Shown one piece after another: positions 1 through 64,000 of a stretch of DNA of 64,000 bases. The position numbers and the translations under genes were made by a program. Source of the DNA: Stentor roeselii (lineage: Eukaryota; Ciliophora; Heterotrichea; Heterotrichida; Stentoridae); assembly GCA_006503475.1 (NCBI GenBank), contig RSEH01000005.1, positions 124,001-188,000 of the forward strand, given 5' to 3'. Position 1 is the first letter of the stretch, and every line of letters begins with the position of its first letter. The notes under the pieces were generated by a model. That model saw nothing but the letters and a program-made list of their open reading frames with translations. It ran no database searches and was not told the origin of the DNA.

Positions 1-1
1 T

Positions 2-1171
2 CAATTTGACTGCTCTGCTTGTAAAAGTAGTTTTTCAGTTAGTGATAAGAGCAGGCTTGCTGATCTTGAAAAGGAATGCTTTGGATGTCAAAAAACTTTT
101 AATGTCTTGAAAGGAATCATCAATGCTGATTGTGGACATTCTTATTGTATGGCTTGTCTTGCTATGTCAAATTCAAGATGCTTGATGACTGGTGCAAATT
201 TGAAGATTCATCCTAACTTGATCCTCCCAACAACGAAAAAATGTGACAGTTGTAAAGAAAATTATCAACTTTTAGAGTCTAATGATTTTAAAAGAGTTTG
301 CAAGTGTAACTATTGTGATAAATGTCTTGGATTAAACATGGAAAAACATTCAACTTCATGTTTTCAATGCAACTTTATATTCTCTGATAAGTTAATAGAC
401 TACATGAAAACTTGCTTTAAATTCTGCAAAATTTGCTTTACAGGGAAAAATAAAGATGATTTCCTGATATTTGAGGTTTGTGATGATATAGTCTGTCATG
501 AATGCTTTAAAAGCCATAAAGAAGCCCATTTCAAAGATAAAAACATTGAAGAAGTAACAAAGTGTCCTATCTGTAAGTTAGCAATTTCTTCACATCAATA
601 CGATTCCTTATTTGACAAGATTCAACTAGATGAAATACTTGCTTATAGAATGGAAGAAGCTGGAGATCTAATCAATTGTCATAAATGCAAGTTCCAATTT
701 CAAGTCATCAACAAAATCAGAAAGCAAAGATGTCCTAGTTGTGGAGACCTTACATGCGAAGTTTGTAAGGAAAAGTTTCATGAAGTCGAGTTTGACTGTT
801 GGAGCAAGTTTATTGATGAAAGACTTAGTGAACTGGAAAGTGTAGATGAAGAAGGAGGAGTCACTCAATGTCCTGGATGTAGAACTCCTTATATTAAAAA
901 TCAAAATTGTGATCATGTTGAATGTATTATGAGGAAATGTCGAGTTTCTTTTTGTTTCTCTTGTGCTTGTATTAGAGCACCTTATATGACTCATGGAAAT
1001 CATTATCATCGGCCTGAGTGTAGATTTTATAGTGATTTTAATGAGGAGACTTATGATTATAAATGTAAAAGATGCAGAGATCTTGGAAAAGCTTGCCCCA
1101 GACCTAAAAGACTTAAAATTCCTAGAAGAGTTGGTCCTGATGAAGTGGAGAAGATTATTAAAGCTAGTTAA
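2..1171 (+). CDS. Multi-RING / RBR-type E3 ubiquitin ligase-like protein, 5' partial
   Basis: The frame is open from the window edge, so the N-terminus lies outside. The visible 390 residues are a chain of Cys/His zinc-binding modules: a RING-like block around CGHSYCMACL, a second around CKCNYCDKCL, a RING1-like block (CKICF..CHECF..CPICK), an IBR-like block (CHKCKFQF..CPSC..CEVC) and a final RING2/Rcat-like block starting QCPGCRTPY. RING-between-RING ligases transfer ubiquitin through a Cys in RING2; the Cys in NQNCDH sits where that residue is expected. The protein ends in a basic KRLKIPRR tail. It is a diverged copy of the gene at 2274-4000. Ligase activity is inferred from the family. Confidence 0.7.
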   Translation, partial: QFDCSACKSSFSVSDKSRLADLEKECFGCQKTFNVLKGIINADCGHSYCMACLAMSNSRCLMTGANLKIHPNLILPTTKKCDSCKENYQLLESNDFKRVCKCNYCDKCLGLNMEKHSTSCFQCNFIFSDKLIDYMKTCFKFCKICFTGKNKDDFLIFEVCDDIVCHECFKSHKEAHFKDKNIEEVTKCPICKLAISSHQYDSLFDKIQLDEILAYRMEEAGDLINCHKCKFQFQVINKIRKQRCPSCGDLTCEVCKEKFHEVEFDCWSKFIDERLSELESVDEEGGVTQCPGCRTPYIKNQNCDHVECIMRKCRVSFCFSCACIRAPYMTHGNHYHRPECRFYSDFNEETYDYKCKRCRDLGKACPRPKRLKIPRRVGPDEVEKIIKAS

Positions 1172-1232
1172 TAGAGTTATATATGTCTATTGTTGTATGG
1201 GTTATATTTTGTTGAATAATAAGAAATTAACA

Positions 1233-1913
1233 ATGAATTCTGAAAAACAGATAATGGCTGAGCTGATCCCTTCGCCTTCGAATAGGATGCACTTAAACCA
1301 ATCCGTTCTTTTGATCTTATCATTCCAAGGTCTCTTATCAGTCCTGATGACAAGTCTGGTGTACCTTGAGCATGCATTCGAAGTTTACATGAATTCAAAA
1401 TTTTGGATTTTATATTTATCAGCAGGAGTCTACGTCTTCCTAACTTTAACCAGGTTTTTATGGTCTAAGATGGAAGCGGCATTCAGCCAACTCTCATTGT
1501 TCCTCATTATTCTTTTCAGCGCAGCTTTAGATGCAACAGCGGCAGGGCAAAGCCCTGTGGTAACCTTACAGGTCATTATTTTCTTATTTTCTGGAGTCGT
1601 CGGGCTTTTTATTTACTTGAATCTTGCTCATCGGTTTAAGGCTTGGTACTGGGGAATCGTCATCATTTTTTTGGTCGTTGACTTGGCATTTGCTGGATTT
1701 TGTCTGGGTGGATTTTCTGTTTTGGATTCTGTTATTTGGGCTGCTGTTGGAATGGCTTATGCTGGGTTGATTTATTTAGTGCTACAGGATGGATGTGAAA
1801 GGTATAAATTCAAGGTGAATGACTGGGCAAGTGCCACGATTTTTGTGTATTTTGACATACTTATTGTTCCATATGTACTGACAAAACTATGGAAATTTAA
1901 ACATAGAGATTAG
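1233..1913 (+). CDS. Seven-TM protein, divergent Bax inhibitor-1 (TMBIM)-like
   Basis: This is a 226-aa protein starting at ATG 1233 after AATTAACA; the open frame extends further upstream but overlaps the previous gene. About seven hydrophobic segments follow a short polar N-terminus. The last third (YLVLQDGCERYK, then WASATIFVYFDILIVPYV) resembles the BI-1 pattern of a D-containing loop, a charged loop and a final helix with YLDIIN. BI-1 proteins sit in ER or Golgi membranes and affect calcium leak and cell death. The match is by topology and a few residues only, so another small polytopic family is possible. It starts 61 bp after the upstream stop. Confidence 0.45.
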   Translation: MNSEKQIMAELIPSPSNRMHLNQSVLLILSFQGLLSVLMTSLVYLEHAFEVYMNSKFWILYLSAGVYVFLTLTRFLWSKMEAAFSQLSLFLIILFSAALDATAAGQSPVVTLQVIIFLFSGVVGLFIYLNLAHRFKAWYWGIVIIFLVVDLAFAGFCLGGFSVLDSVIWAAVGMAYAGLIYLVLQDGCERYKFKVNDWASATIFVYFDILIVPYVLTKLWKFKHRD

Positions 1914-2273
1914 CTTAAGGTTTATTAGTTTTTGATGGAATTAAGATCTTGAAAGAATTAGATGGAATTTCTATGGTATAAACTAATATTTGACTCATAC
2001 CTTACCACTAATTCAAGCGACCACCAGTATGATTTCATGAAAAACACTAAACCTAAAATTTCTAGGAACAGATCTATATCTAATGTAAAACTTCAATTCT
2101 AACTTATAAATTTTCAAGAATATAAATTAAGAAAGAACTGTTTTAATTCTTGGGTGAATTTGAATATCAAAATTCTTCAAATTGAGACTTTCTTTACACT
2201 AAGTTGAATATATATTCAAAATACACCAAATATAGACATTTTAAATGTCTGGATAATAATTAATTAGATTAAT
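1914..2273. other. Intergenic, AT-rich, no gene seen
   Basis: These 360 bp separate the 7TM gene from the second RBR gene. I see no open frame of note, no tRNA-like element and no repeat. The end is very AT-rich and leads into ATTAATATG at the next start codon, so it presumably holds the promoter of the downstream gene. Confidence 0.4.
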
Positions 2274-4000
2274 ATGAGCTGTCTTTATCAAGGCTGTGGC
2301 AAAGAAATTGAATTTAATTGTATTACTTGCTCTGGATTTTCTGGTCTCTGTTTAGATCATTTCAAACCTCACATAAAGGACTTTGGGCACAAAGTTGAAA
2401 TTATTGAAGATGAAACTCGAAAAAGAATGATATTTAGAGAGATTAAAATGAAAATAAAGCAATGTATTCAAGAAATATCAACTGAAACTAAGAAATTAAT
2501 TACAGAGGTTAAAGAGGCTTCTGGAAAAGTAATTCAAAACCTTAAGAATTTGAATAAAAATTTATCATCAGTTTTTGATTTTAAACCTATCAAATTTGAC
2601 TTTGCAGGTATTTTAAAACTAAAAGATAGCTCATTTGTTGGGGAAGTGGTGAAAATCTCCCAACCAATGAATTATTTCTCAGGCTATGATGAAAAGATAC
2701 AATCAGAATACAACTCACAGGCTTTCTATAATGATAGATGTGCTTATTGTAGAAGGCAAAAGCAATTAGACCAAATCATTATTTCTTGCAAGCATCTTTG
2801 TAATGACTGTTCAATTGAGTTTATGAAATACAATCAATATAATTGCTATGCTTGCAAAATACCTTTTAAGGAAAGTGATATGAACAAGCTTTCTGATTTA
2901 AAAAAGGAATGCTTTCGTTGTGAAATAAACTTTAATATCTTAAAAGGAATTATCAATGCTGAGTGTGGACATTCTTATTGCATGGCTTGTCTTGATAACT
3001 CAAAAATGTGCTTGACGACTCACACGGCTTTGAAGGTTGATCCCAATTTGATCATACCCCCAACCAAAAAATGCGACATGTGCAAAAAAATTATAAACTT
3101 TTAGAGTCAAATGATTTGAAAAGAGTTTGCAAGTGTAACTATTGCAATGAATGTCTTGAATTAAACATGGAAAAGCACTCAACTTCATGTTTTCAATGCA
3201 ACTTCACTTTTTCAGATAAGTTATTAGAGTACATGAAAACTTCCTTTAAAATTTGCCCTATTTGCTATGAAAAAAAAAAAAAAGATGACTATATCATAAT
3301 TTTACCTTGTGGTGATATATTCTGTAATGAATGCTTCAAATCAACTAAAGAATGCCATTTCAATGATGATAGATCAATGATTGAAAATATAACAAAGTGT
3401 CTAAAGTGTAACTTAGCAATTTCTTCATTTCAATATAATTCGTTGTTTAACAAGATTGAACTCAATAAAATAATCGTTTCTAGAATGAATGAAGTTTGGG
3501 ATCCAATCAATTGTCATAAATGCAAGTTCCAATTTCAAGTCATCAACAAAACCAAAAAGCAAAGATGTCCTAGTTGTGAAGAATTCACATGCGGAGTTTG
3601 TAAGGAAAAATTTCATGGAATCGAGCTTGACTGTTGGAGCAATTTTATTAATGAAAGAATTAGAGAACTGGAAAGTTTAGATGAAGAAGGAAGAGTCACT
3701 CAATGTCCTGGATGCAGAACTCCTTATTTATCAGAAAGTTGTTACCGTATGGAATGTATGAATGAAAAATGCGGAGTTTCTTTTTGTTTAGGATGTGCTT
3801 GTTTTCTAAGGCCTACCTTTTGTCACGGAACTCATTACCATCGGCCTGATTGTGATTATTATAATGATTATGATTTTGATGATGATCAATATGATTCTAC
3901 TTGTAATAGATGTATAAAGCTTGGGTTTCTTTGTCCTAGACCTAAAAGACTTAAAATCCCAAGAAGAGTTGACATAGATGAAGTCGAGAATATAATATAA
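2274..4000 (+). CDS. B-box plus multi-RING / RBR-type E3 ligase-like protein, apparent 1-nt frameshift
   Basis: This is a full-length relative of the gene at the left edge. From the N-terminus: a B-box-like zinc site (CGKEIEFNC..CSGFSGLCLDH), a short coiled coil, a RING-like site (CAYCRRQ..CKHLCNDC), three more Cys-rich blocks, an IBR-like block and a RING2-like block starting TQCPGCRTPY. The two halves (2274-3104 and 3071-4000) lie in different frames. The other copy reads straight through the same place, and here an A-run of seven after TGC (3084-3090) would need eight. This is a real 1-nt deletion or a homopolymer sequence error. RING2 keeps the expected Cys (ESCYRM) but has Arg where the family usually has His. 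Confidence 0.65.
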
Positions 4001-4648
4001 ACTAGGTAATAGATTTATTATCAATAACTGCTGTTTATCAATTCTTTAAAACTTTTGATTTTGAATAGATTTGGAGAGTATAATGCATGTACTCAAGAGT
4101 AAAGATGCTCTAATGCATTCATTAAAGTGAAGAAAAACATCTTTCTTATCTCAATTTAGCTCGATATTTAAACTCTCGAAATAGCCAAAGGAATTAATTA
4201 GAGCCATTAAAAGATAAATGAAGTGAGAAATAAAGATTATAATTAATTAAACAGAAATTGAATCAATATCAAAGATAAATTTAAATTCTATATTTAATTT
4301 GCGCATCTCATATTTATTTAGAAATTAAACTAACTTATGAATCACTTGAATTTCTTATTAGTATTATTTCAAACATGTACATTGCAATGATCAATGTAAT
4401 TGTTTTTATAAGTAAGATTTTGTTTGACTTAATGAAAACTCTAAGAAGATTAGTTCTATAGAAAAAATGATTATATCAAAAGAAGATTAAACTGATTTAC
4501 TCGGAACAAATTAATTAAGATGAATATTTTTTTATAATATCAATTTGAAATTAACAGTCTAGTCGAATTAAGGGTTAAATCGTAATCATATTCACCAAAA
4601 TCCAAAAAAAAACCTAAAACCCCAACATTCCATTTTAAATAAAACCTA
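4001..4648. other. Intergenic, AT-rich, no gene seen
   Basis: These 648 bp lie between the RBR gene and the NEK kinase. The region is strongly AT-rich, with many stops in all frames and no recognisable RNA gene. It contains two nearby TAATGCAT strings (about 4081 and 4111), but I can attach no function to them. Confidence 0.35.
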
Positions 4649-6157
4649 ATGTCAATTTCAAACTTCGAAATTATCTCAAAACTCGGCGAAGGTTCATTTT
4701 CCAGTGTTTTCAAAGTAGTTCGTAAATCCGACCAACAAATCTACGCCTTAAAAAAAGTGAAGTTAACCGCTTTGAAGCATAAAGAAAAAGAAAATTCATT
4801 GAACGAAGTTCGTATCCTCGCATCAGTGAATCACTCGAACATAGTCTCATACAAAGAAGCATTTATTGATGAAGCCGCGAACATGCTTTGCATAGTGATG
4901 GAGTTGGCTGATGGCGGTGATTTGTTATCGAAAATAACGAAAAACAAAGTAAATCGGGAATATTTTCCAGAGAGCGAGATCTGGAATGCGATGATTCAGA
5001 TCACTTTTGGACTTCAATATTTACATGAAGCTAGAATACTTCATCGTGATCTTAAAGGAGCGAATATTTTTATTACGAAGGAAGGAATTTATAAACTTGG
5101 AGACTTGAATGTTTCGAAAGTTAATAAAAAAGGCTTGGCTTATACTCAGACTGGAACTCCTTATTATGCTAGTCCTGAAATCTGGCAAGACAAGCCATAC
5201 GACTGGAGTTCAGACATCTGGTCCCTGGGTTGCGTTCTTTACGAAATGGCGGCTTTGGCTCCTCCATTCACAGCAGTAGACATGAAAGGTTTATACAACA
5301 AAGTAACAAAAGGAATCTACCCACGTCTTCCAAACATCTACTCCTCAGACTTATGCTCAGTGATCGGTTCAATGATCCAAGTGAACCCAAAATCGCGTCC
5401 ATCCTGCCAACAAATCCTATCCCGACCAGAAGTTCAAAGAAACAACAAATCTCCATTATTCCATCCTCCAAGTTCTTCAATAGACCTTCTCGGGACAATC
5501 AAGTTCGATTCAGGTCTTCGAGGTCTGAACAAAAAGCTTCCAGCAGCCCAATACGAGGGAACATCAGACCTTCCAGTATCAAATAATTTATCGAAAATCG
5601 AAGAATTTATTCCGAAGCCGTCAACTCGAGGACCTTCGAACCCTCAACTTCGAAGAGGCTATGAAGTCCAAGGTCCACGTGAGGTTTATTCAGGGATTAC
5701 CAGTTCGCCGAAGAACTCTTTGCCGGGGTCAAGAAATAACTCGAGAGATCATATTCCGGTCGTTAAGGGCGAACTTCCTCAGCCGCCTAAGAGGGGATCT
5801 GATATTTATCCTAATTATCCTGGGAAAAAAGGTGAGAGTCATTTAGAGGACTACAAAGGTTATATTAATCACTACTCACCAAACATTAGAGGAAATCATG
5901 GAAAACCTCCTGCTTATGGAAATCAAAGAAATGATATTTATAATAATTATCCGGATATCAGACCTCCTGCACATCAGGCTAATTATAATCAGTATAATAG
6001 GGGAAGGGTGGAAGATTCAGCGAGGCCTGCATCTAAACCTTCTTCTCAGCAGGGGTCGCGACCTGGGAGTAATTTGAATAAAGCGGGGAATATGATATTA
6101 CAGTCTCCGAAGCATCTTATGCCGAAAGGGTTACCGAATTCTCAGAGATATTTATAG
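4649..6157 (+). CDS. NEK-family serine/threonine protein kinase
   Basis: The protein has 502 aa with the kinase domain at residues 6-260. Visible motifs are the glycine loop GEGSFSSV (13-20), the ATP lysine K35 in YALKK, the helix-C Glu E53, the catalytic HRDLKGAN (132-139), GTPYYASPE in the activation segment and DIWSLGCVLYEMA. The usual DFG is DLN (152-154), which keeps the metal-binding Asp; DLNVSK is a variant known in protist NEK kinases. The C-terminal 240 residues are low-complexity, rich in Pro, Asn, Ser, Tyr and Arg. NEK kinases act at basal bodies, cilia and in mitosis, which fits a ciliate. The NEK call is solid, the subfamily is not. Confidence 0.9.
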   Translation: MSISNFEIISKLGEGSFSSVFKVVRKSDQQIYALKKVKLTALKHKEKENSLNEVRILASVNHSNIVSYKEAFIDEAANMLCIVMELADGGDLLSKITKNKVNREYFPESEIWNAMIQITFGLQYLHEARILHRDLKGANIFITKEGIYKLGDLNVSKVNKKGLAYTQTGTPYYASPEIWQDKPYDWSSDIWSLGCVLYEMAALAPPFTAVDMKGLYNKVTKGIYPRLPNIYSSDLCSVIGSMIQVNPKSRPSCQQILSRPEVQRNNKSPLFHPPSSSIDLLGTIKFDSGLRGLNKKLPAAQYEGTSDLPVSNNLSKIEEFIPKPSTRGPSNPQLRRGYEVQGPREVYSGITSSPKNSLPGSRNNSRDHIPVVKGELPQPPKRGSDIYPNYPGKKGESHLEDYKGYINHYSPNIRGNHGKPPAYGNQRNDIYNNYPDIRPPAHQANYNQYNRGRVEDSARPASKPSSQQGSRPGSNLNKAGNMILQSPKHLMPKGLPNSQRYL

Positions 6158-6462
6158 ATAATTTTAGAAATTATGTAGTTGTAAGAGGATTTTTTGATGA
6201 TGATGTTTTATTATTGGTTAATTTTATAAGGATATTGTTTATTCTGGAAATTATCTTTCTTTTATAATCACTTGATTCTTTCATTATTCGATAAATTGAT
6301 TATAATTTAAAATTTCTAAGGTTTTAAAATTTTTCAATAGAACAAGAATTTCTCCCAATTATTTTTCATCCGTCCAAATAAATCACCTAAAATCTCAAGT
6401 TTATTAGAATCCGCATAAGTTGGTTAAATATTGAAATATTCATTCACTTGACAACTATAAAT
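6158..6462. other. Intergenic, no gene seen
   Basis: These 305 bp are very T-rich just after the kinase stop and then A-rich towards the next start. No open frame or structured element is visible. Confidence 0.35.
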
Positions 6463-6789
6463 ATGTCTCTACCTCAAATCCAAGAAATGGACCCGTGGCT
6501 GGAAGAAGATGAAGAAATGTACATGAAGAGAAGAGACTCTTTTGAAAAATGTTCTAATCGCTTCATGAAAGCTGAAACTAAGTCGTTCAGCTTGACAAGC
6601 TTCATAACAAACTTGGCAAAAATTTCGGTTTATGGATACATCATCTGTCGACTTTGTCTGAAGTCTTCGTTTTTGAGTCAGATTTTAAAACTTCTGCTGA
6701 AATACTCGGCTTCGATGAAAAGTCTTTCAAGAGGTTCGATTATTTTATCACTTTTGTTAATCCTCAGATTTAAGAAAAGAGTCAATTAA
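6463..6789 (+). CDS. Small hypothetical protein with hydrophobic C-terminal half
   Basis: This is a 108-aa protein from ATG 6463 (context CTATAAATATG). An upstream TTG in frame is not needed. The N-terminal third is acidic (MDPWLEEDEEMYMKRRD). The second half carries two moderately hydrophobic stretches (around SVYGYIICRLCLKSS and SIILSLLLILRF) and ends in basic RFKKRVN. It could be a small membrane or membrane-associated protein. I do not recognise a family. Codon use looks coding. Confidence 0.45.
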   Translation: MSLPQIQEMDPWLEEDEEMYMKRRDSFEKCSNRFMKAETKSFSLTSFITNLAKISVYGYIICRLCLKSSFLSQILKLLLKYSASMKSLSRGSIILSLLLILRFKKRVN

Positions 6790-6987
6790 ACTTAATTTAA
6801 TTGTTTCGCTTTAATCCAATCATAAAGATACTTAATAATACTGAACCAAATTGATAACTTTGGCTTTATCTGCTTCTTTTAGATTTCACGGAATAAAAAA
6901 ACGAACAGATCTTTCTTTGCTGTTCTTAACCAAGGAAAATTTTAGACTTCCATATTCCCAATGCTTTGAATTCTGTTGTCTAATAAA

Positions 6988-7635
6988 ATGAACCACTTGA
7001 AACCTGAAAACCATTTAACAAGAAAAAAACTATTCATCGGGGGTCTTCCCTCATCAACCACGAGTGACAATCTAAAGTCTTATTTTTCTCAATTCTGCCA
7101 AATCGAGAACTGTAACATAATCTACGATAAACAAACCAGCCGTTCCCGTTGCTTCGGTTTTTTAACCCTCTCCAAAAATTCATCAATCTCTAAAATTCTC
7201 TCAATGAAGCACATGATCGACGGTAAAAAAGTAGACTGCCGTCAAGCATTTCCTCGAGAAAAAAAGCAAAAATCCGGTACTCAAAAGATATTCATAGGAG
7301 GACTTCAATCAGAAGTAACAACATGTGAACTTCTCCAATACTTTTCAAGATTCGGCGCAATAACCGATTCAATCGTAATGAAAGACAAGTTAACAGGAAA
7401 GACTCGTGGTTTCGGCTTCATAACATTCGCGAGAGACTCTTCAGCTGAGCAGGTGCTAAGTCAAAAAAACCATTATATTAAAGGTAAATGGATTGACTGT
7501 AAACCTGCTGTTGCCAAACAAGACATGAGTGCTTCGACTGACTTTTCTAATGAAAGTGCAAGAAAATGGTCCTCTGAAGGCTATGCTGAAGAATTGTGTA
7601 AGAATTTGATTGACTGCATTTTAGAAGATGAGTAA
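6988..7635 (+). CDS. RNA-binding protein with two RRM domains
   Basis: The protein has 215 aa from ATG 6988 (TAATAAAATG). Both RRMs are clear: RRM1 has RNP2 KLFIGGLP and RNP1-like RCFGFLTL, RRM2 has RNP2 KIFIGGLQ and RNP1 KTRGFGFITF. The order and spacing resemble Musashi, DAZAP or hnRNP A/B proteins, which bind single-stranded RNA and regulate mRNA processing or translation. A short acidic tail follows RRM2. RRM1 has Cys instead of Gly in RNP1, so its binding may be weaker. The stop lies 12 bp from the stop of the convergent bromodomain gene. Confidence 0.88.
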   Translation: MNHLKPENHLTRKKLFIGGLPSSTTSDNLKSYFSQFCQIENCNIIYDKQTSRSRCFGFLTLSKNSSISKILSMKHMIDGKKVDCRQAFPREKKQKSGTQKIFIGGLQSEVTTCELLQYFSRFGAITDSIVMKDKLTGKTRGFGFITFARDSSAEQVLSQKNHYIKGKWIDCKPAVAKQDMSASTDFSNESARKWSSEGYAEELCKNLIDCILEDE

Positions 7636-7647
7636 TTTAAATAAGAA

Positions 7648-8220
7648 TTAGGGACTTCTTGACATCTCGGAGATACGGTTGAAGGTTGTACGGTCTAAGG
7701 CGTCGATACGGATTTGAAGGTGGTCTGAGACTTTTCTTACGGCTGAAGGACATTCGGTTTCTATTACGTCTAGGAGAAGACCGAGCTTTTTACTGGATAG
7801 GGATTGAAGCTTCTCGCTTAGGGATTGCTTTTCGTTTAGAGAGATCCAGTCTGGGTGCTCAAAAACTTTACTGGATTTACAAGCAGTTTCTAGGGATATA
7901 CTATTAAGACTGCAAAACCTTATCATAGCAGATTCCATGCATTCCACTTTCAAAACTAAATTCGAGTCAGGTAAATGATAAAGCCTGACATTATCCCAAA
8001 TCAAAATCAAGTCACACAAAAAATCATTGAAATCCTTATAAAAATTCTTCTGTAATTTAACCCCAACCTGATTCAAGTCCATCGGATTCTTAACAACCAA
8101 AGGATAATCCATCAATCCCAATCCCCTGAAGTCAAAAGGCAGTCGAAAATAATCCGCTTCCGGTTGTTCATTCAAATAATCTAAAAGTCCAGAAGCCTTA
8201 GAAAGTTCATCCAGATTCAT
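7648..8220 (-). CDS. Miniature BET-like protein: bromodomain plus NET-like domain
   Basis: The protein has 190 aa. Residues 24-100 match a bromodomain: FRLPFDFRGLGLMDYPLVVK, then NPMDL, a KL helix and DNVRLYHLPDSNLV. The Asn that contacts acetyl-lysine (the N of the usual NxxxYN motif) is His here. The C-terminus (LNEKQSLSEKLQSLSSKKLG through IDALDRTTFNRI) fits the NET or extraterminal domain of BET proteins. BET proteins read acetylated histones; this one is far shorter than the 400-1400 aa usual for BET and has a single bromodomain. The start lies 15 bp after the stop of the upstream cyclin gene in the same direction, preceded by GATATAAATG. Confidence 0.75.
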   Translation of the reverse strand: MNLDELSKASGLLDYLNEQPEADYFRLPFDFRGLGLMDYPLVVKNPMDLNQVGVKLQKNFYKDFNDFLCDLILIWDNVRLYHLPDSNLVLKVECMESAMIRFCSLNSISLETACKSSKVFEHPDWISLNEKQSLSEKLQSLSSKKLGLLLDVIETECPSAVRKVSDHLQIRIDALDRTTFNRISEMSRSP

Positions 8221-8235
8221 TTATATCTACTCAAA

Positions 8236-9027
8236 TTAAATCAAAGCAAGTGACGCGACACAATAATTTTTTCTTTTCGAGTATTTATCCCAAACAGATC
8301 GAAGCGGGTTTTCTCTCGCGAATTCTAAAATTTTCGACATTTCATTGGCGCATTTCCTGACTTCTTCATCGACTCTAAGCAGGGCATTCAAGTTGCATGA
8401 AGTCTTATGAAATAAAACATGAGAGAGACATATCGCAGCAGATGCGATCACAGAAGGTTTGAACTTGACCATTCGATGATCAAAGCTGAGTTCAAGCAAA
8501 TACAACCCAAAAGTAAAAAGACTTTCTTTTACCTCACAAATTTCAGCAAACCTATAAAAAAACTTCAAAGAATTCGGTTTCGTTATGGCAAAATCCAGAG
8601 CTTTCAAAACATCTTTTTCCAGCATTACGACCTGGTCCTTTAAAAAAACGTTATCGCAAGTTGTCAGGAGCTCTGAGAGGTCAGGAGAGTAGATCTCTTC
8701 GTACTTGCATGATAAGAACAGCACTGTTAGACCCAATAATTGCATTTGTGATACTCGGATTGAACGCACTGTCAGGTAACGGTCTAGAAGCTGGATCGAG
8801 AGGAAAAGGGTCTCAGGACGAAGTTTAAATCTGCTGTGAGTTGAGTGAATCCAGTCGATTAGGATTGCGCGATGTTTTAAGGTAAATTCCGCTTGTTTGT
8901 TTAGGAATTTTTCTTCTATTGCGAATTCTTTTTGTTGGAAATCTTGGAATATGTCTCGAGCGTATTCGTTTTCTTGGTCGCTCTTTGGAGATACTTGGCT
9001 TAGGTAGATTGAAAGAGGGATTGACAT
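8236..9027 (-). CDS. Mitotic-type (A/B-like) cyclin
   Basis: The protein has 263 aa, about the size of the two cyclin folds alone. The cyclin box is well preserved: HRAILIDWIHSTHSRFKL, then ETLFLSIQLLDRYL and LGLTVLFLSCKYEEIY, with the Lys and Glu that contact the CDK. A second cyclin fold follows (LKFFYRFAEICEV.. SVIASAAICLSHVLFH). There is almost no N-terminal extension and no obvious RxxL destruction box, so it may be regulated differently from typical cyclin B. It would activate a cyclin-dependent kinase. Confidence 0.88.
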   Translation of the reverse strand: MSIPLSIYLSQVSPKSDQENEYARDIFQDFQQKEFAIEEKFLNKQAEFTLKHRAILIDWIHSTHSRFKLRPETLFLSIQLLDRYLTVRSIRVSQMQLLGLTVLFLSCKYEEIYSPDLSELLTTCDNVFLKDQVVMLEKDVLKALDFAITKPNSLKFFYRFAEICEVKESLFTFGLYLLELSFDHRMVKFKPSVIASAAICLSHVLFHKTSCNLNALLRVDEEVRKCANEMSKILEFARENPLRSVWDKYSKRKNYCVASLALI

Positions 9028-9277
9028 TGGAAATTTTTGAGTAATTTATGAGGATGGATTAGAGGTCGAGGGTTGGATTTTAATGTTTTTGATATTGAAA
9101 TTTTATTTAATTTTAGGAATTTTAAAGATTTTTTTTTGGATTTGAAAGCTGATTGAATATGATTTAGGAATTTTCATCTGGTATCTATTGATTATATATT
9201 GAAATTATATGCAAGGTATTTTTATGTAGTTATAAATAATCAAAGCTGATTCATAAATTAAACATCCCGAAATAAAA

Positions 9278-10174
9278 ATGAACAAAAAATTCACCCTTCC
9301 TCCAGACAAGTCCTTAGTCGATGCCCTAAAACTAGGTCCATCAGGAACATCTCCAAAAATGAGTCTTCAAATAATTTCAGAACTTCAAGACAAGTTAAGA
9401 GAAAGCGAGTTAAAACTCTCATCAATGTCAAAAAAAGTCTCTCGTTTAGAGCAAGAAAACAACGATTTACTAATTCTAGCAACAGAAAAAGACAAAGAAC
9501 TTCAAAAGCTATCAGAAGAACTTCTTCACACAAGAAGATCTTCAAAACTAAAAGAAACAAACGAGATGTTTTCAAGACCCTATCCAAAAACTCCATCAAA
9601 ATCCAGCAATTTGCACAAAATGCGAAATTTTTACCTCGAAAAATCAAATAAAATCGAAACCGAGGTAAAAACCTTCAAAGCAATTTTCGAAGAAGAAAAG
9701 AAACTCGTTGAAAACAAGCTAAAAATTTACTCAGAGCGAGAAATCGACTTCCTTAAAAAGATCAAAACCTTAGAAGACCTTGTCCAAGGTTTAGAAGTTC
9801 AGATCCAAGTCATGAAATCTCAGGAAATCTCTCAAAAATGGGAAAAACTCGAAGAGGAAAACAAAGACTTAAAGAAACAACTAGAAATAATCCGAAAAGC
9901 TCACAATTTACATGATCTTGCAATGCTTTCACCTGACATTCACCAGATTTCATATCAAGTGTCTCAACTTCTGGCGATTCTTCAAAGTTTAAGGTCAGGA
10001 AAAGATGTTTCTTTGAAGATTTTACTGTCAACTGATGAGACCAACCCTGTAAACTCTTCAAAACAATTGATTTTTGATGTGAATGAACTGAAAAAAAATC
10101 TTTCTTTAATCAAGCAAATTGTTTCTGATTATCATGCAGAACATCTCGGCTTTAGTCTTTGCATCACACAATAA
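9278..10174 (+). CDS. Coiled-coil protein, paralogue of the convergent neighbour
   Basis: This is a 298-aa protein, mostly heptad-rich (residues 30-95 and 125-210), with a serine-rich N-terminus. After the coil is a segment beginning MLSPDIHQIS that runs through LLAILQSL and ILLSTDET. The same order occurs in the protein at 10178-10777 (LSPTIQRILE, LALQGYL, FLSSAEKT). I read the two as diverged paralogues in tail-to-tail orientation with 3 bp between stops. Function is unknown; cytoskeletal or ciliary use is typical for such proteins but not shown. Confidence 0.7.
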   Translation: MNKKFTLPPDKSLVDALKLGPSGTSPKMSLQIISELQDKLRESELKLSSMSKKVSRLEQENNDLLILATEKDKELQKLSEELLHTRRSSKLKETNEMFSRPYPKTPSKSSNLHKMRNFYLEKSNKIETEVKTFKAIFEEEKKLVENKLKIYSEREIDFLKKIKTLEDLVQGLEVQIQVMKSQEISQKWEKLEEENKDLKKQLEIIRKAHNLHDLAMLSPDIHQISYQVSQLLAILQSLRSGKDVSLKILLSTDETNPVNSSKQLIFDVNELKKNLSLIKQIVSDYHAEHLGFSLCITQ

Positions 10175-10177
10175 GAA

Positions 10178-10777
10178 TTAAATTAATTCACATCCTTGGT
10201 CAGCTGTCTTCTCAGCAGTCAAGTCAAGTAAAGATTCAACTATTTTTTCTAGAAATTCTTTCGAACGGTTTAGATTTTCTTTGAAAAATTCTGGATTTTC
10301 AAGGGTTTTCTTGGTTTTTTCTGCGGAACTTAAAAATTTCTCGAGGTTTAACTCGCCTTCTGTGAGATAACCTTGCAATGCTAGGTAAAGTCTCTGAGAA
10401 AGTTCTAAAATTCTTTGAATTGTTGGACTTAAACTGGAAAATTTCTGGATTTTCTGCTTTAAAGATAAATTTTCTTCTTTTATTGAATCTTGCAGAGTTT
10501 CCACATCGTCGAACTCTTGCTTTAAAGAATCAATATCATATGTCAAGGTTTTATTTTGAAAGTTTTCAATGATTTCCATTAAATTCGACTTAGGCTGTGA
10601 AAGACTTGCCGATTTTTTATGAGTTTGACTTTCCAGTTGTTTTTTAAGCATTTCGTTTTCTTCTAAAAGTTTTTCATTATTTTTCTGCAGATTTTCAATC
10701 ATCTCTAAATACATCTCAACTTTTGACTGAAGACTCGAAATTCTAAAGTCATTTAAAGAGTTTTGTCGAGAGTTCAT
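10178..10777 (-). CDS. Coiled-coil protein, paralogue of the gene at 9278
   Basis: This is a 199-aa protein. A coiled coil at residues 15-55 (ENLQKNNEKLLEENEML) is followed by a charged linker and a C-terminal segment (LSPTIQRILELSQRLYLALQ, FLSSAEKTKK, ending with paired Leu heptads). That segment aligns by eye with the C-terminal domain of the convergent gene at 9278-10174. The start codon is 8 bp after the stop of the same-strand upstream gene. Function is unknown. Confidence 0.7.
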   Translation of the reverse strand: MNSRQNSLNDFRISSLQSKVEMYLEMIENLQKNNEKLLEENEMLKKQLESQTHKKSASLSQPKSNLMEIIENFQNKTLTYDIDSLKQEFDDVETLQDSIKEENLSLKQKIQKFSSLSPTIQRILELSQRLYLALQGYLTEGELNLEKFLSSAEKTKKTLENPEFFKENLNRSKEFLEKIVESLLDLTAEKTADQGCELI

Positions 10778-10785
10778 GATTATTA

Positions 10786-11544
10786 TTAATTAAACCCTGG
10801 GCATTTGTGTAAGTCCAGAATAGGTGAAACAGATATAAGATTTTTTAAATCTACTTCGAAATCCAATGTTTTCTTTGCAAGACGATTGATTCTTTTAGGC
10901 CAGTCCTTGAATCCTTCACTTTTTCTATTATGTTCTCGACACATAGCTAAAACTTTCTCCCTCCTCAGACCTTCAGGTCTTAAAACAAGATCAAGAAAGT
11001 TAAAATCTCTGTTAAATTCCCACCTTTCACTTGCACGGGTGGTAATTTTATCTTGACTCTTACATCTTGACTTCCTCATCTTTGTTAAAGAAGTGCAAGT
11101 CTCATTCATCAAAGCTTCTTTCTTCGGTGAGCGCTCGTTAAAGGCCTGGTTCACAAGAAGATGATAATTTTTTTTCTCTTGTTTAATTAAAAGCCTTCTT
11201 TTTAAACTTTTCGGACTTTGACCTGAACAAGTCTTTTTTTTTATTTTAAAGGTTTTTGATTCAGACATGTTGTGGAAAGAATTGATTATTTCGATCTTTT
11301 GTTGAACCTTTTCGCTTAGTCTTGATAAAGGCGTCAGTGAATGAGCTTTTAAGTCTTTTGCCTCTGTTCTTGATGAACCTGAATTTGACTGGTGAAGCAA
11401 TGGCTTTTCTAATTCGAACTGTTGGGGAGTGAACTTAGCCTTCTCGAGATGATGGGTTAACATGTATGCTTTTTTGTATGGACTGAAACGACGTTGGGCG
11501 ATGTGGTCACTTGGTAACTGTTTAGCGAGAAATTTAAAACTCAT
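10786..11544 (-). CDS. Hypothetical basic protein
   Basis: The protein has 252 aa, rich in Lys, Arg, Ser and Leu, without a recognised domain. It has no signal peptide, no membrane segment and only short helical stretches. The frame is open over 750 bp with a coding-like base pattern, and the start ATG is preceded by CTAAAA. Its stop is 8 bp from the next start, so it belongs to the compact minus-strand pair with the coiled-coil gene. Confidence 0.6.
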   Translation of the reverse strand: MSFKFLAKQLPSDHIAQRRFSPYKKAYMLTHHLEKAKFTPQQFELEKPLLHQSNSGSSRTEAKDLKAHSLTPLSRLSEKVQQKIEIINSFHNMSESKTFKIKKKTCSGQSPKSLKRRLLIKQEKKNYHLLVNQAFNERSPKKEALMNETCTSLTKMRKSRCKSQDKITTRASERWEFNRDFNFLDLVLRPEGLRREKVLAMCREHNRKSEGFKDWPKRINRLAKKTLDFEVDLKNLISVSPILDLHKCPGFN

Positions 11545-11948
11545 TTTTAGATTTATGGAATTTTGGAGAATTGGAGTTTTAGTATTATGGAATTGTGGAT
11601 TGATGTTGGGTGGAATGGGATGAGATTGATTTTTTTTATGAATTATGGATTGAGGGATGGGTATTTGGGATTTGATTAGCTTGGATGAATTAAGAGATTT
11701 AAACGAGAAATTACAAGTTTTACAAGAATTGGTAATGTTGTTTAAATCAAAGCAAGAGTAGATAAAAATTATAAAAAAATAATTTAAATGAATTTAATAT
11801 TTGTTATAACCTAAAAGAAAAGAACCTTTATTTAAAATATGTTAGATCTTAGATATTTATTCGAAAATATCACAAAAACTATCCATTCTTCTAAAAAATG
11901 ATTATCAAGATTAACTTCTACTAAAACTATCATAATCTCCCCTACCCA
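11545..11948. other. Intergenic, mostly non-coding
   Basis: These 404 bp lie upstream of the basic-protein gene and downstream of the thioredoxin-like gene stop. They are AT-rich. A 34-codon frame at 11657-11761 (+) looks faintly protein-like but has no support. No RNA gene is seen. Confidence 0.35.
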
Positions 11949-12383
11949 TTAATTATTTAAAGCTGAAACCCAATCAGAAACACACAAAGGTCCCTTATTC
12001 TTAACATCAGGGACACAGTCACTTTTCTTGATATCTCCCGAATGGTTGATTAAAAACAAAGCAGGAATCCCTTTAGCAGCAAATCTTTCCTTCAAGGCCA
12101 GTCTCCTCTCTTCATCATTGAAAGGGACAGCAAGCCAAGGCATTTTCGAGTAATACTCATTGAATTCTGCCTCTGAATTATCTCTACTAACGTAAACAAC
12201 TTCTAAATCCTTATCAAATGAATTCAGCGACTCATAAAGCATATCAAGAACTGGGGTAAAGTTCTGGCACGGTTTGCACCAACTAGCTGAAAAGTAAACC
12301 AAAACATATTTTGCCTCGTTTAAGACACCTGTGAGGACATTTCCTGATTTGCTGAGCAAACTCGCGCCAAATAACTCTTCCAT
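11949..12383 (-). CDS. Tryparedoxin / nucleoredoxin-like thioredoxin-fold protein
   Basis: The protein has 144 aa from the ATG at 12383 (MEELFGASLL), which matches where nucleoredoxin-type proteins begin; an in-frame ATG at 12428 would add 15 hydrophobic residues. The fold is clear: YVLVYFSASWCKPCQNFTPV holds the redox CxxC (WCKPC), followed by VVYVSRDNS, a WLAVPFNDEERR strand-helix and the cis-Pro loop GIPALFLIN. Tryparedoxin-family proteins reduce disulfides in the cytosol or nucleus. Middle Lys-Pro residues differ from the WCPPC of trypanosome enzymes. Confidence 0.88.
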   Translation of the reverse strand: MEELFGASLLSKSGNVLTGVLNEAKYVLVYFSASWCKPCQNFTPVLDMLYESLNSFDKDLEVVYVSRDNSEAEFNEYYSKMPWLAVPFNDEERRLALKERFAAKGIPALFLINHSGDIKKSDCVPDVKNKGPLCVSDWVSALNN

Positions 12384-12515
12384 TAATAAGAGAATTTCGA
12401 TATTCAAAATCAAAGCAAAATCAAACATTCAATAAAATTTCTTTTCACTTTCACTGAACAACATTTAAACAACTTTATTCTCAGAATATAAAATTATTTA
12501 AAATCCCTTATTTAA

Positions 12516-13247
12516 TCATTGAGTCTTCTGAATAGTGCTCTTCGTCCAAAACGTAGACCCAGCAAGAGCAACGACAAAAATAAGTAAAACAACAAACAAA
12601 ACTAAAAGACAAGTCCTTTGTTTCCCTCCTTGACTTTCCTTTTCCGCTTTGCTAAGTTCCATCAATGCAAGTTTACTCTGTAGTGCAGATTCCTCAATAT
12701 TTTTTTCAACTCCATCAACGAAATACCCTTGTTCACAGACCATTTCCCCGAGATCCTTAAGCATAGAATTGACAGTAACAATAGTTTGAGTGATTCTATT
12801 AATCTTCTCATCTCTTTCCTTGACGATATCATTATGCATCTCGACTTCAAACTCTAAACTTTGTTGTTGAGTGCTTAAAAATGCGTCTTCTTCTTTAAAA
12901 TCCTTTTCTTTTGAGTAGCTTTCTTCACATTTAATTAAAATCTTCGCAAATCGAGTCACTTCAGACAGTTCATGCTCGAGTTTTTTCTTCCAGTTCGTGT
13001 AAATCAACTTGGTACTTGGATTGTTCAGCTTGTTTAGGCTTTGCTGCATTTTTTTCGCTAGTTCGTTGCAGGATTTTAAATTTGCATGAGCTTCTGCACG
13101 CTTTTCAAGACTTTGGGTCTTTACGCTGGATAGGAAGGTTCGGATTGATGAGAGTTTCTGCTGGATTGATGAGATTATCACTGGAAACTGCTCAGCTGTT
13201 GGGAGTTCTGAAAGTTCTGAAGAGGTTAGACTTGATGAAAATGACAT
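12516..13247 (-). CDS. Syntaxin-like Qa-SNARE
   Basis: The protein has 243 aa. An N-terminal helical region like a syntaxin Habc bundle (IISSIQQKLSSIRTFL) is followed by a SNARE motif (about residues 145-205). The central zero-layer Gln is in MVCEQGYFVDGVEKN, the signature of Qa or syntaxin SNAREs. A single C-terminal transmembrane anchor (CLLVLFVVLLIFVVALAGS) ends the protein. Organisation resembles endosomal syntaxin-7/12. It would drive membrane fusion in the endosomal or vacuolar system; exact compartment cannot be told. Confidence 0.85.
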   Translation of the reverse strand: MSFSSSLTSSELSELPTAEQFPVIISSIQQKLSSIRTFLSSVKTQSLEKRAEAHANLKSCNELAKKMQQSLNKLNNPSTKLIYTNWKKKLEHELSEVTRFAKILIKCEESYSKEKDFKEEDAFLSTQQQSLEFEVEMHNDIVKERDEKINRITQTIVTVNSMLKDLGEMVCEQGYFVDGVEKNIEESALQSKLALMELSKAEKESQGGKQRTCLLVLFVVLLIFVVALAGSTFWTKSTIQKTQ

Positions 13248-13640
13248 AGCCGTTTAATTATGGAGTTTTTTATGATGTGGAATGGGCTTTAGGGGTTTGG
13301 AGGGCGTTGATGAATGAGGATTTTTGAGGGTTCAGTGTAAGGAGGATTTTTTTATTGTGAAAGGATAAGTAGCTTTCTTTATGTTATAAAAATTGATAGT
13401 TTGTTTAATAATCATTAGTTTATTGAAACATTGATAGTGATTTAGAATGATCGATTGTATTGGATTATTGTTCGTATGAAGAATTGATATTTCCTTAGCA
13501 TAATCATGGTTCATTGGAAAAATTGATAGTCACTAGAATATTCTAAACGTCATCAGGCTTTATTATTATAAAATATGTTCATTGGGTTAATTGATTGCTA
13601 TTAGAATATTCTAAACTTCATCAGGCTTTATTATTATAAA
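13248..13640. other. Divergent intergenic region with a 68-bp tandem duplication
   Basis: These 393 bp separate the syntaxin start from the start at 13641. The right end holds a direct duplication (13510-13577 and 13578-13645), described separately. Short ATTGATAGT strings near 13390 and 13430 may be older, degenerate copies. Promoters for both flanking genes must lie here. Confidence 0.5.
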
Positions 13641-13645
13641 ATGAT
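13510..13645. repeat. 68-bp direct tandem duplication at a gene start
   Basis: Two copies of a 68-bp unit, 13510-13577 and 13578-13645, differ at only a few positions. Each contains the perfect palindrome AGAATATTCT and the string CATCAGGCTTTATTATTATA. In the second copy the unit ends in the ATG of the gene at 13641; in the first copy the same place reads AAATATG. The duplication therefore doubles the presumed core promoter of that gene. Confidence 0.85.
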
Positions 13646-14105
13646 TAAAATATTCAGAAGATTTACTCAGTTCCAGAAAATCAATTTAGGGGAACAGTAT
13701 CTTCCCAAAACTGGTAGTAAGGATACTAAGGATCAGCTTACATTAGATGAAAGTGCTCAAGCGATGAAGGAGAAATTTGGCCAGGATTATGTAAGTCCTT
13801 TTGAAAAATATGATCTTCATCTTCCAAGAACTGAGGTATATGGAGGACCTAAGTCAATGGAAGAGCGATTACACCAAAAAAACGACTACAAAATCTTCCG
13901 AAATCTCTTCAAGTTCGTGCTGGTATTTTCCATCCTCTACACAGGCTTCATCTTGACTTCCATAAAAAAAAGTGCAAAACAATCAGAAGAAGACAAACGG
14001 CAATTTTTAATAAACGCAGCAAGCAAACAGCTGATCCTCGAAAAATTCGCCGACGAGTTCGAAAGACGAAAGAAAATTTCAGAAGAACTAAAAAAATCCT
14101 CTTAA
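13641..14105 (+). CDS. Putative mitochondrial single-TM protein
   Basis: The protein has 154 aa. The N-terminus (MIKIFRRFTQFQKINL) is basic and amphipathic like a mitochondrial presequence. One transmembrane helix lies at about residues 93-110 (LFKFVLVFSILYTGFILTS), followed by a charged helical tail (LEKFADEFERRKKISEELK). This resembles small accessory subunits of respiratory complexes or inner-membrane factors, but I recognise no family. Its stop codon (14103-14105) directly abuts the stop of the convergent K+ channel gene. Confidence 0.6.
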   Translation: MIKIFRRFTQFQKINLGEQYLPKTGSKDTKDQLTLDESAQAMKEKFGQDYVSPFEKYDLHLPRTEVYGGPKSMEERLHQKNDYKIFRNLFKFVLVFSILYTGFILTSIKKSAKQSEEDKRQFLINAASKQLILEKFADEFERRKKISEELKKSS

Positions 14106-16109
14106 TTATTTCTTCTCAAGTTTTTTAAGCCTAAGTTCTTCAGCCATTGACATAAGTCCGGAAAGAACAAGTCTAAGTTCATTGATATTTCCTTGCAACA
14201 AGTTTTCATTTTGTTCCTTATTCGAAGTGAACTACTTAAAAAATACCCAAGCATCTGAAAATTTTTTCTTTACAGGTTTGATCCTTTTAGGTTTTTCTTC
14301 CAAGTCCTCTGAATCCAATTCTCCCATTTTTGAGTTTTTGATGATTTCTTTTATCGCTTTTTTGTTTTTTCTATTTCTTTTCTCAGCGTGTTTTATGATG
14401 TGGGTGCCGATCCTCGGGTACTCTTTTAAAACGTACTCAAAACATTGACTGGACATTACTAAAAACTTGCAAAAGGTCTCTGCACGGACAGTGAATTTTC
14501 GAGCAGTTCTTTCAACTAGTTCGATTTCTCCGAAATAAGCGCCGGTCATGATGGTCTTGAAGATGATAGTGTTGCAGCCGATGACATAGTTGACCCTGCC
14601 TTCTACAACAAAGAAAATATTTTCAGAAAAATCGTTTTTTTCATAAATCATTTCATTTTTCTCAAATCGAACTAGTTCTAGTCTTGGAACAATGTCGCTT
14701 ACGAAGACTCGATCTTGAGACTGGAAAAGTTTCACTTTTGAAGCAACTCCTTCAAACATTTCAAAGGCGATTTTGTATTTTAAGTCCATGGGAAGCTCTT
14801 CTATAAAGGAAATTCTTTCTTTTTCACTGATTGTTTCGTATTCTTTTTCACTTCGGATAAAACTTTTCATTTCTTTCACGATTTTGTAAGGAACTTTGAA
14901 GTCTAAAGCGAATTTATCGATTTCATTCATTTTCGCGTTTACAAGAGAAGCTTTCACGTCGAGACTGGAGATGACTGAGCTTAAGGTCCCGACGAGGATA
15001 CTGTAAAAAGTCATGCCAAGCATCATCCAGAAGACGACTAAAACGATTTCAGCAACTGTCATCGCGTAGATGTCTCCGAAGCCTACTGTTGTTAGAACTG
15101 TCACTGCGAAGTATAAACATCTCATGTATATTATTGAGTTGCTTTCGTCTTGGAATTCAAATCTGGATACCCAAGTGTTATAATCGAAGTTGTTTATACG
15201 CGCCACGTAGTACCACATGCAGGCCATGAAATGGGTCATTGATAATACGAAAAAGAGCAAACCGGTTAGTCTCCCGATTCCTCCGTAACTACGCAGGTTT
15301 CTAGACAAGGCGACCATCATCCAATTAGACTTAAATCTTTTGATAACTTCAAATTTTTGAATAACTTTCAAAACCCTAGCAAGTCGAAAAAGTCTTAAAA
15401 GCCTGACAAGTATATTCATTCTTCCAACAGTGCTTTCACTAATCAAGTACAAAGGAAAGACTGAAAAAATATCAGCAAATAAAAATCCTTTCAAATAATT
15501 CATAAAAATTTCTCTTCTGTCACTGACTAACTTTCCGTTCTGGTCCTTGAAGGCTGTATTTAAATTAATCAAAATGTCTAAAAGAAAGCAAAGGTCGACA
15601 GCAACTTCTAAAGCAGTCCAAATCCCGATATCGTAAAAATCACTGAAAGCCATTACCCAGGGCATCACGAAGGCGACGTACATGAGTAAAAAAAATAGCA
15701 AAGTATTCCAGTACCGCGAAAAAGTTTCATTTGGATAAAAAATTCTTTTTCTATGAACTATGACTTCATTGGTTTCACTTAGGTTTTTCTTCTTGTTTTC
15801 CATTATTTCTGATAGGTTTTTACGGTAGTTACCGTATACGTCGAATAGATGGGAATTTGTACCGTATGTGTTTATGTCGTCTCGGATTTTGTTTAGTAAG
15901 TAAATGCTTCGGAGCTTCATAAATGCTCTTGACCATAATTCTTGAGCATGCCAGTTCTGCACCGGAATTTTCAACGCAAATTTTTTCTTCCTCTCAGTAA
16001 GAGTAGCACTTTCATCACTAGAAGAATCCGATTTCAAACTAGGAGGCCGTAAGTTAAAATCACGAAAATTCTCACGAGAGTTAACAATAATCGAAGGAAG
16101 AACACTCAT
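14106..16109 (-). CDS. Voltage-gated K+ channel with cyclic-nucleotide-binding-like domain (EAG/HCN/CNG superfamily)
   Basis: The protein has 662 aa once a 15-nt intron (14232-14246) is removed; the last 41 residues lie on the second exon. Six TM segments are visible. S4 carries repeated Arg (RLLRLFRLARVLKVIQKF), the pore helix leads to the K+ filter TTVGFGD, and a C-linker precedes a cNMP-binding-like fold (residues about 465-580) with GAYFGEIEL. The phosphate-binding Arg position reads ARKFTVRAE, which differs from the usual RxA/T, so ligand binding is uncertain. The tail ends in a short coiled coil (LMSMAEELRLKKLEKK). Ciliates use such channels to shape membrane potential and swimming behaviour. 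Confidence 0.9.
14232..14246 (-). other. 15-nt intron in the K+ channel gene
   Basis: On the minus strand it reads GTATTTTTTAAGTAG and contains an in-frame TAG. Removing it joins ..DAW to FTSNKEQNENLLQG and extends the protein to a stop adjoining the neighbouring gene. Confidence 0.8.
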
Positions 16110-16133
16110 ATTAAATATATCCTAATCCTTTCT

Positions 16134-16310
16134 CTATTCATCCTTTTTATCACGAGTAATTTCATAAGCAGTGAACTTGAGCGCATCCTCAGTATACTGT
16201 CTCTCAATCTCATCTTGATTCGAACTATTCTGAAGAAAAATCAAAGGAATAACTCCTAAACAAATAAAAATAACCGCAAGATAAACCCCTTGCCAAGCCG
16301 AGTCATCCAT
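16134..16310 (-). CDS. 58-aa single-pass membrane protein
   Basis: This short frame reads MDDSAWQGVYLAVIFICLG.., with one transmembrane helix (residues 9-26) and a charged C-terminal tail (DEIERQYTEDALKF). It fills most of the gap between the MYB gene (35 bp upstream) and the K+ channel gene (24 bp downstream), all on one strand. Its start context is GTGATTAATGG. No family is recognised. Its position and clean coding pattern argue for a real gene; without a homologue this stays moderate. Confidence 0.6.
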   Translation of the reverse strand: MDDSAWQGVYLAVIFICLGVIPLIFLQNSSNQDEIERQYTEDALKFTAYEITRDKKDE

Positions 16311-16345
16311 TAATCACTATAAACATCTATTAATTAAAATGAAGC

Positions 16346-17017
16346 TTACAAAAAACTAAAATCACAAGGCAGTATAAAGACCTCATCCGAGTATTCAATA
16401 TTCGGTTCTCCCATTTCAATGCTGAAACCAGTGATAACAAGGTCATCAAGAGGCCTTAGGTCATAGTCAGTCCCATCAGAAACCTCATCTTCACTTTCAC
16501 TTCGTTTAGAAGCTTTTTTGTTTTTAATCTTTTTATTGATTCCGTTTAGAATCGAATTCGAAAGAACCTCGTCTAACTCCTTGATCTGCTCTCGGGAGCC
16601 GTCGAAGCCGTTGATTTTTCGGTACTGTCTGCGAAGACTGGAGTAGAAATGGTTCTTTATTGCGTTGTCTGTTCTGCCTTTTATGTACTTTGAGATGTCT
16701 GCCCATTTGTTTCCCAATTCGATGTGCTTTTCAAATAAAATCTTTTCCTCTTCTAGCGCCCAAGGGTCTTTCAGGATTAAAGGATCGAGATGGTTGTGCC
16801 AACGTTCTCGGCATTGTTTACCGCTACGGCCTGGAAATTTCAGAGCTTTGTTCAACCTCTCGGCAATAACTGCCCATTGTTGGGTTCCGTTTTCTTTGAC
16901 TAGTTTCTTGATCGTTTCGTCCTCGGTTTCGGTCCATGGTCTTCGTTTACCTGGAATTTGAATTATGCTGATTTTCGTCTTTGGTGGACGACCTCGACTC
17001 TTGGTTCTTTTTACCAT
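16346..17017 (-). CDS. R2R3 MYB DNA-binding protein
   Basis: The protein has 223 aa. Two MYB repeats are clear: R2 from RRPWTETEDETIKKLV to QCRERWHNHLDP, R3 from WALEEEKILFEKHIELGNKW to GRTDNAIKNHFYSSLRR. The three spaced Trp of each repeat and the recognition-helix motifs (GKQCRERW, RTDNAIKNHF) are kept, so sequence-specific binding to a MYB site is expected. The N-terminus is basic with an SRGRPPKT AT-hook-like string. The acidic C-terminal part may be regulatory. The R2R3 layout is as in animal c-MYB cores and protist MYBs. Confidence 0.92.
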   Translation of the reverse strand: MVKRTKSRGRPPKTKISIIQIPGKRRPWTETEDETIKKLVKENGTQQWAVIAERLNKALKFPGRSGKQCRERWHNHLDPLILKDPWALEEEKILFEKHIELGNKWADISKYIKGRTDNAIKNHFYSSLRRQYRKINGFDGSREQIKELDEVLSNSILNGINKKIKNKKASKRSESEDEVSDGTDYDLRPLDDLVITGFSIEMGEPNIEYSDEVFILPCDFSFL

Positions 17018-17275
17018 ATGGTCGTTAAATTTAATTTAGAGCATTGAATATGAAAGAAATTCAATAGGGATCAATTTTTTGAGTTTAATACCCAAAGATA
17101 ATTTGTCTTTTCAGATTCCACAAATTTTACCTAAAATTATCATTCTCATAAAATTTCAAATTTACCCATTTTCTCAAAAGAAAAATCATAATTAAAAACT
17201 CAAAAAACTACTTCTAAACCAAATCAATGAAAAATAAATCATTAACTTTTCTCTCTTAATACTATTAAACAAAAT

Positions 17276-20200
17276 CTAATACATAGACTCATTTTTCCTC
17301 CTCGAATTTGCTTGTTTCAGATGTCTTTTGATATCAGTAGTCATAAGCATGCTAGGCATAGTAGGAGGTCTAATCGGTATCTGTTTTTTTCCAATCAACG
17401 GCAACTTATACTCCGAGTTTTTCGACTCTTCAGTTTTTTCATCATGTTTATAAATACTTTTCAAATTGACAGGAGTGACGACTTCTTCATCCCTTTGAAT
17501 AGAATCCGCACTTTGCTGTCTAAGATGTTTCTGCGAGTCAAGGTTCTGATGAGAGTCAATAACTTTAAGCCCCTCATCAGTCGATACCTTTTTCTTAATA
17601 CTAAGTTCTTTCCTCGACTCGTCATGAGAAGTTGCGACACTAGCTCTAGGAAGTTCAGGCATTGAACATTGGACAAACTTTTCAGTTTTATCGATTTTTC
17701 CTCCAGGTATCGACTTTCTTGTAATTCTTTCAAATTCAGCAGCGTCGATTTCAGTTTGACTGAAGAAGTCTTTCAAGTCAGGCTCGAAGTGAAACTGGGT
17801 TTCTTTGTCAGTCATGGAATCTTTAACATTCTGTATTTTTCTTAACTCGTCTTCAAGAATCCAGATTTTATTTTCCAGGACTGAAAAAGGATTTTTTTCA
17901 CCTCGAAGGCTTTTCGGTATTTTATTTAAAAAATTCGAGTGTTCTTTGAAGAGCTCTGAGTACTTTTCCCCTGCTTTTTCTATTTCTAAGGACTTTTCTT
18001 GAAGTTTTAAGTCTTTTGATAAAAGAAGAGCTTCGAGTTCTGATATCGTCATTCCTTTTGAGTTGATTAGACGAGTTTGTTCTTCGATTATTGAGTTAAG
18101 AGAGTCGATTTGTTGGTCTTTTAAGGAAATTATCTGTTGTAGACGAGAGGTTTCTTTAAGGTAGGCTAAAATCGCTTCGTAACTGAGTTGAGCCACTTGC
18201 CAAAGGTCCTCAAATTGAATGGATTTTCGCTCGAGTTCTCTTTGATGATCAGTTTTCATGTCTTCGATGTCTTGAAAGATCTCAGCGAGTTTTTCTTTGT
18301 TTTCTTTTTCGATGTTTCCCATTAAAACGTTCAAAGTTCTGTTTTTTCTTTTGAATTCCTCTTCTAAGGACTTTAAGTTCAGGATTTCTTCGAATTGGTC
18401 TTTGTTCCTGGATAAGTACTTGTCGAGTAAAGATGTTTTCTCATCTAGTGAAGCCATCGCTGAATTGCACTTCATTATTGTTTCATTTAGCTTGTCTTCA
18501 GTTTCAATTAATGTCTTGGTTGTGCTTGAATGAAGTTTCTGTTCTTCTTCATATCGATAAATCCAGTTCTCTCTTATTTTCTTTTCAGAAGCAAGAATAT
18601 CATTCAAATTATTAATTTTTTCTTGCATTGTTTCTTTAGTTGTTTCATACTGCTTCTCTAAAGACTTGATTTTTATGCATAAAGTAGCGACTTCTCCTAG
18701 AAGTTCATTTTCCCTGCTTCTTAAATTCTCGATTTCCGCTTTTTGCTCAACATTTATCCTCCTCGCCTCAATCAAATCATTATGTTTCTCATCAATTTTC
18801 TGTTTCAAGTTCTCATTCATCTCTTCCACAATCCTCCTTCCTTTATTCATCTCTTCCATTCTTTCCTGTGCTTTAGCAATTTGACTTTTAAGTTCATTTC
18901 CCAACATCAAGGCACTTTCAATTTCAATTTTAAGTTTATCCCTTTCCCTTTCCAAGTTTTCACTAAAGACCTCGAAACCTTCAGCCCTTTCTTTGAATTT
19001 TTTCAGTTCACTTAAAGCGACGATTTCAGATTCTTTGACAACAGCGTATTCCTGTTCAAAATGTTTATTTTTTTCGTATTCCTGCAAATAAGTACTTTCC
19101 AGTTCATTGATGCGATTGGTATAAATATTTTTCTCTAAAGCGTATTCATCAATAAGAGTCTCTAACTTGTTGATCTGGACTTTGCAGACATCAATTTCGA
19201 ACTTCTGGTCATCAATCATTATCCTCCTCTGCGCGTTTTCATTAAGCGACTCACTCAAGTCCATCTGACATCGACTAAGGTTCGCGTTGATTGTTTCAAT
19301 TTTCAAAATTGCCTCATCAAATCGATTTTCCAAATTATTATTGATAACTTCCAGTTGTTTCTGCCGTTCTTCCATTTTTTTCATTTCCTGTTCAGCCTCG
19401 ATTTTTCCCTGAATCAAGTCATTCGCTCTTTTTTTCTCTTTTGCGACCTGGTCGTTTTTAACGTCAAGCATTTTCATTTGCTCTGCAACGATTTCTGAGA
19501 GTTGCTCGATTTTTGTAGTCAGGTCGCGTTGTTTGGCGTACATTTGGTTTAGTTTGCTTTCGAATGAAAGTCTCATTGCGACTTCTTCTTCGTGTCCTGA
19601 GCCTCTTTGCAAGAGTTCGTCTTCAAGTTCTTCTCTTTTTTCGATTTCTTTTTGGAGGTCTTTTTGGACGTTTTTTAATTGGGCTCTGACGGAGTTGATG
19701 CTTTCGAGTAAACGTTTTTCGTGTTCTTCCATTAGAGAGATCTGGCCTTTGTACTCGTTTTCGAGTTGTTCTAACTCTTCTCGCTTTTCAAGGTTTAGGG
19801 TGGTGATGATCATCTGGTAGTCGAGTTGGCAACAGTATTCTAGAAGGATTGCGAAAACTTTCCAGATTCCGGTTACTATTGTGTACTTTTTTTCAGTGTG
19901 CTCTAGGACTTTTAAGATTAGTTGGTAGAAACCGATTGAATGGACGAATAGGGATTGGTATAAACGGTCGATTTCTAGGGATGGTAGACCTGCGTTTAGA
20001 AGGGATGACCTGTCAATACCAAACCTTCCAAGAGGCTGCTTATTTTCTTGTTTTATGACTGTAGACGGCACCTCAAATTCTTCTGAATCAGCGACAGTAT
20101 TGTTAAGCCAGGTCTCCAAGATCCTGGGGTTGAGTTTATGAGAACGTCGAATGGCTTCTTGAACAATCTCAGAGTGCTTAAATGAAGCAGTATGCACCCG

Positions 20201-20407
20201 AGAACGCGAAATTCCAGTCATGGGATGACGACGAGAGTCAAGTCGTCGTTGCATTGTTTCTGGAGATGATTGTTTTAAGGAATCAAAAAAATTTGATTTG
20301 GTTCTGAAGTTATTCGGAGCTGAGAGAAGTAAACGAGTCTGAAGCTCTTGTTGAAATTTTGATGATCCTTCTGCGATGTCTTTTCGAGGAGATACTGAGA
20401 GATTCAT
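17276..20407 (-). CDS. Long coiled-coil protein (1043 aa)
   Basis: A 200-residue N-terminal part, including a hydrophobic helical stretch (SIGFYQLILKVLEH.. GIWKVFAILLEYCCQLDYQM), is followed by almost continuous heptad repeats from about residue 205 to 880. The C-terminal tail is Ser/Lys-rich and disordered. Composition and length resemble basal-body, centrosomal or cortical-fibre proteins of ciliates. There is no motor head, so it is not a myosin or kinesin. Function cannot be named. Confidence 0.8.
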   Translation of the reverse strand: MNLSVSPRKDIAEGSSKFQQELQTRLLLSAPNNFRTKSNFFDSLKQSSPETMQRRLDSRRHPMTGISRSRVHTASFKHSEIVQEAIRRSHKLNPRILETWLNNTVADSEEFEVPSTVIKQENKQPLGRFGIDRSSLLNAGLPSLEIDRLYQSLFVHSIGFYQLILKVLEHTEKKYTIVTGIWKVFAILLEYCCQLDYQMIITTLNLEKREELEQLENEYKGQISLMEEHEKRLLESINSVRAQLKNVQKDLQKEIEKREELEDELLQRGSGHEEEVAMRLSFESKLNQMYAKQRDLTTKIEQLSEIVAEQMKMLDVKNDQVAKEKKRANDLIQGKIEAEQEMKKMEERQKQLEVINNNLENRFDEAILKIETINANLSRCQMDLSESLNENAQRRIMIDDQKFEIDVCKVQINKLETLIDEYALEKNIYTNRINELESTYLQEYEKNKHFEQEYAVVKESEIVALSELKKFKERAEGFEVFSENLERERDKLKIEIESALMLGNELKSQIAKAQERMEEMNKGRRIVEEMNENLKQKIDEKHNDLIEARRINVEQKAEIENLRSRENELLGEVATLCIKIKSLEKQYETTKETMQEKINNLNDILASEKKIRENWIYRYEEEQKLHSSTTKTLIETEDKLNETIMKCNSAMASLDEKTSLLDKYLSRNKDQFEEILNLKSLEEEFKRKNRTLNVLMGNIEKENKEKLAEIFQDIEDMKTDHQRELERKSIQFEDLWQVAQLSYEAILAYLKETSRLQQIISLKDQQIDSLNSIIEEQTRLINSKGMTISELEALLLSKDLKLQEKSLEIEKAGEKYSELFKEHSNFLNKIPKSLRGEKNPFSVLENKIWILEDELRKIQNVKDSMTDKETQFHFEPDLKDFFSQTEIDAAEFERITRKSIPGGKIDKTEKFVQCSMPELPRASVATSHDESRKELSIKKKVSTDEGLKVIDSHQNLDSQKHLRQQSADSIQRDEEVVTPVNLKSIYKHDEKTEESKNSEYKLPLIGKKQIPIRPPTMPSMLMTTDIKRHLKQANSRRKNESMY

Positions 20408-20907
20408 TTATTGGGCAGTTAAAATATTGGAATATGGAAGAACAGAAAATAGATTTAGACAGTTGAGGAACTTTAACAACTGGATAAGTCAAAATTTGAT
20501 CTTTGATCAAAACTTGAAATTTTCATTTCCTGAAGAAGTAATTTTAAGACTTTATAATAATTTGATTGGAGATCATTATCGATACCCAAAATAATAAATT
20601 ATTTATATCAAGTAATCAAAATATCATCCAGATAAATTCCGATCTCAGAAGAAATCATCAAAACTCTCATCATCCAAATATTCCAATCTCATAAGAAATC
20701 ATCAAAACTTATCAATTCAAATCTCATAAAAAATCATCAAAACTTTCATCAATTCCAATCTCATAAAAAAATCATAAAAACTCTCATCAATTCCAATCTC
20801 ATAAAAAATCATAAAAACTCTCATCACCCAAACATTCCAATCTCACAAGAAATCATAAAAACTCTAATCATTAAAACCTATCCTCAAAATGACTTACTAA
20901 TTATACT
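20408..20907. other. Intergenic region holding a minisatellite
   Basis: These 500 bp separate two minus-strand genes. The first 200 bp show nothing beyond AT-rich DNA, with AATAAATG at the start codon of the coiled-coil gene. The rest is the tandem repeat listed separately, ending close to the stop of the VHS gene. Confidence 0.5.
20640..20876. repeat. Degenerate AT-rich minisatellite, about six copies
   Basis: Six imperfect units of 35-44 bp are arranged head to tail. Each unit begins near CCAATCTCATAA and continues AAAATCATAAAAACTCTCAT (first half of the array: AAATCATCAAAACT). Unit length varies by short insertions such as CACCCAAACATT. The array sits just downstream of the VHS gene stop on its transcribed strand, so part of it may be in the 3' UTR. 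Confidence 0.85.
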
Positions 20908-22461
20908 CTACTGAACTTTTCTATTCGCTATTTCAGAAAAAAAATCTTCAAAGTCATCATTAGAAGGTTGTTTGACAAGCTTGGGCTGTCCAAAAGGGTT
21001 TGCCTGAGGAAATTGTTGAAATCCAGGAGCAGGTTGAGGATATCCAGGGTATCCATAAATATTCCCCATGGGTTGATTGATCCCAGCAGGTATCGTTTGA
21101 GGAGCAAAGACATTTCCCTGATACGGATAAGTATTCTGTGGAAAACCCTGAGGATAAGCATTATTGTTCACAGGAGGTGCGGGTGTTCCAAAGTTAAGTC
21201 CAGTCAAATCAAAAAGCGCAGGCTGATTATTCACAGGCGGTTCAGGTTCATCAAACAACAAGTCAGGCTGTTCCAGTCTTCGATGTTCATTCTTTTTCTC
21301 TTCTTTAACCTCAATTTTTTCCTTAATCGGCTTGATTTTCACTTCTTCAACTGGAGGTCGAACTACCTGCACAGGAGGTTTTTCTCTTCCATGTACGAAC
21401 TTTTCAAGGACATCTAAAGGGTTAGTTTCTTCGATTTCTAAGAAGTCTTCGCCCATGTCAAGTAAATCGACAGGAGCTGATTTTTTTTCTTTTTTTCCTG
21501 TTAGAAGTTCTTTGATTTCAATGGAAGACCCGCCTCGTTTGAGGATTCCTGCAGCTTTTTTGAAGTTTTCCATTCGGGTGTTAACGAATTCCATTACACT
21601 CAGCAACTCAACCACTGAAGACTCGTCGGCTTGCTCGGTTTTATAGGAAACTACCCACATTAACTTCTTTTGACCTGCCCGGCATTTCCGGATCACTTCT
21701 TTGCTGTAAGGCTCTTGAAGCTCTCGAACGTCTCGAGCTCGGCAGAGAATTTCTTCAAGGGACTTGAAACCTTCTTTTAAGTTGTTTATGTCCGAGTCGT
21801 AGAGCTTTGGAACTTCTTCGACTTCTGATGAGGACTTTTTTCGCTCTTCGTTTACTCCTGAGGAACTTCCTACTGTGCCTTGCTCCATATCTGCTAATTC
21901 GAAGGCCGGTGAAGGTTCTCCTTCAAACTTAATCATAAACCTTTCATTAGGGTCTCTCGGTGGAAACTTAAGAGCATCTTTCCTCAATTCCCTATAAATT
22001 CTCATATACGCGGGGTAGGCATCTTCCTGCATCATAAAAGTATCAGCCCAGAGCTGTATAAGTGCTAAGACTCTATCTTCAACCTTTCTCCATCCAGGAC
22101 TTTTATAGATTCCAGCAAGTTTTTCAACAAGGTTCAATTTTTTCCTTCTTCTTTTGAGGAGCTGGACGAGACTTGGCATGAAATCGCGAGAAGACAAGTA
22201 ACGATGAAAGTGAATGTTACAGTTTTTCACACAAGTTTCAAGCAAAGTCATCGTCAACTCGATTGTCTTCAGGTCAGTCGACTTTAAGAGCTGCTTGAAG
22301 TACTCGATTCCTTCCAGACAACTGTGTAAGGATTACTAGCGACGACGAGAATTCATCAAATCGGTTATTTCCATGTTTAAACCGATGTCTGCTTCTTTCA
22401 GGTCCTCTGATGTCGCCTTTTCAAACAGGTCGATCAGCTTTGGCATCTTTTGGGATGACAT
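20908..22461 (-). CDS. VHS (and GAT-like) domain trafficking adaptor, TOM1/GGA-like
   Basis: The protein has 512 aa after removing a 15-nt intron (22322-22336), which supplies the first 42 residues and completes the VHS domain. VHS covers residues 1-150 (LIDLFEKATSEDL, TIELTMTLLETCVKNCN, WRKVEDRVLALIQLWADTF). A helical region at about 215-300 is in the place of a GAT domain. The tail has clathrin- or adaptor-binding-type strings (LLDMGEDFLEIEE, DLLFDEPEPP, ALFDLTGLNFG) and a Pro/Gln/Tyr/Asn-rich stretch. Such adaptors sort ubiquitinated cargo between Golgi and endosomes. Confidence is high for VHS, lower for GAT. Confidence 0.85.
22322..22336 (-). other. 15-nt intron in the VHS gene
   Basis: On the minus strand it reads GTAATCCTTACACAG. 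Unspliced, the frame meets TAG and TAA here; spliced, it reads MNSRRRYCLEGIEYFKQ, continuous with the VHS domain. Confidence 0.85.
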
Positions 22462-22868
22462 TTTATTGGAGGCTTTTGAATTTTGTGAAAATTTTGATGA
22501 TTGGAGAGGATTTAAAGGGATGGGTTTTAATGAATCAGTGGAGTGAATAAAATATTTTATTTTTAGTAGTTTATAATTAAGAAGTAATTTAGAATTGTTG
22601 GTAAATTTGTGAAAATTTGATATAATGAACTAGTAATAGTTTTTGATTAATTAAATTAACTAGTCTATCAAACTAGAACTAAATTTCTTTCAATTATTCC
22701 TTTTTTAAATTCAATTCTTCAAGATCACTCTTTTAAGAGACAAAAAGCTTAAAATAATGATTCAATGAATTTATATGCTGCATTAAATATAATTAAAGCA
22801 TATGTAAAAATCTTAATCTATACACAATCAGCACATCTCTAAATAATCTCTTTTATAATTAGGCGACC
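22462..22868. other. Divergent intergenic region
   Basis: These 407 bp lie between head-to-head starts (VHS gene and the gene at 22869). They are AT-rich with no ORF or RNA-like element. They presumably hold promoters for both genes and are unusually long next to the micro-spacers elsewhere in the window. Confidence 0.4.
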
Positions 22869-23729
22869 ATGAACAGAAGAATAATCGTTGAAGAAATTAA
22901 CGAAATCCTAGAAAGAATAGACCAAAAAATTACAGAAACCCAGCAAGTTCCAATAACCGCAAGAAAAAGAGCCAAACCTTCAGTCATTAAATCAATGCTC
23001 AGTTCAGCCTCATCACTTAACGACCTACTCAAAAGACAGTCCCCATCAAAGCCAAAACATTTATCATCAAGTCAAGGTACATCTTCCACAAGCGGCTCTA
23101 AAGACCTTCCTTTTCAGCCTCTTCTCTGCAAAAATTCTTTGAAAATCTTAAAAAATTCAAAGACTAAAGAAAAAAAATCTAAGCCTTTAAGCAGAGTCGA
23201 CACTTTTTCCTATACTTTCCAACCAAAAACCCTTGAAAACTCTTCAAAAATACTAGAAAAGTCAAAAAAAGTAAGAAATACTGCATGGATCGACCTTTAT
23301 CAGCTCAGTTTAAACAAAAATAAAGTGAAAGAAGAAGTCATCATAGAAACAAATGAATCGATTTTTAATGAATTTAGCTTTAAACCGAAAAATCACTCGA
23401 ATCCTCGAACGTTTGAAAGAAACTCTGAATGGCAGAAGGGCAGAAATGAGAAAGTGATGATTATGGCAGAAAAAAAACATTTGAATGAATATAAAGAATG
23501 CACCTTTGCACCGAAGGTATTTTTGAGGGATTTTGAAGAGAGTGAAGTTGATTTGTATGAAATCAGCGGAGTTAATCAGTTCGTTGATAGAATTAGAAGT
23601 TGTGCGAAAAGGGAGGAAGGGTCTTTGGAAAGAACTACTGTGAAAAAATATCGGGATATTAGTCAGGTGGAGTTTTCTAAGGCGAGGAAGGAACTGAAAG
23701 ACTATCTTCATTCTTTTACAATTAATTAA
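22869..23729 (+). CDS. FxPK-repeat protein of ciliary/axonemal type, function unknown
   Basis: The protein has 286 aa. It carries at least three spaced copies of an F-x-P-K motif (YTFQPKTLE, FSFKPKNHSN, CTFAPKVFLRDF), each preceded by a polar residue and followed by a charged spacer. This CTFxPK style of repeat is widespread in proteins of ciliated protists, where many copies lie in ciliary or cytoskeletal proteins. The remainder is Ser/Lys-rich. The start context GGCGACCATG is atypical for this window; an in-frame upstream start was not seen. Confidence 0.6.
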   Translation: MNRRIIVEEINEILERIDQKITETQQVPITARKRAKPSVIKSMLSSASSLNDLLKRQSPSKPKHLSSSQGTSSTSGSKDLPFQPLLCKNSLKILKNSKTKEKKSKPLSRVDTFSYTFQPKTLENSSKILEKSKKVRNTAWIDLYQLSLNKNKVKEEVIIETNESIFNEFSFKPKNHSNPRTFERNSEWQKGRNEKVMIMAEKKHLNEYKECTFAPKVFLRDFEESEVDLYEISGVNQFVDRIRSCAKREEGSLERTTVKKYRDISQVEFSKARKELKDYLHSFTIN

Positions 23730-24114
23730 TTTTATTGAATGTAGATAGATTTAGTTGAGGATTATGTAAAAATTTAAGTTCATACTTAGATTGTCACTTT
23801 TTTTAGCTAAATTTTCTGAAAAATCATTGGTAACGTGATGGCATCTCAATATCTTTAATAGGGTTTATATATTAAGCAAGTTGTTGATTAGGATATCTAT
23901 AATTGTTTAATTGTTTTATAGCTTTGAGGTAGATTTCAATGTTTCTGTAATCATAATCGTTTATTTAGAGCTAAATATTTTCTACATCAATTATTGAAAC
24001 TTTAAGGGTAACCAATAGATAAATTTATGGAAGACTTTGATGCTGCTAACTTATATATAGTATTATAAAATTTAGCCTAGTTAAATTTCCTAAGATAATA
24101 AATTATTTCAAAAA
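23730..24114. other. Convergent intergenic region, nothing evident
   Basis: These 385 bp lie between the stops of the FxPK gene and the ataxin-10-like gene. They are AT-rich with no frame of note and no obvious hairpin. The region is much longer than other tail-to-tail spacers here. Confidence 0.35.
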
Positions 24115-25026
24115 TTAGCCTCTTAGTTCAGGACTGATGTTAAATTCATTTAAAACTTGTGCAAAATCTGGAGATATTTCTAAACTTTTCCTAATAATTA
24201 CAAAGACCCATTCTCTACAAGTAGGTTGATTTTCATCAAGTTCCGCACTTTTCAAAACAACACCTATATTTTCTCTAATAAACCTGAATGTTTTTTGACA
24301 TAAAGAATTACTGAGAATCTGAAGAATAACACCTTTCATCCCTTCATCTTTTGTTTTTTCAAGAAAAGTGTAAAATTTCTGTAAATTTCTAGATTCTAGC
24401 AGTAAATCAGTTAAATCTTGTTGGTATTTGACTATCCTACTAACATAATTTATGAGTATCAAAACTTCACATTCGTAATTTTGGTAAATATTCAAAAGAG
24501 TTTTTAAATCATCTAAAGTCATCAAACTTGGAATAATATTTTCATCATTATTCCAGGCTTTTTCACAAAGCGTTATCAAGAAATTCAGAATTTTCTTCAA
24601 ATCATCCGGGTTTAAATTTCTTTCAAAAAAAAAAAGATTTCCAGGAAAAATCTTAGAAAATACATAAAAAGCCCATTCAAACAAATCATCCTGGCCATCA
24701 GCAATAGCCCTACAAACAAGTCTAGCAATCTCTTGATTCTCATTTAAAAAAACTCCAATTAACTCCTTCTGATCAGCAAGAATATTATTAACAACCATAA
24801 AAACAAACTTCTTATTCCCCTGATTAATCGGAATCTCTTTCAACATCCCAAAAACCTGCAATTGCGTTTTAGGATTATCAACAGTAACATTAACAAGTAA
24901 CTTAGTATACTCTTCAACATTCCCAAAATCAACAATTTTTCCAACTTTCTCAAAAACTTCCTCCTGTTCACATCTTCCAAGAGTACATCTCTGCCTAAGT
25001 ATTTTATATTCCTGATAAGAAACCAT
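24115..25026 (-). CDS. Ataxin-10-like armadillo/HEAT protein
   Basis: The protein has 303 aa, all helical in pattern. The last 75 residues (KGVILQILSNSLCQKTFRFI, then a DENQP turn, CREWVFVIIRKSLEISPDFA) follow the conserved C-terminal Atx10 domain, whose signature is LGNLC.., D.NP, EWA..aIRNL. Ataxin-10 proteins are ARM-repeat scaffolds linked to cytokinesis and basal bodies. The N-terminal part shows weaker ARM-like helices. The alternative is a generic ARM-repeat protein. The start context is GGATATAAATGG. Confidence 0.6.
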   Translation of the reverse strand: MVSYQEYKILRQRCTLGRCEQEEVFEKVGKIVDFGNVEEYTKLLVNVTVDNPKTQLQVFGMLKEIPINQGNKKFVFMVVNNILADQKELIGVFLNENQEIARLVCRAIADGQDDLFEWAFYVFSKIFPGNLFFFERNLNPDDLKKILNFLITLCEKAWNNDENIIPSLMTLDDLKTLLNIYQNYECEVLILINYVSRIVKYQQDLTDLLLESRNLQKFYTFLEKTKDEGMKGVILQILSNSLCQKTFRFIRENIGVVLKSAELDENQPTCREWVFVIIRKSLEISPDFAQVLNEFNISPELRG

Positions 25027-25160
25027 TTATATCCACTCAATCCATCATCCACAAGCCAAAACCATCTAAATCCATAAAACCTCTCTCAACTCAAAATTCC
25101 AATCTTTCCATAATAATCTCTCCTCAACTTTCACCCTTTTTCTCAACTTGTTTGAAAATT

Positions 25161-25700
25161 ATGTCTAAAGAATTAAGTGAATCCCTCCTACCATCGTCGC
25201 CATTGACAGCAGGTGAAAGCAAGCTTTTCTTCGGAGTTTCTTCCACCAGCAAGGTGGTTATTCACTACTGGTCGAACTTTGATTCAGGGGATCATTTGAT
25301 TCACGAGATGGAAGTCACTCAAATGTCTCACATCCTTGACATAATCGTCGATTCAATTCAAAAGTTCAACCTCGCAATAAAAAATCCTTCAGAGTACCAG
25401 TTAAGAATGGCCAACGGCTCTGGAAAGCCAAAAACAAGCATGCCTGCTTTTGATGTCGCAATCAATGCGCTTGAAACTGGAACTACACGCTTTGCACTTT
25501 GCTTGAAGAAAGTCGAAAAAAAGGAAGAATTCGAAACTGTTGGAGAAAGTTCTCCGTTACTTCCTCGTGATGATCCTCAGGTTAAGGAAAAGAAGGAGGA
25601 TGGGCACAAGAATCAAGAAAAGGTTGAAGCGCCTAGACAAAGTCTTCAACAGTCGGGAAAGCCAAGAAGAAGGTTTTGTTGTTGTTTTTATACTGAATAG
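25161..25700 (+). CDS. Hypothetical protein with C-terminal Cys cluster
   Basis: The protein has 179 aa from ATG 25161. The first 120 residues look globular, with alternating strands and helices (KVVIHYWSNFD, MEVTQMSHILDIIVDSIQKF). The rest is charged and disordered and ends KPRRRFCCCFYTE. A terminal basic patch plus CCC is typical of palmitoylated membrane-attached proteins. An SSPLLPR string could be a dileucine sorting signal. I recognise no family; membrane association is an inference from the tail. Confidence 0.6.
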   Translation: MSKELSESLLPSSPLTAGESKLFFGVSSTSKVVIHYWSNFDSGDHLIHEMEVTQMSHILDIIVDSIQKFNLAIKNPSEYQLRMANGSGKPKTSMPAFDVAINALETGTTRFALCLKKVEKKEEFETVGESSPLLPRDDPQVKEKKEDGHKNQEKVEAPRQSLQQSGKPRRRFCCCFYTE

Positions 25701-25919
25701 TTTTATTATTATTCTGGAATGGCTGTCTTGTGATGGATGGATTGATGAAGGCTTGAGTTGAGACTTGTTTGGGGTTTCTTGGCTGGGGGTGGAATTAGAG
25801 GGATCTAATGAGGAGTGGCTTTTCTGACTGTTTGGAGAAATTCGAATAGTCAGATTTAAGCAGATTCATTATTTCACATTTATTAACTCGTCATCTTGAA
25901 TATGTTCCAAAACTTTCAT

Positions 25920-26525
25920 TTAATTACTCATAGACTTTTTAGGACACTCATGGAAAAAATGGCCTAAAGCCAAGCAATCACTACAAATGTCAAAAGCCCT
26001 TTTAAAAGGAACTAGATTAAGTTGTTCTTTCTCAAAGGCAGTCTTCAAGAACTTGCTGAAAATGGAGTTTGAGGACAATTTTTCATCAAAAGAACAAAGA
26101 TGGTAAAATCCGCAGTTACTATTCGAGCAGGCTCCATATTTGACTATCGCCTTGCACAAAGTCCTCTTTACATGCTTATACAAACATTTTTTTCCATATT
26201 GACAAAACCCTTGATTATAAAAAATGCATTCTTTGACTTGAACCCCTTCAGATGTTTTACTTTTCTTGGTAGGCTGAAATTGTGAGTCCTGAGGCCAAAA
26301 CTGAGGATTGTGTGAATAACTGCATTCGGATCCATAAAAACAATTCCGAAACTCAAAAAAATGCTTACAAGGTTCATCAATCAAGTACATGGTATGCTTG
26401 AACCGACAAGACTTTCCATATACACAAGTCCCCTGCAAGAACTTTTTGCAAATTCTAGATTCAGCTGAATCAAACTGAGTGACAGACTCAGTTCCAACAT
26501 CAGTGCTCGGGGCGTCGTCTTCCAT
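25920..26525 (-). CDS. CPSF4: CPSF30-like CCCH zinc-finger protein with zinc knuckle
   Basis: The protein has 201 aa. Four CCCH fingers are readable: CKKFLQGTCVYGKSCRFKH, CKHFFEFRNCFYGSECSYSH, CIFYNQGFCQYGKKCLYKH and CKAIVKYGACSNSNCGFYH. A CCHC zinc knuckle follows near the end (CSDCLALGHFFHEC). This order is that of CPSF30/CPSF4/Yth1, the subunit of the cleavage and polyadenylation factor that binds the poly(A) signal. The family usually has five CCCH fingers, so the count is one short. The AATAAA-recognition role is inferred. Confidence 0.82.
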   Translation of the reverse strand: MEDDAPSTDVGTESVTQFDSAESRICKKFLQGTCVYGKSCRFKHTMYLIDEPCKHFFEFRNCFYGSECSYSHNPQFWPQDSQFQPTKKSKTSEGVQVKECIFYNQGFCQYGKKCLYKHVKRTLCKAIVKYGACSNSNCGFYHLCSFDEKLSSNSIFSKFLKTAFEKEQLNLVPFKRAFDICSDCLALGHFFHECPKKSMSN

Positions 26526-26751
26526 TTTGATAATTATAATATTGTAGATTTACAAACAATCCTTAATCAAACCCCAACAACAATAAAAAAATTCCTTAAA
26601 ATCCTTCCAAACCTCCCAAAACCTCCTTCCTGCCAAATCCATTCAAAAAAAGTTCCTCAATCACTAAAATTTCCAATCTTTAAACTCCAATCATCACTCC
26701 ACCACGTCAAATCACAATAAATTCTAAAGCGGTTATACGGTTATAATAAAA

Positions 26752-27336
26752 ATGCAAGGCCAACGAGGAGTTGTCGAGGTTTTATCATCCTTGAGACAGC
26801 AGCTAGAAAAGCGCGGGTCAAGAACAATCAGAGATCTTGGAAGGACTTTCAGAGCTCTCGACTCTTACGACGGGAACAAAAAGGTCGACAGGCAAGAATT
26901 CGCTGTAGGCCTGAGAGAAAACGGCGTCAATCTCAGTCCTCAGGAATACGGAATCCTTTTCGACTACTTTGACAAAGACAGAGACGGAACCGTTTGCTTT
27001 GACGAGTTCTTAGTCGGCATCCGTGGCAAGCCCAATGCAAGGAGACAGGCCATGGTTGACAAGGCTTTTCTTAAGTTTGACAGAGACGGCAACGGGTATG
27101 TCGATGCAAACGACCTTAGAGGCGTTTATAACTGTCGCTTTCATCCAAAGGTCCAAAGCGGACAAATGACTGAAGCTCAGGCTTTTGCCGAGTTTTTAGG
27201 AAGTTTCAATGACAGGAATAGAGATGGAAGGATCTGTAAGGATGAATGGGATGAATATTACGCTGCTGTCAGTTCTTCTGTTGACAATGATGATCATTTT
27301 GTCCAGCTTATGAAAGCCGCTTGGAAACTTGATTAA
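26752..27336 (+). CDS. Calcyphosin-like EF-hand protein
   Basis: The protein has 194 aa. Four EF-hand loops are visible: DSYDGNKKVDRQEF, DKDRDGTVCFDEF, DRDGNGYVDANDL and DRNRDGRICKDEW; loops 2-4 keep the Ca-binding positions well and the first is weaker. Length, spacing and the flanking helices match calcyphosin (CAPS/CAPSL), a calcium sensor common in ciliated organisms. Base composition is richer in G and C than neighbouring genes, suggesting high expression. Confidence 0.85.
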   Translation: MQGQRGVVEVLSSLRQQLEKRGSRTIRDLGRTFRALDSYDGNKKVDRQEFAVGLRENGVNLSPQEYGILFDYFDKDRDGTVCFDEFLVGIRGKPNARRQAMVDKAFLKFDRDGNGYVDANDLRGVYNCRFHPKVQSGQMTEAQAFAEFLGSFNDRNRDGRICKDEWDEYYAAVSSSVDNDDHFVQLMKAAWKLD

Positions 27337-27378
27337 GATTTAGTTAATGAAATAGGATTAATGGAGATTTTTAAGTAA

Positions 27379-27699
27379 CTAGTTCTCGTTCCAACGATGA
27401 CTGCATGAAACACATCTGAAAAATTGAGTCGCGGGCTCGTCTGCTGAACGGATTTGAATCATCTTGAAATAAGCTCGGTTTGATGGACATTTGGGACAGA
27501 TCACGTCGATTTGGTCAACATTTGCCCATTCTTCTGAACCTCCTAAGACGTCGTCGACTGGCTTTCTGGAGAGTTCTAGTTTTTTACTCATTTTGCTTCG
27601 GATTTTAAAGACGTATGGACAACTTTTACAGAAAAATTGAGTTACTGATGACTTCTGCTCTACTAATAAACAGTTGGCACATGTTGGGCAGAACATCAT
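27379..27699 (-). CDS. POLR3K: RNA polymerase III subunit RPC11/C11 (TFIIS-like)
   Basis: The protein has 106 aa from ATG 27699 (AATAAAATGATG), giving the family N-terminus MMFCPTCANCLLVE. The longer open frame upstream adds 44 residues with no family match. An N-terminal zinc ribbon (CPTC..CKSC) and a C-terminal TFIIS-type ribbon (CPKC..CVSC) are both complete. The RNA-cleavage signature RSADEPATQFFRC is intact, including the acidic DE pair. It drives transcript cleavage, termination and reinitiation by Pol III. Confidence 0.93.
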   Translation of the reverse strand: MMFCPTCANCLLVEQKSSVTQFFCKSCPYVFKIRSKMSKKLELSRKPVDDVLGGSEEWANVDQIDVICPKCPSNRAYFKMIQIRSADEPATQFFRCVSCSHRWNEN

Positions 27700-28552
27700 T
27701 TTATTAGAGTTTTTGGGAATAGTTGGAGAGGAGTATTGAGGGTGAAATTGGGGGTTTTTTAAGAAATGTTTGAGTTTTTTGATGGGGTTTGTGGGGATTA
27801 TTTTTTTGTTTATAGAAGTGGGAAAAATCAAGGTTTTAATTATTCAAATTTATATGAGTGGATTCTGGGTATTGGGTTTGATAATTTTAATCACAGGAGA
27901 TAATATGAAATTGGATTAATAGAAAGATTTTGTACATTTCGATCAGTTTGATCTTGTGGTAATGATTAATTTTTTCTTTTTTTGAGTTGAGAGGGTTGGT
28001 TGATTCTCCAACATCACTAATCCTTATAATACAAACATCCATAAGTAGATTAAAAATTCTTACTATAAGTCATATAAGAAGAAGTTATCATCATAAAACT
28101 AAATTTTCTTTTTCGATTATTTGACTCGGAACTCATTGAGCCTTCAGAGAGGATTATTTCAGTTGGTTCATGAAAATTTTAAATTTATTGAAGCTCGAAA
28201 ATAATCCTATCAAAACAAGTAGGTTTAGGCGAAATCACATAAATATTATCAGGATTAAAAGAATATGTTTAAGCCTCTTTTTTGATATCTATTTCTTAAT
28301 TTTCTTGAAGTTTCTCAAAGTTTTCCCAAAACCCAAGCCTCTGATAACTGTCCAAAAAAATAGAAAATTTCGTGAATTTTCTCAAATCTTCAACATTCCC
28401 AGATGCCATCCAAATATATTTCCCTCTCCCTAAAATCCCAAAACCATTCGCCACTTCCCCAAAAGAATTCAAGAGTTTTTAATCAGCCAATCAGAATTCA
28501 AAACACTAAAAAAGTATTCATATCTAAAAAAAATAGGAAAATATATAAAAGC
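27700..28552. other. Intergenic, 853 bp, nothing assigned
   Basis: This lies between the divergent starts of RPC11 and the H1-like gene. It is AT-rich with homopolymer runs. A plus-strand frame at 28170-28433 and the in-frame extension of the H1-like gene are composition artefacts as far as I can tell. No tRNA-like or repeat element is seen. Confidence 0.35.
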
Positions 28553-28969
28553 ATGCCAGCTAAAAATTCTCAAGGACAAGTGACTCCATCGAGATCCCGA
28601 CCAGGAAGTTCAAGAAACACTCCAGCAAAGGTTCGAGACGATCCAGTTGAGCAGAAGTCAGCAGCAAAGTCTCCTAAAGCGAGCAGACAAAGTGAGAGAT
28701 CAAGAAGCCGAACCCCCGTGAAATCGCCTAAAGAAGAAAAGCGAACTCCAGCTAAAGTTGCAGTGACAGCCCCAGCTGTAGAAGAAGTAAAAACTCCGAA
28801 GAAAACACCTTCGAAAACACAGTCGAAATCACCTGTCAAGACACCTGCAAAGACTCCTTCGAAGTCTCCAGCCAAGGCGGCTTCTAAGTCACCCAGCAGG
28901 ACACCCAAGAAGACTCCTTCGAAGTCTCCAGTAAAGACTCCCAGGTCAGGAAGAAAGACGCCAAATTAG
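28553..28969 (+). CDS. H1-like basic protein made of S/T-P-K repeats, no globular domain
   Basis: The protein has 138 aa from ATG 28553 (TATAAAAGCATG). Almost the whole protein is Lys, Ser, Thr, Pro and Ala, with about twenty SPxK/TPxK-type units (TPKKTPSKS, SPVKTPAKTP). Such motifs bind the minor groove of AT-rich DNA and are CDK phosphorylation sites. Ciliate macronuclear linker histones are known to lack the winged-helix domain, and this fits. A ribosome- or cytoskeleton-associated basic protein is a less likely alternative. The upstream 50 codons of open frame are probably non-coding. Confidence 0.75.
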   Translation: MPAKNSQGQVTPSRSRPGSSRNTPAKVRDDPVEQKSAAKSPKASRQSERSRSRTPVKSPKEEKRTPAKVAVTAPAVEEVKTPKKTPSKTQSKSPVKTPAKTPSKSPAKAASKSPSRTPKKTPSKSPVKTPRSGRKTPN

Positions 28970-29481
28970 GATTAATAATTTATTCACTTTTGGGAGAGGC
29001 TTGTTTGAAGATATGAATCATGAGGCATTTTTTTGGTTTTATGACTTTCTGATTTTTGAAAATAAAAGATTTCGTTTAAGGTGATTGATAATGGTTAGGT
29101 TTGTTGATTGGGAATATTGTTTAGGGGAGATGGGAGAGGGATAGGATTTAAGGTAGGAAGTTAGATGTTTTTTAAATTTTTACTTGAAGTTAGGTTGTGA
29201 AAAAATAGGAAAAGGTTGTGGGTATTTATATGGATGGAGATTGGTGATTGTTTGTGCAATTTTCTCAGGGTGATCTGTGTTTAAACTTATAAGACACTAA
29301 TAATCTTACTTAATCAGAACAGTTATTTTGTTATTAAAGTTACATCTAAATAAATTCAACAATCTTCACTTCTGATATAATTCAAAATACTTTCCAAAAC
29401 CTTCAAAAAAAATAACTAATCCTTAAATTTACTTAGTTTCCAAGTAAAATAGCTCAAAACATAGGAAATCAGTAATAAACA
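28970..29481. other. Intergenic, 512 bp, nothing assigned
   Basis: This lies between the H1-like gene and the receptor gene on the same strand. It is G/T-rich in its first half and A/T-rich in its second half. No ORF, RNA-like or repeat element is seen. Confidence 0.35.
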
Positions 29482-32400
29482 ATGGTAATCCTTCAGTTTT
29501 TCCTAATCATCCAAGAGATTCAAGCACTGGAAATCCAAATTTTCTCTTCATCCTTCACAGATCCAGTTCATTATCTCTCCATCAGTCAGCACTTGAGCGA
29601 CCTTAAACATTTCGTGGTCAATTCACATCTAACATCAATTGAAGACACTTCAAACTTAGATGGTTCAAGTATCGACCTTGCAATAGACCTGACATCATCG
29701 CTTCTTTTAAGTCAAACTATTTTAGGCTATTGTGAAAGTTTCGAAATTCCAGTTCTTTATCTAGACCCGAGGACTTTCATTAAGTCAACATGGGCTTTTT
29801 GTCTTCATTCTGATATCGAATACCACGCTTTAAGTCTTGTTATGCTTGTAAGTCATTTGGAATGGTACCGAGTTGCTTTGATTAGTCAAAATGACGAACT
29901 ATCAATCAAAATATCTGAAAAATTTGAATCCTTAAGTTCTTCGGCTTTGCATACTTATCTGTCGTTAGATGCTTCAAGTGAAACAGTGGATGACCTGGTA
30001 AGTAAAAAGCTGAAAAGTGAAGGATTTAAACAAGTTTTAATCATCGGTGAAGGAGAGTTCGTTGACAGATTATGTGCATCGATGCAGTCTCATATGATGT
30101 ATCATTATTCAGGTATCATTTCAGGCTCATTGTCAAGTTGGAGTCTTTACAATGAGAAGTCAGTCTTCATTGTAGAAGCAGGTCTCGAGCAAGCATCATC
30201 AAAAATCAGTTACGAACTTCTGGCAATAGAAAAACTACTTGATTCTATTGATAAAAAGTTCGGTAAAAACGAAATAAATGGCAAATCAATACATGATTTC
30301 CTCGAATCAATTACTTTAAATCACATGAAACGTCCAATTTTCACCGTGATAAACAAAGTGAACTCTCAAAAGACCCAAATAGGTTCATTCACTGGAAAAG
30401 GAATAATCTTAACTTCACCTCTGGTATTTCCGACAGTTGTACCTGACAACACGCCGCCATTGATATACTCATCACTAAGCATGAACAACCCTTCAGGTTT
30501 CCCAAGTGCGACATACACTCCATACATGCAAACAGGTGCAATTGTTGCCTATAAGTTAATAAGCCAGTCCCAATCAAAGCTAAAAAATCATCTTTTAAGT
30601 CCTTTTTCAGCCTCTTGCGGTTCAGAATTTTTCGTCGAGGTCTTGTCTCAGATGTGCTGGTCTCAGTCTTCTCAGGCATTAGGAAACTTTTACCTGACCT
30701 CGCCGATTTTTTCAGTCACTGAAGGGGAAAGTTCAGTTTTTCAAAGTTTAAACTTAAAAGTTCCGATGATTGGAGGAATGGATACAACATCTGACCTGTC
30801 AAATTCCACAAAATATCCTTTTTTTACTAGAATAGTTGGATCTATTGATACAACTGCTTACTTGATCAACATTTTTTCAGCGATGAATTGGGATAGATTT
30901 TCGATTATTTACACAAATACAAGCATCTTTCGAGCAGTTCATCAAAGCATCGTCGGGCTTAATGTGAAAATAGAAAATTCTGAAAGTTTAAGAGTCTTGC
31001 CTGCCGGGTACAATGATTCCATGTTTGAAGAGTACAAAGATGTTTTTTTAGAAGTTGATAGGACCAAGTTGAGGACGATTTTTTTGATTACTTTGATTGA
31101 TGAAGCTTTTCATATTGCTAAAGGGTTTAAAAGGATTGGACTGAAAACTGGAGATTTGATTGGTTTTTTCACTATGCTTATTTCGAGTAATGTCAATGTT
31201 CAGACTGACCCGGTGCTGAAAGAAGCCTTTGTTGATATTTTTCAATATGGACTTATCGTCTCTGGACTTGAGTTTATTGGAGACTACGGCGCGGCTGTCA
31301 AGGAAAGTATCAAGGAGACCATCGGAGAACGGGTGGAAAACACTTGTTATTCTTTTGACGCTATGATGCTCGGAATCAACGCGATTGACTACCTGTTAAT
31401 GGCTGGTTTGCCTTATGAGGACCCATCAGTTCTATTGAAATCGATCAGAAATCAACGATTTGAGGGTTGTTCTGGAATCATTTCAATCGACCCCAACTCG
31501 AACGACCGAAGAAACTACAAGTTTGGACTGTTCCAACTGGTCTACAACAACAACACCCAGAGCTACGAAGACAATCTCGTAGCAGTCATAGATCAAGACG
31601 AAATAGCTCCAGTGGTGATGGTCGATAACTTCACTTGGGACTCACAGTTCACCAGTGTGCCTTCCAACAGTCGCCTCGATGGACTGTCCTGTCCTTTTGA
31701 AGACCGAGAAATCAGAAGTCATTCAACTTCAAAAGGACTTTTATGGTTTTTCGTCGTTTTTTACATGATCTACACCCTACTCGTCTCTGTCTTCATTTGG
31801 CTGAAGTGGTGGAATAAAAATGCTAAAATGATGGACCAGCCCTTACCTGAAAAATTCGGAGATCATGTCGTGATGATCATGATTTTTGTTGATTTTTTAC
31901 AAGTCGTTGGAATGGGTCCTGAACTTCATCCTTTTTTGTTCGGGACTGAAACTTTACCTGAAGCGGTTTCAATCAATTTGTCGAATATTATCAACTTTAC
32001 CAAAGAAGTTTATTGGATGGCTCTTTACATCACTTTGATCGTGGTTCTTTCCTGGCTACTTGTTTCTGTGATTATCATCGGAAGACTTGGAGAAACTTAT
32101 GATTTAAAGATATTCAAAGCTATCAATAAATTAGGAATTAACTTGATTCCTCTTGTTGCTGATGCTTTATTTTTACCTGTTGTTAGTATTTGTTTTTTTA
32201 TTTATGACTGTGAAAAAAGCACTGGTAATGACCTGACTGATGCTTTTCTTACGAAGGACTGCTACACTTATTGCTGGGAAGGAAGCCACTTAACTTATGT
32301 GATTTTAGCGAGTTTAGCACTCATTGTTTATCTGCCCTTGAGCATCTTTCTTCGTCCTCTCTGGCAGGAACTAGAGCCAGATGTGAACATTCACACGAAT

Positions 32401-32952
32401 TCAATCAACTACATTGGAAAAGGCTCCATTCAAGTAGCTGTCGTTGTTCTTAATAGAACAGTGAAGAAAGTTCACCAGTCATTATTCGGATTAGTCCTTA
32501 TTTTGATTTTTTTATTATTTTCTTTTATTCTTGTCAGGTTCAAACCTTATAACTATGCAAGAGCAAATCTTTGGAAACTTTTAAGTCATGTCGCGATTTG
32601 TTGGGTTTTTTTGTTGGCTTCTATTTATTGGTACACGAAATTCGCTCCTTATCTTTGGACGGCTTTGCTTATTTTTGGATGGGTCGGATTAGGAGTGGCT
32701 GGGACTTTATATCAAAAAAAACATTATCCTTCTTTGCTGGTTAGTGAAAAGCCGCTGGATATTTCAGCTCTTGTAAAATTCACTTTTTCGAAAAGTATTA
32801 AATTAGCTGATCAGACTCTTAAAAGGATGTCAACTATTAACTTTATTGTTGGAGAAAAATATGAAATCAAAGATGCGGAATCGTATAGTCCTGCTAAGAG
32901 GAGTAGTGCAGTTTTTGACTTTGATGGAAGATTTGATCAAGATAATAAATAG
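29482..32952 (+). CDS. Large receptor: two periplasmic-binding-type (ANF-receptor-like) domains plus multi-TM region
   Basis: The protein has 1156 aa. A hydrophobic N-terminus (MVILQFFLIIQEIQA) looks like a signal peptide. Residues about 20-330 and 400-720 each look like a type I periplasmic-binding fold, the ligand domain of class C GPCRs, glutamate receptors and natriuretic receptors; the second is clearer (PMIGGMDTTSDLSN, YPFFTRIVGSIDTTAYL, SFDAMMLGINAIDYLL). A region with about eight TM helices follows (from LLWFFVVFYMIYTLLV), with FKPYNYARANLW near the end. It should be a cell-surface sensor. The TM part does not clearly match class C GPCRs and may be ciliate-specific. Confidence 0.75.
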   Translation: MVILQFFLIIQEIQALEIQIFSSSFTDPVHYLSISQHLSDLKHFVVNSHLTSIEDTSNLDGSSIDLAIDLTSSLLLSQTILGYCESFEIPVLYLDPRTFIKSTWAFCLHSDIEYHALSLVMLVSHLEWYRVALISQNDELSIKISEKFESLSSSALHTYLSLDASSETVDDLVSKKLKSEGFKQVLIIGEGEFVDRLCASMQSHMMYHYSGIISGSLSSWSLYNEKSVFIVEAGLEQASSKISYELLAIEKLLDSIDKKFGKNEINGKSIHDFLESITLNHMKRPIFTVINKVNSQKTQIGSFTGKGIILTSPLVFPTVVPDNTPPLIYSSLSMNNPSGFPSATYTPYMQTGAIVAYKLISQSQSKLKNHLLSPFSASCGSEFFVEVLSQMCWSQSSQALGNFYLTSPIFSVTEGESSVFQSLNLKVPMIGGMDTTSDLSNSTKYPFFTRIVGSIDTTAYLINIFSAMNWDRFSIIYTNTSIFRAVHQSIVGLNVKIENSESLRVLPAGYNDSMFEEYKDVFLEVDRTKLRTIFLITLIDEAFHIAKGFKRIGLKTGDLIGFFTMLISSNVNVQTDPVLKEAFVDIFQYGLIVSGLEFIGDYGAAVKESIKETIGERVENTCYSFDAMMLGINAIDYLLMAGLPYEDPSVLLKSIRNQRFEGCSGIISIDPNSNDRRNYKFGLFQLVYNNNTQSYEDNLVAVIDQDEIAPVVMVDNFTWDSQFTSVPSNSRLDGLSCPFEDREIRSHSTSKGLLWFFVVFYMIYTLLVSVFIWLKWWNKNAKMMDQPLPEKFGDHVVMIMIFVDFLQVVGMGPELHPFLFGTETLPEAVSINLSNIINFTKEVYWMALYITLIVVLSWLLVSVIIIGRLGETYDLKIFKAINKLGINLIPLVADALFLPVVSICFFIYDCEKSTGNDLTDAFLTKDCYTYCWEGSHLTYVILASLALIVYLPLSIFLRPLWQELEPDVNIHTNSINYIGKGSIQVAVVVLNRTVKKVHQSLFGLVLILIFLLFSFILVRFKPYNYARANLWKLLSHVAICWVFLLASIYWYTKFAPYLWTALLIFGWVGLGVAGTLYQKKHYPSLLVSEKPLDISALVKFTFSKSIKLADQTLKRMSTINFIVGEKYEIKDAESYSPAKRSSAVFDFDGRFDQDNK

Positions 32953-33103
32953 TTATTTAGATTTAAAGTATTTTTATTTCGATGGGTTATGTGATGAAAA
33001 ATTGTTTCTGTGTAGAAATTTTTTATTAATTGATTGAATGAAAATTTTTAAAGTTTGAATCATTTGAAGTAGATAATTGAATCAGATATGAATATGCAAT
33101 AAA

Positions 33104-34033
33104 ATGATAAATGATCAATTAATTGTTTCATATAAAATGTTGATGAAATTGATTTCATTAGAATACAAGCGATATAAAGAAAGAGGATTCTTGAGCTTGA
33201 TATCTCTCAGTTTGCTTTATCTTTATTTCACTTTTCTTCCTATTCTATCTTTATCTCTTTACAAGACCCTTCCTTCCTTCCGCCTTTACCCGCTATTTGT
33301 AATCGGTTCCTTCATGGTTCACCTTGTGGTCTACCTAACAGCGAATTCTTTTTTCACCCTTCTCTACATCTTAGAAAATCCTTTAATCGAATCCTGGAAG
33401 ATCTCAAAAGAGCCCTGGCCATGGAAATCCGATCCATTATTCAAAGACAAGCTGATAAAAGTGTTGAAATCCTTCCTTCTCAACAACACCATCGTGATAA
33501 TCCCTCTTTCTCTCCTTCAAGGTCTTCGTGTAAATTACTTAACAAGACCAGAAGACTTTCCTTCTCTTTCAATCAACTTCTTCCAGATCCTTTTCTTTAT
33601 ACTAGTTGAAGACTGTTTATTTTACTGGTCCCATCGTATTTTACACAGTGCTTATTTATATAAAAATATTCATAAACAACATCACGAGTTCAATATTTCA
33701 ATAAGCGTTGCTTCAGAATACTCTCATCCTTTAGAGTTCTTTATCGGAAATATAGTTCCAGTAGGTGCCGGGCCTTTTATATTACGAGTTCTTTCAATAG
33801 ATGTGCATATTTTGACCTGGTTTTTATGGATCACTTTTAGGTCTTTTCATACCTCAGAAGGACATTCAGGGTATAATCTTCCTTTCAGTCCTTTCAGGTT
33901 TCTACCGTTTGGAGTTTCTTCAAGATTTCACGACGACCATCACCTGAAGAATCTCGGAAACTTCGGAAGCATGCTGGTCTTTTGGGACTCGATCTGCGGG
34001 ACGAACCAGGAACTTAAATCTAAAAAGGATTAA
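33104..34033 (+). CDS. Sterol C4-methyl oxidase-like fatty acid hydroxylase superfamily enzyme
   Basis: The protein has 309 aa with several TM helices. The three His clusters that hold the di-iron centre are present: HRILH, HKQHHEF and HDDHH, the last a variant of HDYHH. EDCLFYWSHR ahead of the first box and the EYSHPLE motif match the C4-methylsterol oxidase branch (ERG25/SMO). The enzyme would oxidise sterol methyl groups in the ER. Substrate choice is not certain, since C5-desaturase and other hydroxylases share these boxes. Confidence 0.87.
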   Translation: MINDQLIVSYKMLMKLISLEYKRYKERGFLSLISLSLLYLYFTFLPILSLSLYKTLPSFRLYPLFVIGSFMVHLVVYLTANSFFTLLYILENPLIESWKISKEPWPWKSDPLFKDKLIKVLKSFLLNNTIVIIPLSLLQGLRVNYLTRPEDFPSLSINFFQILFFILVEDCLFYWSHRILHSAYLYKNIHKQHHEFNISISVASEYSHPLEFFIGNIVPVGAGPFILRVLSIDVHILTWFLWITFRSFHTSEGHSGYNLPFSPFRFLPFGVSSRFHDDHHLKNLGNFGSMLVFWDSICGTNQELKSKKD

Positions 34034-34042
34034 CTAGGTTAC

Positions 34043-34831
34043 TTAATGAAAAAAAAGATTCAAGGAAGGAGAACTGTCAGCCTTCTTCAAATTTTTACTG
34101 CAGGTTAAACATTCACAAGAATGATGACCCGAGTCGCCAGTGGAACCACTTTCATTTAATTTTTTAATGATTTTTCGATATTTTCGCTTATTTGTGAAGA
34201 GGAAATCTTTTAAACTCCCAGCTTGTCGGTTTAACCGAGCAGCTTCTTCTTCTAATAAAAAAATTGTTTGTTTTAAGGAATTGCTGTTGTTTTTCCATTC
34301 GTTTTTTAAAGTCTTGAGTTTATTTTTGAGTTCTTGTTTTTTTCGAGTTTCTGTAAAAAGTCCTGATTTTGATTCAAGCCTTTTAAGTCGATCTTCTAAG
34401 TGATTAGTTCTGAGTTTATTGACTTCTATTGATTGGAAATTCACTTTATTCCGTTCTTCACATTCGTTGATGGAAGTTTTTAATTCTTTGATCTCTTTAT
34501 AAAGCTCTTCAAGAGCGTTGGTCCGAATAGAAAGTAAAGGCAAAAATGGCACTTTTGAACTGTTTTGCACAACAATTTCAGGATTTCTTCTTAAACTCGG
34601 ACTTTTCATCTCCAGGTTGTTCAAAACTTCAGCACGAGAGTTGAGAATGGAACGGAACTTAACTTTTTCTTTTATATTATTTAAATTTGAGTCAATCGGC
34701 TTGAAACTTTCAGATGGCTTTGAAGAGTGGCTTGCAAAGTCGTTTAAGTAGAACTTTGGATTAGGAGTAATGCGATCTTCTAGTCTTCTTAAAAGGTTTT
34801 CTGATGATTTTGGCTCTTCGTTGTGATCCAT
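34043..34831 (-). CDS. Coiled-coil protein, function unknown
   Basis: The protein has 262 aa. The N-terminal half is polar and disordered. A coiled coil covers about residues 105-225 (ALEELYKEIKELKTSI, LEDRLKRLES, LLEEEAARLNRQ). The C-terminus has a CxxC pair (HSCECLTCSK). The stop is 9 bp from the convergent sterol-oxidase gene stop, and the start context is TTTATAAATGG. Confidence 0.65.
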   Translation of the reverse strand: MDHNEEPKSSENLLRRLEDRITPNPKFYLNDFASHSSKPSESFKPIDSNLNNIKEKVKFRSILNSRAEVLNNLEMKSPSLRRNPEIVVQNSSKVPFLPLLSIRTNALEELYKEIKELKTSINECEERNKVNFQSIEVNKLRTNHLEDRLKRLESKSGLFTETRKKQELKNKLKTLKNEWKNNSNSLKQTIFLLEEEAARLNRQAGSLKDFLFTNKRKYRKIIKKLNESGSTGDSGHHSCECLTCSKNLKKADSSPSLNLFFH

Positions 34832-34992
34832 TTATAAAGAAAGTCCTGGTTTTTTGAAACTTATTCGAAAAATAATGAAAAAAGTTAACTTTTTGGAAAA
34901 TTTTAGATTTTTTTTAGGAAATATTCGAACAAGAGAGAATTCCTTTGATTTTCAAATCTTTTTATTTTGATTATTCAAATTACCCTATTTTA

Positions 34993-37900
34993 TCAATCAT
35001 TCTGCAAAGTCTCCTTCAAATCAAGTCCGTTGAGCAAGTCCTGCATGGTGAAAAACTCACTGGCAAGGTTAAGTAAAGTTCTATTTTGCTTAGAAATAAT
35101 ATCTCTTTCTTTTCTGTTTTTCTCAAAAAGTCCAGAGACCATTTTCACGAGTTCCTCATCACTGACAGTAAACCCATCAGCTTTTTCATCATCTTCGACC
35201 TGTTTGACAGCGATATCAGCAAGAGTTGAGGTAGTGACCAAGAAGTTCGAAGTGTTTTGCCTTAGTGACTTTTGCCTGCTGAAGTTGATAGTCGTGAGTT
35301 TTCTCTGCTTTTCCCTGACACTTTTCAGGTAAGGACTATTATTTCTATTATGAAGCTCTCCCATCACAATGACTTTATCGCCTTTCAACAACGGAGCTTC
35401 AAAGTCAGGTTTAGTGAAAACATAAGGAATTTCATTATTCAAGTACCCTACGCCTCTATATATCGCCAAAGGAATCACTGGTCTTTCTAGTTGAATTAAA
35501 TAAAAGAAAAGTTTAGAGAAAGTCGTTTTTCCAGTGATAGTTTCAGGGATTTCTATAAGATTTATTCGGTAATTTTCGTCGACTCCTGTCGCATTGAAGA
35601 GGTCTTCGTATAGAACAAGACGACTTACCAGGTCGATTATGAAATTGTTATGATAACCTTGAGCTGTTATATAGTCCATCGCACTTGAACCGAAGACATT
35701 CGCTGCAGCATATCTCGGCCAAGTGATAAGCGGCATTGTTTCAAGTTCAACAGGGAATCTATAAGCCATATACTTCATATTAACCTCGTCTACAAGTTCA
35801 ACAGTGAACTTCACTGAAAAATTTCTCTCAATAATGCCAACAAGTGGTAAAGTCCCAGAGTCCTCCATATCTGACCCAGGAATTTTCGAGCTTAGTAAAA
35901 TTGCATGATAAGCGAAGTTAATAGCTGTATGGGAAAGTTCGTCTATATCTGATAAAGTGCATTCAAAATAAAGAACTTCTTTATTTTTCATCATAATTCT
36001 GTTCCACTTCTCATCAGGTGACTGGTCAGTCACATAGCAAATGACCTGACTGCTCATTTTATTGAAACTTTCTAAAATAATCTCTAAATGTTCAATTCCC
36101 CCGAAGACTAAAATATGATCCCAAATCTTTCCTCTTAAATCCTGCTCCCACATTAAAAAATGTCGAGATTCAACTTCTTTTTTCACAGTTTTCCTTACAG
36201 AAGGTGTTTGCAGCAAAGAAAAGCTCTGAACCATTTCACCATCAAGAACATTTTTCTGAAAGTTCAAATCAATATCAAGATTTTTAATACTTTCCGCCTT
36301 TTCCTGGTCACTTGAAATAAGAAAAGCACGATCTCCTAATTTAACAACATAATTAACAGGATTCAGTAAAATCGTCGGCAATTCATCACCTTGAAGGTCA
36401 TCAAGAACAGTCTGGACTCCAACAAGCAGCGAATCGCACTGTTGGTAAAGTTCTTCTAAAACAGTGATAAAGTTCGAGCCCACCAGGTGTTCAGGAAAGT
36501 CGACCAAATAAAACTCATTCGACAAGCCCATCACGTATTCATTGATCCAGTGATTCTTAAGTGCTTGTTTTTTCATAGTCCCAGAAGATGAGACTATCAA
36601 GTTGCAGATTAAAGTACTCATACCTGGAGTGAAAACATTTGATGCTAGTAAAGATAACTTCAGCTGCCATGTACTGAAACCAGTGTTCCAACCTGCCCAG
36701 TAACTGTGAATTAATAGGTCTGGCTTTACTAGCTGCAAAAAGACAGGGGTACTGCTGGAAAAGTCCTTAACTGCACTTGAAGCGAGAACTGCGTAGGTAT
36801 CGCTCGGGCCCACGTCTTCGAGGTATTGATCTGTTAAGATGAAAACGCCTTTGCTTAGTTTTACAGATGCACTTTTTAGAACCTTTTGGTCTACGATGTC
36901 ACCCTCGAGGTATTGAACGGTGTCTTCGTATATCGGGTGGTTAAGAATCGCAAGAATTTCACGACTAGGGGGATGATTCCTGACAATAAGTACTTTACAT
37001 GACTTCATTTTCATATTATGGTCAGTATGGTAAAGTTCTTTCAAGAACCTAAATAAAGTGGTTCCACTGAACGATCCTGAAATCACAATATGCTTGTTGG
37101 GGTCGATTTTGTAGTCTTTTCTGTAAGGCGACGTGTTTTTCATCAACTCATTTAACTTGCTGGTCTGCTGACTCATGATGATGATGACGATTATGATGAA
37201 GAGGCCGATAATCGCTCGTGCTAATGTCGTGGTTGGGTAGAAGTCGCCATATCCAATTGTAAAAATCGTAATTATCATGTAGTAGAATGTCCAATCAAAT
37301 GTCAGTTCTAAGGAATTGTCAGGCATGTTTATGTTGAAGTCGCTTGTTCTGTTTAAACTGTGCACTATTCCTGTTGATATGAAGAGTAAGGCGAATATTG
37401 TTGCTATTGTTATCATTATTTGACGCTTTACATCTGCACTTTGAAGAGCTGTACTCCCTTGCTGGTCTTCTTTGTTGCTCTATTTAAATATACTGTGAAA
37501 AGACGGTAGAGACGTAGAATACGGATCACTCTGATTATTCGTAAAATACGTGCGAACATTAAGGTGTTTGAGTTGTTTTGGTTCTATTTGGAGGATACTG
37601 TGAAGAGGTTTAAAATAACTGGAAATATCGTGATTAGGTCTACTAGATTCATTGGGCTTAACAGGAATTCTCGTTTGTCTTTAGATATTGTAAAACCCCA
37701 TAAGTAGTCTACTGAAAACAGAGCAGCTACTACGTACTCAACAGTCGACATCATCACCGAGTTATCATTCATATAAGTACTCGCCACATACATCACACAA
37801 GAAAATATACTCAAAAGTGACTGAAAGAAATTCCCAGTAAGTTTCGCAATCATACTTAAAGTCAACGCGCTTAGAACTTGAGCTTTTTTATTCGTTTTAA

Positions 37901-38018
37901 AAAGTTCCTCAACATCCACAGAGCTAGTCCTCTTAAACCTCGAGTCCCAAACATCTTTTTTCACAGTTTTTTTCCTTTCAATATTGAATTCCAGATTCTT
38001 ATCCTTTTCCACCTTCAT
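34993..38018 (-). CDS. BK/Slo-type voltage-gated K+ channel with RCK domains
   Basis: Assembled from three exons, the protein has about 998 aa. Exon 1 holds S1-S3. Exon 2 (37494-37583) holds S4 with Arg at every third place (ARILRIIRVIRILRLYR). Exon 3 holds S5, the filter TIGYGD and a long RCK gating region with KHIVISGSFSGTTL, DTYAVLAS and LLASNVFTPGMSTLICNLI, typical of calcium-bowl-type Slo channels. The exons are separated by a 15-nt intron (37584-37598) and a 14-nt gap (37480-37493); a 14-nt intron would be exceptional, so a sequence error cannot be excluded. The start lies 12 bp from the start of the divergent gene. Confidence 0.88.
37480..37493 (-). other. Putative 14-nt intron in the BK channel gene
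   Basis: On the minus strand it reads GTATATTTAAATAG, bounded by LYRLFT on one side and SNKEDQQGS on the other. It begins GT, ends AG and carries an in-frame stop for the downstream frame. The alternative is that the reading frame shifts downstream near 37428 by a sequence error. Confidence 0.5.
37584..37598 (-). other. 15-nt intron in the BK channel gene
   Basis: On the minus strand it reads GTATCCTCCAAATAG and holds an in-frame TAG. Removing it joins FPVILNLFT to NQNNSNTLMF and links S3 to S4 in one frame. Confidence 0.85.
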
Positions 38019-38030
38019 CTAATAATCTAT
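38019..38030. promoter_or_regulatory. 12-bp head-to-head spacer
   Basis: Only CTAATAATCTAT separates the ATG of the BK channel (minus) from the ATG of the coiled-coil gene (plus). Any promoter must span this spacer and coding sequence on both sides, unless leader exons exist. Confidence 0.45.
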
Positions 38031-39137
38031 ATGGGATGTAATAATGCAAAACTAGCAGCTCTTCAAGAACTAGAACAAATCACGATTCAAATCAAAAAAG
38101 AAAACATTCAGCTTGAAAAAGAAAGAGACATGCTTAAAAGCAGCCACGACGACCGTCCTGAAGAAGAAAAAGATTCTTTGCAGGACTTGAAAGTGATGCA
38201 TAACGATTTAGAAAAAGAAGTAAAAGAGCTAAAAGAAATCATGCTCGAGTTTCTTCCTATTCCTGAAGCTAAAGACGCTGATTTTTTAATGGTCAAGAAC
38301 CTCATCGAAAACATCACCAACCTTCAATTGGAAATCGAGGAAAAAAGTGACATGCTTAAAGAAAAAACCAACAAAAAAAAAGCATTTTCTTCTCAACAGG
38401 CCTCTATCGAAAAAAACATTGGGCAGAGTGAAGAACAGATCATGGAACTTGAAACAACTATTCAAAAACATGAATGGAGCCTTAAAGAACAAGGCTTTGA
38501 AGAAACTAATAAAAAAGAAATTGAAAGACAAAGAACACTTGTCGAAGAAATACGGAATCACCATATAAACTTCGCGGAAATTAAAGAAGTCTCGAAAGAG
38601 TCTCAGCAAAGTGATGATGAAGAAAGTGACTCGAGTTCAGGCTCTAGTGAACAGAAAAGAACTTATGAAAATTTACTTGCTTTAAGTGAAATGGAAATTA
38701 ACAAAGAACTTAAAGAAGTGCAGACTGAACTTGATGTACTTGTTCAGGAAATTCATGATTTGGAATTACCGGAAAGTGAAATTTCTCATATGAATTCTTA
38801 TGTTTTTTCTTTACAGGAAAAGTTAAATTTTATATCGAAAAATTCTAATTTTGGAGAACAGATCTCTGAAAGTCAGGCGAAAATTGAAAAATTGAAGAAA
38901 CTTAAAACGAAGTTAAAACTTGAACTTCAAAGTTCGAAGAAAAAATTTGAAAAAGATGATAATTTATATGTCAAATTACAGGCTATTGATAATATTTTAC
39001 AGAGTAAGGGAAAACAGAAAGGGTTTGAATTTGATTTTAAGACTTGTGAGATTGTTGCTGATGTTGAGGATACCTTGAAAAAAGCGAGACAGGTGTCGAT
39101 GGAGTTAAAGAAAAAATATTACTACACTCAAGAATAA
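38031..39137 (+). CDS. Dually acylatable coiled-coil protein
   Basis: The protein has 368 aa from ATG 38031. The open frame extends upstream, but only inside the divergent channel gene. The N-terminus MGCNNAKLAA is a strong N-myristoylation site with an adjacent Cys for palmitoylation, so membrane attachment is likely. The rest is heptad-rich (residues 10-180 and 240-360) with a Ser/Asp/Glu-rich break (SDDEESDSSSGSSEQ). I recognise no family. In ciliates such proteins often sit at the cell cortex or ciliary membrane. Confidence 0.7.
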   Translation: MGCNNAKLAALQELEQITIQIKKENIQLEKERDMLKSSHDDRPEEEKDSLQDLKVMHNDLEKEVKELKEIMLEFLPIPEAKDADFLMVKNLIENITNLQLEIEEKSDMLKEKTNKKKAFSSQQASIEKNIGQSEEQIMELETTIQKHEWSLKEQGFEETNKKEIERQRTLVEEIRNHHINFAEIKEVSKESQQSDDEESDSSSGSSEQKRTYENLLALSEMEINKELKEVQTELDVLVQEIHDLELPESEISHMNSYVFSLQEKLNFISKNSNFGEQISESQAKIEKLKKLKTKLKLELQSSKKKFEKDDNLYVKLQAIDNILQSKGKQKGFEFDFKTCEIVADVEDTLKKARQVSMELKKKYYYTQE

Positions 39138-39176
39138 AACATCCAAAATCGAAAAATCCCATCTCACATTATTTAT

Positions 39177-39572
39177 TTAATCATCATCACTATAAACTTC
39201 CCATGAATCAAAAATGCTCTTCTGTTTATTAACCAAAATAGGAGGCAAGTTCGATTTCACATTAAAATTTTTATTCTCAGTACATCTACTCAAATGATCC
39301 TTCAACTCCACCTTTTTCCTCTTCTGATGTAAATTTTTTCCAGAAACTGCAGAAATTTTAACTGAAGTCGGTAAATTAGGTGTATCAAAAACGTTCCAAA
39401 AAGCTTTGCATTTATTATTAAAACTCAAATGAGGAGTTTTCTGAGACTCCATAGAGAACTGAAGTATTTTCTTAGGTAAAAAGTAATGATTTGCTTTTTT
39501 CTTCTTGAAATTAGCTGACTGGTTAAGTTTGGCATAGGCCAGAGGGGAGTTGCAGCTAAAGAAAGCCTGCAT
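39177..39572 (-). CDS. Hypothetical 131-aa basic protein
   Basis: The protein is Lys/Asn/Ser-rich with no membrane segment and ends in the acidic string SWEVYSDDD. The frame is clean, its ATG is 11 bp from the divergent ATG at 39584, and it stops 39 bp from the convergent coiled-coil gene. No family is recognised. It may be a short ciliary or cytoskeletal protein, but nothing in the sequence shows this. Confidence 0.5.
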   Translation of the reverse strand: MQAFFSCNSPLAYAKLNQSANFKKKKANHYFLPKKILQFSMESQKTPHLSFNNKCKAFWNVFDTPNLPTSVKISAVSGKNLHQKRKKVELKDHLSRCTENKNFNVKSNLPPILVNKQKSIFDSWEVYSDDD

Positions 39573-39583
39573 ATTAAGTATAA
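39573..39583. promoter_or_regulatory. 11-bp head-to-head spacer
   Basis: ATTAAGTATAA lies between two divergent start codons. It contains TATA-like strings on both strands (TATAA on plus, TTATAC on minus) directly against each ATG. Confidence 0.45.
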
Positions 39584-40510
39584 ATGACTGAAGTTGAAGT
39601 CAAAATTTTAAAACTTGATGGGATTTGCGGCTTCCCTGACGTGCTTTGCAGTGTTTATTCAAATAACACATTGTTAGATGCTTTTACGTTAGAGGATCAG
39701 CTGGTTGAACCCATTTTGTTCAGTGTTTCGGGAAGCTTGAAGCAGATGATTTTGATTACTGTTAAATGCATTTCTTTAAATGTTTTCATTGGATTTGCTA
39801 AGTTCAGATTGGATGATTTGGTTGACTTTGAATTTGTTTTAACTCTTCCTTTGGCACTACCTCGAAAAACTTTAGAAAATCAGGAAATTCCTACTGTTTC
39901 TTTGCAACTTGTTAGAAATAAAGTGAAAAAAAGTAAGAAAAGAGCAAAAAGTCTAGTTTTTCAATCTAATCAATACAAAAGATCGGAGTGGAATAAGTGG
40001 GAAGGACAGGTTGTTAAAAATTTACATAAGTTGAATAAAATTAAAAACAAGTTTAAAACAAAAATGAAGGAAATCAAGAAGTCTAATGAAAAGTTTCCTT
40101 TGGACTATAAACATTATAAGGATTTGATGAAAAGTGGTAAAAAAACTAGATTTTATAGGGAAAATGAAAAGGTTTGTAAAGAAATTATATTTAATAATGG
40201 AGAACTGGAAGTCGAATATTTTAATAATCAAGTCATTATATCCAGCTTGGTGGCTGAAGAGAGTAAAATGAACGTTGAAATCAATTTTTTTAGGAAATTG
40301 TTAAGAATTCATTCACTTGATGTGAATATTAAAACTGATGATGAATTATTTGATGAAATTCGTTTGAAGGAAAATGATCTGAAAAATGCTACTCAGGAAA
40401 TTGAAGATTTAGACTGCTTAATTAAAAAAAATTTGGAAGATATTGTTGTATTAAGTCAGGAGAACTTTACTTTAAGAAGAGAAATTTCATCATTAGAGCA
40501 GAAAAAATGA
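39584..40510 (+). CDS. C2-like domain plus coiled coil, function unknown
   Basis: The protein has 308 aa. The first 110 residues alternate short strands in a pattern like a C2 domain (VEVKILKLDGICGF, LDDLVDFEFVLTLPLAL, IPTVSLQLV), but the Ca-binding Asp are not evident. The middle is highly basic (KVKKSKKRAKS). The C-terminal 90 residues form a coiled coil ending SLEQKK. Its stop is TGA; read-through would add only 15 codons without character, so TGA is taken as a true stop. C2-plus-coil layouts occur in transition-zone proteins; this is an analogy only. Confidence 0.6.
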   Translation: MTEVEVKILKLDGICGFPDVLCSVYSNNTLLDAFTLEDQLVEPILFSVSGSLKQMILITVKCISLNVFIGFAKFRLDDLVDFEFVLTLPLALPRKTLENQEIPTVSLQLVRNKVKKSKKRAKSLVFQSNQYKRSEWNKWEGQVVKNLHKLNKIKNKFKTKMKEIKKSNEKFPLDYKHYKDLMKSGKKTRFYRENEKVCKEIIFNNGELEVEYFNNQVIISSLVAEESKMNVEINFFRKLLRIHSLDVNIKTDDELFDEIRLKENDLKNATQEIEDLDCLIKKNLEDIVVLSQENFTLRREISSLEQKK

Positions 40511-41089
40511 ATCAAGCTTCTTATGCATGACTTTAGTTTTAATTGTAGAAGATATTAAAATAGGTTAAATTTATGTTAAAGGTTATGGTAATTTTTGGTT
40601 TTTTATAAGGATCTTGATTATTTTATATTCAAGGCTGAAACAAAGAATAAGTCTCTATCCAAATTTTTCCAAATTTAAATTTTGAGAAATTAGTAAAAAA
40701 GGTTTTGTCGTAAAGATATTATTTATATCTAAACTCTAAAATTACTTCAAGCATACTTCAAAACTAATTAATGAAGAAAATAAGATACTTAATACAATGC
40801 CTTTACTTTCAACTTAAAAAAACAAGAGTGAAATTCATAACATTTTTTCAGTAAAATTGAATTCAGAAAATTTTATAATAAAAACTTTGGGTCTTGCCAT
40901 TCAATTCCAATTAAGAAATGTTCCAAAAATCAAATTCTCTAAAGAATCTCTACATCAATATTCAAACTATCTCTTAAATATCAAAAAAGAATTCTCAAAC
41001 ATAATAAACCTATAAAAATATTTATCATAATCTGAAAAAAACCTTTTCTTAAAAATATAAATAATTTTCCTCTCATCCAATTTAATTAA
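40511..41089. other. Intergenic, AT-rich
   Basis: These 579 bp follow the C2-like gene. They are strongly AT-rich with no frame of note. They end in TTTAATTAA just before the candidate small gene or RNA at 41090. Confidence 0.35.
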
Positions 41090-41270
41090 ATGTATCACAA
41101 AGTTGACTCAGATACTTTCAATAAGGGCGCTGGCAAGCGACCTGAATTTCTTCTGAAAGCAGCCTTAAGGCAGTGTGACTTTTTTCTAGTCCCATGAGAA
41201 GCTGTTCAGAATTGAGATAAAACATCTCCCTGACCAGCTGGTAATGGGTCTATACATACTTCATTTCTAA
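41090..41270 (+). other. Candidate small gene or structured RNA
   Basis: This block is richer in G and C than its surroundings. Reading as protein: ATG 41090 opens 35 codons (MYHKVDSDTFNKGAGKRPEF..), and a second frame from 41190 (SHEKLFRIEIKHLPDQL..) runs to TAA at 41268-41270; no standard intron joins them. Reading as RNA: two small hairpins (CGCU-GGCA-AGCG, GCC-UUAA-GGC) precede a long one (41191-41248) built of CCCAU/AUGGG, AGCUG/CAGCU, UCAG/CUGA and GAGAU/AUCUC. Both readings are possible; neither is proven. Confidence 0.35.
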
Positions 41271-41308
41271 TTCCATAAATCCTATTATTTTTTCCTTTTA
41301 AGATGGGA

Positions 41309-42052
41309 CTAATCCACAGGAATACAAAAAGGAATCTCAGGACACAACTGAGGAACCTTTAAATCATTTCCATCAATTCCAAAATACTCGACATTCCCTC
41401 CTCGAAACATCCCTTCCTACTCACCTCTTACATCAACTTCTCCAGTCAATCTATTTTCTCGAACATCCAAAACACCCAAAACCTTTGACAGAAAAATCGG
41501 CAGAGTTCCTGAAATCAAATTATTGAACAAATGAACAACTTCTAAATTATTCAAACCTGCTAAAGAACTAGGAATTTCTCCTGAAAATGAATTATGGTCC
41601 AGTTCAAGCACCTTAAGTTTCTTCAAACTTGCGAAGTTCGGCAAGGTTGCTGAAATTTGAGTGTAAGTCAAAGAAAGGACCTCGAGTTCAGAACACTGCA
41701 GCAGCTGACTGGGGAAGGACTCAATTGAAAAGTTGAAGATTTCAAAGTGTTTCAAAGATTTACTTGCACAGACATCACTAGGGACAGTCAAAGGAATCTC
41801 TAAGAACAAAGTGTTCGCTATTGAAAAGTACTCAATTTTTAAAAGGCCTGGAAAAACTCCTTCCGGCAGGTCTCCAGTGAAGTTCAAGTTTGTCAGGCAA
41901 ATGGAAGTCACTTCATTGTCCCAGTCGCAGTAGACCCCTTTCCATGAGCAGGGATTTTCACTGGTCCAGCTCTCGACTTGCAGAGAGTCTTGAAGTAAAA
42001 ACATCGGATTTGCTGAGACTGTGAAAATCAGAAGACTGGCGAAAAAAGACAT
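41309..42052 (-). CDS. Small secreted leucine-rich-repeat protein, plant-type LRR
   Basis: The protein has 242 aa from ATG 42052, beginning with a signal peptide (MSFFASLLIFTVSA). An LRRNT-type cap follows (SWTSENPCSWKGVYCDWDNE), then about five LRRs of the plant form LxGxIPxxL (NSFSGEIPSSLAGLNNLEVV, NNLISGTLPIFL, NRLTGEVD). A 15-nt intron (41417-41431) leads to a 35-residue C-terminus with two Cys. Heterotrichs and plants share this LRR class; the protein would act outside the cell or in the secretory path. The start lies 17 bp from the divergent WD40-TRP start. Confidence 0.8.
41417..41431 (-). other. 15-nt intron in the LRR gene
   Basis: On the minus strand it reads GTAAGAGGTGAGTAG. It joins ENRLTGEVD to EGMFRGGNVEYFG and carries an in-frame TAG. 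Confidence 0.8.
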
Positions 42053-42069
42053 AAAAACTTTAGGTATAA
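42053..42069. promoter_or_regulatory. 17-bp head-to-head spacer
   Basis: AAAAACTTTAGGTATAA separates the LRR start (minus) from the WD40-TRP start (plus). GTATAA abuts the plus-strand ATG. Confidence 0.45.
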
Positions 42070-45000
42070 ATGGCAGATTACGCTTTTGAGTCACTGAAAA
42101 ACTACCTTGAAGACATCAAAAATGGAGGATTGATGAAGAGTAGGATCAGGGAATTCAAGAAAATTGAAGAAAATATCTCAGCTGTTTGGCCTGTTCATAA
42201 AAAAAGGGTACTTGCTGGGTGTGAAGACGGGAAGATTGTTGTGTTGAGAAATGATTTGGCTTTTATTAGAGAAATTTCTTCGAATATTGGGAAAATTGGA
42301 AGGTTTATTAGGATTTGTCGAGAAGTTTATGTATTTGGAGATATTGAATTAGCTTTGAAGTTCGATGTGAAGTTTGAGAATGTGGAAGAAGTGCCTTTGC
42401 CATTTGCTATTTCTCTTAGTGACTACTCAACTACTTCGAAAATCGTTGTTTTTTATGTTTCTCAGTCAAATTCGGTATTTTTTAAGAACTGCTCAACTGA
42501 TATGAGACCTTTTGAAGGTCTTTCTGAAATACAGATGAATCATCCAGTAAAACATTTGAGACTTTCGAATTGTTACTTGTTCCTTTCAACGACTTGCACC
42601 TTGGAAAAGTGGAACTTGACGAAAAAAGAAGCAGAGGTCATGATAGAAGAAATGAATATTACAAGTCTTGCATGTTCTTCAGACTCTTGTTACTTTGTAT
42701 CAGATTTCACCTTGAAACAACTGAAAATCGACGCAGAACACAAAATTTTAACTAAAGAAGACCTAAAAATAGGAACAATAACTGAACTTAAACAAGGAGT
42801 CACAAGTATTTCATTGGCAAGTAAGAAATATTTGTATATTCTTGGACAATTAGACTTGTCGCTTTTTGATGTGTCTTCTCAAGGCTTTACATTTCTTTGT
42901 TCTTTTAAATTTGATAGTTTGAATTTAAAGGTCATTGCGGATTCTCACTATTTGTATACGTATTCCAAGGGACATATTCTTAGGATACAGACTCAGGAGG
43001 ACCTGCGGATGGAAAAATTAGCTGAAGTTGAAGATAGCATTGTTGATTATCAGTATTGTCATGATAATACTCTGTTTATTGCTACTTCAAAAAATGTTAT
43101 TTTTAAGTATTCGGTTGATATTGGGAAATTAACTTATGTTGAACAGATCAGAAAAGAGTATTATGAAGATGAAATTACATGTATTAGTGTCAATCCTATT
43201 AAATTTGAAATTGCTGTGGGTAGTAAAGAATCGACTATTAAGATTTTTTCCACTGAGAACCTCGATCAGCTCCGAATAATCCCGAATCACAAACTACCAA
43301 TATCTAAAGTGTGCCATCTTCATTCTTCCCTCATATCTGTAGGTTACTATGAAGATCAAGTTGAAGTTTTTATGGAATCAACTCAAAAGATAATAGACCA
43401 ATTCCGATTGACCCAAACATCAACAACTAAAGGAATTTTTTGTACAAATAATTCAGAATTTTTGTATATTTTGCAAGCAGAGTCAATAATAAGTTACAAT
43501 TTTAACGGAAAAAAAGAAGAAAAAATGACAACAAGAAATGATGGTACACTTTATTTTAAATGTGATGATTTATACATGGTTATTGTCAATGAAAAGACCA
43601 TTGAAGTCAGAGAGGTTAAAACGTTAGAAGTTGTTTGTAGTGCTGATTATCATAAGGTCACCAAATCAGAAAACATCTGCGCTATTGGCATCAGTTCAAA
43701 TTTTTTAATTATTTCGACTTCGAATACTATTCATTGTCTTAGTATTGAAAATAAAGTGTTTGTTGGAAATATTGACATTAAGGTCAAGATTAAAGATATA
43801 ATGTTTTTCAATCATATAATTTTACTTTGGGTTGATAAAGAAATTTATAAGATTCCTAATTTCGTTGAGAAAGGCTCAGAATCTTTTATTGTTGGACCTT
43901 CTACTCCTTCACTTGCTTTCATCTGCGCATTGAAAGAAACTTTAGAAGGCAAGGAACTTCCTGACCACATCTTTTCATGGACACTCCTTCCTCAATGCAT
44001 AAACATAATTCACCTCTTCGCTTACAACTGTTCAAGAGACCAAGTAAAAAAGTCCTTCAAAAGCGAAGGCAATCTTTTAAAATCAATAGCCGACATCTCG
44101 CCTCTAACAATATCCTTAAAAAAAGGTTTCAAAGACATCAGTGAATACCTAATAAAAAAAATAGCAAGAGAAAGTATATCAAGGCCAAACATTTTATCAA
44201 TAATCGAGCAAGACCTTGCATCAATAAACCGTTCACACATCGGTCCAATAAGCGAGATATACAAGCAAGCGATGAGTGAATCAAATCAAATAAAACTCCC
44301 TTCATACATCATACCCTTAAAGCCAGATCAAATCATTATAAGCAAAGGTTACATGATCGACCCGAGCAACTTCATCAACAAAGCCGCAGGTCCTCAAGCT
44401 GAGTCTTTTGTGACCTTCTTCAACAGCAACATGCGGCTTCAATTCGCCACCGGGTCAGAAGGATGCGTGAATTTCTTGAGTTCCTTGATTGCTTGCCAAG
44501 ATTCACAAGTTTTTAGCACTCAGATCATTAAGAACTATCTCAACTTCAAATGGGAAAATGCTTCTACTTATTTAAGACTGAATTTTTTTGTTTATATTTT
44601 GTTTCTTTTGTTGATCACTGTTGAGGATAAGATTAAAAATTATACTTGGAGAATTGTTGCTTTGGCTTTGGTACTTTTGATCAATTCTTTGGGACTTGTG
44701 GTTGAGTACTTGCAGATCAGGTTTAACTTTAAAGCGTATATTAGGAGTAAAACTAATTGGACTGACTTGACAAGGATTTTTTTGACTTTTTTATATGTTG
44801 TTATGGTTTTGGTAGGGGAAGAGTCGGAACAGTCGAAGAAGGATAAAATTGGGTACTCGACTATTGTGCTTTTTGCTTCTTATCTTAGGGGAATTATGCA
44901 TTTCAAGATGTTTAAAAGTACGAGATATATGATAAAAATGATTGAAGAAATTATTAAAGATAGTTTTTTCTTTGCAATCATTTTGGTTTATATTCTTTGC

Positions 45001-45570
45001 GCATTTACCACCTTTTACCATTTCGCCAGGACAGGAGCCAGTTACACTGAATCTTTTTCTATTGTATATCTTATCATGTTTGGAGAATTTGGATTTGATA
45101 AAGAGTCAATTATCGAATGGATATGTTTTTATTGTATAAGTATAGGTTTACCTCTTGTGATGTTTAACTTGTTGGTGGCTATTATGGGTGGAACATATCA
45201 GAGAGTTTATGGATCAATTGTTGAAAATGATTTTAAAGCAATGACTCAGTTGATTCTGGAATGTGAAATTGTAAGATCTGCATTTACAAATCCCGAAAAC
45301 AGTCAAATGTATATCCAAAGATGCATCGTTGGCAGTGAAGTAGAAACAAACTCCGACGAAAGCATAAACTCTAAAATAAAAGACTGCATAAACCACGTAA
45401 ACGAACTTCAAGAAAAAATCAAGAACTTCAAAAGCACGAGCCTAGTAGAATCCTGTTCAAGATACAAAAACGAGAAAATGGAGAAACTTGAAGCCTTCAA
45501 AACATTAGTAGAACAAAACAAAAAAGAAATCCTCGAAAAAGTGAATCAAAGTCTTCAAAAACTTAAATAG
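42070..45570 (+). CDS. WD40 beta-propeller fused to a TRP-like ion channel
   Basis: The protein has 1166 aa. Residues 1 to about 600 form repeated beta units typical of WD40 propellers (KRVLAGCEDGKIVVLRND, EITCISVNPIKFEIAVGSKE with STIKIFST). Residues about 835-1060 hold six TM helices of the TRP/polycystin ion-transport type (LNFFVYILFLLLITVED, LTRIFLTFLYVVMVLV, FFFAIILVYILCAFTTFYHF). A pore loop with LIMFGEFGFD precedes the last helix (PLVMFNLLVAIMGGTYQRV), and the FNLLVAIM string is TRP-typical. A C-terminal coiled coil (NELQEKIKNF) could drive tetramer formation. The channel should be cation-selective; what the propeller binds is unknown. Confidence 0.82.
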   Translation: MADYAFESLKNYLEDIKNGGLMKSRIREFKKIEENISAVWPVHKKRVLAGCEDGKIVVLRNDLAFIREISSNIGKIGRFIRICREVYVFGDIELALKFDVKFENVEEVPLPFAISLSDYSTTSKIVVFYVSQSNSVFFKNCSTDMRPFEGLSEIQMNHPVKHLRLSNCYLFLSTTCTLEKWNLTKKEAEVMIEEMNITSLACSSDSCYFVSDFTLKQLKIDAEHKILTKEDLKIGTITELKQGVTSISLASKKYLYILGQLDLSLFDVSSQGFTFLCSFKFDSLNLKVIADSHYLYTYSKGHILRIQTQEDLRMEKLAEVEDSIVDYQYCHDNTLFIATSKNVIFKYSVDIGKLTYVEQIRKEYYEDEITCISVNPIKFEIAVGSKESTIKIFSTENLDQLRIIPNHKLPISKVCHLHSSLISVGYYEDQVEVFMESTQKIIDQFRLTQTSTTKGIFCTNNSEFLYILQAESIISYNFNGKKEEKMTTRNDGTLYFKCDDLYMVIVNEKTIEVREVKTLEVVCSADYHKVTKSENICAIGISSNFLIISTSNTIHCLSIENKVFVGNIDIKVKIKDIMFFNHIILLWVDKEIYKIPNFVEKGSESFIVGPSTPSLAFICALKETLEGKELPDHIFSWTLLPQCINIIHLFAYNCSRDQVKKSFKSEGNLLKSIADISPLTISLKKGFKDISEYLIKKIARESISRPNILSIIEQDLASINRSHIGPISEIYKQAMSESNQIKLPSYIIPLKPDQIIISKGYMIDPSNFINKAAGPQAESFVTFFNSNMRLQFATGSEGCVNFLSSLIACQDSQVFSTQIIKNYLNFKWENASTYLRLNFFVYILFLLLITVEDKIKNYTWRIVALALVLLINSLGLVVEYLQIRFNFKAYIRSKTNWTDLTRIFLTFLYVVMVLVGEESEQSKKDKIGYSTIVLFASYLRGIMHFKMFKSTRYMIKMIEEIIKDSFFFAIILVYILCAFTTFYHFARTGASYTESFSIVYLIMFGEFGFDKESIIEWICFYCISIGLPLVMFNLLVAIMGGTYQRVYGSIVENDFKAMTQLILECEIVRSAFTNPENSQMYIQRCIVGSEVETNSDESINSKIKDCINHVNELQEKIKNFKSTSLVESCSRYKNEKMEKLEAFKTLVEQNKKEILEKVNQSLQKLK

Positions 45571-45607
45571 TCTTCCATAATCCACCTCTTTCTAAAAATT
45601 CAATAAA

Positions 45608-46057
45608 ATGTTATCCCGACTTCTAAGAAGTTTATCTTCATACGAAATGGTCGACATCTCATCAAAGCCAGTCCAGCACCGAACAGCGAAAGCAGAAGGA
45701 AAAATCTTTTTCTCAGCAGAAGGATTCAAACATCTACTCGAAAAAGGCAGCAGCAAAGGCAGCATTCATCAAATGTCAGAAGTCGCAGGGATCCTTGCAG
45801 CGAAACAAACTTCAAACCTTCTTCCTTTATGTCATCCTTTGTCGATATCTAAAGTAAAAGTCGAGCTTAAAGAAGACTTACAAGAAAAAAGCGTGAAAGT
45901 CGAAGCATTGGTGATCAGCGATGGAAAGACTGGAGTAGAAATGGAAGCTTTGACTGCTGTCAGTGTTTCTTTGCTTACTATTTATGATATGTGCAAGAAT
46001 TTTGAGAAACTGTTGAAGATCGGCGATATTAAGTTGGTTTATAAAGAAAAAATTTAA
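45608..46057 (+). CDS. moaC: MoaC-type cyclic pyranopterin monophosphate synthase
   Basis: The protein has 149 aa. After a short basic leader (MLSRLLRSLSSYE) that may target mitochondria comes a complete MoaC domain: MVDISSKPVQHRTAKAEG, AAKQTSNLLPLCHPL and the catalytic region VEMEALTAVSVSLLTIYDMCK. MoaC (MOCS1B in animals) makes cPMP from the MoaA product, the first step of molybdenum cofactor synthesis. In animals it is fused to MOCS1A; here it stands alone, as in bacteria and plants. No other Moco gene is in the window. Confidence 0.95.
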   Translation: MLSRLLRSLSSYEMVDISSKPVQHRTAKAEGKIFFSAEGFKHLLEKGSSKGSIHQMSEVAGILAAKQTSNLLPLCHPLSISKVKVELKEDLQEKSVKVEALVISDGKTGVEMEALTAVSVSLLTIYDMCKNFEKLLKIGDIKLVYKEKI

Positions 46058-46098
46058 ATTTTGATAGGAATTTTTTATAATGTCAACATGAGCAATAA

Positions 46099-46954
46099 AT
46101 GGAAAAGTTTAAATTGTTGGACCAGAACTTTACCCGGGCTTTTTATGAGGATGATTTTTTGGCGATGAAAATGATTTATAGACTGATGAAAGATGTGAAA
46201 AACTTTGAAGAACTTGCAGAAAAATGCTGTTCTGAAGAGTTTAAAAAGTTTAGGAAAGATAAAAATTCAGTGAAATATGTTCATGACATTCTTTTCGGAG
46301 GTGGATGGAAAAACGTCCGGGAATCAGATTCTATTAAAATTGAATGTCAAGGTGGAGGAAATGCTTTTTTAACGAAATGCACATTAAGCCTGAATTGCAA
46401 TATTGTTCATGTTCTCGCCGTTATTTCTGAAGCTGACTTGATTCATACCTGGTAATTACTAGGCAGGGTGGAGCCTTTAAGAGATATTAAAATATTTGAA
46501 CAGCCTACCAAGACTAGAATACTTCAAAAGTACCAGTTTTCATTTCCTTGGCCTTTGTCTGAACGACATTGCATGATTGAAGTTCATTCTGTTCCTATGA
46601 ATCAAGCGGTTTCTATTGTTTTGAAGACACCTCAGGAAAAATATTACTTGGGGAAAAAAATTTTTGAAGGAAATGGAGGGGAGACTTGGATGAGGATTAA
46701 TGTTGGGTGTATTTTTGTGGAGTATTTGGAGGAGAATAAGACTCGATTAATCATCATGACGTCTTGTGACCCGAATATTGTAAGATTTTATTTAGAACTT
46801 TTTACCAAACTTCATTTTAAATTTCGCCACCAAGCATGCCTTATATTATATGATGGAAACACTAAAATCTAAAATCTCCAACTTAAAAGGCAATATCTAC
46901 GAACAAGAATTTCAGAAAGGAAAGAATTTTACTCATTTCTCCGAGAAATGCTAG
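46099..46954 (+). CDS. START-domain lipid-binding protein
   Basis: Three exons (46099-46451, 46467-46779, 46796-46954) give 274 aa. Removal of a 15-nt and a 16-nt intron restores one frame. The C-terminal exon then reads NFLPNFILNFATKHALYYMM, the classic end of a START domain, following the DPNI residues of exon 2. Earlier START landmarks are the strand WKNVRESDSIKIE and the helix-strand pair near SERHCMIEVHSVPMN. START domains bind a lipid such as phosphatidylcholine, ceramide or sterol. The protein has no TM segment or targeting signal, so it is probably a cytosolic lipid carrier. Confidence 0.85.
46452..46466 (+). other. 15-nt intron in the START gene
   Basis: It reads GTAATTACTAGGCAG. 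Spliced, the frame runs ..DLIHTW-VEPLRDIKI.. with the Trp codon split across the junction. Confidence 0.88.
46780..46795 (+). other. 16-nt intron in the START gene
   Basis: It reads GTAAGATTTTATTTAG. It has no in-frame stop directly, but unspliced reading drops into a frame without START character. Spliced, it yields DPNINFLPNFILNFATK. Confidence 0.88.
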
Positions 46955-47044
46955 GTCAATACATCCCTTAATCTCAATTTTCCCATAAATCCACCAACTT
47001 CCCTAAACACCACCTTTATCAACCTAATCTAATCAATCCGATAA

Positions 47045-48049
47045 ATGGAAGCCCATTACCAAGTCCCTAACGCAGACCTTTCTCTTTTCTTCTTCGAGCA
47101 AGAAAAGGCCTTTCCAAGTGAAAAAGTGATTCAACCCGTCAACGAAGGATCTCATTTCCTTGAAAAATTCAAAAAAAGACTAGAAAGTCTCAGTCCACAA
47201 AGCGATCTTTCAAAGAAAAGCCAATGCGTGGTGTCCTTCAGCTGTGGAAGCAGCATAAGCTTGAAACTGTTAATATCTCGTCACTATTCCTACGACAGCG
47301 CTTTCACCAGAGACGACTGCGGCTCTTGCAACTGTTTAAAAACAAGTTGTCGTCCCAAGTCTTTATCAGGATTTCCATTCATCGCCTTTCGACAGCTGCA
47401 AACTTCAGAAACCGCATTAAAAACCCTTCAAAACATAAAAAGAAAAGGATGCAGTTTATCTCAGTTCAAGTTAAAAGCAGGCCAAGCAGTGATGTATGAA
47501 TTGATGTCTTTCGTTTTATATGAAAACGAGAAATACAAGTGCATCGTTGATTTTCACTTTTCAAGACCGAAAGAAGTGACAGATGCGAAAAAGTTCTTTA
47601 TTTTCCCTGAGGTTGCCAGAAGTGAGTTTGAGATGAACCCGAAAGATTTTTTGTTAAAAACGAGTATCAGGGAAATTTTGTATTTCAAGAATATTCTGCC
47701 TGGATCTTCGTATTTGGAAAAGTTTTTGGAACAGGTTGACTTCAGTGCTAATGTTGTTAATAATAAAGTTCCTTTGGATGAAAACTTGAATGATTTGATT
47801 TTAGAAAGAAAAGAAAAATTGAGAGAAGTTAAACCTAGATTTGAACTTGCTGTTCAGGAGTATAATGAACCTAGTCAAGGAATTAGTGATTATTTGAATA
47901 GAGCTTTTATGCCAAGTCTTACTAGAGGTGAAGGGTTTTCTTTTTACTGCATTAATCGCAGTAGGGATAATGAAGAAAATTGCAACAGGTGTAGTGAATG
48001 CGGGCAACTTTACCCGAAATACACGAAAAGATGCATCCTTCATAAATAA
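47045..48049 (+). CDS. Hypothetical protein with Cys-rich patches
   Basis: The protein has 334 aa from ATG 47045 (CCGATAAATGG). It contains a Cys-rich stretch at about residues 91-106 (DDCGSCNCLKTSC) and a CxxC-CxxC-like C-terminus (CNRCSECGQLYPKYTKRC) that may bind zinc. The middle has alternating strands and helices (YKCIVDFHFSRP). No signal peptide or TM segment is seen. I do not recognise a family. It ends 62 bp from the convergent SAM50 gene. Confidence 0.6.
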   Translation: MEAHYQVPNADLSLFFFEQEKAFPSEKVIQPVNEGSHFLEKFKKRLESLSPQSDLSKKSQCVVSFSCGSSISLKLLISRHYSYDSAFTRDDCGSCNCLKTSCRPKSLSGFPFIAFRQLQTSETALKTLQNIKRKGCSLSQFKLKAGQAVMYELMSFVLYENEKYKCIVDFHFSRPKEVTDAKKFFIFPEVARSEFEMNPKDFLLKTSIREILYFKNILPGSSYLEKFLEQVDFSANVVNNKVPLDENLNDLILERKEKLREVKPRFELAVQEYNEPSQGISDYLNRAFMPSLTRGEGFSFYCINRSRDNEENCNRCSECGQLYPKYTKRCILHK

Positions 48050-48111
48050 CATAAACCATCTACAAAATCCATCAAAAGTATTAAACATCCAAACTATTCT
48101 AATCCTAACCA

Positions 48112-49389
48112 TTACTCTCCAAACACAATTTGAAAAGTGGTATCACAATCAAGTTTCTTCTTCCAGACCTTTGAATTATAAACAACTTCCAGCCTAGCAA
48201 CTCCTAAATTGAATCCAATTCCAAATCCAACAGCACCTCTAACATATTCCCTGAAATAATTCCTAAAACTACTAACTTTTCCAGGAGCTTCACAAATCAA
48301 ATTCCCAAAAACAAAAGGTACAAGTCCAGTGCCTTCAAGAACAGAAGCATCATAAAAGTGGACTTTATTTTCAATTAAAAGTTTTGATAACTGTCCTAAA
48401 TCATCTCCATAGACGTCATATTTACAAGTCATCACAGGGTCCGCTGGGAGTTTCCTCGACCCAACCGAGTGAAACCCTTTAATGTACTTGATGCGGTACC
48501 TGTCGTTTAAAGACACTTTCGAGAAGCTCCAAGGTAAAAAAGCTCCGAAGTTGAAAGAAGTCTGCCAGGCGATCGAGTTTGTAAGTCCGAAAAACCTGCT
48601 GAACTTAAAATCGACTTTTTGAAAAATGTTGTCTTTTCCCCATGCGAACTCATTTGAAGCAGTGAAAGAATAACCTTCTCTTTGGAGATTTGAAACATTA
48701 GAAATTTTGTATTCACTGAGTAAAAAGTTCTTCGCATTCACTGGCAAAGCTTCAGTGATCAAATTCACAGAAGCTAGATCTGAGTTGATTTTATTTGTCC
48801 TGACAGTCCTTCCTAGTTCCGTCCTGAACTTTCCATTTAAAGTACGAAAGCCGATACTTCCAGAATACGCATTTTGTTTGAAATTATTGTCGATTTCTTC
48901 AGTACCTTGTTTAAACGAGAAGTAATTTTCCCACTTTCCAGGTTTAAACAACTTGTCAACATGAATGACTTCAAATCCATAAGTCTTCGTATTCGGTTTG
49001 TATTCTACTTTCAAGTCAGTCAAGTCAGCTTTTTCCCGAACATTCCGAAAACACCCAGAAATAAAAGTCCTTCCTCCTTCATTATTCGCGTCAGCCCCAG
49101 CAGAAAAAGACCAGGCTTTATTATCTTGAAGGTTGTAAGAAACAAGGGCAGTATCACGAGTCTTCCCTGGAAGGACTTTTATTTCACAGGACTTGAAAGA
49201 GTTAAGAGATTCGAGTGACTGAAGTGAAAAAAAAAGGTTTTCTTGTAAGGAAAGAACACTTTTAGAGTTTTTCACTTTTGAAACTATTTGATGCAGAAGG
49301 TCTTGCCGGATCTTTGTTGATGAAATTTCGATATCGACGGAATTGAGAGGACAAAATAAAATATCTGAAATATCTTCAGGTCCTTCCAT
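48112..49389 (-). CDS. SAMM50: SAM50/Tob55, mitochondrial outer-membrane beta-barrel assembly (Omp85 family)
   Basis: The protein has 425 aa. A short N-terminal POTRA-like part is followed by a long C-terminal region of alternating hydrophobic strands, as in a 16-strand Omp85 barrel. The conserved L6-loop (V/I)RGF motif appears as IKGFHSVGSR. The last strands (REYVRGAVGFGIGFNLGVAR) match the Omp85 C-terminus with its glycine-rich turn. SAM50 inserts beta-barrel proteins into the mitochondrial outer membrane. Lys instead of Arg in the motif is unusual. Its start codon is 7 bp from the divergent TrmO-fusion start. Confidence 0.85.
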   Translation of the reverse strand: MEGPEDISDILFCPLNSVDIEISSTKIRQDLLHQIVSKVKNSKSVLSLQENLFFSLQSLESLNSFKSCEIKVLPGKTRDTALVSYNLQDNKAWSFSAGADANNEGGRTFISGCFRNVREKADLTDLKVEYKPNTKTYGFEVIHVDKLFKPGKWENYFSFKQGTEEIDNNFKQNAYSGSIGFRTLNGKFRTELGRTVRTNKINSDLASVNLITEALPVNAKNFLLSEYKISNVSNLQREGYSFTASNEFAWGKDNIFQKVDFKFSRFFGLTNSIAWQTSFNFGAFLPWSFSKVSLNDRYRIKYIKGFHSVGSRKLPADPVMTCKYDVYGDDLGQLSKLLIENKVHFYDASVLEGTGLVPFVFGNLICEAPGKVSSFRNYFREYVRGAVGFGIGFNLGVARLEVVYNSKVWKKKLDCDTTFQIVFGE

Positions 49390-49396
49390 TGTTTAT
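49390..49396. promoter_or_regulatory. 7-bp head-to-head spacer
   Basis: TGTTTAT is all that lies between the SAM50 ATG (minus) and the TrmO-fusion ATG (plus). It is the tightest divergent pair in the window. Confidence 0.5.
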
Positions 49397-50539
49397 ATGG
49401 AATTTGTACAGGTTTTTCAAGAGGCTGTCGAAAAACTTGTTGAAGATGGAAAAATACCTCCTTGTGAATGGGTACCTTGGGAATTTCTTACTCCGAAAGT
49501 TGCTGAATGGGGAGATTACTGCTGTTTTACTGTGCTTAGGACTTGTTGTCGATTGGCGAAAATTGGAATTGATTGTGATGCGCAGAAATGGTGTGAGATG
49601 ATTGTTTCTGTTGTGAAGGATGAGTTGGGTGTTAAAAGGGTTTATGCTGAAAATGGGATTATCAATTTGCAGATGTTTCATTTGGATTCTCAAGTAAATG
49701 TTGAGAAGGAATCGAAAGGACAGACTTTTAGTTTTGAACCAATCGGGTGGGTCTCCAGTTGTTTCTGTGAAAAATTCGGAACCCCAAGACAAAGTCTTTA
49801 CTCAAAGTTTTCCCGAGGTATAGTTCATCTAAACAATTTCATAAACATCGACAGTTTTGACGGAATCCAAGAATTTTCCCACATCTGGCTAGTCTTTGTT
49901 TTCCACAAGTCAAAGCACAGCAAGTTCAAAACAAAAATAAAGCCTCCTCGTCTTCCAGGTGAAAAGCGAGGAATTTTCGCAACAAGGGCTCCTCATCGTT
50001 ACAACCCGATCGGTTTATCTCTGGTTAAGTTAGAAAAGGTTGAAAACCGTGAAATCTGGGTATCAGGGATTGATTTAATAGACAAGACTCCGATTTTAGA
50101 CATAAAACCTTATCATCCAGTTGATTCTTTGTCGAATTTTCAATGCCCGGAGTACATCAACAATCCTTTATTTATCTACAAAGTTGAATTCCACCCTTAT
50201 TCTTTGGCTCGCATTCAAGATATTAAATCAAGGTTTTCTTTGCAGTTCTATCAAAATGATGAGGACTGGGAAGAGGTCATTAGGGAAATACTTGCCCAGG
50301 ACCCTAGCACTGTACACACTAAAACTAAGCATCCTGTATGAGTTATTAAGGACTTGGGACTGTATGGATTTAAAATTGATAGAATTTTTGTTGTTTATGT
50401 TAGGAATTCCAAGGAAAGTACTCATCTTGTTGTTAATGTTTTACATCAAGATGAGTCGGATTTGCATGACTTAAGAAGTGAAGGCTGGTTACTTGCAATG
50501 CAATCAGAACTTACCGCCCTAGGAATTCTCTCAGAGTAG
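49397..50539 (+). CDS. TRMO: TrmO-like tRNA t6A37 methyltransferase fused to an ArgRS N-terminal-like domain
   Basis: The protein has 375 aa in two exons (49397-50335 and 50351-50539), with a C-terminus of about 60 residues on the second. Residues about 110-240 are a TsaA/TrmO domain: EPIGWVSSCFCEKFGTPRQ, GIQEFSHIWLVFVFH and RGIFATRAPHRYNPIGLS, including the RAPHRPNPIG-type motif. TrmO methylates t6A37 of tRNAs. Residues 1 to about 95 (VAEWGDYCCFTVLRTCCRLA through VYAENGIINLQMF) follow the arginyl-tRNA synthetase N-terminal domain (gDYqsn.a..LAk, vagpGFIN.f). That domain contacts the tRNA D-loop, so the fusion makes structural sense. The extra C-terminal domain is unrecognised. Confidence 0.85.
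50336..50350 (+). other. 15-nt intron in the TrmO-fusion gene
   Basis: It reads GTATGAGTTATTAAG and contains an in-frame TGA. Spliced, it reads ..TKHP-DLGLYGFKIDRIF.. and opens a further 62 codons. Confidence 0.85.
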
Positions 50540-50557
50540 CCCATTAGTTAATTTAGA

Positions 50558-51154
50558 TTATAAAGACCCTAACGGTACATCCGTATTAACATGTGAGATC
50601 CGTTCAATAACCAGCTGAAAAACCTCATCTTGACTCAAGAGTCCATCAACAACAACACAATTTTCCATATTTTTCATAACTTCATCATACTTCTCAGCGA
50701 CTTTTTCTTGAAATTCAATTCTTTCATACCTTTCACCTCCATATTCAGCCCTTTCTTTTGCGACCTGCGGTGAAATTCGAATGAAAAAAATAACATCAGG
50801 TTTAGGAAGTCCTTTTTCAGGACAAAGGCACCAATTAAGGTCAAGTCCCTTAGCCGCTGAATAAGCGATTCCTGAAAACGAGTATCTATCTAAGACCACA
50901 TCTTGTCCATTGTGAATAGCGTTCAAGATCTGACTTCTACATTCCCATCGATTAGCAGAGAACAACAAATGAACCGAGTAGTCATCTAAATTAAGACTGG
51001 ACTTCAAGTAAGCGTCAATCATTGAGGCGATCTGGGTAGTTCGATTCGGAAAAGACATGAATAAAGAGTTAGGAAGAGCCGCAGCGAGTCTTTTCGCTTG
51101 AGTCGATTTTCCAGAGCGGTCAATTCCTTCAAAAACAATAAGTTTTCCTCTCAT
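50558..51154 (-). CDS. DTYMK: Thymidylate kinase
   Basis: The protein has 198 aa, the usual length. The P-loop is FEGIDRSGKSTQA, the DR(Y/H) motif is VVLDRYSFSGIAYSAAKGLD, and the LID region is ERAEYGGERYE. The enzyme makes dTDP from dTMP in DNA precursor synthesis. The first Met is next to the core strand (MRGKLIVFEG), so there is no targeting leader. It is the last gene of the compact minus-strand run; its start is 9 bp after the stop of the preceding gene. Confidence 0.96.
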   Translation of the reverse strand: MRGKLIVFEGIDRSGKSTQAKRLAAALPNSLFMSFPNRTTQIASMIDAYLKSSLNLDDYSVHLLFSANRWECRSQILNAIHNGQDVVLDRYSFSGIAYSAAKGLDLNWCLCPEKGLPKPDVIFFIRISPQVAKERAEYGGERYERIEFQEKVAEKYDEVMKNMENCVVVDGLLSQDEVFQLVIERISHVNTDVPLGSL

Positions 51155-51163
51155 TTCTTTATA

Positions 51164-52057
51164 TTACCCCTGGAGTTTATCTAATTTTTCCCTAAGGTCT
51201 TCGATTTCAGAAGAGATATCACCGAGCTCTCCAATCTTATCAACCAAAATACACCCAAGTAATTCAATTTCCTTGTAAAGCCCGTGACTTCCGTTAGCCT
51301 TAGGAATAGTTAACTTCGCCACCCTGAGCTCCTGTTGTTTTTCCTTTATCTTCTTTTCTAAAAAATTCGCTCTATGCCTATCTTTTTCAATAGCTGCTGT
51401 GACATCATGAATTTTCGTCATGAGTTCCTGTGGATTTTGTTTAGGAATTTCTTGAAGTTCTCGAATCTCATCTTCTAAAATCGCGACTTGATGTCTAATT
51501 TTCGACTCTTCTTCAACGACTTCATTAAGCCTCTCTTGAGCTATTTTGAGTTTTTCTACATAAGAGCTAGGATATCGAGATTTTACTTTTTCACATTTTA
51601 TTTTAAGTTTTTCGATGTCTTCTTCACATTTTTTTATCTTTTTGCTCAGTTCTGCATTTTCTCTTTCAGTTGGACCCAGTCGTCTTTGGTAGAGGCCGTA
51701 GATGTAGTTTTGTTGGTTAATGTCTAAAAGTTGGTCAGATTTTTTTAGTTGTTCTTCTTGTGCGACGAGATGAACGTTTTCTTTACGCACTTGCTCGATT
51801 TGTTGGTGAAGGTTCTCGATTTCTTGTTTTTCTAGTTCTTCTTGTGACTGTTTGATTTTTAGACTTTCTTGTTTGAGTTGCTGAAGTTCTTGATTTAAAC
51901 TTACCATCTCTTGTCTCAGTTTTTCTTGAAGGTTCTGCTTTGACTGAAGGGCTTCTTCGAATAGGTCTTTTTTTAGTTCTTTTTCGTGAAGGATGATTTC
52001 ACGTTTGTACTCTTGGATCTCTTTTTGAATTGCCCTGGCTTCTGATATGGTGTCCAT
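51164..52057 (-). CDS. Coiled-coil protein, function unknown
   Basis: The protein has 297 aa and is almost entirely heptad-rich, with strings such as EKLRQEMVSLNQELQQLKQE, interrupted by a non-helical IYGLYQRRLGP near residue 125. It has no TM segment or Cys motif. The layout resembles small ciliary coiled-coil proteins, but I cannot name the family. Spacers to both same-strand neighbours are 9 bp. Confidence 0.7.
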   Translation of the reverse strand: MDTISEARAIQKEIQEYKREIILHEKELKKDLFEEALQSKQNLQEKLRQEMVSLNQELQQLKQESLKIKQSQEELEKQEIENLHQQIEQVRKENVHLVAQEEQLKKSDQLLDINQQNYIYGLYQRRLGPTERENAELSKKIKKCEEDIEKLKIKCEKVKSRYPSSYVEKLKIAQERLNEVVEEESKIRHQVAILEDEIRELQEIPKQNPQELMTKIHDVTAAIEKDRHRANFLEKKIKEKQQELRVAKLTIPKANGSHGLYKEIELLGCILVDKIGELGDISSEIEDLREKLDKLQG

Positions 52058-52066
52058 TTAAAGTTA

Positions 52067-53467
52067 TTAGTATATCAAACAGGACTCGCAGGCCACTGTC
52101 TTCGGCTCGTCAAATGAAATGCTTCGCAGAGACTGTCGACTGAAAAGACTCAGATGGTCGGCTTCCAGTTCACGGATGATTTTTTTTGCATAGTTTTCAT
52201 TGTTTATCTTCAGTTCTTGCCGAATCTTCTCAAGTGTCAGGGAATAGTTCGAGTTGACCATCAGCACCAAAGACTCGTAATCATCGTAACCGGCTTCTAG
52301 GAAGTTTTCGTAGAAAACTCCCATGTTTATATGATCTAACCACGCCTTTAATGAGGGAAAGTGGAAGACTGCTTGAGTATTGCAACTTGAAATTCCACAG
52401 CATTTTAAGAAACTTGATTTGCTTCGCCTTTGAAGGGATGGACGTGGACGTGGCTTTGAAAGCTCTTCAACTCGAAAGGAAAGACGCGCTTTATGTCCTG
52501 GCTTTTTTAGGAGGGGAAGAAGCTTCTGGAGAAAATCGTTTGGGTCTTGAGAAATACTTTCCAGCGTGTGGTAGTTTGAGGAAATTATCAACTCGTAGTA
52601 AACTGCCAGGTTTATGGTTTCTAGCCAGTTGTATATTGGGTATAACTCGAATTTTGAGGGATTTGTACTGATTTGGCTTGCTGAAGTTGTTGTGGTTTTT
52701 GAGAGCTTTATTATCTCTGATAGTTGATCGGAGTTGTGAGAAACCCTTCCATGCAAGTTATCATCCTCAAAGCATTCATTTTTACTCCCATCATCAAAGG
52801 CATTATTTTTCCTTCCAAAAGAGCATCTCTCTAAATACAATCTATCATCATCACCTCCCACAACTTTATCATTCGCATCTTTCAAAACCTGTAAAATGCG
52901 CTGATCCTGTGTCATATCAAAAGCATTTTTTCCTGAAAAATCAACAACAAAAGGGTCAGCCCAGCTGAGCATCATGACGACGACACATTCGATGAACCCA
53001 CAGTCGACAGCATAATGAAGAGCAGTTCTTCCAGCCTGTATATTTTTTACAACTTTATTCTGAATATTCGGGTCAGCCTGATATTTAAGCAGAAGCTTTA
53101 CCATGTCGACATCTCCTCGAAAAGCTGAGTTGTGCAAAGGGGAATCGCCTTCGTTTTGCTGAATGTTCGGGTCAGCCCCTGATTGAAGAAGCAGCTCGGC
53201 AAGATCGAGGTTTCCACTGTCTGCTGCTTGATGAAGAGGACTTTCACCCAGATTGTTTAACATGTTTGGGTCTGCACCTTGGCTTAATAAATACTTCGTC
53301 GCTTGTAAACGTCCTGATATTACTGAACGGTATAGAGGAGTCCATCCTAGCTGAGTTGAAATTACTTTGCTGTCTTTTTCGTTTAGTTTTGATGGATTGC
53401 TCTCGAAGGACTGGATTATTTGGTCTATGTTGCCTGATTTGCAGGCATGATGCAGGTCGTTGGTCAT
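52067..53467 (-). CDS. Ankyrin-repeat protein with two SAM-like domains
   Basis: The protein has 466 aa. Four to five ankyrin repeats occupy residues 1-190 (GWTPLYRSVISGRLQATKYL, GESPLHQAADSGNLDLAELL, GDSPLHNSAFRGDVDMVKLL, GRTALHYAVDCGFIECVVVM). Two SAM-like helical bundles follow at about 280-340 (YNWLETINLAVYYELIISSN) and 380-445 (LKAWLDHINMGVFYENFLEA). Both domains serve protein binding, so this is probably a scaffold. The tail ends CESCLIY. The start context is GTATAAAAATGACC. Confidence 0.88.
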   Translation of the reverse strand: MTNDLHHACKSGNIDQIIQSFESNPSKLNEKDSKVISTQLGWTPLYRSVISGRLQATKYLLSQGADPNMLNNLGESPLHQAADSGNLDLAELLLQSGADPNIQQNEGDSPLHNSAFRGDVDMVKLLLKYQADPNIQNKVVKNIQAGRTALHYAVDCGFIECVVVMMLSWADPFVVDFSGKNAFDMTQDQRILQVLKDANDKVVGGDDDRLYLERCSFGRKNNAFDDGSKNECFEDDNLHGRVSHNSDQLSEIIKLSKTTTTSASQISTNPSKFELYPIYNWLETINLAVYYELIISSNYHTLESISQDPNDFLQKLLPLLKKPGHKARLSFRVEELSKPRPRPSLQRRSKSSFLKCCGISSCNTQAVFHFPSLKAWLDHINMGVFYENFLEAGYDDYESLVLMVNSNYSLTLEKIRQELKINNENYAKKIIRELEADHLSLFSRQSLRSISFDEPKTVACESCLIY

Positions 53468-53494
53468 TTTTATACACTGAGCTAAACTATTAAA

Positions 53495-54583
53495 TTAAAT
53501 CCACTTTTTCATCTTATAATAAACGAACAACATCAAAAAGATCATCACACAGATTCCACAAACAATAAGAAAAGTGTTATAATTGTCATAATCTTGTCCA
53601 GGTACCATGACATTCATACCGAAATAGGCGGTAATCAAGTTAAGTGGAAGAAAAATCGCTGAAATCGCCGAAAAGTACTTAGAAATCTGGTTCAACTTAT
53701 CAGAATAGTCATACAAAGCCTGGTCAACCTGCGCTGAATAGATCTGTTCAGCTGAATTTAACATGCTTTTGCTCATTCGAAGTCTTTGCTGCAAAATATA
53801 AGTCTTTGACAAGAAACACTTGAGGTACATCTTCATTGCATCAGATATGATCTTACTTGCTATCAACTTCTGAAAAACTCCTATTTTTGGGTTGATTAAG
53901 TCGAACATGTAGATTAATTTCTTTTGGTTGTCGCTTAATTTTGTTATAAACTCGACTCGGTCGTTTGGGGCGACTTCTCGGCACTTGTCCATGTATTTCT
54001 TTGCGATTTGGTCTATACTTAGGATAAAAGTCTCGAATCTGCAGTAAAAGGCTTCGAGAACGCGGTGAAGCATCACTTCTGTTGAGGTGCAACCACAGGT
54101 TTCACTTATGTCTAGCCAGACTTCAGGAATTGCTAGTTGTTTCTGCTCGTTGACTGAGTCACTCACGCTAACCGAGTAAAACTTTTGATCTAAAGTTTCG
54201 CTTTTATTAGTATTAAAAACTTTTTCAATACAGTAAAGGTCGTCTTCTGAAAATATCAAAATGAAATTCTTATGCTTTACCAACTTCAATGACAAGGGAC
54301 TTTCAGGGTCGTCCTGCTTGAAGTCAATATCATTGATAGTAACAAACAGATAATCCTCGAATATCAGAACAGAGTCTTTATTATTAAAATAAGAAGACTC
54401 ACACTCAGAATCAAGTAAAGGATGAAGTTTGAACATTTTTCTTATTTCCCAGATCATCTCATCTTCCAACCCAATGAAAATGAGCACGAAGGGGTCTGAC
54501 GAAGCCTCTTTTAAATTAGACAATTCTTGAACCTGCTTCATTGAGATTTTACATGAAGTCTGTTTTTTTATATCATAAAGCAT
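53495..54583 (-). CDS. CorA-family magnesium transporter
   Basis: The protein has 362 aa from ATG 54583. A large soluble N-terminal part with a long helix (LYDYSDKLNQISKYFSAISA) leads to two C-terminal TM helices. The family signature GMN (322-324, in AYFGMNVMV) ends the first TM. CorA proteins are pentameric Mg2+ channels of plasma membrane or mitochondria. An upstream frame beginning at ATG 54714 (MRLFKSNSLNYRRVMSEE..) could be an N-terminal exon joined by a 17-nt intron (54596-54612); this is unproven. Confidence 0.88.
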   Translation of the reverse strand: MLYDIKKQTSCKISMKQVQELSNLKEASSDPFVLIFIGLEDEMIWEIRKMFKLHPLLDSECESSYFNNKDSVLIFEDYLFVTINDIDFKQDDPESPLSLKLVKHKNFILIFSEDDLYCIEKVFNTNKSETLDQKFYSVSVSDSVNEQKQLAIPEVWLDISETCGCTSTEVMLHRVLEAFYCRFETFILSIDQIAKKYMDKCREVAPNDRVEFITKLSDNQKKLIYMFDLINPKIGVFQKLIASKIISDAMKMYLKCFLSKTYILQQRLRMSKSMLNSAEQIYSAQVDQALYDYSDKLNQISKYFSAISAIFLPLNLITAYFGMNVMVPGQDYDNYNTFLIVCGICVMIFLMLFVYYKMKKWI

Positions 54584-54868
54584 GATCTCAGTTGTCTAAG
54601 TAGTAGTTACACGGGTCTTTCACTATATATTTTCGTCAGTCCTCTTGGAGTTGGAATGGCTTCTTCACTCATCACACGTCGGTAGTTTAAAGAGTTGCTC
54701 TTGAAAAGTCTCATCTTTTTTACTATAAAGTTAATGAAGGATTATTAAATATATAATAAGAATATTAAATTTTTCAGATTATCAATTGAATAATCTCAGA
54801 TAACTTGAAAACTTTCAAAATAATCTGTTAAAACTCAAGTAATTAAATTAAGCTCCAGATCAAGCTCT
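54584..54868. other. Gap with possible upstream CorA exon
   Basis: These 285 bp separate CorA from the coiled-coil gene. Codons from 54714 down to 54610 (minus) read MRLFKSNSLNYRRVMSEEAI.. with good composition before a TAA. The sequence GTGTAACTACTACTTAG at 54596-54612 would be a 17-nt intron leading in frame to the CorA ATG. The rest is AT-rich. Confidence 0.35.
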
Positions 54869-56647
54869 TTATTTCAAACTAGGAAAAGAAATACGAAACT
54901 TCTCAAATTCAGATTTAATAATCCTATTCGAAATCACCGCTTTTCTTGCATTGAGTTCAATTTTCCGTATACGATTTCCAAAGTCCCTTAATTCCTTTTC
55001 TGAGTTATCAAGGTGAAAAACTGAATGAACAGGTGTACTAGAATCCGATAAAAACTTAGAACGTCTTTGATGATTTCTTAAATTCGAGTCAGAACTGGTA
55101 GGATTCAAATTTTTCAAGTTTTCAACTCGAAATTTAACCTCTCGTTTCGCCCGATCTTTAACAGGACTCGAAAAATTAAAGTCAATTCCAAAGACCTGCC
55201 CTTTAGGTATCATTTCCTTGGCATTTAAAAGTGCATCACTTAATTTACTCACAATTTTTTCTACAACATTTTTCAAATTCGCATGTGAAATTTGATACAA
55301 CTTTAAAAAATCTTCTATTCCTGAAGGGTTGTTAATGACTTGAACTGCGTCACTTGGTTTTAAACAAAGTAAAACGATTTGATTGTTAAAGAAAAAGTGA
55401 AGGTCGTCTTTAGAGACTAGTTTGTAGTCTTTGAATAACGTTTGAAGCTTCAGGTTTTCTTTATCGACTCGTGTTTGGATCAATGTCGGTCTTGGGCAGA
55501 ACTCGCGAATTGTTTTTGACTTTGAGATGGTTTTTTTCTTTTGGATTAACAACATGCTTCGCTTTTTTTCGATACGACCTGGGTTCATCGATTGGCCTAA
55601 GTCGTCCAGTCCGAGGAGAAGAGACTTTCCTTGTGATAAGCTGTTTTCTTCGATTTTTCTTAACTTTCCTAGAAGGTTTGAAGTGAATGATAAGATGCTG
55701 GCGTAGATGGAGGATAAAAGGGTTTCTTCGTGGAAGTCTTTTAATGGAATTTTGATCGGGGTTTGAGTTGAGAAGGGGATGGGACGAGGAATGGACTCTG
55801 AGATCTTTAGAAAAGTTGAGATTGATTCAAGTTCTTTTTGGACTTCTTGACATTTCAGCTTTTTACTTAAAACTGTGCTGGTCAAGTCGTTGAATTTCAG
55901 AGATAAGCTAATCGACTTGTATTCCTCATCTTTGTAGAGCTTTAAGATACTCAACACTAAAGACTGAGGAGATTGACTAACTTCAATATTTCTTTGAAGT
56001 AGTAGTTCATTTAATTTAATCAGAGAGTTTTCAGTATTCTCTTGTTGAAGTCTATTTTCTCTACTTTTTTCATGGTTTTTCTGAATTTTTTCTAAAATTT
56101 TCTTTTTTCTTTCAAAGTTTTCTGTAGATTTCGAGTGATTTAATTTTGATTGATACTCCAAATTTCCAATTTTTTCAATGATTTTACTTGAAGTATTAAA
56201 ATAACTTTCCTTAATCTTCACTTTTTGGTTGATTTCTTTTTCTTGAATAGAAAAAAGTTGTTCAGTTTCTTTTTCGTATTCTTCAAGTTTGTGTCTGGCG
56301 TATTTGAAATCATGTAAAGCTGTATCCTTCGAAGCAATAATCTTAGGATAGTTTTCCAGGAACTTTTCATAAGAAACTTTTAGTTCCTGAAACCTTTTTT
56401 TCCAGTCAACCTTTTCTTGGTTAGCTCTTTTTTTCACAAATTCGTATTCCTTATTCGATTCTATCAACGAAATAACTTTCTTTTCAGTATTTTTCACTTT
56501 TTCTTCAAGATCCGCTACTTTCGAATCATGAAAAGCGATTTTTTTCAATTGTTCGATTTCATTTCGGATGCGTTCAATCTCAAGACTTTTGAGTTTATTT
56601 GAGTAAATTTGTGAATTAAGTGTGAGGGCTGAATGATAAGAGACCAT
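54869..56647 (-). CDS. Coiled-coil protein, 592 aa, function unknown
   Basis: Coiled-coil segments cover about residues 12-110, 115-150 and 155-220, with a more globular stretch at 300-480 and a polar C-terminus (LRNHQRRSKFLSDSS). It has no TM segment and no known domain. It resembles long ciliate cytoskeletal proteins. Its start is 11 bp after the stop of the RPP21-like gene; its own stop is followed by the 285-bp gap before CorA. Confidence 0.7.
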   Translation of the reverse strand: MVSYHSALTLNSQIYSNKLKSLEIERIRNEIEQLKKIAFHDSKVADLEEKVKNTEKKVISLIESNKEYEFVKKRANQEKVDWKKRFQELKVSYEKFLENYPKIIASKDTALHDFKYARHKLEEYEKETEQLFSIQEKEINQKVKIKESYFNTSSKIIEKIGNLEYQSKLNHSKSTENFERKKKILEKIQKNHEKSRENRLQQENTENSLIKLNELLLQRNIEVSQSPQSLVLSILKLYKDEEYKSISLSLKFNDLTSTVLSKKLKCQEVQKELESISTFLKISESIPRPIPFSTQTPIKIPLKDFHEETLLSSIYASILSFTSNLLGKLRKIEENSLSQGKSLLLGLDDLGQSMNPGRIEKKRSMLLIQKKKTISKSKTIREFCPRPTLIQTRVDKENLKLQTLFKDYKLVSKDDLHFFFNNQIVLLCLKPSDAVQVINNPSGIEDFLKLYQISHANLKNVVEKIVSKLSDALLNAKEMIPKGQVFGIDFNFSSPVKDRAKREVKFRVENLKNLNPTSSDSNLRNHQRRSKFLSDSSTPVHSVFHLDNSEKELRDFGNRIRKIELNARKAVISNRIIKSEFEKFRISFPSLK

Positions 56648-56658
56648 TTATGAAACTA

Positions 56659-57132
56659 TTACAAAAAAATCTTATACAATGACTTTTCTTGAGTGGATTC
56701 AAAAAAACTGTCAAGAAGTGATTTTTTTTGTCCTTCCTTTGAAAGACTTCTCATTTCTTTAGGTTTATAAATCTCGTCAACCTTTTTTTTCTCTTTTTCC
56801 TTTTTCTCTTCATTCCTGGTGACTTGTTTCTTTTCCCCTTTTTTTCCCCCTTTTCTTACAGCTCCGAACCATGTGTTACTTTTACAAAGTCCACAACAAT
56901 AACATACAGAATTTTGATATTTTTTCCTTTTTCCTTCAATTTTTACCTGACAATTCACTCCAGGTTCTAGTTTCTGAGAACATTTCCTACAAATCAACAA
57001 AGAATAAACAATTTCCTCATCATTCGCCAGTCCTTGCTCTAAAAGTTCTTTTCTGATTTTAAAGCAAGCGAATCGCGAGACAGCCATATTAGGAAACAAG
57101 GAGACGATTCTTGACAAATGCTGAAATTCCAT
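56659..57132 (-). CDS. RPP21/RPR2-like RNase P protein subunit
   Basis: The protein has 157 aa from ATG 57132 (MEFQHLSRIV); a TTG further up is not needed. The first half is helical. The Rpr2 zinc site follows: ICRKCSQKLEPGVNCQVKIE, then VCYCCGLCKS, giving the two CxxC pairs and the L.PG.NC string of RPP21/SNM1. The C-terminus is a long Lys/Glu-rich tail. RPP21 is a protein part of RNase P and MRP for tRNA and rRNA processing. Assignment rests on one motif, so RPR2 versus SNM1 is open. Confidence 0.7.
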   Translation of the reverse strand: MEFQHLSRIVSLFPNMAVSRFACFKIRKELLEQGLANDEEIVYSLLICRKCSQKLEPGVNCQVKIEGKRKKYQNSVCYCCGLCKSNTWFGAVRKGGKKGEKKQVTRNEEKKEKEKKKVDEIYKPKEMRSLSKEGQKKSLLDSFFESTQEKSLYKIFL

Positions 57133-57150
57133 ATTTTTCAAGTAAATAAA

Positions 57151-58557
57151 TTAACCTAGGAAAAGATCGACCAGCAGCTGACGAGTTTTCTTTTGGATTG
57201 AGTAACCGTTTGACATTTTGACACTTTTTAAGAAATTGTTCAGGCTTCGTTGGCCTTTCGCCTTCGCTGCTTTTAAACTCTGGTAAAATTGAAGAGGAGT
57301 TGAAAAAGACTTTAATATTGCTAAAGTACTCTGCTCTCCTACGTCGTCAAGCGCTCTTAATTGCTTGCCGAAGACTTCGTTTACTGTTCGGCCTTCGTTT
57401 GGGTTCGTTTCTGATTGGAATTCTTCGAAAGTTTGGAGGGCTTGGAAATCGATTGATGACATTTTTGAGACTTTTTGGTAAAGCGCGCTTGTCATTCGGG
57501 CTAACCAGTTTAAGGAATCGGTTGCGTCTTTTGTTATTTTTATTTGGAAACCGAAGTTGAACTTTGTGCTTAGTAAGGAATTTATTAGGGTGGTCGAGGT
57601 GATTTTATTAGATCCTTTTGGTACAGTTCCTTCAAGTAAATAAAAACAATTAGCTTGACTAAGTTTCATTTTAATTTTCTGCTCATCATATCGATAATCC
57701 ACAATAGAATGAGCCAAATCATCAGCAGTTTTGCGTTCAACAACATACCCCAATGAAAAATCCTTGACTTTCCCCTTGACCTTCGTCCTACAAACCCACT
57801 GATAATCTCCAATCCACAATTTTTTCTTTTCAACCAGCAGATCCCTGAAGCTAAGTCGAGTAGCAATAGTGCTAAAGTCCATCGAAAGTCTTTCAGCAGC
57901 ATCAACAATCAAAACAATCTGAAAATCCTTTAAAAACCCATCTTCCTTATTTTCCTTATTTTCCCCATGTTCAAAAATCCAGCTTTCCGGGTCAAAAGTC
58001 TCAAAAACTGTTTTTTTAACAGTAAGACAGTGTTGAATTTTCGGAATAACACTAATTCCATAAGGTGTTAAACAAAAAGCGCCTTCTTCATCACATTGAA
58101 CAAGTTGGATTTTATTTAACTTTTCAAAAACATCAGAAACATTAGAAGTTTCAGGAATCATGTAGTTTAAGTACTTCTTTGCCAAAAACGCGACATCATA
58201 AGGAAGAATAGGTGCTTCAAACGAGAGACACATGAGACAAGCCCATTCAATTGACTCGTATTGAGGCAGGTAAGGTATTTTTTTTTCTAATTTAACTGGA
58301 GTAGCTTTTCTCTTCTCAGGGCGAGTTTTGAGCCACTTTTCCATTTCTCCAGCCCACCAAGGACCAGTGCCTCGAAGGAGCTCTTCAGCCATTTTCCCTG
58401 ATTTGACAGGTAAAGGAAAAACTTGAAGAGCTTGAATGATTCTTTTCGCGTTTTGAGCCTTTTGGTCCTGCCCGGCTTTCACAAGTTGTTTTCTTGAGTT
58501 TTCCAGTTGAATCATCAAAAATTCGTTTTCTTCACAGAGCAGCTTGAGTTTAACCAT
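57151..58557 (-). CDS. MUS81: MUS81 structure-specific endonuclease
   Basis: The protein has 468 aa from ATG 58557; an in-frame TTG three codons upstream is not used here. In order: an N-terminal helix-hairpin-helix (VFPLPVKSGKMAEELLRGTG), a winged-helix-like part (LPYDVAFLAKKYLNYM), the ERCC4 nuclease with acidic VDAAERL and catalytic ERKTADDLAHSIVDYRYDEQ, and a C-terminal (HhH)2-like region (LDDVGEQSTLAILKSF). MUS81 cuts branched DNA at stalled forks and recombination joints with an EME1-type partner, which is not in the window. Confidence 0.94.
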   Translation of the reverse strand: MVKLKLLCEENEFLMIQLENSRKQLVKAGQDQKAQNAKRIIQALQVFPLPVKSGKMAEELLRGTGPWWAGEMEKWLKTRPEKRKATPVKLEKKIPYLPQYESIEWACLMCLSFEAPILPYDVAFLAKKYLNYMIPETSNVSDVFEKLNKIQLVQCDEEGAFCLTPYGISVIPKIQHCLTVKKTVFETFDPESWIFEHGENKENKEDGFLKDFQIVLIVDAAERLSMDFSTIATRLSFRDLLVEKKKLWIGDYQWVCRTKVKGKVKDFSLGYVVERKTADDLAHSIVDYRYDEQKIKMKLSQANCFYLLEGTVPKGSNKITSTTLINSLLSTKFNFGFQIKITKDATDSLNWLARMTSALYQKVSKMSSIDFQALQTFEEFQSETNPNEGRTVNEVFGKQLRALDDVGEQSTLAILKSFSTPLQFYQSLKAAKAKGQRSLNNFLKSVKMSNGYSIQKKTRQLLVDLFLG

Positions 58558-58581
58558 TATTGACAAAGATGCCGGGCATTA

Positions 58582-59577
58582 TTATTTAAGTTTATTCGAC
58601 TTGGACGTGAAAAAAATGAAGACTTCAGATTGAGCTGCGTAACTTGTGTACTCATGACGAGTGTCACCGGCAGAGACACAAGGACAACCTTCTGAAGGTG
58701 AAGGAATAACGGTTCCAAGGGGTTTTTGAGACTTTTTCCAGTTTTTCGCAGTACTTTTAAAGAAGTCTCTTTGGTCGAATGACAGTTCTGTGACTGTTTT
58801 GTGAACTGAGTCTAGAAGGGCAATTGCTTTTACCTTCTTTTTAAAGAAAGCGCCATGTGTTTTCAGTAAGTTCACGGTGCAGACTCCTCCATATGAATGA
58901 GCAGCGATGAAAATTTGACTTGCTTTTGATTTTTTCACGAAGGTTTCCCAGACGTAGTTGCAATGCGAGATTGATGAAGAGTTTATAGAAATTTCTTTAC
59001 CTGATAAAGGGTCTCTTCGTAGATTTGGGTTTAAGATGAGGATTCCGTAGTTTAAATTGATTGCTTGGACTATGTAAGAAAACATGCTTCCTGCTTCTAA
59101 GCTGTCGTTTATGCAAACACTTCGAGACCATTGACCTGGTCTTACTTTTCCACTTCCTTGGATTATCACTAAAAGGCGACTGTTTTCGAAAGCATCGACT
59201 GAATGGAAAATGTTTACTGATGGACTTTCGAATGGAATCCATGTCTGGAGTAAGGACATCTCTAGTAGGGTAGATTGAACATACATTGATACAAAAGTTC
59301 CGAGACTTTCGTAGTTTTCTGAAAATACATAGGATTCTCCTGTTAGAGCACTTACTAGACGGTTACGTTGAAAGGAGTAGTTGAAATTCTCGAATATATA
59401 ACTATTAACTTGTTCTGATGATAAAGCAAATTCAGGATTAGGAAAAAGCAATGGATACAAAGGAGAGTATTCCGGACTTTCAGGTCTTTTCTCAGTTTTT
59501 TTCCCTTTACCCACTACTTTCATCTGTAAATTTTTCTTTTCTTCCCTTTTCTGATACTTCTGTCCTCCAGTTTTCAT
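58582..59577 (-). CDS. ARB2 / FAM172A-like protein
   Basis: The protein has 331 aa. The Arb2 domain is clear: VIIQGSGKVRPGQWSRSVC, INDSLEAGSMFSYI and YGILILNPNLRRD, then the serine-hydrolase-like elbow FIAAHSYGGVCTVNLL. Fission-yeast Arb2 is a partner of Argonaute in heterochromatin silencing, and animal FAM172A links to splicing; both have the alpha/beta hydrolase fold. In a ciliate, a link to small-RNA pathways is tempting but not shown. Its ATG follows the PP2C stop after a single base. Confidence 0.85.
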   Translation of the reverse strand: MKTGGQKYQKREEKKNLQMKVVGKGKKTEKRPESPEYSPLYPLLFPNPEFALSSEQVNSYIFENFNYSFQRNRLVSALTGESYVFSENYESLGTFVSMYVQSTLLEMSLLQTWIPFESPSVNIFHSVDAFENSRLLVIIQGSGKVRPGQWSRSVCINDSLEAGSMFSYIVQAINLNYGILILNPNLRRDPLSGKEISINSSSISHCNYVWETFVKKSKASQIFIAAHSYGGVCTVNLLKTHGAFFKKKVKAIALLDSVHKTVTELSFDQRDFFKSTAKNWKKSQKPLGTVIPSPSEGCPCVSAGDTRHEYTSYAAQSEVFIFFTSKSNKLK

Positions 59578-59578
59578 A

Positions 59579-60694
59579 TTATCTATCTTTATTTACACTA
59601 CTCTCTAACATTTCCTGAAGCCCTTTAAAACAGATAAGGACAGTAGTGACATTATCTTCAGATCCTCTAATAATTGCATATTTCATCACATCTTCAACCG
59701 CCGAGCAAATCCTATCCTTCAAATTACCTTCCCTTTCAAAAGCCTTCCAAACATAATCACAAGCGTCTCTATCTTCAAGCTTATCAAAAACTCCATCACT
59801 TGCCATAAGAATAAAGTCAAAGTCAACAGTAAGTCGAAAGCTTCTAATTTCCGGAACATGAATCAAAAGTCCAGAACTTTTCAAGTCCAAGTCTCCAAAA
59901 CTTCTAGAAACTGCGATATTCCCTGGAACAATTCGACTGATATTCGCTCCTACCCTGACCCCTGCTGAGTTAATAACAGGGTAGTTATGAGTCACAACAC
60001 TTCCACCTGCCTGAATCACTCTTTCCCTTTCCACAGGGTCATCAGGTTTATGGTCCTTAGTGATCCGTGCGACTTTTTTTCCCCGATGAGAAGAAACCAC
60101 AGCTCGTGAGTCTCCAGTATTGGCAACATAGCATTTTTCGCCAATCAACATAACAACAATAGCGCAAGACCCTGAAACTTCTGAATGTTCGCCAGCCCAG
60201 GTCAAGAATTCGTTTTCAGCTTTTTGAAATCCTTCTAAAATCGCTTGTTTTGGTCTTCTAGGAAAAGATTCTGACTCAAAAATAAAACGATGAAGGTTGT
60301 CTTTCAAGAAGTTCGCACAAGACTTGCCTCCATGCCCGTCGTATATTCCGAAAAAAGAAGAGTGAGGCCAGGAGTCTTGCGGGATTGATGAAGGGCAGGG
60401 AATGTTTATCACGATACTTAAACGGTCCTCGTTGTAGTTTCGGAAGGCGCCTTTGTTTGTGTTGGCTCCGTAACGGAACACGTAACCACAGCGCTTTTGG
60501 GAATGGACTGTGTTTTGGATTTCTGGAATTTTTGACTTGTCCCCGTTCGAGTTCAGTCGGGGACTTGAACGGAAACCTTTTGAGTTTAGAAGAAGGTCGG
60601 ATTTGCTTTTTGGAGATGATGATATCGCTGGAAGCTTCATTGTTTTTATTGAACCTGTCAACGATTGGGAAAGGTGGTCTTGAAACCTTCTCAT
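59579..60694 (-). CDS. PP2C (PPM) serine/threonine phosphatase
   Basis: The protein has 371 aa. PPM motifs are in order: NYNEDRLS, FFGIYDGHGGKSC, CYVANTGDSRAVVSS, a KDHKPDDPVERER string, NIAVSRSFGDLDLK, LMASDGVFDKLEDRDA and RGSEDNVTTVLICF. All metal-binding Asp appear kept. The N-terminal 90 residues are polar and variable. The enzyme dephosphorylates Ser/Thr in the cytosol or nucleus; its substrate is unknown. Confidence 0.95.
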   Translation of the reverse strand: MRRFQDHLSQSLTGSIKTMKLPAISSSPKSKSDLLLNSKGFRSSPRLNSNGDKSKIPEIQNTVHSQKRCGYVFRYGANTNKGAFRNYNEDRLSIVINIPCPSSIPQDSWPHSSFFGIYDGHGGKSCANFLKDNLHRFIFESESFPRRPKQAILEGFQKAENEFLTWAGEHSEVSGSCAIVVMLIGEKCYVANTGDSRAVVSSHRGKKVARITKDHKPDDPVERERVIQAGGSVVTHNYPVINSAGVRVGANISRIVPGNIAVSRSFGDLDLKSSGLLIHVPEIRSFRLTVDFDFILMASDGVFDKLEDRDACDYVWKAFEREGNLKDRICSAVEDVMKYAIIRGSEDNVTTVLICFKGLQEMLESSVNKDR

Positions 60695-60914
60695 TTTTTA
60701 TCATGATTGAAAATTTGGTTTGCATAAAGGAGGTTTTGGATTTGATTTAAATTGAATTGGTTTTAAGGATTCAGAGAGGAAGGAGAGAATTTATTTGAAA
60801 AAGGATTTAAGTAAATTTTAGGATTTTTAAATTGATTGAGTTTTGTTAATGCAAATAAATATTATGTATTAATTGATTCTATAAGGAGATTTTCATTAAA
60901 TTTAGTTATTATAA

Positions 60915-61643
60915 TTAATTTAATGAAAACCTAAAAAATCGCTGAATTATCAAAGCATCATTATTACTTCCCCCAACTTTTTTCTTTTTCTTGCTTTTTT
61001 TACAGTTTTTTTTCTCTTTTAAGACTCTAACCACTTTCTTGTCATCCTGGTTAATTTCTTTAAAATCGAAAAAAAATTTTCGTTGGTCTTGATTTTCCAT
61101 GACTTTCTTTGAAAATTCTTCAGAAATTTTCATCTGAGATGTTTTTTGTTTTAGACCTTCTGCCGAGTTCACCTTTGAAAGTGAAACTAGAGGAGAATGG
61201 ACTAACTTGGTGATATTTAGGAAGGGAGGACCTTTGAAAGATTTTTTTTCAAGCACTTCTAGTTTTGATATAAAGGAACTAGTCGCTGGTTGCTTTTCCT
61301 GAAGACAGGACTTGCTAGTCAGAGACTTCTTCAGAATTGACTCGTGAACCTTGATGAAACTTTCATGGTTTGAGTATTCAGGAAAGCCTTTCTCTGAATT
61401 CAAAGAATTTTGGGACTTAGGGCTTAATAAATTTGGGCTTGAACCTGGTGATATCAAACTGTTTCTGGCAGTCTCTGGGCGACTTGCATATGTGGTAAAG
61501 ACTTTAGGTCTTGATAAGCTAAGACTCGGTTTTTTTACCCAGTTTTCTTTTGGAAGAGATAAAGTGATATAGCTAGAGTGTGATTCATTCAATGTTGTTA
61601 AAGGTGTTTGAATCCTGATTTGATTTTTGAATGTTTTTTTCAT
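60915..61643 (-). CDS. Hypothetical Ser/Lys-rich protein
   Basis: The protein has 242 aa, disordered in composition, with a very basic stretch (EKKNCKKSKKKKKVGGSNND) just before a short hydrophobic-aromatic end (ALIIQRFFRFSLN). The last string resembles the start of an IQ motif (IIQRFFR), so calmodulin binding is possible. The rest has no known domain. The start context is GGAAATATGAAA. Confidence 0.55.
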   Translation of the reverse strand: MKKTFKNQIRIQTPLTTLNESHSSYITLSLPKENWVKKPSLSLSRPKVFTTYASRPETARNSLISPGSSPNLLSPKSQNSLNSEKGFPEYSNHESFIKVHESILKKSLTSKSCLQEKQPATSSFISKLEVLEKKSFKGPPFLNITKLVHSPLVSLSKVNSAEGLKQKTSQMKISEEFSKKVMENQDQRKFFFDFKEINQDDKKVVRVLKEKKNCKKSKKKKKVGGSNNDALIIQRFFRFSLN

Positions 61644-61831
61644 ATTTCCAGGATTATAATGAAGAAATTTAAACTGGGATTAAAGGTACATTATTTTAAA
61701 ATCTTAAATTTACATAATACCATAAAATTCATTCTCATGTAAAAAATAAAATATTTTCAATCAAAACCTAAAAACTTTCCTTCTTTCATAATCAAAATTC
61801 ATCTATTTAACTCTGAATACATTTTCAATAT

Positions 61832-63094
61832 ATGGGACAGTTCTCTTGCAAAGGTTGGGACTGCAAAAACTCTGAAACAAAACAAGAAAACGAATTCCGC
61901 ACATCACTCTCAGGTGTCCAAGACATAAACTTAAAATACCAAGGAATAAAATCCAACTTTCTCTACTACCCATCAAAATCAAACATATTCTTCCTTCCCA
62001 ACGCCGAGAGTCATTTAATAACACTTCAATCGAACATCCGTGGTTACCTATCACGTATAAATTACCAAAAGCAGCTAAAGCAAAATCGTCCTCATTACTA
62101 TTACTTCAGCATCGAAGAATGTGAATGTTTCCTAAACAAGTCCTCAACCCTTCCATCATTTCGAGAAGAAACATCTAACAAAATGTATCCTCACGGCGGA
62201 ATCTACTCAGGCGAGATGCGAGGCGGCTTCCGCGACGGCCTTGGCAAGATGAAGTGGAAAGACGGTGCCTCCTATGAAGGCTGCTGGTCTTTTGGCCGGC
62301 CAGCCGGCCAAGGAATATTCATTTTTCCAGACGGTGAGAAATTCAAGGGGCACTTCGGGTACTACTTCTCAAAAGGCAATGAAAACGACTTGAAAGGGCT
62401 GGGTGTTGTTTTATGGCAAGAAAATGTTTCAGATGGCTTCTTGTGGCTTTGGTATAAAAAAGCCATTTGCATCAATAGTCCAAGGTCCATCTCCATGACA
62501 CCTAGAAATGAAGAAGTTCTTGCGAAGGTACAGGAAAAGTACATTTTGATGAGGGCAAACTTTGAAAAACTCGCTGGAGACTCTCGCTTTCCGAAAGATG
62601 CTAAAGAAAGAAGGTACCCGGATGGAGGGGTTTATAAAGGTGATATGCAGGGTGTTAAAAGACATGGATTTGGAAAAAGTACTTGGCCTGAAGGAGATTT
62701 TTATGAAGGCGAATGGAAAGATGATGCACAAAGTGGATGGGGAAAAAATTGTTGGAAGGAAGGAGCGGTTTATGTTGGATTTTTTTTGAATGGCTTGAAG
62801 GATGGACTTGGAAAGTATGTGTGGGAGGATGGGACTGAGTTTTTTGGAGAGTGGAAAGCGAATAAGATGGATGGGGTCGGAAGATATACTTGGAATGATG
62901 GAAAACTTTACCTTGGGCAGTGGGTTGATGGAACCATGCAGGGATTTGGAGTTTTGATGTGGAAGGATGGAAGGAAGTATGAAGGTAATTGGATGCAAGG
63001 GAAAAAACATGGAGAAGGATTAACTTTTTATTCGAATGGAAGGGTTAGTAGAGATATTTGGAGATATGGAAAAATTATCAAACCTGATGTTTAA
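61832..63094 (+). CDS. MORN-repeat protein with IQ motif and N-myristoylation site
   Basis: The protein has 420 aa. MGQFSCKGWD is a plausible myristoylation and palmitoylation site. An IQ motif lies at about residues 67-80 (ITLQSNIRGYLSRINY). From residue 117 to the end come nine or so MORN repeats (YSGEMRGGFRDGLGKMKW, YEGCWSFGRPAGQGIF, YEGEWKDDAQSGWGKNCW, YLGQWVDGTMQGFGVLMW). MORN repeats bind lipids and cortical proteins; with acylation, this suggests a plasma-membrane or ciliary scaffold regulated by calmodulin. It is a common protist layout. Confidence 0.92.
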   Translation: MGQFSCKGWDCKNSETKQENEFRTSLSGVQDINLKYQGIKSNFLYYPSKSNIFFLPNAESHLITLQSNIRGYLSRINYQKQLKQNRPHYYYFSIEECECFLNKSSTLPSFREETSNKMYPHGGIYSGEMRGGFRDGLGKMKWKDGASYEGCWSFGRPAGQGIFIFPDGEKFKGHFGYYFSKGNENDLKGLGVVLWQENVSDGFLWLWYKKAICINSPRSISMTPRNEEVLAKVQEKYILMRANFEKLAGDSRFPKDAKERRYPDGGVYKGDMQGVKRHGFGKSTWPEGDFYEGEWKDDAQSGWGKNCWKEGAVYVGFFLNGLKDGLGKYVWEDGTEFFGEWKANKMDGVGRYTWNDGKLYLGQWVDGTMQGFGVLMWKDGRKYEGNWMQGKKHGEGLTFYSNGRVSRDIWRYGKIIKPDV

Positions 63095-63425
63095 ATGGTA
63101 TGTATGAGGTATTTTCTACTGTTGTAATTTAGTATAACTGAAATAATTCAGATTTTTTTTGGTTAATAATGTATTTTGAAATTGTGAAGGTAACTAGATA
63201 ATTATTTGTTAACTATCAATAAAACTATATCTGAAATATTTATCTTCAAGTTTTCTACTTTAAATAAATCTGAAAATACCTTCAGCTATTCTTTAATTAA
63301 TAACCTGTGAAGTAAGAATAATCATCATTGATAAAAATAAGATTTCTTCATTATTTCTTATAAACCTTTCAATTTTCCAAAAAATTCTTTTTCTACAGAT
63401 CATCTAAATATCTAAATAAACTATC
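63095..63425. other. Convergent intergenic region, nothing evident
   Basis: These 331 bp lie between two stop codons. They are AT-rich with no frame of note and no clear hairpin or repeat. Confidence 0.35.
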
Positions 63426-63999
63426 CTAAAAAATCCTTGGAGAGCTAAGAGTTGAAGAAAGTTCTCTATTGATCATGCAAGTTTCATTCATTTGAGACTT
63501 CTCTGGACTGGGCTTTGATCCTTCTGATGGTGTTAAACTAGTGACTCTAGTTTGCCTATAATTTTGATCCCTATTCAAACATGCGATAACTGCAGCAAGT
63601 ATCCCTTGAATCAAAATGACCTGAGCAGTTCCCCAAACAGCAAAGTTAACAATCCAGCTATCAACTTCCTCAGGACACAAAATCAAGCAAACAAAGAAAA
63701 TCGCAACAATAGACAAAAAACACACAAAAATACTTGAAAAAACTCCTAAAACACAAAATCTTTTATTTTTTCTTGAAATAAAAGCAAAAGTATTAATCAA
63801 ATCATACAAAAAACTTCCTCCAAAACAAACAAGTCCTCTTCCAAGTTCAAAAGATGAGGTATGCTTGATAAAAGAACTTCCTTTCATAACTTCTTCAAAA
63901 GTCGAAGAGTAAGTAAGTCCTATCAAAGCTTCAATTAACAAAAGACTTGAAATAATCCTTCCTGTTGATGCGATTCTCAAGGGATTTTCCTGTGGAATG
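63426..63999 (-). CDS. Multi-pass membrane protein, 5' partial
   Basis: The frame stays open to the window edge (IPQENPLRIASTGR.. upstream of the first in-frame TTG), so the N-terminus is missing. About four TM helices are visible in 190 residues (RIISSLLLIEALIGL, LVCFGGSFLYDLINTFAFIS, VFSSIFVCFLSIVAIFFVC, VWGTAQVILIQGILAAVIAC). A Ser/Pro-rich cytosolic tail ends SSPRIF. I recognise no family; a tetraspanning or longer protein is possible. Confidence 0.6.
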   Translation of the reverse strand, partial: IPQENPLRIASTGRIISSLLLIEALIGLTYSSTFEEVMKGSSFIKHTSSFELGRGLVCFGGSFLYDLINTFAFISRKNKRFCVLGVFSSIFVCFLSIVAIFFVCLILCPEEVDSWIVNFAVWGTAQVILIQGILAAVIACLNRDQNYRQTRVTSLTPSEGSKPSPEKSQMNETCMINRELSSTLSSPRIF

Positions 64000-64000
64000 A

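Follow-up and report, generated by a model that had tools for sequence, protein, structure and literature searches.

Gene layout and the TrmO core

The gene described here lies in a window of 64,000 nucleotides, the whole stretch of Stentor roeselii DNA that was analyzed, taken from a genome of 44.4 Mb in 522 contigs. Under the standard code, a frame opens with the ATG at 49397 on the forward strand and continues without a stop to a TGA at 50339-50341, giving 314 aa. No stop separates the TrmO core from the first 94 residues of this ATG-initiated frame (the front end). The features of the locus are as follows:

49397..49678, forward strand: arginyl-tRNA synthetase (ArgRS) N-terminal-like domain, residues 1-94
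49679..49723, forward strand: linker, residues 95-109, a low-confidence stretch in both structure models
49724..50137, forward strand: TrmO/TsaA beta-barrel methyltransferase core, residues 110-247
50138..50335, forward strand: first part of the TrmO C-terminal domain, placed by alignment to 79 bacterial TrmO and a weak PF18389 match
50336..50350, forward strand: candidate 15-nt intron GTATGAGTTATTAAG with an in-frame TGA, proposed from the gain in frame when it is left out
50351..50539, forward strand: putative second exon with the remaining C-terminal domain and a TAG stop (50537-50539)
48112..49389, reverse strand: divergent neighbor of 425 aa, with 7 bp between its start codon and that of TrmO

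By eye, the divergent neighbor resembles Sam50/Omp85 outer-membrane proteins; it had no Pfam match above cut-off.

The TsaA/TrmO core that the preliminary description had recognized was confirmed at residues 110-247, with scores above the curated cut-offs (UPF0066/TIGR00104: 126.3 bits against a cut-off of 93.25 and 132.2 against 26.8). The AdoMet-site residues Q132, R197, D226, and K237 were invariant in 29 aligned sequences and correspond to E. coli Q25, R92, D125, and K136 by alignment and spacing, the aligned set itself being without E. coli. From these sequence features, the product is expected to be an AdoMet-dependent TrmO-family tRNA methyltransferase, with t6A37 of ANN-decoding tRNAs as its predicted target. 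The beta-barrel core, the AdoMet-site residues, and the order of core and C-domain are those of TrmO/YaeB/TsaA (UPF0066, PF01980, TIGR00104), from which the protein differs by its extra N-terminal domain and by DPSTVH in place of DPRxxY.

This replacement lies at residues 302-307, where D and P are kept and R and Y are lost, and the PF18389 (TrmO_C) score of 17.4 bits is under the cut-off of 27.1. A search of genome contigs with a core alignment, which did not contain the front end, gave 583 matches; the best 80 of these served as the bacterial comparison set, and 79 of the 80 gave an ORF. DPRxx[YF] is present in 65 of those 79. In E. coli TrmO, changing D194 and R196 together is reported to abolish the product, and the authors suggested that the C-domain binds tRNA (PMC4132733). 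Since D is kept but R is lost here, activity cannot be predicted from the motif alone. The same source describes DPRxxY as also missing from archaeal family members (PMC4132733), so the motif does not define the whole TrmO family. We do not place the protein in the DPRxxY C-domain subtype of gamma/beta-proteobacteria and mammals.

Reading frame: the candidate intron and the start codon

The TGA at 50339-50341 falls inside GTATGAGTTATTAAG (50336-50350), a GT..AG stretch of 15 nt. When it is left out, the frame gains 61 codons, ends at the TAG at 50537-50539, and encodes 375 aa in total. The added codons resemble the end of the C-domain by eye (YGF...VVYV), and the PF18389 score is 17.4 bits spliced compared to 16.2 unspliced. 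In a splice scan, the C-domain score was 21.0 bits spliced, 19.7 unspliced, and 19.8 for exon 1 alone, a narrow margin that would barely favor splicing. Gains of at least 40 codons among 47 ORFs were found once with 15 nt and, at control lengths, twice with 13 nt, never with 14 nt, and three times with 16 nt. The further control lengths of 17, 18, and 21 nt gave one, two, and no such gains, so intron length alone proves nothing.

Blepharisma introns are reported to be mostly 15 and 16 bp, and in B. stoltei, a heterotrich, UGA encodes Trp (PMC9942806); because Blepharisma has both features, an intron and a UGA read as Trp are both thinkable in a heterotrich. Such a tiny intron and the dense spacing of genes would suit a heterotrich. 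The window contains 47 ORFs with 150 aa or more, which end with TAA (31), TAG (12), or TGA (4). In the other three that end with TGA, the next TAA or TAG follows at codon 1, 6, or 16, and no GT..AG stretch of 15-17 nt spans the TGA. With a further stop within 16 codons, these three TGAs look like true stops, and translation of TGA as Trp (table 4) in the TrmO gene was rejected on this behavior. We prefer the standard code plus a 15-nt intron, taking the code to be a matter of judgement and the support for the intron to be modest.

Whether the front end belongs to the protein was judged from codon usage, scored as log-odds with the other 46 ORFs as the training set. The first 92 codons scored 0.168, compared to means of 0.089 for in-frame pieces from the training ORFs (SD 0.063, n=160), -0.152 for off-frame (n=320), -0.119 for antisense (n=480), and -0.21 for intergenic readings (n=690). 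This score is at or above 87.5% of the 160 in-frame coding pieces and 99.4% of the 690 intergenic readings, and a run of 92 codons free of stops would arise in about 0.07% of intergenic sequence of this kind. An ordinary TrmO starting at Met93 (49673) or Met68, with the front end an upstream frame outside the protein, could be argued from the position of the first ATG. The 7 bp to the divergent ORF leave no room for a promoter and are the smallest of nine divergent gaps in the window (the next is 17 bp, and the remainder are 134-617 bp). In the 79 bacterial TrmO, moreover, the open frame usually starts shortly before the core; in three of them it extends upstream by more than 100 residues, which by eye looks like chance. 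This alternative is nevertheless very improbable given the coding-like codon usage, the low odds of 92 codons without a stop, and the ArgRS-N match described below. The coding signal and this match favor translation from 49397 over an inner start, and we are very confident that a single protein is made from there.

Resemblance of the front end to the ArgRS N-terminal domain

The preliminary description had based a likeness to the ArgRS N-terminal domain (ArgRS-N) on two motifs, which fared differently. GIINLQMF is present at residues 87-94, where it closes the 94-residue front end, but a literal DY-x6-LA is absent and the protein has DY-x11-LA instead. Its LAK is not equivalent to the ArgRS LAK in one alignment and becomes so in another through a 4-residue insertion. 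P33, G39-D40-Y41, A84, G87, and N90 are firmer matches. Over its full length, the front end has a profile similarity to ArgRS-N beyond chance: none of 5000 shuffles and none of 2714 decoys reached the score, and reversed and column-shuffled profiles were null. The likeness to PF03485 spans the whole domain, including the GDY and A-x-x-G-x-I-N positions, and the order of helices and strands is alike in the predicted structure. Differences include A62, where ArgRS-N has a Pro conserved in 99%, and I88, where 110 of 110 have F or Y. The protein has neither the synthetase catalytic domain nor the DALR domain of ArgRS, and the one DALR_1 match in the genome lies in the ArgRS gene.

ArgRS ranked first in a structure comparison of the front-end model, with no ArgRS sequence used as input, suggesting a relation to ArgRS-N in a predicted fold of low model confidence. 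The pLDDT is below 50 at residues 84-106 in one model and 80-106 in the other, a stretch that extends into the front end and includes its final strand. A Foldseek run on the front-end model gave 50 matches at E ≤10, none of them at E ≤0.001. With the in-context model, the 50 matches listed were TrmO and ribosomal proteins, aligned over parts of residues 103-308, so that this run has no bearing on the front end.

These data leave room for convergence of a small helical domain, which would account for the weak local HMM score (E 1.2), the absence of any separation in the first profiles, and the low confidence of the model. We consider this quite improbable in view of the shuffle, decoy, and null-profile results and of the first rank of ArgRS without any ArgRS input; the relation to ArgRS-N is, in our judgement, real with a high probability. 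The front end did not match PF03485 within the limit of E 10, short of the Pfam cut-off, and we therefore call it ArgRS-N-like, a remote relative. The fusion of ArgRS-N to TrmO proposed earlier draws support from the profile statistics and from the structure match obtained without ArgRS sequences, and falls short at the PF03485 cut-off.

ArgRS-N is reported to hold the tRNA D-loop; E. coli ArgRS binds A20 with F36, Q40, A78, and N84 and uses F82 as the stacking partner (PMC8975779). By alignment, the equivalents here are W38 (F36), C42 (Q40), A84 (A78), I88 (F82), and N90 (N84). Two of the five are kept (A84 and N90), one aromatic replaces another (W38), and two are lost (C42 and I88). The Asn of the N90 position occurs in 110 of 110 ArgRS-N and the Ala of the A84 position in 79 of 110; the stacking position, Ile here, is F or Y in all 110. 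The ArgRS of the same genome and that of P. horikoshii also deviate from the A20 pocket, which is thus not defining for the ArgRS family. The own-genome ArgRS (locus L002 31-1917, reverse strand) has MDFV for the GDYQ signature, and its N-domain is still matched by PF03485. The net charge of the front end is -6.1 per 100 residues, compared to a mean of -0.8 (SD 2.9) in the 110 ArgRS-N; only two of these are as low, and the other 108 are less acidic. With the pocket changes and the acidic charge, specific reading of A20 by the front end seems unlikely, and contact of a looser kind, at the tRNA elbow, or binding to protein would fit better.

Possible role and distribution

The explanation that we lean toward as a whole is a TrmO-family methyltransferase carrying a remote copy of ArgRS-N that would contribute to tRNA binding. 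The front end, as a copy of a D-loop docking domain, would pack on the tRNA at its elbow/D-arm side, with the barrel reaching A37, and may take on part of the substrate binding, a task that in E. coli involves the anticodon stem-loop and probably also the C-domain. Its contacts would differ from the A20-specific reading of ArgRS. By analogy, a role in binding or selecting tRNA is rather likely, and the tRNA-grip module of the preliminary description is plausible, with good analogies. We rank the tRNA role first because the enzyme to which the domain is joined works on tRNA, the C-terminal motif is decayed, and there are two synthetase-type precedents. In mammals, DALRD3 chooses tRNAs for anticodon-loop methylation by METTL2 (PMC7237682), so that an ArgRS-type (DALR) domain protein guides a methyltransferase as proposed here; it differs in having DALR rather than ArgRS-N, in being a separate protein, and in serving m3C32. 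DALRD3 is described in that source as found in vertebrates only (PMC7237682). SerRS similarly picks the tRNA for anticodon-loop methylation by METTL6 (PMC11479938), there as a whole synthetase in trans and again for m3C32.

Two other views of the domain bear on this role. A real ArgRS-N-like domain may have lost its tRNA contact and bind protein instead, such as ArgRS, a multi-synthetase assembly, or a dimer partner. The acidic charge (-6.1 compared to -0.8, SD 2.9) and the replacement of Q40 and the stacking F82 would be expected in that case; attachment to a tRNA-acting enzyme and retention of the invariant N90, of A84, and of an aromatic at 38 would not, and we regard protein contact as unlikely, though deserving of some weight. 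Alternatively, the front end could be an ancient N-terminal domain, general to eukaryotic TrmO and so far overlooked, rather than a lineage-specific fusion. Drosophila TrmO (CG12822) is reported to carry some 100 additional residues as an N-terminal domain (PMC12977680), a likeness to the present protein in the length of the extension, and the discovery paper omitted the 19 eukaryotic members because they aligned poorly (PMC4132733). The Drosophila report describes this domain as absent from human TRMO (PMC12977680), and we find an old general domain doubtful. If the Drosophila domain is the same, the architecture would be wider and older, which would raise its general interest and weaken the case for a fusion specific to this lineage.

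Under the preferred reading, a synthetase docking domain on a TrmO with a decayed C-terminal motif would be a natural domain-swap experiment, and would suggest that synthetase parts were recruited more than once to guide anticodon-loop methylation, here in cis. It is a speculative extension, and an unlikely one, that the selection of tRNA passed from the decayed DPRxxY C-domain to the ArgRS-derived domain, which retargeted TrmO, for instance to t6A-bearing arginine tRNAs (UCU, CCU). The choice of tRNA is reported to differ between E. coli and human TrmO (PMC4132733). The TrmO substrates named in the parts of the literature drawn on here are tRNA-Thr and tRNA-Ser, and arginine tRNAs are not among them. 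Retargeting, if true, would make the protein an equivalent of DALRD3-METTL2 fused in cis.

A search of open-licence paper listings yielded no account of ArgRS-N fused to TrmO; Arg_tRNA_synt_N is listed in an ordinary ArgRS (PMC3532385) and UPF0066 in a domain table (PMC6214176). A single-protein search of genome contigs gave no relatives, the 314-aa ORF had no match in viral contigs, and no second copy of the front end was found in its own genome. By eye, none of the 79 bacterial TrmO ORFs (from the best 80 of 583 matches) has an added domain. TrmO matches were present in 156 of 299 genomes of one bacterial phylum, a count of matches and not of frame lengths.

Two further genes lie nearby on the forward strand. 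An ORF of 1166 aa (42070-45570) has a first half like a beta-propeller (WD40-like), with all matches under curated cut-offs, and a second half like a polycystin/TRP channel by eye, with no Pfam channel match at E 0.01. At 45608-46057 there is a stand-alone MoaC-type molybdenum cofactor protein (2e-48).
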